In this document: positions 1 through 39,455 of the stretch, one piece after another
How the letters are laid out: the number at the start of each line of letters is the position of its first letter
Position numbering within the stretch: position 1 is the first letter of the stretch
Origin: Bacteroidales bacterium
Lineage (GTDB): Bacteria > Bacteroidota > Bacteroidia > Bacteroidales > VadinHA17
Length of the DNA: 39,455 nucleotides
NCBI GenBank assembly: GCA_003141715.1
Contig: PLNF01000130.1
Location: 1-39,455 of the forward strand
Direction of reading: 5' to 3'
Made by a program: the position numbers and the translations under genes
Notes under the pieces: generated by a model
The model's database searches: none
What the model was told of the DNA's origin: nothing
Seen by the model: the letters and a program-made list of their open reading frames with translations, nothing else

Positions 1-389
1 TAATAGCCCTGGCGCATCAGAAAGGGATCAAAGTGACTCCATTATCCGGACCTTCCTCAATAATATTGGCTTTGATATCTTCGGGCCTTAACGGACAAAA
101 TTTTACATTTAACGGGTATCTGCCTGTAAAGCCTGCAGAACGATCTGCAAAACTAAGCGAACTTGAAAAAAAGGCCGGAGAAGGATTTGCGCAGATATTT
201 ATGGAAACTCCATACCGCAATCAATCGATGGTAGAGTCAATTCTTGCGACATGTCGTAACGATACATTACTCTGCATTGCAGCCGACATAACCCTGCCGA
301 CTGAGTCGATAAGAACGATGAGGATTTCAGATTGGAAAAAAAGCCTGCCATTATTGAATAACAAGCTTGTGGTTTATGTAATGCAATGA
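1..389 (+). CDS. RsmI-like SAM-dependent methyltransferase, C-terminal part (5' end outside window)
   Basis: The reading frame is open from base 3 and ends at a TGA at 387-389, so only the last ~128 residues are present. The conserved GPSSIILALISSG segment, followed by FTFNGYLP and an METPYRN block, matches the tetrapyrrole-methylase fold of RsmI (16S rRNA C1402 2'-O-methyltransferase) and its close relatives. In RsmI the last block usually reads ESPHR, so this may be the second, shorter COG0313 paralogue seen in Bacteroidota rather than RsmI itself. The SAM-binding N-terminal half is not in the window. The gene converges on the FKBP gene, with only two bases between the stop codons. Confidence 0.75.
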   Translation, partial: IALAHQKGIKVTPLSGPSSIILALISSGLNGQNFTFNGYLPVKPAERSAKLSELEKKAGEGFAQIFMETPYRNQSMVESILATCRNDTLLCIAADITLPTESIRTMRISDWKKSLPLLNNKLVVYVMQ

Positions 390-391
390 TA

Positions 392-910
392 TTATTTTCC
401 TGGACCGGGAATGACTTTAACCAGTTGAACATCGTATAATAAAGGGGTATAACCCGGAATAGTATAATAACCGGAAGTGCCATAAGCAAGTTTTGATGGG
501 ATAAGTAAAGTTGCCTTCCCTCCTTCATTCATATACGAGATCCCTTCATCAAACCCTGCTATAATTTGTCCTTCAGATAATTCGAAAATAAGGTCTGCCC
601 CGCCTGCATTAGTATCAAATACGTTGCCGTTCAGGTATTTTCCTGTATACACAACATGGCAAGTATCACCTTTTACTGGTGCACGACCAGTTCCTGTAAG
701 TACATTCATATAATATAAGCCACTGGGTTCCAGCTTAAAAGTATCAGTGGGGTTACTACTAAGGTAATTCGCTATTGATTCGGTCTCAGCTTTTTCGTAT
801 TTTCTGGCCGGATCGCACGATCCAAGTGATATTAAGGCAATAGCTACAAAAAACAAAAGAATTGATTGATTGTGCTTTTTAATCATAGACATAGTTTTAA
901 ATAATTTCAA
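392..910 (-). CDS. FKBP-type peptidyl-prolyl cis-trans isomerase lipoprotein
   Basis: The 172-aa product catalyses proline isomerisation in exported proteins, probably in the periplasm. A hydrophobic stretch ending in ISLGSC is a lipoprotein signal, with Cys as the first mature residue. The C-terminal ~90 residues form an FKBP domain: VVYTGKYLNGNVFDTN, then FELSEGQIIAGFDEGI, then LIPSKLAYG. The first Met gives a long n-region; Met7 (892) or Met9 (886, MIKKHNQ) would give a more typical signal peptide, so the start is uncertain. It is the last gene of a minus-strand group with the GldI-like FKBP and the DHH phosphoesterase, 30 nt downstream of the former. The two FKBPs are paralogues. Confidence 0.85.
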   Translation of the reverse strand: MKLFKTMSMIKKHNQSILLFFVAIALISLGSCDPARKYEKAETESIANYLSSNPTDTFKLEPSGLYYMNVLTGTGRAPVKGDTCHVVYTGKYLNGNVFDTNAGGADLIFELSEGQIIAGFDEGISYMNEGGKATLLIPSKLAYGTSGYYTIPGYTPLLYDVQLVKVIPGPGK

Positions 911-940
911 TAAATTCTAAACGTAACGCTGGCCTAAATA

Positions 941-1492
941 TTATTTAGGCTGCAAGATATTAACATTATATACAATTACGGCTCTGGACGGGATCATTTT
1001 TCGGTCACCTACAAAGCCATATGCCAAAAAAGGAGGAATAATGAATATTGCTTCGGCTCCGGGTTTCAGTAATTTCAGACCTTCATTCAAACCAGGTTCT
1101 ATTTCACTTCTTCCAAGGATGATTTCCTTTGGACCCAGATCTTTGGATGAGTAGCATCTTGTGCCATCAAGAAGTGAACATTCATAGTCCATTACAATTT
1201 TATCGTTGTTTTTAAATACATTTCCTGATCCTTCCCTGATTATATGATACCAAAGTCCCGTAGGAGATTCATTCATTTTGAGGTTTTTGCGTTCAATATA
1301 ATTTTTTATTCTTTCCCTGTCTTTCCTTATAAGATATTTGTTAAGATCAGCCATTTCATTTTTTCCGGGTTTAGAGTTAATGTTGGCATTCCCCGGTTTT
1401 TCCCTGCATGAAACGAGGAAAACTGCTAACGCGAGAACCATAATATTTCCAAATTCAGGCCAGTTATGACTGATTTTCAAATCTCCAGACAT
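941..1492 (-). CDS. GldI-like FKBP-type peptidyl-prolyl isomerase lipoprotein
   Basis: A 183-aa lipoprotein with signal AVFLVSC and one C-terminal FKBP domain (MDYECSLLDGTRCYSS, EPGLNEGLKLLKPGAEAIF, PPFLAYGF). Length, architecture and the position between a DHH phosphoesterase and a second FKBP resemble the GldI group of Bacteroidota, which is linked to gliding motility in flavobacteria but also occurs in non-gliding relatives. The start overlaps the last 29 bases of the upstream DHH gene, which indicates translational coupling. An internal Met18 just before the hydrophobic core is an alternative start but would leave almost no n-region. No other gliding genes are in the window, so a motility role is not implied. 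Confidence 0.8.
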   Translation of the reverse strand: MSGDLKISHNWPEFGNIMVLALAVFLVSCREKPGNANINSKPGKNEMADLNKYLIRKDRERIKNYIERKNLKMNESPTGLWYHIIREGSGNVFKNNDKIVMDYECSLLDGTRCYSSKDLGPKEIILGRSEIEPGLNEGLKLLKPGAEAIFIIPPFLAYGFVGDRKMIPSRAVIVYNVNILQPK

Positions 1493-2489
1493 TTTCTTTC
1501 AGAACTTTAAGAAAATAAGCAATAGTATTGTCGAGAGTATCGTTAAACTCCCCTCCGGAAGCATTCATGTGGCCTCCGCCTGAAAAATATAATGACGCAA
1601 ATTCATTAGACGGGAATTGACCCTTTGAACGGAATGAGAGCTTTATGAAATTGTCTTTTTCAATGAATAACGCAGAGAAATTAATTCCTTTAATTGACAA
1701 TGGCATATTTACAAATCCCTCTGTATCACCCTTTACGTGGTTATATTCCTTTAAATCGTTTTTTGAAAGGTATATATATGCCGTTCTGAATTCCGGGATA
1801 ACCACCATTCTCTGGTTAAGAGCAAAACCCTGTAATCTTATCCTGTCACTGGAAAAATTATTATAGATCAGGTTGATTATCTTCTCTTTAATGATACCAG
1901 AATCGAGAAGATCTGCAACAATTCTGAATGTTCTGGAAGAATATGACCCATGCTCAAAATTCCCTGTATCTGTAATGATTCCCACATAAAGAGCTTCAGC
2001 ATAGGACCTGTTCATGAATTTTGCTCCATTTATTTCACATATAAGCTCATGGACAAGTTCCGATGTTGAACATTTTGCAGGATCGGATATTATCAGATCA
2101 GCAAAATTTTCAGGATCAAGATGGTGATCTATTACCACTTTTTTCGCATTAGATGCAGTTACAGAATCCTCTGCTTCACCCAACCTGCCGGACTGGTTAA
2201 AATCAAGCATCACTATAAGATCAGCCCTTTCAATCAGCAACTTATTTTTCTTCCTGTCTTTAATAAAAATATTTATTTGCTCTGCACCATCCATCCACTT
2301 CAAAAACTCCTGAAGATTATTAGGCGCCATCAGGGAAACATTCTTGCCATTAGCCTTAAAATAATGATATAGAGCCAATTGTGCACCAACAGAATCACCA
2401 TCCGGATTGATATGGCTTATTATTAATATATTCTCTGCTGATGAGAAAAGTTTCGATAATTCTTTTGTATATTTGGATAAATCTATCAC
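1464..2489 (-). CDS. DHH/DHHA1 phosphoesterase, NrnA-like (oligoribonuclease / pAp phosphatase)
   Basis: The 341-aa protein carries the metal-binding motifs of the DHH superfamily: HINPDGDS (His26, Asp30, Asp32), VMLDFN (Asp96) and DHH (121-123). A C-terminal DHHA1 domain holds the substrate-binding GGGHMNASGG glycine-rich motif. NrnA proteins degrade short RNA oligomers and dephosphorylate 3'-phosphoadenosine 5'-phosphate in the cytoplasm. The length is normal for the family (about 310-350 aa). It heads the minus-strand group with the two FKBP genes and diverges from ndk across an 84-nt gap. Which NrnA-type substrate it prefers cannot be read from the sequence. Confidence 0.88.
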   Translation of the reverse strand: MIDLSKYTKELSKLFSSAENILIISHINPDGDSVGAQLALYHYFKANGKNVSLMAPNNLQEFLKWMDGAEQINIFIKDRKKNKLLIERADLIVMLDFNQSGRLGEAEDSVTASNAKKVVIDHHLDPENFADLIISDPAKCSTSELVHELICEINGAKFMNRSYAEALYVGIITDTGNFEHGSYSSRTFRIVADLLDSGIIKEKIINLIYNNFSSDRIRLQGFALNQRMVVIPEFRTAYIYLSKNDLKEYNHVKGDTEGFVNMPLSIKGINFSALFIEKDNFIKLSFRSKGQFPSNEFASLYFSGGGHMNASGGEFNDTLDNTIAYFLKVLKENVWRFENQS

Positions 2490-2573
2490 TATTACCGGTG
2501 TTTATTCAAGTGGCTAAAGATAAAGAATATTCCTTAAGACCGATTCTATAGTTAAAAATCAAAAAATCTATAT

Positions 2574-2996
2574 ATGTACAGTGACTTTACTTTTTCGATT
2601 ATTAAACCAAATGCAGTAAGGACAGGCAAAACGGGACCTATTCTGGCTATGATAAACGAAGGTGGATTTGAAATTGCTGCAATGCGTATGGTTAAATTGA
2701 CCCTTCCGCAGGCTGAATCATTTTATTCTATCCATAAAGGAAAACCATTTTTTGACGATTTGATAGAGTTTATGACATCTGGACCGGTTGTTGTGATGAT
2801 TTTAAGACATGAGAATGCTGTTGATCAGTTCAGAAAGCTTATTGGAGCTACTGATCCTGCTAAAGCTGAACCCGGTACTATCAGGCGGACTTTTGCAGTA
2901 TCGGTACAAATGAATGCAGTTCACGGATCGGATAGTGTTGAAAACGCGGTTAAAGAAGCTAATTTTTTCTTTTCAGGAATTGAGAGGTTCTATTAA
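2574..2996 (+). CDS. ndk: Nucleoside diphosphate kinase
   Basis: This enzyme transfers the gamma-phosphate between nucleoside triphosphates and diphosphates to balance NTP pools. The 140-aa sequence has the full family signature: SIIKPNAV near the N terminus, the GKPFFDDLIEFMTSGP segment, a DPAKAEPGTIRR loop and NAVHGSDS with catalytic His117, which forms the phosphohistidine intermediate. The length is normal. It stands alone on the plus strand between divergent nrnA-like and the 582-aa gene. The Kpn loop has an insertion-free short form. There is little ambiguity. Confidence 0.95.
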   Translation: MYSDFTFSIIKPNAVRTGKTGPILAMINEGGFEIAAMRMVKLTLPQAESFYSIHKGKPFFDDLIEFMTSGPVVVMILRHENAVDQFRKLIGATDPAKAEPGTIRRTFAVSVQMNAVHGSDSVENAVKEANFFFSGIERFY

Positions 2997-3061
2997 TAAA
3001 GTACCCCTATCTCACCTGTTTTACCCCACCCTTCCAAACTTTATAGCCCGGTTTGTGTTAT

Positions 3062-3069
3062 TAGATTTG
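3062..3069 (+). promoter_or_regulatory. Candidate Bacteroidota -7 element (TAGATTTG)
   Basis: TAGATTTG matches TAnnTTTG exactly and ends 19 nt before the ATG at 3089. No good TTTG -33 element lies 19-21 nt upstream, and such octamers arise often by chance in AT-rich DNA. Confidence 0.35.
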
Positions 3070-3088
3070 TAGAATATTAAGTCATTAT

Positions 3089-4837
3089 ATGGATTCAACC
3101 TTCACAAAAGACTTTTCAGATAAAAAGATTCTGGAAAAGTACTCTTCGGCTTTCACTCTTTCGGACATGGAGATCTTTATTTTTCCCCAACTTTTCTATC
3201 CTCTAATTCTTGCAGATATTATGTCGCCTGAATTGTGGAGATGGAGGGATGATCAATGGTTTAATGATATTGAGAAAAAAAGCTTCACTGTTAAAGCCAA
3301 CCGGATAAAACAGTATATCATTCAGAACTATGTTTTTAATCTTGATCTCTCAACATGGGGCCTGACATCTAAGAGTACAGAAATCGCACGGTTTAGCGAT
3401 TTTTTCGATATGGATATGCTCAAACAGTCAAATGCTCTCTTTGGGTATGAGGGAGATAAATACTATTTTGATATTGACATCCGAAAACATTTTGGTCTCG
3501 ACAAGTACGACTCTGACATAATACCATACTGGAAAACTGAAACCATTGAAGCTATGAGAGCTTTCAGTCACAAAGCGAATTTCATAACCGGAGCTGGTGA
3601 ATGTGTTTCACTATCTGCTCTTTACGCTGCAGCAATGTTTGTTGTTGGAAGAGTGCCTCTGGAGAAGATTTTCCTGATAGCCACACCTCTTCATTCACAG
3701 AATTTCATTATTGAAAAAGATGGATTAATAACCAATAACCGCAGGATTGTAACGAAAAACATGTGGTATAACGGAACCTCTCTTTCTGAGAAAGCAAGAA
3801 GGGCGATGGAGAATGAAAAGGTTACAATCGTTTCCCATATCTCCGGTTATATACATACTTTATATAAAGAGGCAACAATTGACCAGAATGCTTATAGTCT
3901 CTTTTCAGAAAAGCTTAAGGAGTTTCTTGTAACTGAACTGACCAGTCTCATTTTTATAAATTTCCTTCGTTTTAAATCAAAATATAAAACTCTTTTCCAG
4001 TATAGGTGTGAATGTTCAGGTACAGTGAGATACATCTCGCTCGAAAAAATGTTTGAATATGAACATACAAGTAAATTCAATGTTTCCGCTGAAACACGCG
4101 GTTCCCTGGTAAAAGAAATTGAAGGAGATGACTTTCACCTTAGCCCCATTCAATGGAAAATTATGCTTAATGATATTGAGGCGATACTTGACAGACATTC
4201 CGGAAAAAGTCTGAAAGAAATTGAAAATGAATTTATTAAGAAAACAGGAACCGAATATGAAGAAATCATTCAGGAGATGTTCAAAGAGCTAAATGATTTT
4301 ATCTTCATTGATCCAAAAATTCCTGATCCTGAAAAGAACTATTCAGTCACAGACAGGCTTGATATTACAATTGAAAATAGCCGGGAAGAGATAATTAATC
4401 TGATAACAAGTAAACAGGAGAATTCAGAAATCGCTCAACTGGCACTTTATGTCTACAGGGATATGGATAAAATAGACTGGCGCCCATTCATTAAAGCAGC
4501 TATTGAGAGGAACCCTGTTTCTTTCGGCGACCTTAACGAAAAAAATAATTATGAAGTTTACTCATTACTTAAAGAGCTGCCTCAGGAATCAATATATGAC
4601 GGGAACAGGTTGGCATTGCCCGATGAAGTTTGGAATTTCAGGCGTGGTGACGGAATAGAAAAAGCTTTCTTACTTGCTGACTTTCTTCTTCATAAAGATA
4701 AGTCTTCAACAATTTCAATTGAAATCAAAAACAGTAAAGTTATTTTATCGTCCGGACGACATGAATTTCATTTCACCTCACATAAAAACCTGAAGAAATC
4801 TATCCAGATAAGAGGAACTGATTATAAGATCGTTTGA
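3089..4837 (+). CDS. Conserved hypothetical protein with a transglutaminase-like Cys-His core
   Basis: I do not recognise a characterised family. The 582-aa protein has no signal peptide or membrane segment, so it is probably cytoplasmic. Residues 167-206 read like a transglutaminase/papain-like core: GAGECVSLSALYAAAM with Cys172 at the start of a helix, then about 30 residues later TPLHSQNFII with His202, and an acidic residue (Asp211) shortly after. The rest is mixed helical sequence with no motif I can name; a C-terminal ~70-residue part is beta-rich. It could be an active cysteine hydrolase or a catalytically dead structural relative. It is monocistronic and converges with the DUF721-recF pair. 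Confidence 0.6.
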   Translation: MDSTFTKDFSDKKILEKYSSAFTLSDMEIFIFPQLFYPLILADIMSPELWRWRDDQWFNDIEKKSFTVKANRIKQYIIQNYVFNLDLSTWGLTSKSTEIARFSDFFDMDMLKQSNALFGYEGDKYYFDIDIRKHFGLDKYDSDIIPYWKTETIEAMRAFSHKANFITGAGECVSLSALYAAAMFVVGRVPLEKIFLIATPLHSQNFIIEKDGLITNNRRIVTKNMWYNGTSLSEKARRAMENEKVTIVSHISGYIHTLYKEATIDQNAYSLFSEKLKEFLVTELTSLIFINFLRFKSKYKTLFQYRCECSGTVRYISLEKMFEYEHTSKFNVSAETRGSLVKEIEGDDFHLSPIQWKIMLNDIEAILDRHSGKSLKEIENEFIKKTGTEYEEIIQEMFKELNDFIFIDPKIPDPEKNYSVTDRLDITIENSREEIINLITSKQENSEIAQLALYVYRDMDKIDWRPFIKAAIERNPVSFGDLNEKNNYEVYSLLKELPQESIYDGNRLALPDEVWNFRRGDGIEKAFLLADFLLHKDKSSTISIEIKNSKVILSSGRHEFHFTSHKNLKKSIQIRGTDYKIV

Positions 4838-4860
4838 ATGTCTTGGAGTCTTCAGACGGA

Positions 4861-4877
4861 GCCCCGCTTTGCGGGGT
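4861..4877. repeat. GC-rich hairpin between convergent genes
   Basis: CCCCGC TTT GCGGGG (4862-4876) forms a perfect 6-bp stem with a 3-nt loop, extended by a G-T wobble. It is strikingly GC-rich for this region. It sits between the convergent 582-aa and DUF721 genes. No T-run follows on either strand, so it is not a canonical intrinsic terminator, but it may still act as a bidirectional 3'-end structure. Confidence 0.5.
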
Positions 4878-4917
4878 AAAATCCGCGACAGACAGCGAAG
4901 CGTTAAAACTTAATATA

Positions 4918-5208
4918 TCACCGAAGAACAATATCTTTAATTACCTCGCTCCCGGCCTTTTTATTTAACTTCTCCCGAAGGGTTTCCCTTAGCATCAGCA
5001 ATTCATTTCTGACAACTGATGAATTCAAATGGACATATAAAATATGATCTTTAATAAAGATTTTTGTCGTCCGGGAGCTAATAGCTCTTCCAACAATTTC
5101 TTCCCAGGAGTTAATGACGGCTACCTCGCTTAGTTTTTCACCAAGATTCATCTCCTTAATGTAATCATTAATAGCTTCGGCTAGTGATATGGTTTTACTT
5201 CGTCTCAT
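4918..5208 (-). CDS. DUF721 / DciA-like protein
   Basis: A 96-aa protein of the DUF721 family: the WEEIVGRAISSRT segment is followed by IFIKDHILYVHLNSSVVRNEL and LREKLNKKAG. DciA proteins of this family help load the replicative helicase in bacteria lacking DnaC/DnaI, and DUF721 genes commonly neighbour recF or dnaA. Its ATG overlaps the recF stop by four bases (ATGA), so it is translationally coupled to recF. The protein consists of the DUF721 (KH-like) domain only. The helicase-loading role is family knowledge and is not shown here. Confidence 0.8.
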   Translation of the reverse strand: MRRSKTISLAEAINDYIKEMNLGEKLSEVAVINSWEEIVGRAISSRTTKIFIKDHILYVHLNSSVVRNELLMLRETLREKLNKKAGSEVIKDIVLR

Positions 5209-6332
5209 TTAATTGCCTTACCATTATGAATTACTTCCTCGATTCCATTTCCTGCAATCCTGAAAAGTTTATAATCAGTCTTGTGGGAAGATAATATATC
5301 CTGCAGACGGTTCTGGTGAGTATCAGTAATAAATATCTGTCCAAACCTTTGATTACCAACCAGTCTTATAATTTGTTCGACACGATCAGCGTCAAATTTA
5401 TCGAAGATGTCATCAAGCAGTAATATAGGCGAAAAGCCTGCTTTCCTTTTTATATAATCGAATTTTGCAAGCTTCAGAGCAACCAGGTATGATTTCTGTT
5501 GTCCCTGGGAACCAAGTGACTTCACTGAAAAATCATTCATCTCCAGGAGCAAATCATCTTTATGAATTCCAACAGTAGTATATTCAAGATACCTGTCCTT
5601 GTTTAAGGAGTACTGAAGTGCCTCCGGAAAATTACCCTCTGAAAGATGCGACCGGTATTTCAGTCTGACGGATTCTTTGCCGGAGGAGATCAGGGAATAA
5701 TATTCCTGAAAAACCGGAATGAGCTCATTGACAAGAATATCTCTTTCGTTGTAGACATAATTACCATATTTCACAAGTTGGGCATCCCATACTGAAATAA
5801 TATCGACATCGACCTTGCCTGATGAATTAATATCTTTCAACAACTTATTTCTCTGCTGAAGAGCCTTATTATACCTTAGCACAGAATCGAGATATTCAGC
5901 ACTATACTGACTAATTATTTTATTCATAAACTTTCGTCGGTCCTCGCTTCCCTCAGTTATCAGAGCGCTGTCTGCCGGAGATATCATCACTACGGGGTAT
6001 CTCCCTACATGGTCAGAAAGTTTTTGATACTCCTTCCCGTTCCTTTTTAACAATTTCTGTTTTTGCTTTTGGAAAGCACAATAAATCTGATCTTCTTCGT
6101 CATCCCGTACAAATGTTCCCCGGATAATGAAATAGTCTTCTCCATGTCTTATACTGATACTATCAATGCTATTAAAAAAACTTTTTGTAAGTGACAGGTA
6201 ATGAATGGCATCAAGAATATTAGTCTTACCTACACCGTTATTGCCTACAAAACAGTTAATCTTTGGTGAAAACTCAAGCTCATTCAGCTCGTAGTTTTTA
6301 AAATTGGTCAGGGCAATTTTTTTAAGATGCAT
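5205..6332 (-). CDS. recF: DNA replication and repair protein RecF
   Basis: RecF is an SMC-like ATPase that binds gapped DNA and, with RecO and RecR, loads RecA. The 375-aa sequence starts with LKKIALTNFKNY, then the Walker A motif GNNGVGKTN (residues 30-38). The signature SLGSQGQQKSYLVALKLAKF precedes Walker B LLLLDDIFDKFD, and a D-loop/His region (ITDTHQNRL) follows. The length is typical. It is the first gene of a two-gene unit with the DUF721 gene. A possible minus-strand promoter lies at 6389-6396, and an AAAAAGT heptamer tract lies just upstream of the start. Confidence 0.95.
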   Translation of the reverse strand: MHLKKIALTNFKNYELNELEFSPKINCFVGNNGVGKTNILDAIHYLSLTKSFFNSIDSISIRHGEDYFIIRGTFVRDDEEDQIYCAFQKQKQKLLKRNGKEYQKLSDHVGRYPVVMISPADSALITEGSEDRRKFMNKIISQYSAEYLDSVLRYNKALQQRNKLLKDINSSGKVDVDIISVWDAQLVKYGNYVYNERDILVNELIPVFQEYYSLISSGKESVRLKYRSHLSEGNFPEALQYSLNKDRYLEYTTVGIHKDDLLLEMNDFSVKSLGSQGQQKSYLVALKLAKFDYIKRKAGFSPILLLDDIFDKFDADRVEQIIRLVGNQRFGQIFITDTHQNRLQDILSSHKTDYKLFRIAGNGIEEVIHNGKAIK

Positions 6333-6344
6333 GAAAATTAAAGG

Positions 6345-6365
6345 AAAAAGTAAAAAGTAAAAACA
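6345..6365. repeat. Short heptamer word tract (AAAAAGT)
   Basis: Three consecutive 7-nt words (AAAAAGT twice, then AAAAACA) lie immediately upstream of recF. The word is the reverse complement of the ACTTTTT phase seen at 12600-12613, so it belongs to the same family of border repeats. Confidence 0.45.
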
Positions 6366-6388
6366 AATAATTATTAGGATTTAAGTTT

Positions 6389-6396
6389 CAAAGTTA
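6389..6396 (-). promoter_or_regulatory. Candidate -7 element for recF (TAACTTTG on the minus strand)
   Basis: CAAAGTTA on the plus strand is TAACTTTG on the minus strand, an exact TAnnTTTG match 57 nt upstream of the recF ATG. No clear -33 element is visible at the expected distance. Confidence 0.35.
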
Positions 6397-6556
6397 GAAA
6401 AAGATATGGACGATCAGAACTTATTCCTGTAAAGAAATTACAATATTTCATCCTGTAACTCACAATAAAATCATTGATATTCAAGACGATAATAAATATT
6501 TTGGAACTGCTGAGATATTCATTAAATTAAATGTTTTAAAATTGGTTGAAAAAAAT

Positions 6557-6564
6557 TACTTTTG
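6557..6564 (+). promoter_or_regulatory. Candidate -7 element (TACTTTTG) for the TPR-ribH unit
   Basis: TACTTTTG fits TAnnTTTG and predicts a start near 6571, giving a leader of about 30 nt before the ATG at 6602. The -33 position is only T-rich (GTTTT near 6533). Confidence 0.5.
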
Positions 6565-6601
6565 CGGTGGTAAATTCAGAAGTTAAATATTTAAGACCAG
6601 T

Positions 6602-7288
6602 ATGGCAAAAAGTAAAAAGGATGTAAATCCATCGACCATCTCCAGTGTTGAGGAGACACTTACCAGAACCGAGCAATATCTTGAAGAAAATTATAAAACC
6701 CTGTTAATTGGATTGGCTGTAATAGTTTTATTGGTTGGTTTGGGCTGGCTTGGCAAACTCTATCTTAACAAAAGAAACGATGAAGCCCAGTCTCAGATGT
6801 TCCAGGCAGAAAAGTATCTTGAATTAGATTCTTTGAAACTTGCCCTGAATGGTGATGGTAATTATCTTGGTTTTCTGGATATAGCCAGGGATTATAAATT
6901 TACCAATTCGGGTAACCTTGCTAAATACAGTGCCGGAATATGCTATCTGCATCTGGGTAATTATAATGAAGCTATTGAATTTCTCAACAAATATTCAAAG
7001 AAAGATAAAGTTATAGGATCATTGGCTATCGGGGCAACCGGTGACGCATATGTTGAGTTAGGTGATCTTGAAAAGGGTGTTTCAAAATATATTGAAGCAG
7101 CAGATTTTGCTAAGAATTCTTTTAATACACCTTTGTTCCTCATGAAGGCCGGCGAGATATATGAGTTGACAGGTAAATTCAGTGAAGCTTTAAAATTATA
7201 TGAAAGAATTGAGAATCAGTATCCGGAGAGCACTGAAGGTACAACAATTGAAAAATATATTGCAAGAGTAAAACTGCTAATCAAGTAG
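6602..7288 (+). CDS. Membrane-anchored tetratricopeptide repeat protein (YfgM-like architecture)
   Basis: The 228-aa protein has a short cytoplasmic N terminus, one transmembrane helix (about residues 34-55, LLIGLAVIVLLVGLGWLGKL) and a C-terminal TPR region: YSAGICYLHLGNYNEAIEFL, AIGATGDAYVELGDLEKGVSKY and MKAGEIYELTGKFSEALKLY. This N-in, single-helix, periplasmic-TPR layout matches YfgM-type proteins, which in E. coli accompany the SecYEG translocon and periplasmic chaperones. That role is inferred from architecture only. It is followed after six bases by ribH on the same strand. Confidence 0.75.
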   Translation: MAKSKKDVNPSTISSVEETLTRTEQYLEENYKTLLIGLAVIVLLVGLGWLGKLYLNKRNDEAQSQMFQAEKYLELDSLKLALNGDGNYLGFLDIARDYKFTNSGNLAKYSAGICYLHLGNYNEAIEFLNKYSKKDKVIGSLAIGATGDAYVELGDLEKGVSKYIEAADFAKNSFNTPLFLMKAGEIYELTGKFSEALKLYERIENQYPESTEGTTIEKYIARVKLLIK

Positions 7289-7294
7289 CTGTTC

Positions 7295-7783
7295 ATGGGC
7301 ACTACAAATCTATCAGCTTATAATCCCGAACTTGTTCCTGATGCCAGTGAAATGCGATTTGGCATTGTAGTTTCAGATTGGAACAAGGAGGTAACCTGGT
7401 CATTACTTGACGGTACGGTCAAAACCCTCAAAAAACATGGAATGACTGATAAAAATATAGTGGTAAAACACGTACCGGGTAGTTTTGAACTCACACTTGG
7501 CGCCCAGTTTCTGGCAGAGTACGATGACCTTGATGCTGTTATCTGTCTCGGGTGTGTTATCCAGGGGGAAACGCCTCATTTCAAATATATTTGCCAGGGA
7601 GTAACACAAGGAATAACCCAACTTAACCTCGAATATAATTTACCTTTTATTTTTGGTGTCCTTACAACTAACACGCAACAACAGGCAGAAGACAGATCCG
7701 GAGGAAAACTTGGAAATAAAGGCGATGAAGCAGCTGTTACAGCTATAAAAATGGCGGCACTGCAACGTGAAACTGAGAAATGA
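7295..7783 (+). CDS. ribH: 6,7-dimethyl-8-ribityllumazine synthase
   Basis: RibH condenses 5-amino-6-ribitylaminouracil with 3,4-dihydroxy-2-butanone 4-phosphate, the penultimate step of riboflavin synthesis. The 162-aa sequence has the expected blocks: [37 protein letters not shown] (catalytic His in the PHF turn) and [18 protein letters not shown]. The length is normal for the icosahedral subunit. It begins six bases after the TPR gene, so the two are probably co-transcribed. It converges with the channel gene, leaving two bases between stops. Confidence 0.95.
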
Positions 7784-7785
7784 GA

Positions 7786-9534
7786 TTATCTGAGTACCTT
7801 GCGAACAAAAGCAACAGTAAAGTAAGACATCATAAAAACCCCCATAAAGCCTTCTAACCCGGAAATTACTCTGCTCAATCCTACCGGGTACACATCGCCG
7901 TAACCTATTGTAAAAAAGGTAATTGCGCTATGATAGAATGACTGAAGAAGTGTGGATAACTTGTCGGGGTTACCGACTGCTGATACAGTTTTGCCCAGCC
8001 CCGATATATCAATAAGAAAATAGAGAGATCCAAAGAATAACCAGAATATAACAACACTTAAAAGGACCCGCCCCGGAGAAGTTGCATAAAGTCCGATTTT
8101 ATCAAATACCAGCCATTGAAAACCGTTTGGAATATAACTTGCAATTTTTGCGATGCCCCCCTTTTCCTGCTGCTCGGTAAGCCACGACTTTGCTTCAAAA
8201 CGCTTGAACATAATATATGCTTCATCTTCATCCTCATACTTACCTGTACCACTGAAATTTTCCTTAAGAATTCTGAATTGTTCTGCTTTTTGTCTTAAAG
8301 TGGTTCCCTCCTGGTTCTGAATAGCATCATTGCATTTATTGTGTCTCCAATCTATGTATAACTTTCCAATTAGCCTCATTCCCGACATATCCAATGTTTT
8401 AATTTCAACAGGAAAATCGTAGGGCTCAATATCGATAATATCACGGACAATTGTATCAGAAATATCAAGCAGGTCTGCTTTCGCAAGACGAAGGTCTATA
8501 TAATGATCGAGATGACACGATTTGAGTGACATGGAATGAAACGTTGAGCCGTAGAAACTGACATCACCATCACCAAATTCGGTTCTTTCAAAACTGATAT
8601 CAGTATCGCCCATCTCCATCAAATTGAAGTTTTTAGGACCTAACCCCATCTCGGCTTTTTTAAACTGAATCTTCCCGGCTTTGCACGAAGCACCTTCAAA
8701 ATTGACCTCTCCATTACCAAAAAGAGAACGATTAAAATTAATTCTTCCTGAGCCAAAATCGACAGTTCGGAAGTCTACCCTGCTGTTGCCGAATTCAGTT
8801 CTTTCGAACATTATTTCACAATCTCCAAATACCGAATAATGAAAATCAATTTTCCCTCCCGTTATCCTCGTGACTTTAAAATTAAAACGACCGTTATCGA
8901 AACGTGTGTTTATAAAAAGCAGTTCCCCAGTGTTAAATTCGGTATTGGCAAAGCTTACTTCTCCATTACCAAACTGGATATCCTGGAAATCCTTAATCCC
9001 ATCCTTTACTATTGCATTCTTGAACATGAAATCACCATCGCCAAATACACATCCTGTAAACTCAATGTTACCATCTCTGAATAAGGTATTTGACAGGATA
9101 ACATTTCCATCGCCAAATACTGAACCACTGAAGAGAACTTTTCCCTTGGCAAAATGACTCCCGTCGAAACTGACCTCCCCGGCTGAAAACGAAGAATATG
9201 CAAAATCAGTGCATCCCTTTGCTTCAAAAAATGCATTCTTTGCTGAAAACCCATTTATCGCGACCAGTTCCTTCTTTTCGATACCATTAATCCGCCGGTA
9301 AGATGAAAGAGAGAATTCATGGATGTAGAAATTATCAAGAATCAGATCTTTCCCTTCCTTGATTATGGAATAAATCTGATTAATATCGATGGCACCAAAT
9401 AATTCCGAATCAATTTCTTCACCTTCTTCATTGTGAAAGGATACCATTGCTGTTCTTGGACATGTCCTGCCATCGTCAGCAATGAATTTGACGTTTCTGA
9501 CCTCAACACGGTAATTTGAATAACCGGTAACCAT
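7786..9534 (-). CDS. Two-TM potassium channel with an N-terminal 12-residue-repeat solenoid
   Basis: The C-terminal ~95 residues are an Ion_trans_2 pore: TM1 about 488-510, a pore loop with the K+ selectivity filter TIGYGD (542-547), and TM2 about 553-577. Residues ~116-332 form a strict 12-residue repeat with a Phe (or Ile/Val/Met/Cys) at 116, 128, 140, 152, 164, 176, 188, 200 and on to 332, and a consensus F-G-x-G-x-V/I-x-F-x-x-T/S-x. This is 18-19 turns of a probable beta-solenoid. Residues 405-455 are a charged linker (QKAEQFRILKENFSG) resembling the helical region that follows solenoids in pentapeptide-repeat channels. There is no signal peptide, so the solenoid is cytoplasmic. Channel identity is secure; the ligand or partner of the solenoid is unknown. 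Confidence 0.8.
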   Translation of the reverse strand: MVTGYSNYRVEVRNVKFIADDGRTCPRTAMVSFHNEEGEEIDSELFGAIDINQIYSIIKEGKDLILDNFYIHEFSLSSYRRINGIEKKELVAINGFSAKNAFFEAKGCTDFAYSSFSAGEVSFDGSHFAKGKVLFSGSVFGDGNVILSNTLFRDGNIEFTGCVFGDGDFMFKNAIVKDGIKDFQDIQFGNGEVSFANTEFNTGELLFINTRFDNGRFNFKVTRITGGKIDFHYSVFGDCEIMFERTEFGNSRVDFRTVDFGSGRINFNRSLFGNGEVNFEGASCKAGKIQFKKAEMGLGPKNFNLMEMGDTDISFERTEFGDGDVSFYGSTFHSMSLKSCHLDHYIDLRLAKADLLDISDTIVRDIIDIEPYDFPVEIKTLDMSGMRLIGKLYIDWRHNKCNDAIQNQEGTTLRQKAEQFRILKENFSGTGKYEDEDEAYIMFKRFEAKSWLTEQQEKGGIAKIASYIPNGFQWLVFDKIGLYATSPGRVLLSVVIFWLFFGSLYFLIDISGLGKTVSAVGNPDKLSTLLQSFYHSAITFFTIGYGDVYPVGLSRVISGLEGFMGVFMMSYFTVAFVRKVLR

Positions 9535-9606
9535 TTATCCTTTTTTTTGAAAAGTTAAGCCAAATTATTAAAAAAAAACAATAATCGTAGTATTTTTTAG
9601 TGAAGC

Positions 9607-12504
9607 TTATCTCATGCATAATGTACTGTAAGGGCACCAGGAACATTTTCCTCTGGCATCACCAGTCTTTACAAACGGTTCATCCTCACGGAAAATGGTA
9701 TTAATTAAACCTTTAAGACCAAAAAGAAATTCTTGTCTGACAGTCTCGTAATTATCAACTACTGTCTCAATCCTGCTGCCGGTTTTCAATTTGAGCTTAT
9801 CAGAGAGTAATCCTCTATTCAATTTCTTAATTTTATAGACTGATGGTCTAACAATACTGCCAGAATTTGTTGCAAGCAATGCCTCGCAATATAGTAATGT
9901 TTGTAGCCATGCGTCAGCATCTTTCTTTCTGTCGTCGATAAATAAATCACTTACAGAATTAACAGATTCTGAAACAGTACCGGTTTTGTAATCGACAATC
10001 CTGGTCACTCCGTTTATAGTGTCAATCCGGTCAATATTTCCTCCAGTAAGAATTTCGATCTGTGATCCGTTCGATAGAGAGGACAAAAGAAAGCTAAAAG
10101 TATCCTCAAGATTAAGAATAATAAAAGGCGCCAGTGCTTTGTCAGTATCCAGAATCCTGTTCAGATAATCCATTAAAACATCTCTGACTATCAGCTCGTT
10201 TCCACTTACAGAATCATTCCTGCCGGCCTTATACTTTTCATTGACTGCCTCATTAACGATCTCTGTAAGGAACTGTCTGTTCCTGATCATTCCATTCAGC
10301 ATCCCTCCACTCAGAACACTGCCAATATAAGGCTGATAGAGATTCTTCATTATCGCGTGTAATATATTACCGAGCATAGCCGGGTCAATATCGACAGAGA
10401 TATTTTCCGGTTCTTTAAGCCGGTTTACATAACGATAAAAGAACTTCATCCTGCAACTCAGCCATGTATTTATTGCAGATGGTGAAAGTGACCTTCCACT
10501 TTTCCTGTCAAGAAACAGAGATGCTAATTGTTTTGAATGTTCTTCGCTCCTATCAATTTTTTCTCCGGGGGTCAGATGTATTTTTATTTCGAAGTTAAGA
10601 TCAAGAAAATCGGGCTTCAATGCATCCTCGTATTTCATCTGAATAAGAAACCGGCTCATCTCGCCACTTCTTAATCCTTCAGAATTGGAATTATATATAA
10701 ATGTAACATTCTCAGCTCTTTGAAGAAGCCTGTAAAAGTGGTACGCATAAATGGATTCCTGATGATTGACAGATGGAAGACTAAAAGCTTCACGTAAACT
10801 GAAAGGGATAAAAGACGAACCGGCATAAACTGCAGGTAAAATGCCTTCATTAACTGACAGAATTACCAGATTCTTAAAATCGAGAGCCCTTGTTTCAAGA
10901 ATCCCCATTATCTGAATGCCGGTTAATGGTTCCCCTGAAAAAGGAACTGATTGCATTTTTAACATTCTGTCAAGAATTTTTATATAGGTATCGGTTGTAA
11001 AACTTACTTCCGGACTACTAACTATTGTTTCAAGCCTGTTTATCGACAGAACCACCCTGTATATAAACTCATTCCTGATATTGTCCTGAACGGTATTATT
11101 TGGTGACTTATTCGTATTTCTTTCATCATTTAAAGCAATCAGTGAAAGGATATCTTTAAAATAGCCGGAGAGTTCAGCCGGAGTCAAGGGTTTATTAAAT
11201 ATCTGCGCAAGAACTTCTGATTTTGAAAACCGCTCTGATGGAACCCTGGTAAGATTAGTTTTTACTATTTCCTTAACTAATTCATTATCTGATTCACTCA
11301 ATAAACCTGACAATAATGAGTGTTTAAGGATACTTATTACATCTTTGTAACTGAAACGAACCACACCATCAGTTGTTGAAGCGTTTCTCTGAAGATCCAT
11401 AAGATGCCTGATCAAAGTATAAACCAGTGTCTGCTTCAATGGATGTCCCATCGTTATATTGATATCACCCAAGTTTTCAGGGAGACTGGTCAGAACAGGC
11501 ATTAAAAGGTTTTCATCTGCAAGGACAACTGCCGTATGATGAGCATTAGTTTTAGTGATATCAGGTATCTCTTCCAATAATTGTGAAACAAGTTTGACCT
11601 GGGCCACATCAGAAGAGGCATCAATGACCCGGCGACACACTTCAGGTGCTTCTTTTGAGAGCATTGTATCGTAACTCCATCCGGATGGCATATCATTGCC
11701 GAATATTTTGAGGTTTTCCCGTAGGAAAAAGCCTGCAGAGTTCAACTTACCTTCATAAATATAGGATTTATCATAGTCCCAGCAGAACCTGGCTTTACCT
11801 GCCCTTTTAAACCGGTCCATCAGTACTTTCTCACATTCGTTCAACGCATTGAATCCAATAAAATGGACCATGTCCCAGCGTTCATTCGAAGTGTAATAAT
11901 TTTCAGTACTCTCAGCCAGCTCCCTGAATATCATGCCCTCATATGCCAGATTCTTCTTCCTGAGGGTGTTTCTAAAACCAGAATACAGATCTGAGAGGAC
12001 AGACCAGATGCTAATGAAACCCGATTTTTCATTGGTTGGTTTATCGTGATTAAAATTTGTCCAGAATCTTCTGATTATTTCAACCTGCTCTTCTGTCAGG
12101 CCTCCAAACTGCCGGTCAATATTTTTTATATCGAGCATATTACGGAATAGTAATGATGCATCAACAAGATATTTGTCAACATCATCAAAATCGTTTAAAA
12201 GCATATCACCCCAGTAGTAAAATTCATCAAAACTTTCATGCGGCTTTTTTAAACTACAGTACACTTTATATAGCTCGAAGAGAAGTATCTCATTGCCTGC
12301 TATTTGGAGTGATGAATATGATCTGAACAACTCATTGATCGTAAGAATTGATGGTACCCATACCGGTTTTTCGATCCTGGCTGCGAGATACTTCAGAAAA
12401 TATAGTCCGGCCCTTCTGTTTGGAAATACCAGGCAATGACGATTTAGAGTGTTTCCAAATTCCTTAAGAAGCGATTCAGCTATATGTTCCAGAAAGTAAG
12501 TCAT
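9607..12504 (-). CDS. AddB-like PD-(D/E)XK exonuclease subunit
   Basis: The product (about 965 aa from MTYFLEH) resembles the AddB half of AddAB recombination nucleases. It has the N-terminal CLVFPNRRAGLYFLKYL segment, where a normal Walker A lysine is not visible, so the helicase half is probably inactive. The C-terminal nuclease has GNILHAIM and RIVDYKTGTV catalytic blocks. A cysteine in INTWLSCRMKFFYRYV plus CSWCPYSTLC at the C terminus gives the C...CxxCx5C pattern of the iron-sulfur staple. An upstream ATG at 12576 exists, but the intervening residues (SNEQRAPSNEQQ) only translate a heptamer repeat, so I place the start at 12504. It pairs functionally with the AddA gene at 13591-16788. 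Confidence 0.82.
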   Translation of the reverse strand: MTYFLEHIAESLLKEFGNTLNRHCLVFPNRRAGLYFLKYLAARIEKPVWVPSILTINELFRSYSSLQIAGNEILLFELYKVYCSLKKPHESFDEFYYWGDMLLNDFDDVDKYLVDASLLFRNMLDIKNIDRQFGGLTEEQVEIIRRFWTNFNHDKPTNEKSGFISIWSVLSDLYSGFRNTLRKKNLAYEGMIFRELAESTENYYTSNERWDMVHFIGFNALNECEKVLMDRFKRAGKARFCWDYDKSYIYEGKLNSAGFFLRENLKIFGNDMPSGWSYDTMLSKEAPEVCRRVIDASSDVAQVKLVSQLLEEIPDITKTNAHHTAVVLADENLLMPVLTSLPENLGDINITMGHPLKQTLVYTLIRHLMDLQRNASTTDGVVRFSYKDVISILKHSLLSGLLSESDNELVKEIVKTNLTRVPSERFSKSEVLAQIFNKPLTPAELSGYFKDILSLIALNDERNTNKSPNNTVQDNIRNEFIYRVVLSINRLETIVSSPEVSFTTDTYIKILDRMLKMQSVPFSGEPLTGIQIMGILETRALDFKNLVILSVNEGILPAVYAGSSFIPFSLREAFSLPSVNHQESIYAYHFYRLLQRAENVTFIYNSNSEGLRSGEMSRFLIQMKYEDALKPDFLDLNFEIKIHLTPGEKIDRSEEHSKQLASLFLDRKSGRSLSPSAINTWLSCRMKFFYRYVNRLKEPENISVDIDPAMLGNILHAIMKNLYQPYIGSVLSGGMLNGMIRNRQFLTEIVNEAVNEKYKAGRNDSVSGNELIVRDVLMDYLNRILDTDKALAPFIILNLEDTFSFLLSSLSNGSQIEILTGGNIDRIDTINGVTRIVDYKTGTVSESVNSVSDLFIDDRKKDADAWLQTLLYCEALLATNSGSIVRPSVYKIKKLNRGLLSDKLKLKTGSRIETVVDNYETVRQEFLFGLKGLINTIFREDEPFVKTGDARGKCSWCPYSTLCMR

Positions 12505-12505
12505 T

Positions 12506-12634
12506 TGTTGCCTGTTGCCTGTTGCTTGTTGCTCGTTGCTCGGTGCTCGTTGCTCGTTGCTCGCTGCCTTATGCACATAACCAGCAACCAGTAACTTTTT
12601 TTTTACTTTTTACTTTTGTCTTTTGTCTTCATAC
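12506..12634. repeat. Heptamer-periodic word tract at the addB/yhcC border
   Basis: From 12506 to 12568 there are nine 7-nt units of consensus YGTTGCY (for example TGTTGCC, CGTTGCT). After two or three less regular words the 7-nt period resumes with AACCAGC/AACCAGT (12579-12592), TTTTTAC twice (12600-12613) and TTTTGTC twice (12614-12627). The words change along the tract but the period stays seven. The tract covers the false N-terminal extension of addB and the last codons of the radical SAM gene (EDKRQK). Confidence 0.75.
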
Positions 12635-13590
12635 AGCCGTCCTTGCCATGTATCGAGTTCTTCGAGGCGTTTTTCGATAAGGTTCACGATCTGGTCAGTT
12701 CGTTTCTTGCCCCAGCCTTCTCCAGTTAGAAAACGCGGTGGTGCTTCGCCGGTGAAACGCTCGACCACAATTTCCGGATTCAGTCTTTCAAGGAAGACGA
12801 CAAAGAAATCAATATACTTCTCCAATGTAAAGAGCTCAAAATCACCCGGATTATTCTCAAATTCTATCTCCATGGGGGTTCCTTTTATTATTAGCATCTG
12901 GTGAAATTTTATAGTCTTAATCGGAAGTCTTGAGATAATATCGACCTGATTCAGCATCTCTTCGCGGGTTTCGCCGGGTAAACCAAAAATAAAATGTGCC
13001 CCTGTGGTTATTCCCAGGGCAGATGTCCTTTCCAATGCTGATACGGCATCTTCAAATGAATGTCCCCGGTTGATCCGTAAGAGTGTTTTATTATGACACG
13101 ATTCAATTCCATATTCAACAGCTACATAACATCTCCCGGAAAGCTTTTTAATATATTCAAGTTTTTCATCATCGATGCAATCAGGCCTGGTTCCGATAAT
13201 AAGCCCAACCACACCCGGATAACTTAATGCTTCCTCATATAGTTTTTTTAATGTCTCCAGTGAAGCATAAGTATTAGAATATGCCTGAAAATAAGCGAGA
13301 TATGAAACAGCTTCATTATATCTCCATTTATGAAATTTTATTCCCTCCCCAATCTGCTCCGAGACCGATTTCGAAGGCTGGCAATATGAAGGATTAAATG
13401 CGTCATTATTACAATAAGTACACCCACCGAAGCCTTTTGATCCATCGCGGTTTGGACAGGTAAAACCGGCATCAATTGAAACCTTCTGCACCCTGGCACC
13501 GTAAATATCTCTGAAATAATTAGAATAGGCATTGAATCTTCGTTCATGCCACCATGGATAGGTTTTTATTTCTTTATTGATCGGTATCAT
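12610..13590 (-). CDS. Radical SAM protein, TIGR01212/YhcC family
   Basis: The 326-aa protein begins with WWHERRFNAYSNYFRDIYG and has cysteines in TCPNRDGSKGFGGCTYC, the C-x(n)-CxxC cluster motif characteristic of the YhcC (TIGR01212) radical SAM family. It continues with VEYGIESCHNKTL, GAHFIFGLPGETREEM and IKFHQMLIIKGTPM. The family's substrate is not known to me. It starts exactly next to the addA stop codon (no gap), so it is co-transcribed between the addA and addB genes. Its last residues (EDKRQK) are encoded by the TTTTGTC heptamer tract, suggesting the C terminus was altered by the repeat. Confidence 0.88.
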   Translation of the reverse strand: MIPINKEIKTYPWWHERRFNAYSNYFRDIYGARVQKVSIDAGFTCPNRDGSKGFGGCTYCNNDAFNPSYCQPSKSVSEQIGEGIKFHKWRYNEAVSYLAYFQAYSNTYASLETLKKLYEEALSYPGVVGLIIGTRPDCIDDEKLEYIKKLSGRCYVAVEYGIESCHNKTLLRINRGHSFEDAVSALERTSALGITTGAHFIFGLPGETREEMLNQVDIISRLPIKTIKFHQMLIIKGTPMEIEFENNPGDFELFTLEKYIDFFVVFLERLNPEIVVERFTGEAPPRFLTGEGWGKKRTDQIVNLIEKRLEELDTWQGRLYEDKRQK

Positions 13591-16500
13591 TTAAGCAGAT
13601 ACAATTTTATTCTTATCAACATACCATATAAAGGCATCAATTTCTTTATAACCCATATCTAAAAGAAGATTGCGGTACTGGTCAACCTGGTCAGTATAAT
13701 GGGAATTCTCTTCACCGAACTTGAAATCGATTATTGTTGTTTTTCCATTTTTAAAAATCACCCTATCGGGTCGGCGTGTAACGCCAGTCGGAAGAAGAAT
13801 TCCTGCTTCCGTCAATACTTCATTATCAGGCATAAACCAATCTGCGACCTGAGGTATACTTATCATGTTGTTAACTTTTTTTTCAATGTCATCTGATTCT
13901 TCATCTGCCAATTTGCCTTCCAGGACGAGTTTTCTGACAGCCATAGAAATATCGGTAGGGGTATTTATGCCTTCAAAAACCTCGTGCATTAGTTTACCGT
14001 AGTTAATTTTTTTTCTTATAGTCTGGCTATCAGATGAAAAATAATTTTCTCCATGTAGCTTAAGCTTAAGTGATTCCATAGTCTGACTGACAATGTATCT
14101 TGAAGAGATAAGATTCTTTTTATTTGTTGTATCACTTTTGTTTTCAGGTATCTCCCCATATTCGAACACCCGGTTCCCGACATTATAGTGACTTCTAAGG
14201 GTAAAACCTTGTCCTTCCTGAAGTTCAGGGATCAAAGTCAAGGCATTCTTTAGTACCCCTGCAATTGTATTTTCAGATCTGGGATTATCAACTGAAAACC
14301 CGTATAAGACGTCTTTTGCCCTGGTAAGTGCAACATATAAAAGGTTAATATTATCAAGATAAACCGAATATTTTTCTTCTTTGTAATAGTCAGCAAATAT
14401 TGTATTAGTCAGATCTTTACTATATTTCACAGGGACAATGCCAAGGTCATTGAACGGCGGAGTGTCAGGCTTTACCCATAAAACCGGTTGTTTAGACGGC
14501 ATATGATCAAGGTTCCATGAAAGAAAAGGTAAAATGACCACTTTGAATTCGAGACCTTTCGACTTATGGATGGTCAGAATTCTTATAGCATCCTGATTAC
14601 CTGGCAAAACTACAGATTTCTTTTTCCCGCTCTCTGCCCACCAATCGAGGAATGTTTGAATATCAGCATTTTTGCTGCCGGTAAAACTTACAATGTAATC
14701 CTGGAAAGTGTTCAGGAAGGGGACATTCCATGAATAATCGCCCAGACGGAAAAACTTTATGATACTCTCAGTTGCTTCAAACAATGGCATTTGCCTTATC
14801 TGTTCCAGAAAATCTTCATAGCCATCCGGAAAATAAGCCTGTGAACCTTCAATTAATTTATCACTTTGAATAGATACCTTCTCAGCTTCTTCGTCACCGG
14901 TTGACATCAGAAAAAACCGTAACATAATTGCCCTGCTGATATAATCCTGTGGATCATTAACCACTGTGATTACACTAACCATAAAAATAATTACAGGTGA
15001 ATTCGATAGCAATAGTGAATCGTTTGAGACTGCATTAAAATTATATATCTCCTTTTTTTCTGAAGAATAATTATTATTATAATTGATCAATGTATTAAGA
15101 ACCTGTCCTCCCTCCTTCCCATCTCTCACAATTATGCCAATATCAGAAGCTTTATAACCCTTGTCCTGTAATGATTCAATGACAACCGGAATGCGTTCAA
15201 GTACAGTTTCCTTCCATTCCTGTTCATCATCAGTTACAATGAACTCCAGTCTTACAAACCCACCATCATTTTTACAAGGATCAGCCTGAATAGCTTCAGA
15301 GTAGAGCTTCTTAAAACTTACAGGAAGCAATTCATCTGACAGCGATTTGTCAACCTGATCAGGAATTATCGTAAACAAGGTATTATTAAACCTTATGATG
15401 TTTGAACGGCTTCTCCAATTTGTTGTTAATGGTTCGCTGAAAATTCTTTTGTTATCAACCATGCTTACCAGATATTTTCCGAGGATTCGCCAGTCACTGT
15501 TCCTCCAACGGTAAATCGATTGTTTAACATCACCGACAACAAGATTATCGTAACCTTCTGCCATACTGTTATCAATCAATGGCTTGAAATTATTCCACTG
15601 TATTATAGATGTATCCTGGAACTCATCTATCATGAAATTTTCGTACCTGTTTCCTACCTTTTCATAAATAAAAGGAGACTGATCTTCCCTCATAATCAGG
15701 TTAAGCACTTCACCTGCGTCCGAGAGAAGAAAACTGTTTTCAGATGTGGTAATCAGATGAACGTGATGCAAAACATCAGATAAAATTCCAAGTGCATAAA
15801 TGTATGAGAGGATACTTTCTGAACTCTTATAAAAAATTAAATTTTCATCATAATAATGAATTGCATCACGGAGTGTTTGATCCAATCCACTGCTGATTGC
15901 TGTCTGCAGTTGTGGTGATATAGTACCAGTAGACCACCTTGGTGGCTCATTAATAATTTCACGGACCCAACCATTGGGTTCCTTTACATTTCCTGAAACC
16001 ATGGATCTTATGAACCCTGGTATTCCCTGTCCCTTTCTGTAAAATAAATCGTCGGATAAATCAAATTTTGAAAAAATTTCATCGGCTCTTTTTCCAAAGT
16101 CGATTACTTTTTTCTCAAATGAATGAGATATTGATTTGATCTTCTCTATATACTCAATAAGGAATTTTTTATTTTCAAGCTTTGATCGCTCTTCAAAGGA
16201 AAGAATCTTGAATTTTTCTTTGAATAACTCTTCTGCCAGTCTGATTATCCCGTCTTTAAGATTCCAGCTCTTTTCCTCTTCAATGTTCGATTTTGCATAT
16301 TTAATCAGCCAGTCTTTAAGCTGAGTATCAACTGCAGCGGATGCAATCATCTCATCAACTGCAGCGGAGAGAATTGTACTATGATCCAGTTCAATACTAA
16401 ATCCGGAATGAAGCCCTACTTCCCTGGCAAAAGCACGAAGTACTTTCTGGAAAAAACTATCAATTGTTGAAACAGAAAATCTTGAGAAGTCATGCAGAAT

Positions 16501-16788
16501 TGAATTTAATATCTCTTTTGACTCCTTCCTGATCCAATCTTCTGTTTTGCCGGTGGCTTTAACTAACCCAGCCAAATAATCAGATTCTTCACCAACAGCG
16601 AGTTTATGAAGATGATCAAGTATCCTTGACTTCATTTCTGCAGTCGCTTTATTAGTAAAAGTCACTGCCAGAATCTTCCTGTAATTATATCTCGATCTGA
16701 AGAGGTTCTCGAGATAAATAGCTGTCAGCATATAAGTTTTGCCCGATCCGGCTGAAGCGCTGTATATGGTAAGAGTGCCTTGTCCCAT
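13591..16788 (-). CDS. addA: AddA-type helicase-exonuclease (UvrD-like helicase with PD-(D/E)XK nuclease)
   Basis: The 1065-aa protein has all UvrD/RecB-type SF1 helicase motifs: Walker A ASAGSGKTYML (residues 10-20), VTFTNKATAEMK, MIDEFQDTS (Walker B), VVGDVKQSIYRWRNSD, ILTIHKSKGLEF and LLYVALTRAKD. The C-terminal nuclease retains its catalytic residues in GKLMHEVFEG, RPDRVIF, TTIIDFKFGEE and QVDQYRNL. AddAB resects double-strand breaks in bacteria without RecBCD. It is first in the minus-strand unit addA - radical SAM - addB. It diverges from mnmA with 39 bp between start codons. Confidence 0.9.
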   Translation of the reverse strand: MGQGTLTIYSASAGSGKTYMLTAIYLENLFRSRYNYRKILAVTFTNKATAEMKSRILDHLHKLAVGEESDYLAGLVKATGKTEDWIRKESKEILNSILHDFSRFSVSTIDSFFQKVLRAFAREVGLHSGFSIELDHSTILSAAVDEMIASAAVDTQLKDWLIKYAKSNIEEEKSWNLKDGIIRLAEELFKEKFKILSFEERSKLENKKFLIEYIEKIKSISHSFEKKVIDFGKRADEIFSKFDLSDDLFYRKGQGIPGFIRSMVSGNVKEPNGWVREIINEPPRWSTGTISPQLQTAISSGLDQTLRDAIHYYDENLIFYKSSESILSYIYALGILSDVLHHVHLITTSENSFLLSDAGEVLNLIMREDQSPFIYEKVGNRYENFMIDEFQDTSIIQWNNFKPLIDNSMAEGYDNLVVGDVKQSIYRWRNSDWRILGKYLVSMVDNKRIFSEPLTTNWRSRSNIIRFNNTLFTIIPDQVDKSLSDELLPVSFKKLYSEAIQADPCKNDGGFVRLEFIVTDDEQEWKETVLERIPVVIESLQDKGYKASDIGIIVRDGKEGGQVLNTLINYNNNYSSEKKEIYNFNAVSNDSLLLSNSPVIIFMVSVITVVNDPQDYISRAIMLRFFLMSTGDEEAEKVSIQSDKLIEGSQAYFPDGYEDFLEQIRQMPLFEATESIIKFFRLGDYSWNVPFLNTFQDYIVSFTGSKNADIQTFLDWWAESGKKKSVVLPGNQDAIRILTIHKSKGLEFKVVILPFLSWNLDHMPSKQPVLWVKPDTPPFNDLGIVPVKYSKDLTNTIFADYYKEEKYSVYLDNINLLYVALTRAKDVLYGFSVDNPRSENTIAGVLKNALTLIPELQEGQGFTLRSHYNVGNRVFEYGEIPENKSDTTNKKNLISSRYIVSQTMESLKLKLHGENYFSSDSQTIRKKINYGKLMHEVFEGINTPTDISMAVRKLVLEGKLADEESDDIEKKVNNMISIPQVADWFMPDNEVLTEAGILLPTGVTRRPDRVIFKNGKTTIIDFKFGEENSHYTDQVDQYRNLLLDMGYKEIDAFIWYVDKNKIVSA

Positions 16789-16815
16789 GGTGGTCTAAAG
16801 TTATCGCTTTTTATA

Positions 16816-16823
16816 TAACTTTG
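16816..16823 (+). promoter_or_regulatory. Candidate -7 element for mnmA (TAACTTTG)
   Basis: TAACTTTG matches TAnnTTTG and ends only four nt before the GTG start of mnmA at 16828. If used, transcription would begin at or next to the start codon, giving a leaderless or nearly leaderless mRNA. Confidence 0.5.
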
Positions 16824-16827
16824 CAGC

Positions 16828-18027
16828 GTGAATAAAAAAGTAGTTATCGGATTATCCGGAGGGGTTGACTCAAGCGTTGCTGCATGGGTTCTGAAGGAAC
16901 AAGGTTATGATGTTATTGGTCTGTTTATGAAAAACTGGCACGATACAACAGGCCTTCTTCAGAGTGATTGTCATTGGGAAGATGACCTGATGTTTGCCGA
17001 AATGGTAGCAAAAAAGCTAAAAATTCCTTTTCATCAGGTAGATCTGAGCAGTGAATATCGCCATAGAGTTGTTGATTATATGTTTGGTGAATATGCTAAG
17101 GGTCGTACTCCTAACCCTGACGTGCTATGCAACAGGGAAATAAAGTTTGATTCTTTTGCTGTGGAAGCGCGAAAGTTACACGGCGATTTCGTAGCTACTG
17201 GTCACTATTGCAGAAAAGAAGAAAAACTATCCGGCAACAAAACTATTTACAGGCTTCTGGCAGGCAAAGACAATAATAAAGACCAGAGTTATTTTCTATG
17301 CCAGCTAAATCAGGAACAACTTGCAACGGCACTTTTCCCGATTGGCAATCTTACAAAACCTGAGGTGCGTGAAATCGCTAATAAACTTGAACTTGCAACA
17401 GCTCTACGGAAAGATTCACAGGGAATTTGTTTTGTCGGGAAGGTTCATCTGCCGACTTTTCTGCAGCAGAAACTGGAGGCGAAGAAGGGAAATATAATAG
17501 AAATAATTGATATAAAGTTGTATAAGGAAATAGCTGAAGGCATGCCTGATAAATCAGTAACAGACAATTTACTTTCAGAATTAACAGAACCCTATAAATA
17601 TGAGCTATCGTCAGGGCATATTATAGGAACTCATAACGGGGCACATTTTTTTACAATTGGTCAGAGGAAAGGGATGAATGTCGGTGGTCATAAAGAGGCA
17701 CTGTTTGTCATTGGAATTGACGTGGAGAAAAACATAGTTTTTGTTGGTGAAGGTCAGACCCATCCGGGATTGAATCGCAAAGGGCTGTTCATTAGAAAAG
17801 ACGAGATACACTGGATCAGAATTGATATAAGAATGGAAGTAGGCGAATGTCGCGATTATATGGTGAGAATAAGATATCGTCAGCCACTGCAGGCAGCACG
17901 GTTATATTGTCGGGAGAAAGGTATATATATCATATTTGATAAAACCCAGCGGGGTATTGCTCCGGGGCAGTTTGCGGCATGGTACGATTGTGACGAAGTG
18001 ATTGGATCAGGTGTTATAGACAAGTGA
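16828..18027 (+). CDS. mnmA: tRNA-specific 2-thiouridylase MnmA
   Basis: MnmA inserts sulfur at U34 of tRNA-Lys, -Glu and -Gln. The 399-aa sequence has the PP-loop GLSGGVDSSVAAWVL, the first catalytic Cys in PNPDVLCNREIKF, ATGHYCR, KDQSYFLCQL and the second catalytic Cys in DSQGICFVG. The protein is about 35 residues longer than the E. coli enzyme, with extra sequence between residues ~215 and 260 that I associate with Bacteroidota MnmA. The start is GTG at 16828; no in-frame ATG lies nearby. It diverges from addA and converges on the EamA permease gene, with a heptamer tract between. Confidence 0.95.
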   Translation: MNKKVVIGLSGGVDSSVAAWVLKEQGYDVIGLFMKNWHDTTGLLQSDCHWEDDLMFAEMVAKKLKIPFHQVDLSSEYRHRVVDYMFGEYAKGRTPNPDVLCNREIKFDSFAVEARKLHGDFVATGHYCRKEEKLSGNKTIYRLLAGKDNNKDQSYFLCQLNQEQLATALFPIGNLTKPEVREIANKLELATALRKDSQGICFVGKVHLPTFLQQKLEAKKGNIIEIIDIKLYKEIAEGMPDKSVTDNLLSELTEPYKYELSSGHIIGTHNGAHFFTIGQRKGMNVGGHKEALFVIGIDVEKNIVFVGEGQTHPGLNRKGLFIRKDEIHWIRIDIRMEVGECRDYMVRIRYRQPLQAARLYCREKGIYIIFDKTQRGIAPGQFAAWYDCDEVIGSGVIDK

Positions 18028-18031
18028 GGTC

Positions 18032-18076
18032 GTTTAGCGTTGAGCGTTTTACATTTTTTATTGTTCAGCGTTTAGC
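18032..18076. repeat. Heptamer word tract (GTTTAGC) at a convergent border
   Basis: GTTTAGC, GTTGAGC and GTTTTAC lie in unbroken 7-nt phase (18032-18052); after 10 nt come GTTCAGC and GTTTAGC (18063-18076). The tract lies between the convergent mnmA and EamA genes and encodes the last residues (QNAKR) of the EamA product. Confidence 0.65.
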
Positions 18077-18997
18077 ATTTTGTGTGGTGGTTAAGGTCTC
18101 TGAATCATTCTTCTTCTGAAAACTAACCACAAAAACCCCTGCAAAGATCAGTAAGGCAGAGGCAATCATAACAAGATCAATATGATCCTGCCCCATCAGT
18201 GTTGCAAGATATGCTGCAATTATTGGCTGAATATAAGTGTATGTGCTGACAATAGTCGGACTAAGTCGTCGCAAACCAAATGAAATGAGAAGATAACCCA
18301 GGTAGGTAGCACCGACTATTACAAAACCAATTTGGAGCCATGCGATTAAAGGAATGGACGACCAATCCATTGTACTCCACTGGTGATAACCTGCAGGGAT
18401 ATTAGTCAGCATCCCGAATAAAAAGGTCCATTTCATCACTGTAACCGGATGATACTTTTCCAGCATCCTTTTAATAATTACCGTATAAAATGCCCAGCTT
18501 ATGGTATTAACCATAGAAAAAATATCTCCTAAAAAAGTTGAGCTTCCAAGATCAGGAACGCCATTCTGTAATATCAACAAAAGTACACCTGAAAGACCTA
18601 TGGCAAGTCCGGTTCCTTTCAGAAATGTAATTCTTTCTTTGAGTATCAGGGCTGCAAAGACAAATGCAAATATCGGGTTTGTTGAGAGTATTATGGAAGA
18701 GTTTACAGGTGTCGTCATATCAAGTCCTACCAGGAAAAGAGTCTGGTTTATAACTACCCCAAAAAAGGAACAGCCGAAAAGAAATATTAAATCTTTCCTG
18801 TTCACAGGTTCTTTCGGTATAAACAGACTGGTGATCCAGAACAATGCGGCTGCTGAGATACTCCTGACTGAAACCAGGGCGAACGGTTTAATATGATCCG
18901 GCATTACCGCCTTAGCTATGGAGTAGTTAAGTCCATAGATAATATTGGCTGCCAGTAGAGATAGATGCGCCCAGGTTTTTACACGGCTCTTATGCAT
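18065..18997 (-). CDS. EamA/DMT-family permease
   Basis: A 310-aa integral membrane protein with about ten predicted helices arranged as two EamA repeats. The first begins LLAANIIYGLNYSIAKAVM and contains NQTLFLVGLDMTTPVNSSII. The second begins GDIFSMVNTISWAFYTVIIKR and ends TYIQPIIAAYLATLMGQD. DMT permeases export amino acids or other small metabolites, and the substrate cannot be told from the sequence. The last few residues come from the heptamer tract described separately. It is monocistronic, converging with mnmA. Confidence 0.88.
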   Translation of the reverse strand: MHKSRVKTWAHLSLLAANIIYGLNYSIAKAVMPDHIKPFALVSVRSISAAALFWITSLFIPKEPVNRKDLIFLFGCSFFGVVINQTLFLVGLDMTTPVNSSIILSTNPIFAFVFAALILKERITFLKGTGLAIGLSGVLLLILQNGVPDLGSSTFLGDIFSMVNTISWAFYTVIIKRMLEKYHPVTVMKWTFLFGMLTNIPAGYHQWSTMDWSSIPLIAWLQIGFVIVGATYLGYLLISFGLRRLSPTIVSTYTYIQPIIAAYLATLMGQDHIDLVMIASALLIFAGVFVVSFQKKNDSETLTTTQNAKR

Positions 18998-19100
18998 AGT
19001 CAGAATTTGAGTCGCAAAAGTATAAAAAGCTAAAAGACTTTCAAATAATCAATGAACAGACTCTTAGTTGTATGTCACAGATATTACAATTAACAGGAAG

Positions 19101-19172
19101 AAATAGGAATCAGGCATCAGGCAATAGGATGAATAGGTTGACTGCATGACTGTATGACAATCAGACATTAAG
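19101..19172. repeat. Heptamer then octamer word tract 3' of nspC
   Basis: Four 7-nt words ending in AGG (AAATAGG, AATCAGG, CATCAGG, CAATAGG; 19101-19128) are followed after 12 nt by four 8-nt words starting with AC (ACTGCATG, ACTGTATG, ACAATCAG, ACATTAAG; 19141-19172). The nspC stop codon lies in the last octamer. The 170-nt gap between the EamA and nspC genes holds nothing else I can identify. Confidence 0.6.
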
Positions 19173-20343
19173 ACAGTCTGTTTTTATAATCTTCGTAACC
19201 AAACTCCCTTATCAATCTGAATTGGCCATCGCTAGTCCATATGCCAATAGAAGGATGATGTACTCCATTAAATGTTGTTGTCTTAACCATCGTATAGTGG
19301 ATCATATCCAGAAATATAATCTTGTTTCCTGGGACGAGTTCCTTTTCGAAAGACCAATCACCCATAGCATCTCCGGATAAACATGAGTTACCGCCAATTC
19401 TGTAAGTTGGTTTTCCCGGAACCGGGTCGGTTGCGCCCCATATCTTTGGTTTATAAGGCATCTCAAGACAATCGGGCATGTGCGCAGTGAAGGAGACATC
19501 AAGAATAGCAGTTTTAATTCCCTGGTTTTCCACGATATCCTCAACTGTAGCGACCAGTTCACCTGAATCCCAGGCAAAAGCGCTCCCTGGTTCTAGTATC
19601 AGATGAAGACCTGATTTCTCACGGAATTGTTTAAGAATTCTAATCAGATGATCTGTATCATAGTCATTTCTTGTTATAAGATGCCCGCCACCCATATTGA
19701 TCCATTTCAACTTAGAAAAATATTTCCCAAATTTAGCTTCGACTATGCTAAGTACCTTTTCAAGAGCGTAAGAGTCTGATTCAAAAAGTACATGGAAATG
19801 AAGACCTTCAATTCCTTCAGGCAGACCATCCTTCAGATCCTCAGCAATTATTCCGAGTCTGGATCCCGGAGAACAAGGATTGTACAACCCGTGACTTACC
19901 TCTGAGAACTCAGGATTTATTCTTAATCCTGCTGAAATTTTCTTCGAATAATTTTGTAATCCAGACGAGTACTTTCTGAATTGGGCTAATGAATTAAAGG
20001 TGATGTGAGAACTATACCCAATAAGCGAACTAAACTCACTCATCTTATATACAGGAGAATATGTATGCGCCGGAGATCCTATCTCCTCAAAACACAAACG
20101 AGCTTCATCAAGTGAACTAGTTGCGGCTCCTGAAATATATTCCCTCAGAATCGGGAAAACTCCCCACATTGCAAATCCTTTAAATGCCAGAATTATTTCA
20201 GCACCCGATTCATCAGAAACGTGTTTAATAAGAGAGAGATTCTTACGGAATCGTTCCTCATCAATTACGTAACATGGAGATGGTATTTTATTATAGTCTA
20301 CAGCCAATTTGATAGTTTTATGGTAAAGGGCATAACGGTGCAA
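19168..20343 (-). CDS. nspC: Carboxynorspermidine/carboxyspermidine decarboxylase
   Basis: A fold-III PLP decarboxylase that converts carboxyspermidine to spermidine (or the nor-form) in the alternative polyamine route. The 391-aa ORF has IPSPCYVIDEE at the N terminus, the PLP lysine in LAFKGFAMWG (Lys55), LRINPEFS, GLHFHVLFES, MGGGHLITR, LEPGSAFAW and the catalytic Cys region NSCLSGDAMGDW. The first ~12 residues (MHRYALYHK) are encoded by an octamer repeat, so a TTG at 20305-20307 (giving 379 aa) may be the real start. The partner dehydrogenase gene lies 65 nt upstream on the same strand, separated by the repeat. Confidence 0.9.
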   Translation of the reverse strand: MHRYALYHKTIKLAVDYNKIPSPCYVIDEERFRKNLSLIKHVSDESGAEIILAFKGFAMWGVFPILREYISGAATSSLDEARLCFEEIGSPAHTYSPVYKMSEFSSLIGYSSHITFNSLAQFRKYSSGLQNYSKKISAGLRINPEFSEVSHGLYNPCSPGSRLGIIAEDLKDGLPEGIEGLHFHVLFESDSYALEKVLSIVEAKFGKYFSKLKWINMGGGHLITRNDYDTDHLIRILKQFREKSGLHLILEPGSAFAWDSGELVATVEDIVENQGIKTAILDVSFTAHMPDCLEMPYKPKIWGATDPVPGKPTYRIGGNSCLSGDAMGDWSFEKELVPGNKIIFLDMIHYTMVKTTTFNGVHHPSIGIWTSDGQFRLIREFGYEDYKNRLS

Positions 20344-20408
20344 AGGCGTAACGGCGTAAAGGCCAAAAAAGTGAATGTGTTTTTCTTTTTTTTGCCATTG
20401 AGCCGTTA
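20323..20408. repeat. Octamer word element between the polyamine genes, with inverted arm
   Basis: Five 8-nt words lie in phase at 20323-20362 (for example CATAACGG, CGTAACGG, CGTAAAGG). A T-rich spacer follows, then GCCATTGAGCCGTTA (20394-20408). TAACGGC (20349-20355) pairs with GCCGTTA (20402-20408), so the element can form a hairpin. The 15-mer GCCATTGAGCCGTTA recurs exactly at 36276-36290. Confidence 0.7.
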
Positions 20409-21602
20409 TTAAAGTTCCAGATCCACATCATGCAGCTCCACCCACGGCAAACCGAGCCGGTTCAATTCAGCCATAAACGGATCAGGATCAAACTCTTCAA
20501 CATTAAATACACCCGGCTTTTTCCATATTCCTTTCAGATACATCATAGCCCCTATTGCAGCCGGCACTCCGGTTGTATAGCTTACTCCCTGTGCTCCAGT
20601 TTCGGCATAAGCTGCTTCATGACTACAATTATTATAAACATAGTATGTTTTTTCTTCCCTGTCTTTTATTCCCCTTATACGACATCCGATCGATGTCTGA
20701 CCTTTATAGTTTTGTCCAAGTTCTCCGGGATCAGGAAGTACAGCTTTCAGGAACTGAATTGGGATTATCTCCCTCCCATCAAACATTATAGGTTCAATTC
20801 CTGCCATACCAATATTTTGAATTACACGCAGATGGGTAAGATATTCTTGTCCAAATGTCATCCAGAACCTTGCCCTTTTAAGAGTCGGATAATTTTTAAC
20901 GAGAGATTCCAGTTCCTCATGATAAATAAGATACGATTCTTTCGGACCTATCTCAGGATAGTTTAACGGCTTATGAATTTCATGAGGCTTAGTCATGATC
21001 CATTTACCGTTCTCCCAGTATTTTCCTTTTTGCGTTACTTCCCGGATATTGATTTCAGGATTGAAATTAGTAGCGAAAGGTTTACCATGATCACCTGCAT
21101 TACAATCAACTATGTCAAGATAATGCATCTCATCAAAATGATGTTTGGCAGCATAGGCGGTGTAAATTGAAGTGACACCGGGATCGAAACCACAACCCAG
21201 AATTGCAGTGATACCGGCTTTCTTAAATCTGTCGATATATGCCCACTGCCAGCTGTATGCATATTTTGCTTCTTCCAGTGGCTCATAGTTAGCCGTATCA
21301 AGATACGCAACACCAGTCTCAAGACAGGCATCCATTATATGCAGATCCTGGTATGGTAAAGCAACATTTACAACAATATCAGGTTTAAATGACCTTATGA
21401 GTTTTACCAATTGCGGGACGTTATCAGCATCAACCTGAGCAGTTTTAATCTGGCTTTTCCCAATTTTTTCAGCAATAGCATCACATTTGGATTTTGTCCG
21501 GCTGGCTAACATAATTTCTGTAAAAACCTGTGGCAGAGATGCCATTTTATGAACAACAACTTTACCGACTCCACCGGCACCGATTACTAAAACTTTTCCC
21601 AT
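20409..21602 (-). CDS. Carboxynorspermidine/carboxyspermidine dehydrogenase (saccharopine dehydrogenase-like)
   Basis: The 397-aa protein has an N-terminal Rossmann motif IGAGGVGKVV (Gly8-Gly13) and the saccharopine-dehydrogenase-like pattern AILGCGFDPGVTSIYTAYAA, with HYLDIVDCNAGDHG and a C-terminal GVPAAIGAMMYLKG. In Bacteroidota and Campylobacter such enzymes condense putrescine with aspartate semialdehyde to carboxyspermidine, which NspC then decarboxylates. Adjacency to nspC strongly supports this over lysine metabolism. It is first in the two-gene unit. A TATATTTG box on the minus strand lies 29 nt upstream of its ATG. Confidence 0.9.
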   Translation of the reverse strand: MGKVLVIGAGGVGKVVVHKMASLPQVFTEIMLASRTKSKCDAIAEKIGKSQIKTAQVDADNVPQLVKLIRSFKPDIVVNVALPYQDLHIMDACLETGVAYLDTANYEPLEEAKYAYSWQWAYIDRFKKAGITAILGCGFDPGVTSIYTAYAAKHHFDEMHYLDIVDCNAGDHGKPFATNFNPEINIREVTQKGKYWENGKWIMTKPHEIHKPLNYPEIGPKESYLIYHEELESLVKNYPTLKRARFWMTFGQEYLTHLRVIQNIGMAGIEPIMFDGREIIPIQFLKAVLPDPGELGQNYKGQTSIGCRIRGIKDREEKTYYVYNNCSHEAAYAETGAQGVSYTTGVPAAIGAMMYLKGIWKKPGVFNVEEFDPDPFMAELNRLGLPWVELHDVDLEL

Positions 21603-21630
21603 ACATCAAACATTATCAACTTAACTGATC

Positions 21631-21660
21631 CAAATATAAGATATTAAAATGACCAATCAA
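21631..21660 (-). promoter_or_regulatory. Candidate promoter for the polyamine genes
   Basis: CAAATATA (21631-21638) is TATATTTG on the minus strand, an exact TAnnTTTG match. A TTG (plus-strand CAA, 21658-21660) lies 19 nt further upstream, matching the usual -33/-7 spacing. Confidence 0.5.
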
Positions 21661-21732
21661 TGGACTTATATCATTCAAAACGATATTGACATGATGAAGA
21701 CAGAGGAGAAACAGAACAAGACTAATTCTGAT

Positions 21733-21740
21733 TATATTTG
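21733..21740 (+). promoter_or_regulatory. Candidate -7 element for trkH (TATATTTG)
   Basis: An exact TAnnTTTG match ending 26 nt before the trkH ATG. No clear -33 element is visible. Together with the minus-strand box at 21631 it makes a plausible divergent promoter region. Confidence 0.4.
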
Positions 21741-21766
21741 TATCTCCAAAATACTTTGACCTTTGT

Positions 21767-23212
21767 ATGAAGCTGATCAATCCTTTGCTGATTATCCGGA
21801 TATTAAGTACTATCCTTCTGATAGAAACAATATCGTATCTTTTCTGTTTGCCTGTGGTTTTTATCTATAAGGAATCTCCTGATCCTTTCTTATGGTCAGC
21901 AGCAATAACTATCTTCTTCTCGGTAATATTTTATTTCATTTCAAGAGAAGCTGATTCACACAAATTCAGCAACAGAGATGGATTTCTGGCAGTTACCTTG
22001 TCGTGGGTCATTTTTTCATTATTAGGAACTTTGCCATATCTGATAAGCGGTACGATCCCTTCATTTATTGATGCATTCTTTGAATCCACATCAGGATTTT
22101 CAACAACTGGTTCCTCTATCCTGAAAAATGTAGAGATACTGCCCTATTCAATTCTTTTCTGGCGGAGCTTAACCCACTGGATTGGCGGAATAGGGATAAT
22201 AGTTATACTGATAATTATCCTACCATCTATAAGGGCAACCGGTTACCAGTTATTCAGTCTTGAGTCATCCATGAAAGAGAAGATTCATCCAAAAACCAAG
22301 GCTATCGTCTTCAGGGTCTTATTTATCTATCTCGGACTAACTCTTGCCGAAATATTGCTTCTTAATATTGGCGAAATGAATCTTTTTGATAGTATTTGTC
22401 ACTCCTTTGGTACAGTTGCTACCGGTGGTTTTTCGACAAAGAATAACAGCCTGGCGTATTATTCATCTTACAGCCAATATATCGTAATGATATTTATGTT
22501 CCTTGCAGGTACCAGCCAGGTTATTTACTATTATATTGTGAAGTTTAACTTCAAAAAAGTCAGGCAGAATGAAGAATTGTGGTTCTATATTGCTGTGGCT
22601 TTGATTGCGGGAACGATTGCTACTATAATTCTGCACGTAAATTCGACAAGAACATTTGAGGAGTCATTCAGGGAAGGATTTTTCCAGGTTATTTCAATAA
22701 TTACCTGTACAGGATTTACTTCAACTGATTATTTACTCTGGCCGGGAGCAGCACTTCTCCTTATCTTTCTATTAATGTTTTCCGGTGCAAGTACTGGTTC
22801 TACCGGAGGTGGAATAAGGATGGCCAGACATTTAATTGTTCTTAAAAATATTAAAAATATTTTTGTTAAACTCAATCACCCCAAATCTATTTCTTTCATA
22901 AAACTGAATGGCAAAAGTGTAACTGAAAATACCAATATTTCCATACTTTCGTTTGTAGTTTTGTACCTTTTCCTCTTTGTAATTGGAACAATTATAATAG
23001 TCATAACTGGTGTTGATCCGATCACTGCATCCAGTTCAGCAGCCACATGTATGGCAGGAATCGGTCCTGGTCTCGGTAGTGTAGGACCTATGAGCAATTT
23101 TTCCGGGTTACCAGAGTTAAGCAAGGTTGTTCTAAGTCTTTTAATGATTATCGGAAGACTTGAGATTATTACTATGTTCACGATCTTCACACGTACTTTC
23201 TGGAAGCTTTAA
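21767..23212 (+). CDS. trkH: Trk/Ktr-type potassium uptake transporter, TrkH
   Basis: A 481-aa K+ transporter with the four-fold membrane-pore-membrane layout of the SKT superfamily. The four selectivity-filter loops are visible: STSGFSTTGSS, GTVATGGFSTKN, ITCTGFTSTDY and CMAGIGPGLGSVG. The conserved HWIGGIGIIV segment and GASTGSTGGGIRMAR gate region are also present. The length is typical for TrkH. The regulatory NAD-binding subunit TrkA is not next to it or elsewhere in this window. Its last 26 bases overlap, in antisense, the 3' end of the MurU-like gene. Confidence 0.93.
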   Translation: MKLINPLLIIRILSTILLIETISYLFCLPVVFIYKESPDPFLWSAAITIFFSVIFYFISREADSHKFSNRDGFLAVTLSWVIFSLLGTLPYLISGTIPSFIDAFFESTSGFSTTGSSILKNVEILPYSILFWRSLTHWIGGIGIIVILIIILPSIRATGYQLFSLESSMKEKIHPKTKAIVFRVLFIYLGLTLAEILLLNIGEMNLFDSICHSFGTVATGGFSTKNNSLAYYSSYSQYIVMIFMFLAGTSQVIYYYIVKFNFKKVRQNEELWFYIAVALIAGTIATIILHVNSTRTFEESFREGFFQVISIITCTGFTSTDYLLWPGAALLLIFLLMFSGASTGSTGGGIRMARHLIVLKNIKNIFVKLNHPKSISFIKLNGKSVTENTNISILSFVVLYLFLFVIGTIIIVITGVDPITASSSAATCMAGIGPGLGSVGPMSNFSGLPELSKVVLSLLMIIGRLEIITMFTIFTRTFWKL

Positions 23213-23918
23213 GTAATTTTCTCACATAATCAAGGCTCTCAGGTGTTCCCATATCTATCCAATAGCCTTCATCATGTTTTAAAGTATAAATATTGTGTTC
23301 TTTGGCCAGTTTAAGATACAGATTGACCATTGAATAAATACCTTCATTCATGTATTTAAAGATCTCCGGTTCAACAATATGAATACTAGAAAAAGCTATT
23401 TCAGATAGCCCTTCTGCTGTGGCACCTGCAAGTATCTCTTCTCCCGTAGAAGTATTCCGCCATCCACGAAGCTGACCATTTTTATCGACAAGCAAAAATC
23501 TTTTTCCCGGACGATGTCTTACTACCAGTGTTGCCAGACCTCTCTTTTCAAGATGTAAAGCGTAGAGATCGGAAAGATCAAAATCAGATATAATATCTAC
23601 ATTATAGAGAAGGAATGGATCTTTTCCAAAAAAGTCCCGAGCTTTATAGAGTCCTCCTCCGTTTTCGAGGAGCTTCTCTCTCTCATCTGAAACAGAGATT
23701 CTGAAACCTTTTTTATTAAGTCTTTTTACCTCATCTTCAACCAAATCAGCAAAATGGTGCACATTTATGATTATGTCATCAAATCCATATGCAGAACATT
23801 TCTCAACAGCCAGCTGAAGAGCAGTTTTCCCATTGATATCAACCAGAGCCTTTGGAATACTTTCTGTTATATTCCCAAGTCGTTTACCTAATCCCGCAGC
23901 GAATATCATTGCTTTCAT
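23187..23918 (-). CDS. MurU-like sugar-1-phosphate nucleotidyltransferase (probable MurNAc-1-P uridylyltransferase)
   Basis: The 243-aa enzyme has the nucleotidyltransferase signature FAAGLGKRLGNITESIPKAL with the catalytic Arg and Lys, VNVHHFAD-like INVHHFAD, LLYNVDIISD (metal-binding Asp) and a C-terminal GYWIDMGTPESL. It best fits the MurU type, which makes UDP-MurNAc from MurNAc-1-phosphate in the cell-wall recycling route that bypasses de novo MurA/MurB. The upstream neighbour (15 nt away) is an AmgK-like sugar kinase, the usual partner. A general NTP_transferase acting on another hexose-1-phosphate cannot be excluded from sequence alone. Confidence 0.82.
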   Translation of the reverse strand: MKAMIFAAGLGKRLGNITESIPKALVDINGKTALQLAVEKCSAYGFDDIIINVHHFADLVEDEVKRLNKKGFRISVSDEREKLLENGGGLYKARDFFGKDPFLLYNVDIISDFDLSDLYALHLEKRGLATLVVRHRPGKRFLLVDKNGQLRGWRNTSTGEEILAGATAEGLSEIAFSSIHIVEPEIFKYMNEGIYSMVNLYLKLAKEHNIYTLKHDEGYWIDMGTPESLDYVRKLLKASRKYV

Positions 23919-23933
23919 ATTCTCTTTTGTCTT

Positions 23934-24974
23934 TCAATCAACTGACTTTCCTTTCTCTAATTCCTTATAAATCTGAACATCGGGCACTAATCTGACAGTC
24001 TGAAATAGCTCAAGAAGTGATACAGGAAGTTGTTCTGAATCAATTAATTGTATCAGGAGTTTTACTGCAGGAACTATACTTCCTGTAAATGTTGGTTTCT
24101 TCTCATACAGTCCCCTGAATCCGAATGCACCCAGTGCCTGCATAAGCCTGATCATACTAAAACCTGCATAATATCCCCTGAATTCCGTATTACTCTCTCC
24201 TGATACTGAACAGAAATTATTTATATGATAGTCAAGAAGCATCCCGCGCGATTTTTCCGGGATATGGGCTTTAGCATCATACAACAGGGAGGCGACATCG
24301 TACTGAGGGGCACCTTTTCTGCCACCCTGATAATCAATGAACCATGGTTCTCCCCCTACCAGCATTACATTTGCCGACTGAAAATCCCTGTAAAGGAAAT
24401 AGTCCTGCCGCGTTTCAAGAAGAAAATCAGCGAGTAAATTAAAATCATGTTCCAACCTCCGTTCATTAAAAGGAACTGCGACAAGCTTAAGAAACATGTA
24501 TTTAAAATAATTCATATCCCACATCATTGATTGTCTGTCGAAGCTTTTGTGGGGATAACAGAGATCCAGATTCAGTCCGTCTATCCCTTTTATCTGGAAA
24601 TGAATCAGTTTGTCAAGAATTTTACGATACATATCCTCGGCTTCAGTATCAAAACCAGCACCTGCATTTTTTTGCTGCAGCCATGTAAACAGATTTATAT
24701 CACCAAGATCCTTAAGAAAATAGGTGAATTTCTCAGGCAAATATCCGAAGATCTCCGGTACAGGAAGTCTTTTTGAAATAAAATGTTTTGTAAAACCTAT
24801 GAAAGCTTCATTTTCTTCAGTGTTTGGATTATGTGCTCCTATTACACTTCTTCCTCCTGCAGTAATTCTAAAATATTTTCTGTCGGAGCCGGATTGTGGT
24901 AAGGCTGTTATCTTTATATCAGATTTCCCAAATAATATTTTGTATCCATCTGATACAATGTCAATTTCACTCAT
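23934..24974 (-). CDS. AmgK-like anomeric N-acetylmuramate/N-acetylglucosamine kinase
   Basis: A 346-aa aminoglycoside-phosphotransferase-fold kinase. The N-lobe begins ITALPQSGSDRKYFRI and contains VIGAHNPNTEEN and LPVPEIFGY. The catalytic loop is FLYRDFQSANVML and the metal-binding segment is WFIDYQGGRKGAPQYDVASLLYD. These blocks are those of AmgK, which phosphorylates the anomeric carbon of MurNAc. The next gene, 15 nt downstream, is MurU-like, matching the AmgK-MurU pair of peptidoglycan recycling. The upstream gene is the COG4299-type membrane protein (23 nt gap, containing TTTTGTC words). Confidence 0.85.
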   Translation of the reverse strand: MSEIDIVSDGYKILFGKSDIKITALPQSGSDRKYFRITAGGRSVIGAHNPNTEENEAFIGFTKHFISKRLPVPEIFGYLPEKFTYFLKDLGDINLFTWLQQKNAGAGFDTEAEDMYRKILDKLIHFQIKGIDGLNLDLCYPHKSFDRQSMMWDMNYFKYMFLKLVAVPFNERRLEHDFNLLADFLLETRQDYFLYRDFQSANVMLVGGEPWFIDYQGGRKGAPQYDVASLLYDAKAHIPEKSRGMLLDYHINNFCSVSGESNTEFRGYYAGFSMIRLMQALGAFGFRGLYEKKPTFTGSIVPAVKLLIQLIDSEQLPVSLLELFQTVRLVPDVQIYKELEKGKSVD

Positions 24975-24982
24975 TAACTTTC

Positions 24983-24999
24983 TTTTATCTTTTGTCTTT
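24983..24999. repeat. Short heptamer tract (TTTTATC, TTTTGTC)
   Basis: TTTTATC (24983-24989) and TTTTGTC (24990-24996) lie in phase in the gap between the kinase and membrane-protein genes. The word TTTTGTC also occurs at 12614-12627 and at 23925-23931, the gap before the MurU-like gene. Confidence 0.4.
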
Positions 25000-26107
25000 A
25001 CAATCTGATCATAATCTTCTTCCTGTAAAGGATCAACACTACGCCCCAGATAAGCAACATCTGAATAAATGCAAACATCAGGCTTCCATTAAGATTACCT
25101 GCGATTGGTACACAGATCTTAGAATATAACCAATCATAAAGATTTATTGTATTACCGCCCGAGGATATTTTAATAATCAACATTAGCCTGGTCCAGATTC
25201 CTGAAAGAAAATAGGCAAAAATAGCATTTGTACCAAATACCATGAAAAATGTTCCCCAGGTCTGGAATTTAAATACATCGGCTATCAGGTAGATAATTGC
25301 AAGAACACCCATGGCAATGCCTGCTGAATAGAGTACATATGAACTTGTCCATAAAGGCTTATTTATTGGGAAGATCATGTTCCATAAATAACCGAGTCCT
25401 GCAGCTGCAACACCAAACAATAGAAGTTTAAGTACAGTCTTTCCGCTGGCAGAGCCTTTTCCAAGCATTCCTCCTATAAAATAACCTATAACAACTGTAC
25501 CGATTGCAGGTAAAGTACTTAATAATCCTTCAGGTTCAAAAGGAATTCCAAATCCTTTATAAAGATGGTTCTTGCCAAGAATACCAAGGTCCGCTTTAAG
25601 CACAAAGTTCCCTCCCAGACTATAAGGATCAGCACCGCCGAAAAATACCAGTAAGCCCCAGTAAAGCAGCAATATAACTGCAACTACAATCCACAGGTAT
25701 TCCCGTCTGACTGACAGACAGATAATTGCACCCAGTCCATATGCAAGTGCAATTCGTTGCAGAACACCCATTATTCTTAGAGTGGAATAATCTCTGCCAA
25801 AGTATGGAAAGATATTAAGGAACAGGCCGATAGCAAAAATAGCCGCCATTCGCCTGAAAATTCTGAACAGGGAACTTCCATTGAATTCGCCTCCGTATTT
25901 TTTAAGAGAGTACCAGGTTGACATTCCAACAATGAAAAGGAAGAACGGGAAAACAAGATCTGTCGGCGTACACCCGTTCCATTTTGAATGTTCCAAAGGA
26001 GAATAAACATATTGCCAGCTCCCGGGAGTATTGACTATTATCATAAATGCTAATGTCAAACCCCTGAAAATATCGAGAGAGACTAACCTGCCACTACTTT
26101 TTGCCAT
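24998..26107 (-). CDS. COG4299/DUF5009 multi-pass membrane protein (NagX / heparan-alpha-glucosaminide acetyltransferase-like)
   Basis: From MAKSSGRLVSLDIFRGLTL the protein is about 369 aa with roughly ten hydrophobic helices and the family segment HSKWNGCTPTDLVFPFFLFIVG. Relatives are annotated as HGSNAT-like acyltransferases or NagX; some have been proposed to act in amino-sugar transport, including (from memory) a MurNAc transporter in Tannerella. An in-frame ATG at 26251 adds ~48 residues, but these (QITQISADIYLKSAKICD) merely translate a CGCAGAT repeat and precede a better start, so 26107 is preferred. It is first in the unit with the AmgK- and MurU-like genes and diverges from the NagZ fusion. 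Confidence 0.78.
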   Translation of the reverse strand: MAKSSGRLVSLDIFRGLTLAFMIIVNTPGSWQYVYSPLEHSKWNGCTPTDLVFPFFLFIVGMSTWYSLKKYGGEFNGSSLFRIFRRMAAIFAIGLFLNIFPYFGRDYSTLRIMGVLQRIALAYGLGAIICLSVRREYLWIVVAVILLLYWGLLVFFGGADPYSLGGNFVLKADLGILGKNHLYKGFGIPFEPEGLLSTLPAIGTVVIGYFIGGMLGKGSASGKTVLKLLLFGVAAAGLGYLWNMIFPINKPLWTSSYVLYSAGIAMGVLAIIYLIADVFKFQTWGTFFMVFGTNAIFAYFLSGIWTRLMLIIKISSGGNTINLYDWLYSKICVPIAGNLNGSLMFAFIQMLLIWGVVLILYRKKIMIRL

Positions 26108-26161
26108 AAATGAAGCCAGATAATATTTGGTAAAAATAATAATTAAAGCCGATAATAATTG

Positions 26162-26234
26162 TTTCCCGCTGATATCGCAGATTTTCGCAGATTTAAGATA
26201 AATATCTGCGCTTATCTGCGTAATCTGCGGGAAA
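26162..26234. repeat. Decamer-period hairpin element (CGCAGAT / ATCTGCG)
   Basis: Three nested perfect stems: TTTCCCGC (26162-26169) with GCGGGAAA (26227-26234), CGCAGAT (26176-26182) with ATCTGCG (26214-26220), and CGCAGAT (26186-26192) with ATCTGCG (26204-26210). The internal loops are symmetrical (6/6 and 3/3 nt) around an 11-nt apex. It lies in the divergent region upstream of both the DUF5009 gene and the NagZ fusion gene. Confidence 0.8.
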
Positions 26235-26263
26235 AGTACTCTTATTTTCATCTATAAAAATGT

Positions 26264-26271
26264 TACTTTTG
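26264..26271 (+). promoter_or_regulatory. Candidate -7 element for the NagZ fusion (TACTTTTG)
   Basis: TACTTTTG matches TAnnTTTG and predicts a transcript start near 26278, about 50 nt before the ATG at 26327. The same octamer lies before the TPR gene at 6557. Confidence 0.5.
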
Positions 26272-26326
26272 AGATGATTCAATATTCCATATTTTCTATT
26301 CATTCGCTTTTAAAATACACATCAAC

Positions 26327-29290
26327 ATGAATTTAATAAAATCAACAAAGTCTTTTATTCTGGTTTCAATTGCATTATTATCAGTAAATAAAATTTCCGG
26401 GCAACAGTCCGATCCTCCTTTCTTAAAATACATGAACCATCCATGGGTAGATTCGGTCATGAAGACCCTTACAATTGACCAGCAGATTGCTCAATGCATC
26501 TGGATCGCAGGTTATTCCAACAGGGATGTTTCTCATGAAGTTGAAGTAAGTGATATCATTAGAAAATATGGAGTCGGTGGTATTGTTTTTTTCCAGGGAA
26601 CAGCTGCAAAACAGGCAGAACTAACCAATTATTACCAGAAGATTTCAAAAGTACCACTACTCATATCCCTTGATGCCGAATGGGGAGTCGGTATGAGGAT
26701 TGAAAATGTTGATAAGTTTCCTTATCAGATGACACTGGGCGCAATAAAGAATGATTCACTCATATATCAGTTTGGCAAAGCAGTCGCATTGCAGTTCAAA
26801 CGACTCGGAATTCAGGTCAACTTCGCTCCTGTCCTCGATATTAATGTTAACGCTCAAAACCCTGTTATAAACTACAGATCATTTGGTGAAAACAGGGAAA
26901 AGGTTACAGAGAAAAGCATAATGTACATGAAAGGAATGCAGGATAATGGAATTTTAGCGACAGGAAAACATTTTCCGGGCCATGGTGATACAAATGTTGA
27001 TTCACACCTTGACTTACCATTGATAACTCACTCCCGGGCAAGATTAGATAGTGTTGAACTATACCCCTTCCGAAAACTGATCGGAGAAGGAATTGGAAGT
27101 ATAATGGTTGCGCACCTTAATCTGCCATCGCTCGACACAACAACTGGTCTTCCCTCTACCCTTTCTCATGTAATTATTAATGATCTTCTGAAAAATGAGC
27201 TGGGATTCAGAGGATTAGTGGTTACCGATGCAATGATTATGAAGGCGGTGACAAAATATTTCAAGCCCGGAGAGGCTGATGCCAAAGCTCTTGAAGCCGG
27301 AAACGATGTAGCCGAGTTTGTTACGGATGTTGAAGCTACAATCAGGGAAACAAAGAACTATATCTTCCAGAAAAAACTTACTACTGACGATATAGCCCTG
27401 AAGTGCAGGAAATTGCTTGCACTCAAATACTGGTCGGGTCTAAATAAACCACTTATTATAAACAAAGATAACATTGACCAGGAGTTATCTCCGATGATTT
27501 CCAAAGCATTAATTCGCGAACTATATGCAAATGCTTTAACTGTTCTGAACAATAATCAGAATATCATTCCGGTCAAAAATCTGGAGAATATAAAGATTGC
27601 TACAATTGCAATTAACAGAAACAATCTCTCATCGTTTCAGAAAAGAATTTCAGAATATTATCCTCCTGATCACTTTTTCATTGATCCTTCAGATACTGCC
27701 GCATCTCGTATCCTTTTAAAAAAACTTTCAGGGTACGATTTGGTAATTGCCGGAGTTTTTGATCTGGATCAAAGACCTAATATGGGATTCGGAATAAAAC
27801 CGACTCTGAGTGCTTTCCTTGAAAAACTGATTTCAAATAATAAAACAATTATAACCTGGTTTGGTAACCCTTACGGAATTGATAAAGTAAAAACTCTTCA
27901 GAATGCAAACGGGCTCATCCTGGCATATCAGGAGAATGAATACACAGAGGATCTTTCAGCCCAGCTCATTTTCGGAGGCATCGGTGCAAAAGGTATCCTT
28001 CCTGTTACAATAAATAATAAATGGCCTGCAGATTATGGGATTATGACTCCGGGTAATTTAAGACTGCAATATGGGATCCCGGAGAGCGTAGGCATGTCGT
28101 CAGAAATCCTAAATACTAAAATAGATTCTATCGTAAATGCCGGCCTTAAAGCAAAAGCATACCCGGGCTGTGTAGTTATGGCTGCCAGAAAAGGAGTTGT
28201 TGTATTTCAGAAAACCTATGGTTATCAGACATATGACGACCGGACAGCTGTAAGGGAAGATGATCTGTACGATCTGGCATCAGTTACTAAGATTTCTTCA
28301 ACACTGGCCGGATTAATGCTCCTCAACACTGAAGGAAAGTTCTCACCTGATAAGACTTTGGGCTTTTATCTCCCCGATTTCAAAAAAACCAACAAGGGGA
28401 ATATTGGTATGAGAGATTTCCTGACTCATCAGGCCGGGTTAACCCCTTTTATACCATTCTGGAAAGAAACAATTAAAAAAAATGGAAAGTTCCGACCTCG
28501 TACCTTTAGTTATAAATATGAAAAAAAATATCCTCTTGAGGTGGCTCAGGGTCTTTATATCAATAAGAATTACAGGAAGAAGATGTTTAATGAGATAAAG
28601 AAGAGCCCTCTTGGTGAAAAAAAATATGTCTATTCAGATCTTACGTTCATTATTGCTCCTGAAATAATTGAAAGATTAACAGGACAGAAATGGTACGATT
28701 TTGTGACAGACAGCATTTATAAGAAAATCGGTGCCGTTGAAATGGGATTTAATCCTTATAAAAGATTTCCGATGAGCAGGATCGTCCCAACAGAATATGA
28801 TTCTCTTTTCAGAAAACAGCTTTTACAAGGAACTGTTCATGATGAAGGCGCCGCCATGTTAGGTGGAATATCAGGTCATGCAGGCTTATTTTCAAATGCC
28901 AATGATCTGATGAAGCTGATGGAGCTCTACCGGAGGATGGGGGAATACGGCGGGCAACAACTCATAGGCAGGAATGTGATGGAAGAATACACCAGAGTGC
29001 AATTTCCGGAGAATAATAACCGCCGTGGACTGGGATTTGATAAACCTCTTCTGAATAATTCCCAGCTCTCACAAAAAGATTCATATCCCTCAAAAAGCGC
29101 ATCACCGGCAAGTTTTGGCCATTCAGGCTATACCGGAACTTTTGTCTGGGTAGATCCTGTGTCTGAAATTTCCTATGTATTCCTCTGTAACAGAGTATAT
29201 CCAACAAGAAGAAACGAAGAGTTATATAATATGAATATAAGATCGGAGATACTGCAGGCGATTTATGATTCGATAAAAAAATCTAATTAG
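26327..29290 (+). CDS. Secreted NagZ-type GH3 beta-N-acetylglucosaminidase fused to an AmiE-like serine hydrolase
   Basis: A 987-aa two-domain enzyme with an N-terminal signal peptide (cleavage near SGQQ, residue 25). Residues ~40-390 are a GH3 NagZ domain: KHFPGHGDTNVDSH (214-227) holds the Asp225/His227 acid-base dyad, and VVTDAMIM gives nucleophile Asp301. A second alpha/beta region follows (~390-575). Residues ~585-985 have the class C beta-lactamase fold: LASVTK (SxxK), YVYSD (Yxx) and GHSGYTG (HxG in place of KTG). In Bacillus subtilis separate nagZ and amiE genes cut GlcNAc-MurNAc and MurNAc-L-Ala bonds, so this fusion could do both in the periplasm. The pairing with AmgK/MurU-like genes across the divergent promoter supports wall salvage; true beta-lactamase activity is unlikely. 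Confidence 0.88.
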   Translation: MNLIKSTKSFILVSIALLSVNKISGQQSDPPFLKYMNHPWVDSVMKTLTIDQQIAQCIWIAGYSNRDVSHEVEVSDIIRKYGVGGIVFFQGTAAKQAELTNYYQKISKVPLLISLDAEWGVGMRIENVDKFPYQMTLGAIKNDSLIYQFGKAVALQFKRLGIQVNFAPVLDINVNAQNPVINYRSFGENREKVTEKSIMYMKGMQDNGILATGKHFPGHGDTNVDSHLDLPLITHSRARLDSVELYPFRKLIGEGIGSIMVAHLNLPSLDTTTGLPSTLSHVIINDLLKNELGFRGLVVTDAMIMKAVTKYFKPGEADAKALEAGNDVAEFVTDVEATIRETKNYIFQKKLTTDDIALKCRKLLALKYWSGLNKPLIINKDNIDQELSPMISKALIRELYANALTVLNNNQNIIPVKNLENIKIATIAINRNNLSSFQKRISEYYPPDHFFIDPSDTAASRILLKKLSGYDLVIAGVFDLDQRPNMGFGIKPTLSAFLEKLISNNKTIITWFGNPYGIDKVKTLQNANGLILAYQENEYTEDLSAQLIFGGIGAKGILPVTINNKWPADYGIMTPGNLRLQYGIPESVGMSSEILNTKIDSIVNAGLKAKAYPGCVVMAARKGVVVFQKTYGYQTYDDRTAVREDDLYDLASVTKISSTLAGLMLLNTEGKFSPDKTLGFYLPDFKKTNKGNIGMRDFLTHQAGLTPFIPFWKETIKKNGKFRPRTFSYKYEKKYPLEVAQGLYINKNYRKKMFNEIKKSPLGEKKYVYSDLTFIIAPEIIERLTGQKWYDFVTDSIYKKIGAVEMGFNPYKRFPMSRIVPTEYDSLFRKQLLQGTVHDEGAAMLGGISGHAGLFSNANDLMKLMELYRRMGEYGGQQLIGRNVMEEYTRVQFPENNNRRGLGFDKPLLNNSQLSQKDSYPSKSASPASFGHSGYTGTFVWVDPVSEISYVFLCNRVYPTRRNEELYNMNIRSEILQAIYDSIKKSN

Positions 29291-29293
29291 TTT

Positions 29294-29349
29294 CGTGAGT
29301 CGTGCGTCGTGTGCCTTAAGTCGTATGTCGTGATTCGTGTGCCGTATGT
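29294..29349. repeat. Heptamer word tract (CGTRTGT) at a convergent border
   Basis: Eight consecutive 7-nt words (for example CGTGAGT, CGTGCGT, CGTGTGC, CGTATGT) fill nearly the whole gap between the convergent NagZ-fusion and tolC-like genes. The 7-nt phase is unbroken while the word varies. Confidence 0.75.
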
Positions 29350-29362
29350 CAATTTCTTAATT

Positions 29363-30862
29363 TCATTTCTCAATCATAGAAACATTCTTTTCAAAATCGA
29401 AAAAGGTCTTTCGCATTACATCCGATAACAGAAGTTTATAATTAATAAATGAATCAAGTCGTGATAAATAGGCATTGTTTAATCTTTCACGTTCCAGTGC
29501 CATTGCCTGACTGTCAATATCGCCATTGGCATATCGCTGACGTGATATTTCGAAGCTTTTTTCTGCAACGATAACGTTTTTCTCAAGAAGTTGTAATCGC
29601 CTCAGGCTGCTTTGCAACTGACTTACTGTTGTGCGGATATCCCGTTCTATTGAGACTTTCTCTGCATCCAGCTGGATTTTGTTTTGTGTCAGAGTTGCCT
29701 GAGCACTGTGCACCTTAGCCTTGTTCTCCCCCCAATCTATTATTGGAATATTCACGGTGAGACCGACTCCAAAACTCCCGCGCCTGTTAATAAGATTCTG
29801 CCAGGTATTATCTATCGAGCTCTCTATCGGGATTGCCAATTGGCTCTTATCAACGCCAATAAAGTTATAATTCAACAATATATTTCCGTTAATCCTTCCA
29901 TCAGCCTGGGTCTTCTTTATTTCCATCTCTGACAATTCAATCTGAATTTCGTTTTCTTTAAGTTCAAGACGGTTTTCCAGAGCCAGTGCAACAGCCTTTT
30001 CAACATCCACATTTACCTTGTTATAACCTAAGTCGCTTTTAATTACAACACTGTCGTTCAGGTTTATGCCTAATCTCTCTTTAAAAAGAGCGTTTTGTGC
30101 AACATAATCTACTTTTGCAATGTCGTAATTATTTATAGCTTCGCTTAAATCAACTTCCATCTGGAGAGCCTCAACTTCACGGATTAATCCTGCTTTAAAT
30201 TTGTTCTGAGCAATATTGTAAGCTTCCTGTTGTTTATTAAAACTCATCTCGGCAATGTTCATCCTTTCATGAAAAGATAAAAGGGTAAAGAAAGTCTGAC
30301 TTATGTCGTAAACCAGGTCAAGCTCTGCTCTTTTTAATTGCTTCAACGAAAGGTCATATGCAAGTTTTGCCTGTTTATACCCCAACTGTAACTTATTATA
30401 ACCAAAGAAAGCTGCAATAGGCTGTTGCAGTCCGATACTGGAAGAAATCTGTGCATTCCGGTCATGAGCATAGTAATCAGCAAAACTTTGAATTCCGGAA
30501 GTAATATACAGAAAACCATCAGTAGGCAACGGCTGGTTGATTGTCAGAGTGCTGCTTAACTGGTTCTGACGTACCGGGTAAAAACTAATCCCGGCACTAT
30601 CCTGAAACTGATTTACTGTTTCAGTGTATTGTGGTATTATAAGGTCCATATTCACATGGGTTTTGAAACTGCTTGTAACAGCTTTAAGATCGAAGGATGC
30701 TTTCTTCAGACTTTGCTGCAATATGAGCATGGTTTTACTTCTCTCTTTGGCTAATTCGATACTCGATTCCAGATCAAGATTGTAAATCTGTTGCGCCCAA
30801 ATAACCGTTGCTGTAAAAAATGAGAATAATAAAATTGAAATTGATTTTTGTAAGAAATTCAT
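29363..30862 (-). CDS. TolC-family outer membrane efflux protein
   Basis: The 499-aa protein begins with a Sec signal (ISILLFSFFTATVIWAQQ) and shows the duplicated outer-membrane-efflux pattern of long heptad-rich helices and short beta segments: LDLVYDISQTFFTLLSF, NKFKAGLIREVEALQMEVDL, later VNIPIIDWGENKAKVHSAQATL and RQRYANGDIDSQAMALERERL. TolC proteins form the outer-membrane exit duct of tripartite pumps. It is the last gene of the minus-strand operon, 53 nt after the MacB-type permease. Which substrates pass is unknown. Confidence 0.9.
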   Translation of the reverse strand: MNFLQKSISILLFSFFTATVIWAQQIYNLDLESSIELAKERSKTMLILQQSLKKASFDLKAVTSSFKTHVNMDLIIPQYTETVNQFQDSAGISFYPVRQNQLSSTLTINQPLPTDGFLYITSGIQSFADYYAHDRNAQISSSIGLQQPIAAFFGYNKLQLGYKQAKLAYDLSLKQLKRAELDLVYDISQTFFTLLSFHERMNIAEMSFNKQQEAYNIAQNKFKAGLIREVEALQMEVDLSEAINNYDIAKVDYVAQNALFKERLGINLNDSVVIKSDLGYNKVNVDVEKAVALALENRLELKENEIQIELSEMEIKKTQADGRINGNILLNYNFIGVDKSQLAIPIESSIDNTWQNLINRRGSFGVGLTVNIPIIDWGENKAKVHSAQATLTQNKIQLDAEKVSIERDIRTTVSQLQSSLRRLQLLEKNVIVAEKSFEISRQRYANGDIDSQAMALERERLNNAYLSRLDSFINYKLLLSDVMRKTFFDFEKNVSMIEK

Positions 30863-30915
30863 CTGAATATCTTTTATTGATGGTTAATAGATTTCTGGTT
30901 CCTGCATCATATGCT

Positions 30916-32154
30916 CTATTCATGACGGATTGACTCAATTGGCTTAAGGTTTGCAGCATTTTTTGCTGGAAGGTATCCGAATGTGATACCCACAAGTACC
31001 GAAAAGCCAAAGGCAATGATTATTGAATAAAAGGTGATGCTAGTTTTGACATCTGTGGCAAGTGATATTCCGAGCGACAGAGAAATTCCCAGGATTACTC
31101 CTATAATACCTCCTGAAATGCTCAGAACAACAGCTTCAGTTATAAACTGGCTCATAATATCCGACTTCCGGCCACCAATTGCCCTGCGGATGCCTATCTC
31201 ATTCGTCCTTTCTAAAACCGAAGCAAGCATTATATTCATAATACCTATACCACCAACTATCAGAGAAATAGCTGCAATCGATGCCAGCAGTAGGTTATAG
31301 ATCCTTCGCTCCTTTTCCTCCTGTTTTAATAATTCATAAGGAACAATTATGCTGAAATCGTCGTTGCTGAAATGCCGCCGCATCAGTATGCTTCTGATAA
31401 CTGCAGCTGACTCCACGAGCCGGTCAGATTTATCAAGCTTGACAGTAAGCTGTTTTACCTCACTGGAGAACTGATTATCCCTGGGGATTCGCTTGCTGAA
31501 GGTTGACAAAGGAATATAAACATCATTGTTCAGGTCGCGTGCAGCCAGTTCGCCTACTGTTTCGGTAAAAAGTGCTTTGTTTTGCATTACGCCAATAACT
31601 TCAAACCACTGATCACCTAATTTTACATTTTGTGAAATCGGATTATCATATCCAAAAAGTGATCGGGCAATAGCAGATCCAAGAATACAAACTTTAAGCT
31701 GCCGCTGATAATGATCTTCAGTTAAAAACTGACCTTTATCAGTCTGATAATTAAGTATTTTCAGGATTGATGGTGTTATTCCAATGACTGTGGCTTTAGA
31801 TGATTTATCAGCATATTTTGCGTCCATTTTTGCCTCAGCCTGAGGAGCAACATCTGAAACGCCGGGAACAATGTCACGAATTACTTCGGCGTCCTTTAAT
31901 GACAGCCCCTGTGAAAATTTCATTCTCACCGCTTCAAGCTCAGGATCGGTCAAATCTTTATCACGAACAATAATATTGTTTATACCAAGATCCTTGTATT
32001 TTGAGATGGCTTGTTTTTTAGCTCCTTCCCCGATAGAAACCATTGCGATAACTGATGCAGTACCAAAAATGATCCCAAGCATTGTAAGAAAAGAACGGAA
32101 TTTATGGTCTATCAAGCCTATCCGGGCAATGTTTAAATTTTCTGCATAATGCAT
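30916..32154 (-). CDS. MacB-type ABC transporter permease (FtsX domain), no ATPase domain
   Basis: The 412-aa protein has a first helix (SFLTMLGIIFGTASVIAMVSIG), a large periplasmic MacB_PCD-like domain with KLTVKLDKSD-type strands, and three C-terminal helices beginning LLLASIAAISLIVGGIGIMNIMLASVLERTNEIGIRRAIG, the FtsX/MacB hallmark. MacB itself carries an N-terminal nucleotide-binding domain; here none is present, and no separate ATPase gene is in the operon or window, so the pump must borrow one encoded elsewhere. It follows the third adaptor gene after three bases, indicating tight coupling. Confidence 0.9.
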   Translation of the reverse strand: MHYAENLNIARIGLIDHKFRSFLTMLGIIFGTASVIAMVSIGEGAKKQAISKYKDLGINNIIVRDKDLTDPELEAVRMKFSQGLSLKDAEVIRDIVPGVSDVAPQAEAKMDAKYADKSSKATVIGITPSILKILNYQTDKGQFLTEDHYQRQLKVCILGSAIARSLFGYDNPISQNVKLGDQWFEVIGVMQNKALFTETVGELAARDLNNDVYIPLSTFSKRIPRDNQFSSEVKQLTVKLDKSDRLVESAAVIRSILMRRHFSNDDFSIIVPYELLKQEEKERRIYNLLLASIAAISLIVGGIGIMNIMLASVLERTNEIGIRRAIGGRKSDIMSQFITEAVVLSISGGIIGVILGISLSLGISLATDVKTSITFYSIIIAFGFSVLVGITFGYLPAKNAANLKPIESIRHE

Positions 32155-32157
32155 AAC

Positions 32158-33432
32158 TTAAAGATTTTTTGAATTTAAGACATCATTAAAAGGTATAAGT
32201 CTTTGACCGGGTTTCACTTCACCTGTTATGATGGTATGATTAATATTTGCGGCACCAGCCTGCACTTCAACCTTACGTACTGACCTACCTCTTTTAAGAA
32301 AGATATAAGAGTGTCCTGGTTCTTTCAACAGGCAATTATTAGGTACAAACATATTTTTCTCTGATTCATAAAGAATATACTCGCAATTAACTGTCATGCC
32401 CGGCTTAAGACGAAGATCAGATCCATCAATTTCAACGACTATATTAAAGACTTTTTCTTTGTCACGTGGCACACATATTTTACTGATGTCTTTTATACTT
32501 CCGCTAAAAGGTACAGAAGGCAGGGCATCAAGCCTGACAATAACCTTCATTCCCTTATGAACTCTTTTTACATCAGATTCATTTATATAAGTTTTTGCTT
32601 CCATTCTGGAAACATCAGGAATACTGGCAAGTATCTGGCCCTGATAAGGAGTATCGCCTACTTTCCACATCTGGGGGTTATCGGTCCACTCATTAACTGC
32701 AACCTGAAATATACCGTCAAGCGGAGACCGCAGAAGAAACAGTTTCAGGGCTTCTTTTGCATTATTCAGCTCATTTTGACGTTGCACTACTTTGATTCTC
32801 TGAATATGCCGGTCAAAATCATCAAGTTTCGGTTTGAGGTCAAGATTACGCTTTACCTTATTAAGTTGTATAGTCGCTTGTTGAAACTCAAGCTCTTTAA
32901 TTCTTTTTTTGACATCAGTATCGAACTTGCTTCTATCTACTTCAAGCTTTTTAAGATCAAATGCAGCCTGTTCACTTTTCAGCTGGGCACTAAGTTCCTG
33001 GATATTATTTTCACTCTGTACCACTTGTTTTTTTGCATCTGCCAGCTCGTTTTCAAGCATATCTTCCCTTTCAATAATGAACTTATAAACAGATGCAGCA
33101 TCCAATTTGATAATAGAGTCGCCTTTTTCGACAATTTTACCATGGTCTGCCAAACCGATTATTTTAAACTGGTAGCCATACTGCCAGTCAATATCAGGCA
33201 TTGAAATAAAAGATGCCTTTACTGCTTCAAGTTCACCTGTCTGAATAATTGACTGCTTGAATGACCCGGTCATGACCGTGAAAACTTCGTGTGTGCCTTT
33301 ATTACAGGAAACTGACAAAGAGATCAATAACAGAAATAAAATGAATTTTGTCTGGCAATTTAAAAACCGGGAAATCAGAAATAATCTTTTTCTTATATTC
33401 GTTCTGTTCTTACCAATCTTTTGAGAGAGCAT
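32158..33432 (-). CDS. HlyD/MacA-type periplasmic adaptor lipoprotein (third of three)
   Basis: The 424-aa membrane-fusion protein has a lipoprotein signal (LLLISLSVSC) after an unusually long basic N terminus (~40 residues to the Cys), so the true start may be downstream or a non-ATG codon. A lipoyl-like half (KIIGLADHGKIVEKGDSIIK) is followed by a helical hairpin (about 110-220) and the returning block SPLDGIFQVAVNEW. A beta-barrel block (YINESDVKRVHKGMKVIVRL) and C-terminal KVEVQAGAANINHTIITGEV complete the fold. It is clearly paralogous to the two upstream adaptors. It directly precedes the permease. Confidence 0.88.
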   Translation of the reverse strand: MLSQKIGKNRTNIRKRLFLISRFLNCQTKFILFLLLISLSVSCNKGTHEVFTVMTGSFKQSIIQTGELEAVKASFISMPDIDWQYGYQFKIIGLADHGKIVEKGDSIIKLDAASVYKFIIEREDMLENELADAKKQVVQSENNIQELSAQLKSEQAAFDLKKLEVDRSKFDTDVKKRIKELEFQQATIQLNKVKRNLDLKPKLDDFDRHIQRIKVVQRQNELNNAKEALKLFLLRSPLDGIFQVAVNEWTDNPQMWKVGDTPYQGQILASIPDVSRMEAKTYINESDVKRVHKGMKVIVRLDALPSVPFSGSIKDISKICVPRDKEKVFNIVVEIDGSDLRLKPGMTVNCEYILYESEKNMFVPNNCLLKEPGHSYIFLKRGRSVRKVEVQAGAANINHTIITGEVKPGQRLIPFNDVLNSKNL

Positions 33433-33486
33433 TAGGAGAATATTTGTATTTAAAATGAAGGATAATTTAGCTTAACCGGAGGATTA

Positions 33487-34710
33487 TTAGTTTTTACTTT
33501 TAGATTTAGTTTCTTCTTTGTTAAAATATGGATCTGTTAATGCCAGCTCTTCATTTTCTTTCAACCCATCTGTAACGATAGCAAAATCAGAATTAACTGA
33601 TCCGATTTTGACAGGCTTCCTTTTAAAACCTGAATTTATCTTTGCATAAACAATGTCATTCGCCTGATCTTTGAAAATTGCATCAATAGGAATGTATAGT
33701 ACTCCCGGAATTTCCCGTATTATTATTTTGCAGCTTACCGTCAATCCTGGTAAAAGGCTTTTTGATTTACCGTCAATCACAATCTGCACGGGAAATATTT
33801 TAATTTTTGACTTTGAGTCTTTATTTTGTGCAAGGTTAGCAACTGAAGTAACTTTGCCTTTAAAAGTTGAGTCGGAAAATGCATCAGGCTTAATCTCGAC
33901 GTTAAGTCCCATAGAGACTTTTGAAATGTCCACCTCATTGATTTTCACCTCGGCCATCATAGCAGCCATATCAGGAAGTTCAATTAACGAGGTTCCTGAA
34001 TATGGTTGATCGCCAACCTGCCATTTCTGATTTGTCATCCAGTTATCTTTAAGTATTGCTATTCCGCTATTCGGGCTTATCACAAAAAGACTATTCACAG
34101 ACCGGGTTGCATCATCGAGTGTAGCAGTTAATTGTTTAATATTTAAGGTTTTCTGATAAATTTCTTCCTGTTGGATCTTTTTCTTGTTCTCAATCTGTTC
34201 TTTTGCACGTTCAAGCGCAATATTCGCTGTTTCAAGTTTAAGATTGATCTCTTTCTTTGTTACCTCCGACTCATAAACAGCTTGCTCGAAATTGATTTTC
34301 GAAATCTCCTGCGATATATGAGATATCTCCAAATCTGATTCAAGATCCTCTATTTCTGATTGTTGGGTTGCTTTTAATTTTTCAAATTCAGCATTTGCTA
34401 TTTCCAGTTGTTGCTGGGCATTAATTATAGCCTTTTTTATTTCTGAAGGATCAAAGACTATGACAGTGTCGCCTCTTTCAACTTCTTTGCCATCAGTGGC
34501 CATTTTGGTGATTTTAAGACCTCCATACCTGTACGAGATATTAGGTGCATTTATATTGGTGGAGTTAACGGCTTTCACATTTCCTACCTCAGTCAGTTCC
34601 TCCGTGAATGTGCCTTTTTTAACGAAGGTTGTCTGAACCTCCTGAACTACTTTTTTTTCTTTGCATGAAATAAATCCAATACATAAAAGGAAAATAATTA
34701 CTTTGTTCAT
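33487..34710 (-). CDS. HlyD/MacA-type periplasmic adaptor lipoprotein (second of three)
   Basis: A 407-aa adaptor with lipoprotein signal FLLCIGFISC. It has the lipoyl half ITKMATDGKEVERGDTVIVF, a long coiled coil (about 80-205, rich in KLKATQQSEIEDLES-like heptads), SPNSGIAILKDNW, and KINEVDISKVSMGLNVEI. The C-terminal IREIPGVLYIPIDAIF and IVTDGLKENEELAL blocks follow. The NW-x(5)-WQVGDQPYSG segment is shared with the third adaptor (EWTDNPQMWKVGDTPYQG), showing close relationship. Spacing to its neighbours is 29 and 54 nt. Confidence 0.88.
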   Translation of the reverse strand: MNKVIIFLLCIGFISCKEKKVVQEVQTTFVKKGTFTEELTEVGNVKAVNSTNINAPNISYRYGGLKITKMATDGKEVERGDTVIVFDPSEIKKAIINAQQQLEIANAEFEKLKATQQSEIEDLESDLEISHISQEISKINFEQAVYESEVTKKEINLKLETANIALERAKEQIENKKKIQQEEIYQKTLNIKQLTATLDDATRSVNSLFVISPNSGIAILKDNWMTNQKWQVGDQPYSGTSLIELPDMAAMMAEVKINEVDISKVSMGLNVEIKPDAFSDSTFKGKVTSVANLAQNKDSKSKIKIFPVQIVIDGKSKSLLPGLTVSCKIIIREIPGVLYIPIDAIFKDQANDIVYAKINSGFKRKPVKIGSVNSDFAIVTDGLKENEELALTDPYFNKEETKSKSKN

Positions 34711-34739
34711 TATTATACTGTTTTACAAATGATTTCAGG

Positions 34740-36059
34740 CTATTTTTTCAGTAACACAATTTTGTTTAATGAATCTTTTTGTAAGGTATCGCTTATGCGT
34801 GATGAAGATTTGTTTTTAAGGGAATTCCCCGACTTCACTTTGTGAGATATCAACAAGTAAGGAGGCTCCATCAGCGCAATTGTCTCATTACCATTAAGTC
34901 CTTTTGATACTACACTCTCTGAACTGTTTGATACGCCTGTTTCTATAGGAACTGGTATAAATTTATCGTTTTTAGCGACATATACGATTTTTGTGCTGTC
35001 TTTTGTGAAAATTGCAGCAGACGGCACAACAATTGTGTCTTTCACCTCATCAACGATTATCCTGCATAAAGCACTCAAACCCGGTTTCATCCCGGAATCA
35101 CAACTATCGACACTTATTATAACTTCGTAAGATTTAATTGATGATTTTTCATCTCTGTTTTTCGTTGCCAGTGATTTTCTGATTATTTTCCCGGTAGTTT
35201 CAAGGTTTGAAACAGACTCAATCTTAATCTCAACCTTTTGGTCATTGTTAATCCTTTTATAATCAGACTCGGGAACTTCAACCGATACCTGCATTTTGCT
35301 GATATCCGGGATCTGTAATAAAGGCATAGAGTAAAATACTTTACTCCCTTCTTCAATTTTCCCGCCAATTGTCGAACCTCCGGAGGTGTAAAATGTAGGT
35401 GTTTCGGCATGCATAACAAATCCATCGGAAGGGGAAACCATATAAAGAGAGTTTATCTGACTCTGGCACATCTGGATCCTGTTTTTCTGCATCATTATCC
35501 GTGATCCTATCTGTGAGAGCTCTGAATTGGCAATTTTTTTCTGGGCTGCAAGTTTTTTTTCAAGTTTCATTTTTTCAATTTTCACTTTCTCCATTTCCAA
35601 AGTGATTAGTTTTTGCTTCACTGCGGGCGCAAATTTCAGCTGTATCGAATCTAACATTGAAATTTCCAATTGCGCATCGTTTGTTTCAACCTGTGCTTCC
35701 AGCAAAGAGAGTTGCATAGCCTGATTTGCTTCTAGCGAGTCCTTCGCTCCTTCCATTTTCTTCAATTCTAAATTAAATTGTTCAAACGTGTTCATAAGAT
35801 CAGGGGCAGCCAGAACACAGATCGTATCGCCTTTTCTTACAAAAGCTCCCTCTTTTGCGAGGTGGGCCACTTGCAGTCCTGAGTATACACGTGGTGTTAC
35901 CAGAACATTATTATTTACAGCCTGTACAGTCCCATTAGCATCGATTGTTTCAAGATAATCTGAATGTTTCAGATTATAAGTTATTACAGGAGATGCTTTC
36001 CTGTGGCAAGCAGAAATAATAAATGAAGCAAAGAGAATATAGAAGATCAAATATTTCAA
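34740..36059 (-). CDS. HlyD/MacA-type periplasmic adaptor lipoprotein (first of three)
   Basis: The 439-aa operon leader has lipoprotein signal FASFIISAC and the lipoyl half VAHLAKEGAFVRKGDTICVL. A helical hairpin rich in Glu/Lys/Met (about 90-190) is followed by SPSDGFVMHAETPTFYTSGG, an insertion not found in the other two, which instead have WxVGDxPYxG. It then has VEVPESDYKRINNDQKVEI and a C-terminal VPSAAIFTKDSTKIVYVAK block. A ~45-residue Ser/Lys-rich tail follows the conserved fold. It is the most divergent of the three paralogues and the first gene of the five-gene unit. Confidence 0.86.
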   Translation of the reverse strand: MKYLIFYILFASFIISACHRKASPVITYNLKHSDYLETIDANGTVQAVNNNVLVTPRVYSGLQVAHLAKEGAFVRKGDTICVLAAPDLMNTFEQFNLELKKMEGAKDSLEANQAMQLSLLEAQVETNDAQLEISMLDSIQLKFAPAVKQKLITLEMEKVKIEKMKLEKKLAAQKKIANSELSQIGSRIMMQKNRIQMCQSQINSLYMVSPSDGFVMHAETPTFYTSGGSTIGGKIEEGSKVFYSMPLLQIPDISKMQVSVEVPESDYKRINNDQKVEIKIESVSNLETTGKIIRKSLATKNRDEKSSIKSYEVIISVDSCDSGMKPGLSALCRIIVDEVKDTIVVPSAAIFTKDSTKIVYVAKNDKFIPVPIETGVSNSSESVVSKGLNGNETIALMEPPYLLISHKVKSGNSLKNKSSSRISDTLQKDSLNKIVLLKK

Positions 36060-36224
36060 TGAATAAAAACTTAAATCAAAGAATGGTTAGTTTTTAGATT
36101 TAGTAAATTACTTTGAATACAGGTAATTACAAAGACTGTATAATCAATGAACTGGCTTCCTTTGTTAAAGTTAATAAATTATTGAATAAACACGTCAAAA
36201 ATTCGAAGAATATTTTAGGTATAA

Positions 36225-36306
36225 ATAAAGGCATAAAGGCGCTAAGGCATAAAGGTTTATTTTTTTGTCTTCTTAGCCATTGAGCCGTTACGCCTTTACA
36301 CCATAA
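36225..36306. repeat. Octamer word element with inverted arms between efflux operon and tRNA-Leu
   Basis: Four 8-nt words (ATAAAGGC twice, GCTAAGGC, ATAAAGGT; 36225-36256) are followed by a T-rich spacer and four inverse octamers (AGCCATTG, AGCCGTTA, CGCCTTTA, CACCATAA; 36275-36306). TAAAGGCG (36234-36241) pairs with CGCCTTTA (36291-36298), and GCTAAG with CTTAGC inside it. It shares the exact 15-mer GCCATTGAGCCGTTA with 20394-20408. The rest of 36060-36224 is AT-rich with no feature I can support. Confidence 0.72.
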
Positions 36307-36337
36307 AAAAAACCAGACTGTAAATCACAATCTGGTT
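36303..36337 (-). terminator. Intrinsic terminator of tRNA-Leu
   Basis: On the minus strand AACCAGA (36337-36331) and TCTGGTT (36317-36311) form a 7-bp stem (extended by TGT/ACA pairing across a bulge), followed by a run of T residues (36310-36305). It begins six nt after the encoded CCA of the tRNA. Confidence 0.8.
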
Positions 36338-36343
36338 ATTTCT

Positions 36344-36430
36344 TGGTGCCCAGAACAAGACTCGAACTTGCACACCGTAACCGGCACCAGCCCCTCAAGC
36401 TGGCGTGTCTACCAATTTCACCATCTGGGC
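36344..36430 (-). tRNA. tRNA-Leu (anticodon GAG)
   Basis: The 87-nt gene reads GCCCAGA at the 5' end, pairs with TCTGGGC at the 3' end, and has the discriminator A and encoded CCA (36346-36344). The anticodon stem CCAGC/GCTGG encloses loop TTGAGGG, giving anticodon GAG. A long variable arm (TGCCGG...CGGTG type) marks a class II tRNA, and the T loop is TTCGAGT. All features fit tRNA-Leu(GAG). An intrinsic terminator follows. The integrase gene lies on the 5' side of the tRNA, the reverse of the usual tRNA-integrase arrangement. Confidence 0.95.
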
Positions 36431-36532
36431 GAGGATCAACACGTTACACTTCTATCTGACATCATTTTACTAAAGATTCAGATACTTACCATGACAACAA
36501 TATTTTCTACAGAGAGGGATAAAAGAGGGGTT

Positions 36533-36554
36533 TGCTTCTCAAATGCTTCTCAAA
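36533..36554 (+). repeat. 11-bp tandem direct repeat at the integrase start
   Basis: TGCTTCTCAAA occurs twice in tandem (36533-36543 and 36544-36554), immediately before the integrase ATG at 36556. It could be a recombinase arm-site or regulatory repeat, or a chance slippage product. Confidence 0.55.
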
Positions 36555-36555
36555 A

Positions 36556-37785
36556 ATGAATGTTAAATTTTATGTAAGAAAATCGTGTACAGAAAGTAAA
36601 ATCATTATCTGTATTCTTAAAGATCATGCCAACATGTTAAGGTTATCAACCGAGCATACCATCTCAGTTAATCACTGGGATGCAAAAAGTCAGAGGGCAA
36701 AGAAGACCATGATAGGTTATGAACAACTGAATGATACCCTGGATCATCTTAAAATGGAAGTTCTTAAGCAAATACTGGAATATAAACTACACGGTGTTAC
36801 TGAATGGCCTGTACTTAAACAGTATCTCAAAAAGTATTTTCGCCCAGAGTCAGCAGAACGGATTGATGGATCCGATTCAAGATCCAGTAATCATTCTATA
36901 GTTCAGATGTTCGATGTTTTTCTTGCTGCAAGAATGTCAGAATATAAGCCTGAGACAATTCGTAAGTACAAGATATTACAGAAGGTTTTGATAAGCTTTC
37001 AGAAATTCCGCAAGAAAAAAATCCAGTTATCTGATATTTCGTTCTCTCTGATGGAAGAATTCAGGCTATACCTTCTTGTTGAACGTAAGAATCGTAATGA
37101 TACCATTTATAAAATGTTAGCAGCATTAAAATGTATGATTAAGTGGTTGAACAAAAATGGTTTTTCGATCGATTCCCGCAGTCTGGAAATTCGGCAGAAG
37201 GTAAAAGTGAAACATGACATAGTAACCCTGTCCTTGCAAGAATTATTGCAGATTGAAAGTGTCAAAGTGAATATTTACCAGGAACCAATACGCGATTGTT
37301 TTTTGTTTCAGGTTTACACAGGTCAACGATTTTCTGACATGCAGCAACTTGTACCGGAACAGGTGATGGATAATGTCTGGAAATTTAAATCCATCAAAAC
37401 CGGTAAAGATATGCATGTACCAATGGTTGGATGGTGTAGCAAAGCAAGAGAAATTGGTGAAAAGTACAGTTTCAGATTTCCAAAGTACTCCCTGCAATAT
37501 TTTAACAGAGAGATAACAAAGATTTGCAGAGAGGCTAAAATTACAAATCTTGTTAATCTTACCAGATACCAGGGGAGCAATCTTCTTCAGTTACAAAAAC
37601 CTAAGTGCGACTGGGTATCGAGTCACACTGCAAGAAGAACTTGTGTAAGTATATTGCTTGAGAAAGGTGTCCCACCTACCGTTGTAATGAAACTTACTGG
37701 TCACTCCAGCATTCAAACAATGATGAGGTATGAGAGAACTACTAATGATGCTCTAGTAAATTACCTATTGTCTATTCAGTTCTGA
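36556..37785 (+). CDS. Tyrosine recombinase / integrase (Bacteroides type)
   Basis: The 409-aa protein (from MNVKFYVRKS) has an N-terminal arm-binding domain (about 1-95), a SAM-like core-binding domain (about 113-205) and a catalytic domain with every essential residue: Arg258 in TGQRFSD, Lys281 in SIKTGK, His357 and Arg360 in SSHTARRT, His383 in TGHSS and nucleophile Tyr392 in MMRYER. The frame is open to an upstream TTG (36532), but the ATG at 36556 is the natural start. Such integrases mobilise integrative elements or invert DNA. No transfer genes or second att copy are visible within the window. It appears intact. Confidence 0.9.
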   Translation: MNVKFYVRKSCTESKIIICILKDHANMLRLSTEHTISVNHWDAKSQRAKKTMIGYEQLNDTLDHLKMEVLKQILEYKLHGVTEWPVLKQYLKKYFRPESAERIDGSDSRSSNHSIVQMFDVFLAARMSEYKPETIRKYKILQKVLISFQKFRKKKIQLSDISFSLMEEFRLYLLVERKNRNDTIYKMLAALKCMIKWLNKNGFSIDSRSLEIRQKVKVKHDIVTLSLQELLQIESVKVNIYQEPIRDCFLFQVYTGQRFSDMQQLVPEQVMDNVWKFKSIKTGKDMHVPMVGWCSKAREIGEKYSFRFPKYSLQYFNREITKICREAKITNLVNLTRYQGSNLLQLQKPKCDWVSSHTARRTCVSILLEKGVPPTVVMKLTGHSSIQTMMRYERTTNDALVNYLLSIQF

Positions 37786-38114
37786 TCTGGTAATAAATTT
37801 ACTCTTCCTTTTGATACCACTTCAAAAATAGCTCTGTAATATTCCTCATAAACAAATGGGTAAATTTAGCCTGCCAAAAACAACAATATATGTGATCTAA
37901 TCTATTGTTAGTTCTGATGGGAGATTTCTCCTGTACAGAATTTCTCCCATGTCTTAAACTTCGCCAGTTCTGCTTAGATGAAACTTGGTTCTTAGGCTAT
38001 AAAGACAACAAGTTTTTGGATCAGTTGTTACATAGGTGTTCGGTTGCTACTTTCAGCTGCAAGAAGGAACTTGTTAAGCTAAGGTATGCAGCTGAATCGC
38101 AACCTCACTTGGAT

Positions 38115-38291
38115 AGTGCGAACCTGCGGTATCCGGCATTAATCCTCAAACGCAGGCTTTATAAAAAATAATATCTTGTGATACGGCAAGGTCAGAGCCT
38201 GGCGGTAACGAGTTAACCTTGCCTTAATCACAAGATACCGCCTGCTTTACTTAAGGAATGCCGGCTACAATTCGCAAAACCGGTTCGCACT
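38115..38291. repeat. 177-nt multi-helix foldback (imperfect long inverted repeat)
   Basis: Five main helices stack co-linearly: 10 bp (38115-38124/38282-38291), 8 bp (38133-38140/38257-38264), 6 bp (38152-38157/38240-38245), 11 bp (38172-38182/38227-38237) and 8 bp (38185-38192/38216-38223). The apical loop is 23 nt. A 14-nt A/T-rich bulge (38158-38171) lies on the 5' arm against only two nt on the other side. There is no flanking target duplication, which argues against a recent miniature transposon. Confidence 0.8.
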
Positions 38292-38323
38292 TCTATTATT
38301 ATTCTTTTCAATTATCAATCCTG

Positions 38324-38349
38324 AAACCTGATCAATTGGTCAGGTTTTT
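38324..38349 (+). terminator. Intrinsic terminator after the structured region
   Basis: AAACCTGA (38324-38331) pairs with TCAGGTTT (38340-38347), extended by T-G and C-G pairs to a 10-bp stem with an AATT loop, followed by further T residues. The T-run is on the plus strand only, giving the direction of the upstream transcript. Confidence 0.8.
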
Positions 38350-38380
38350 CTATTTCTATTAATCACTAAATCAATTAATT

Positions 38381-38563
38381 ATGAATGTGAAATGTAAGAT
38401 ATGCGGAGAGTATTTTTGCCCATGCGATGATACTCTGGACCTGATTGCAGAAGGATATATTTCTTCTGACTCAGTGAACACCTGTGATAATTGCTGGGAC
38501 CATCTTCAGCTTTTTGAATTTGACAATTCAGAATCATTTTCTGATGCTGACCCAGGCTTATAA
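38381..38563 (+). CDS. Small Cys-rich, probably zinc-binding protein
   Basis: The 60-aa protein begins MNVKCKICGEYFCPCDD and contains CDNCW near residue 36, giving two CxxC knuckles (Cys5/Cys8 and Cys35/Cys38) typical of a small zinc ribbon, plus two extra cysteines (12 and 14). The C-terminal third is acidic (FDNSESFSDADPGL). I do not know a function. It sits just after the terminator of the structured region and before its own hairpin terminator at 38574. Small zinc-ribbon proteins of this kind are common accessory genes of mobile elements and phages. Confidence 0.7.
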   Translation: MNVKCKICGEYFCPCDDTLDLIAEGYISSDSVNTCDNCWDHLQLFEFDNSESFSDADPGL

Positions 38564-38573
38564 GTATTCATCC

Positions 38574-38604
38574 GGTTACCCAGGTTAAAACTTGGGTAAC
38601 CTTT
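38574..38604 (+). terminator. Probable terminator of the 60-aa gene
   Basis: GGTTACCCA (38574-38582) pairs perfectly with TGGGTAACC (38593-38601); GT/AC pairs extend it past one mismatch. Only a short TTT follows, so it is a moderately good intrinsic terminator 11 nt after the stop codon. Confidence 0.6.
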
Positions 38605-38648
38605 CAATAATTAAATGAATTTCTATTTCACATATAAACCAATGTAAA

Positions 38649-38744
38649 ATGAAAATCTTCCTAATAATATGTTTTATAATCTGGGTTATCTATCTTATTA
38701 TGAATAATAATGATAGCGAGAATAATACTTCTCCCTCTATGTGA
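38649..38744 (+). CDS. 31-aa single-pass membrane micro-ORF
   Basis: ATG at 38649 to TGA at 38744 encodes 31 residues. MKIFLIICFIIWVIYLIM is a hydrophobic helix with one basic residue at the N terminus, and the tail (NNNDSENNTSPSM) is polar and acidic. The layout suits a small inner-membrane protein with N-in topology. A possible terminator (38758-38795) follows closely, so it may be a separate transcription unit. No clear promoter or Shine-Dalgarno is visible, and the ORF could be a chance product. It resembles no family I know. Confidence 0.4.
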   Translation: MKIFLIICFIIWVIYLIMNNNDSENNTSPSM

Positions 38745-38757
38745 CAATGCTCTTTTG

Positions 38758-38795
38758 AAGCTCCGGCTGGAAGAAAGGTAATCACCGGGGTTTTT
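38758..38795 (+). terminator. Possible intrinsic terminator after the micro-ORF
   Basis: AAGCTCCGG (38758-38766) pairs with CCGGGGTTT (38785-38793) with two G-T wobbles, an 18-nt loop and a run of five T residues (38791-38795). Moderate strength. Confidence 0.5.
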
Positions 38796-39052
38796 ATAAA
38801 AATTTGTGCAATCCGGAATATGCAATCTGTTTTTTGTTTAACTTTCATATCGATTGTGAAAAGTCAGACACAAGCATTCTTTAGTTGGGGTGCGCAGCGA
38901 TTTTTACCCCATTTCACTTTTTCGCCAAAGGCGTTTTGGCTATCTCACATTGCAGCACATTTGCAACTTATTTTTAAATGTAGATATTATTTTCGCCTGC
39001 GAAAGAGTTGCAATTTCCCTTCCTCGCCAAGGCATATTAAAAATTATTTTTA
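38796..39052. other. Gene-free stretch with several small palindromes
   Basis: No supported gene. Visible hairpins are TGGGGT/ACCCCA (38886-38911), GCCAAA/TTTGGC (38924-38940) and TTGCAACT (38961-38968) with AGTTGCAA (39006-39013). The last encloses TTTCGC/GCGAAA (38991-39004). The AGTTG core recurs in the MarR operator downstream. Confidence 0.5.
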
Positions 39053-39079
39053 ATATTAGTTGCATATACCAACTAATAT
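39053..39079. promoter_or_regulatory. Perfect 10-bp inverted repeat, probable MarR operator
   Basis: ATATTAGTTG (39053-39062) and CAACTAATAT (39070-39079) are perfect reverse complements around a 7-nt CATATAC spacer. The left arm covers the TTG -33 element and the right arm ends five bases before the -7 element of the adjacent marR gene, an ideal position for autorepression. AGTTG-type half-sites also occur at 38964-38968 and 39006-39010. Confidence 0.75.
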
Positions 39080-39091
39080 ATTTTATCTTTG
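39060..39091 (+). promoter_or_regulatory. Bacteroidota-type promoter of the marR gene
   Basis: TTG (39060-39062) and TATCTTTG (39084-39091), an exact TAnnTTTG box, are 21 nt apart, the expected spacing. The predicted start lies near 39098, 18 nt before the ATG. It is the best promoter in the window. Confidence 0.7.
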
Positions 39092-39115
39092 CATAGGTTG
39101 TTAAAATGTTCAAAA

Positions 39116-39455
39116 ATGAAAAAGCAGAATACACCATTGGAAATAGAACTGCGACGTGTAATATTAGAAGATATGTTCCGTGCGATAAGAAAATGTATTA
39201 AAAATCAGGCAGAAATAAAATTAAAGATAACCCGCGAACAGTTTAAACTGTTGCATGCAATAAGTGAGAAAAAGGAAGAAGTTATACAAAAAGATATGGC
39301 TGATTTAATAGGAAAGAATAAATCAACCATATTGAGGTTAATTGACTCATTGGAAACAAAAGAATTAGTCAGGAGAGTTACTGACACAAAAGATAGGCGC
39401 AAGAATTATTTGATGGTCACAAAAAAAGGAGTAGAATTAATCAAACAATACGAGA
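39116..39455 (+). CDS. MarR-family transcriptional regulator (3' end outside window)
   Basis: ATG at 39116 opens a frame that runs off the window end after 113 codons, beginning MKKQNTPLEIELRRVILEDM. It shows a winged helix-turn-helix: recognition-helix region ADLIGKNKSTILRLIDSLE, then the MarR wing with TDTKDRRKNYLMVTKKG. MarR proteins are dimeric repressors that usually control their own gene and a neighbouring efflux or stress gene, which would lie beyond the window. A perfect inverted repeat overlaps its promoter. The ligand is unknown. Confidence 0.85.
   Translation, partial: MKKQNTPLEIELRRVILEDMFRAIRKCIKNQAEIKLKITREQFKLLHAISEKKEEVIQKDMADLIGKNKSTILRLIDSLETKELVRRVTDTKDRRKNYLMVTKKGVELIKQYE

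Follow-up and report, generated by a model that had tools for sequence, protein, structure and literature searches.

The noncoding segment at 37917–38349 of the 39,455-nt stretch of Bacteroidales DNA analysed here (contig PLNF01000130.1; hereafter, the window) is perhaps best explained, with a probability of about 0.48, as a joint for the recombination of gene cassettes that operates as folded DNA, resembling the attC sites of integrons and lying outside the known integrons. The observations that bear on this directly are a two-hairpin fold, covariation between its arms without an excess of G.U pairs, an upstream gene on the same strand, and homology between copies that stops on either side of a short core. 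A recombination joint, with the core as its region of exchange, is the simplest account common to all of them.

Structure and extent of the element

The initial annotation had proposed an undescribed structured noncoding RNA beside a tyrosine recombinase, drawing on a density of inverted repeats said to be far above that of the other intergenic regions. The density itself was borne out: the segment contained 9 perfect stems of at least 8 bp where 1.35 were expected (maximum of 4 in 20 mononucleotide shuffles), and 27 perfect stems of at least 6 bp against a mean of 19 (20 mononucleotide shuffles). It was not unmatched elsewhere, however. Among the 7 gaps of at least 100 nt in the window, that at 38564–39088 was nearly equal, with 1.71 stems of at least 8 bp per 100 nt, compared to 1.85 in the segment; this gap is likewise dense in inverted repeats and is well folded (z = -5.6, compared to -8.1 for the segment, both with mononucleotide shuffles). 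When folded as RNA, 37917–38360 reached -144.4 kcal/mol, whereas dinucleotide shuffles averaged -102.6 (z = -7.4, none of 100 as low), in agreement with the proposed structure. The expected terminator was found at the end of the segment (38324–38352), and no Rfam family was matched at gathering score by the window or 8 relatives, all matches at lax E-values falling far below it, as anticipated from the failure to recognise a known family. Nor was there a convincing gene; an 88-aa open reading frame at 37905–38171 had no Pfam match, and its start lay outside the part shared by homologues. The extent of the segment required correction, as the unit common to homologues begins near 38031 rather than at 37917, and the sequence to its left (37786–38030) folds weakly as RNA (z = -2.0). 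Folded as single-stranded DNA, the two-hairpin unit returned z = -8.5 on the top strand and -9.5 on the bottom strand.

The unit lies on the plus strand and opens with a core at 38031–38058 that resembles a recombination site and forms the 5' arm of the first hairpin (H1, ~38033–38110). Among relatives the core consensus is roughly AACCAGGTAAAW/AGGTGTTCGGGTTGCTCTCTTTAT; its left half is not preserved in the window, where the motif AGGTG begins at 38034. H1 comprises the core arm and an imperfect inverted copy of it, and is predicted as a DNA fold on both strands. Within it, the helix 38-43/76-80 of the covariation alignment (A4) showed double change in 5 of 5 pairs, and the pairing GGTTGC/GCAACC was present in alignment A2. 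The second hairpin (H2, 38115–38291), which corresponds to helices 3–9 of A4, is long and imperfect; its arms include 38115–38124 and 38282–38291, it appears in DNA folds, and its 5' arm bears a conserved small side hairpin. In L079 and L090, a similar extra segment of ~55 nt was seen at the identical point in the 3' arm of H2. The intrinsic terminator that follows on the plus strand (38324–38352), a feature of type A copies (see below), covaries with abundant G.U pairs and behaves as RNA.

To the left of the unit, the window contains a tRNA-Leu(GAG) on the minus strand (36344–36430), which may be an integration site, and on the plus strand a tyrosine recombinase with Phage_integrase and SAM5 domains (36532–37785), which neighbours the hairpins. 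A noncoding stretch 3' of the recombinase gene (37858–37972) recurs in the window's own genome (L097, ~9890–9990, contig C105), with 83% identity over 71 bp, and for longer by eye; the recurrent copy adjoins a serine recombinase and, by eye, small genes resembling HicA/HicB. To the right lies a gene for a 60-aa zinc-finger-like protein (38381–38563, plus strand), a member of a family (F3) found on the right of type A hairpins, with 12 members in 12 of 39 loci; the protein matched Pfam FYVE with E = 4e-4, which is under the curated cut-off. It is followed by a short open reading frame of 31 codons, resembling a membrane peptide by eye (38649–38744, plus strand), and a similar frame start was seen by eye 3' of the hairpin in L032 and L102. 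The window end cuts a MarR-like gene beyond the zinc-finger-like gene.

Distribution and genomic settings

Searches with DNA found copies in the same Bacteroidales genus, while a different genus of the order (G047) contributed a single match of 27 nt; a 29-nt match at L040 was judged to be due to chance. A covariance model built on the middle 165 nt (R1), with 46 candidates scored per genus genome, placed the element at 39 positions, counting that in the window, spread over 14 of 62 genus genomes and numbering up to 11 per genome; 2 of these 39 matches were weak (E above 1e-4). Among 295 genomes sampled across the order, R1 matched the window's own genome only (9 candidates scored per genome). 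There was no match to the element in the phage and plasmid collections, and the exact core pattern had zero matches in viral contigs. In the genome_contigs collection, the exact pattern was found in 6 stretches titled as Bacteroidales, Bacteroidia or Bacteroidetes MAGs, which apparently equate to genus contigs of G083 (twice), G029, G035, G015 and G006; their isolate names include 'fen' in two cases and 'LacPavin ... SED' in another. Among the papers surveyed, all open-licence, on palindromic repeats, attC-like folds and gene cassettes, none was seen to describe the element, so far as titles and the beginnings of abstracts reveal.

Copies occurred in two settings. Type A copies sit in what looks like a mobile element, arranged (with the parts list not complete in every locus) as a gene for either a helicase-like protein (F10) or one with a helix-turn-helix at its C-terminus (F16), each assigned by eye, followed by a 106-aa protein (F0), DUF6876 (F1), variable cargo and the hairpins; the 3' side comprises a terminator (sometimes two), a RadC-like gene (F2) and F3, the zinc-finger gene. 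In many of these type A copies the terminator lies ~30 nt ahead of the start of the RadC or zinc-finger gene. The type B copies are scattered, show no terminator by eye and share a tail of their own; decay was evident, the hairpin tips being lost in L094, L095 and L096, and parts of H1 in L077, L089 and L093.

The helicase-like protein of 566 aa (L104:583-2283 and homologues) has its motifs by eye; one family member was below threshold in Pfam and had no match in NCBIfam or PHROGs, while a second had no match in Pfam. The 106-aa family (L104:2758-3084 and 14 homologues) was 5' of DUF6876 in 16 of 16 loci, and for the one member scanned Pfam, NCBIfam and PHROGs all gave no match. Another conserved noncoding block (GTGCTGCA...GGGCACG...) lies 3' of the DUF6876 gene in L080, L081, L098, L100, L102 and L104, followed in several loci by a CCATCCA...TGGATGG terminator (by eye), and is possibly another structured part of the type A element. 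For the proteins encoded by upstream genes, matches in a Pfam scan of 10 of the 38 listed included subtilase, FISUMP, TPR, endosialidase-chaperone and beta-helix proteins, with 2 of the 10 unmatched; a supposed TIR-like cargo was discarded because Pfam found TPR repeats only.

Covariation and the nature of the fold

Covariation was evaluated with 28 of the 39 model matches (A4), after excluding L077, L078, L079, L087, L089, L090, L092, L093, L094, L095 and L096 on account of insertion, divergence or decay. RNAalifold proposed 52 pairs for these 28 copies, 41 of them with double change; the main set comprised 48 pairs, leaving out the 4 basal pairs, in which one end of the unit pairs with the other. 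In accordance with the covariation that a genuine structure had been expected to display, both sides had changed in 39 of the 48 pairs, and 93.9% of cells were paired. Double-changed cells numbered 319, against a shuffle mean of 100, and the covariation score was 0.595, compared to 0.198 in shuffles, of which none of 500 reached the observed value; sliding the partners gave no more than 0.09. One of the five covariation measures, further pair types, was unremarkable (76 against 71.0, a value reached by 29 of 500 shuffles). Covariation of this strength indicates that the fold is either under selection or continually corrected. The 9 aligned type B copies were Watson-Crick in 409 of 423 cells, and zero pairs were double-changed among themselves; these copies are therefore either young or unconstrained.

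RNA tolerates G.U pairs but not A.C mismatches, and the two kinds of cell were therefore counted on the top strand as G.T and A.C. At the variable pairs of the 48-pair set, the ratio of G.T to A.C was 17:29 (of 1081 cells), a slight lean towards A.C (p = 0.1) that nearly disappeared with wider pair sets. The yardstick was RNase P from the same genus, aligned for 28 genus genomes (28 of 36 matches above cut-off used) and passed through the identical pipeline, which gave 166:15 at variable pairs (of 1312 cells) and 246:16 at all pairs. The element's own terminator gave 21:5 (of 128 cells) in 16 type A copies. The outcome depends somewhat on the pair set, and cells are not independent, but the contrast at variable pairs was large in every set. 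Adding the 4 basal pairs changed the ratio to 29:31 at variable pairs and 70:32 over all 52, the latter because the basal pairs alone contribute 43:2; two of these four had no Watson-Crick double change, and in DNA folds they vie for the 3' arm of H2. When the pairs were taken from the DNA fold of the window itself, the ratio was 64:74 for the variable ones and 101:88 for the full 84. The structure thus looks to be held mainly by Watson-Crick pairs and to be about symmetrical between strands, as a DNA fold would be; the lack of a G.U excess at variable pairs suggests that the fold acts at the level of DNA. Template switching, whereby one arm is copied onto the other, could yield an equal pattern, and is likewise a process at the DNA level.

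Homology breakpoints at the core

The positions of genes and of homology were compared across 65 sites, consisting of 37 hairpin copies and 28 sites that matched the core pattern, after 7 pattern sites within open reading frames had been dropped (one of which, L162_3, may be genuine). At 56 of the 65 sites, the upstream gene was on the strand of the hairpin. Among the 37 hairpin copies, 12 had the stop codon of this gene no more than 60 nt from the core, as did 21 of the 28 pattern sites, and 32 of these 33 genes were on the same strand; downstream genes were likewise mostly on the same strand (45 of 61).

All 2080 pairs of sites were compared for homology, omitting L087, L089 and L094 and with the core position uncertain in 6 of the 65 sites. 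This identified 343 pairs with homology downstream only, 38 with homology upstream only, 15 with both, and 467 that shared the core alone. Where downstream-only homology included a match crossing the core (192 pairs), it began between -15 and +1 in 170 (range -29 to +10). Where upstream-only homology did so (25 pairs), it ended between +7 and +24 in 24 cases and at +31 in the other; the remaining 13 of 38 upstream-only pairs had no match across the core. Hence, over the 65 sites, homology breaks on both sides of a core of roughly 25–39 bp, that is, the 5' arm of H1. For example, the window and L100 were 91% identical over 571 nt from -5 with unrelated left flanks, and L172 and L174 were 100% identical over 141 nt from -2 with different genes on the left, both being at the ends of MAG contigs. 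Conversely, L166 and L085 were 94% identical over 1018 nt up to +24 and differed on the right, and L076 and L172 were 91% identical up to +23. Several of the upstream-only pairs were paralogous FISUMP genes, so recombination is not required to explain these.

Cores also occurred alone, as 27–33 nt of the H1 5' arm followed by other sequence, and in 62 genomes the core pattern (with at most 2 mismatches) had 53 matches, against 7 for a reversed control. A terminator-like module, CCATC...GGATGG, was observed between a solo core and the next gene at L088:5332, in L027/L096 (oriented positions 2455 and 7777) and at L095:2506. In L084 the junction of gene and unit reads ...TTTGTAGGA/AAGGTG, where its relative L079 reads ...GTAGGAGGTG and has AGGTG, the beginning of the core, at the corresponding point; the L084 junction resembles a secondary site. 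A chromosomal site common to L075 and L096 was syntenic from ~2 kb downstream, while the genes directly flanking the hairpin differed. No clean empty site or circular cassette was found; the one attempt, made with the right flank of L084 as query and 7 candidates scored per genome, retrieved only this flank and two matches of 33 and 44 nt.

A scan for promoter consensus upstream of the hairpin was positive in 4 of 36 cases (shuffle mean 0.8, maximum 4). A promoter in the type B tail is not claimed (3 of 15, against 0.6 expected; shuffle maximum 3). As most core-crossing downstream-only homology starts at the base of the hairpin, a promoter moving together with the hairpin would have little space.

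Recombinases and integron membership

The initial annotation had noted the adjacent tyrosine recombinase and counted its regulation among the possible roles. A tyrosine recombinase was the direct upstream neighbour in just 2 of 39 places, the window and L101 (a few loci end at contig edges), and the recombinase proteins compared (family F6) were 22–48% alike; being adjacent in only one other place, and diverse, the recombinase is not an obvious partner. No recombinase was observed to accompany the hairpin from locus to locus. Integron integrase was absent at the TIGR02249 cut-off from all 60 genus genomes searched, where weaker matches to tyrosine recombinases occurred in all 60; the best TIGR02249 match scored 138 of 265 bits, and all 14 control genomes had weaker matches also. 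The 8 or 9 neighbour proteins scanned included no recognisable relaxase, HUH Rep or Y1/HUH transposase, and no transposase was recognised in the recurrent neighbour families, a minority of which were scanned against libraries.

The R boxes of attC sites read GTTRRRY and RYYYAAC. None was apparent on visual inspection of the unit ends, AAGGTG.../...CACTT and TGCGAGCC.../...GGCTCGC. As in attC, a conserved Watson-Crick fold was combined with variable sequence, and the site lay directly 3' of a gene on the same strand. Nevertheless, given that R boxes were not seen and that no integron integrase reached the cut-off in the 60 genomes, the element is not considered a member of the attC family. The terminal inverted repeats and target duplications typical of MITEs were not apparent by eye at the borders of the unit, and copies were dispersed without long arrays.

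Discussion

The proposed joint would work as follows. A core of ~25–39 bp, usually situated on the 3' side of a gene, would be the region of exchange; together with its inverted copy (H1) and H2, it would fold on single-stranded DNA or as a cruciform, like an integron attC, and solo cores would be simple double-stranded sites. Upstream genes would be swapped against downstream modules, these being the hairpin with RadC and zinc-finger genes, the hairpin with a chromosomal tail, or a terminator with the next gene. A dedicated recombinase would presumably act on the joint and require the folding of one strand. The crossover point is probably within AGGTG, and joints dependent on the strand would be expected inside AGGTGTTCGGG. 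On a more ambitious reading, which seems rather unlikely, this is a second, independent kind of integron in an environmental Bacteroidales genus: a recombinase distinct from IntI would shuffle gene cassettes, many for exported proteins, at DNA sites of two hairpins, with the 5' arm serving as the core for crossover.

The main rival, a genuine possibility if somewhat on the improbable side, is that the element is a dispersed palindromic intergenic repeat akin to ERIC, REP or MITE, moved by some agent and without a dedicated cassette system; it would settle near the 3' ends of genes, have its arms matched by template switching and be rearranged by homologous or illegitimate recombination. Single dispersed copies in long contigs would be expected of such a repeat, as would the lost tips and H1 parts in type B, the want of double change among the 9 type B copies and the lack of a linked recombinase. 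Yet the unit ends bear none of the terminal inverted repeats or target duplications looked for by eye, no transposase was recognised in the partly scanned neighbour families, and transposition of a 260-bp unit does not explain solo cores with unrelated flanks on both sides.

The strength of the fold and its covariation could also belong to a structured RNA, either an independent one whose end is the terminator or a leader that controls the RadC and zinc-finger genes, for which the position of the terminator ~30 nt before those genes in many type A copies and the G.U-rich basal pairs of RNAalifold (43 G.T, 2 A.C) also speak. We consider this quite improbable: the G.T to A.C ratio at variable pairs is not that of an RNA, G.U being no commoner than A.C, unlike in RNase P or in the terminator of the element itself; the basal pairs conflict with the DNA folds over the 3' arm of H2; type B copies keep the fold without a terminator (by eye); homology mostly begins at the hairpin base; and Rfam offers no match at gathering score. 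The structure is therefore real and its reading as RNA doubtful. Of the roles first suggested, a single-stranded DNA substrate is now favoured, while those of an RNA guide or decoy and of an RNA regulator of the recombinase were not supported. An origin of replication or transfer for the type A mobile element, with hairpins like a single-strand origin or oriT, would suit a DNA-level fold and the helicase-like gene F10 (by eye), but is highly improbable given that the scan of 8 or 9 neighbour proteins revealed no relaxase or HUH Rep, that type B copies have no element genes directly beside them, and that breakpoints at the core would go unexplained.

As a folded recombination joint, the element is closest to integron attC in being a structured, sequence-variable DNA hairpin 3' of same-strand genes, with exchange-like joints on one arm and conserved irregularities of the stem, and H1, with its core and inverted copy, has the attC layout (structural features of attC are treated in PMC2727003). 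It differs in having no IntI over the cut-off, no recognisable R''/L''/L'/R' boxes, two hairpins (~260 nt) rather than one, solo cores, and dispersed rather than arrayed copies; the occurrence of a simple, unfolded core recalls attI. With ERIC, REP-BIME and MITE elements it shares dispersed intergenic palindromes near gene 3' ends and decaying copies, detected here in a single genus, but it is a two-hairpin unit without visible terminal inverted repeats or target duplications, its core occurs alone, and a subset of copies belongs to a mobile element. Minimal mobile elements of Neisseria carry alternative cargo genes between conserved flanks, as is seen here, except that the exchange points in this case fall on a short core within a site that folds. 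Structured RNAs in Rfam, which include a radC motif, are comparable in their strong conserved secondary structure, and many type A copies are 5' of a RadC gene; the element differs in having no gathering-score match and in tolerating G.U no more than A.C at variable pairs.

The comparison of G.T and A.C cells against an RNase P yardstick is a simple test of DNA fold against RNA fold, and could keep elements that fold as DNA from being misfiled as noncoding RNA. To our knowledge, folded single-stranded recombination sites are a special trait of integrons and a few phages. If the proposed joint is real, a separate lineage would possess a folded-DNA joint for gene exchange, such that this solution would have arisen more than once, and a new cassette system would be open to testing.
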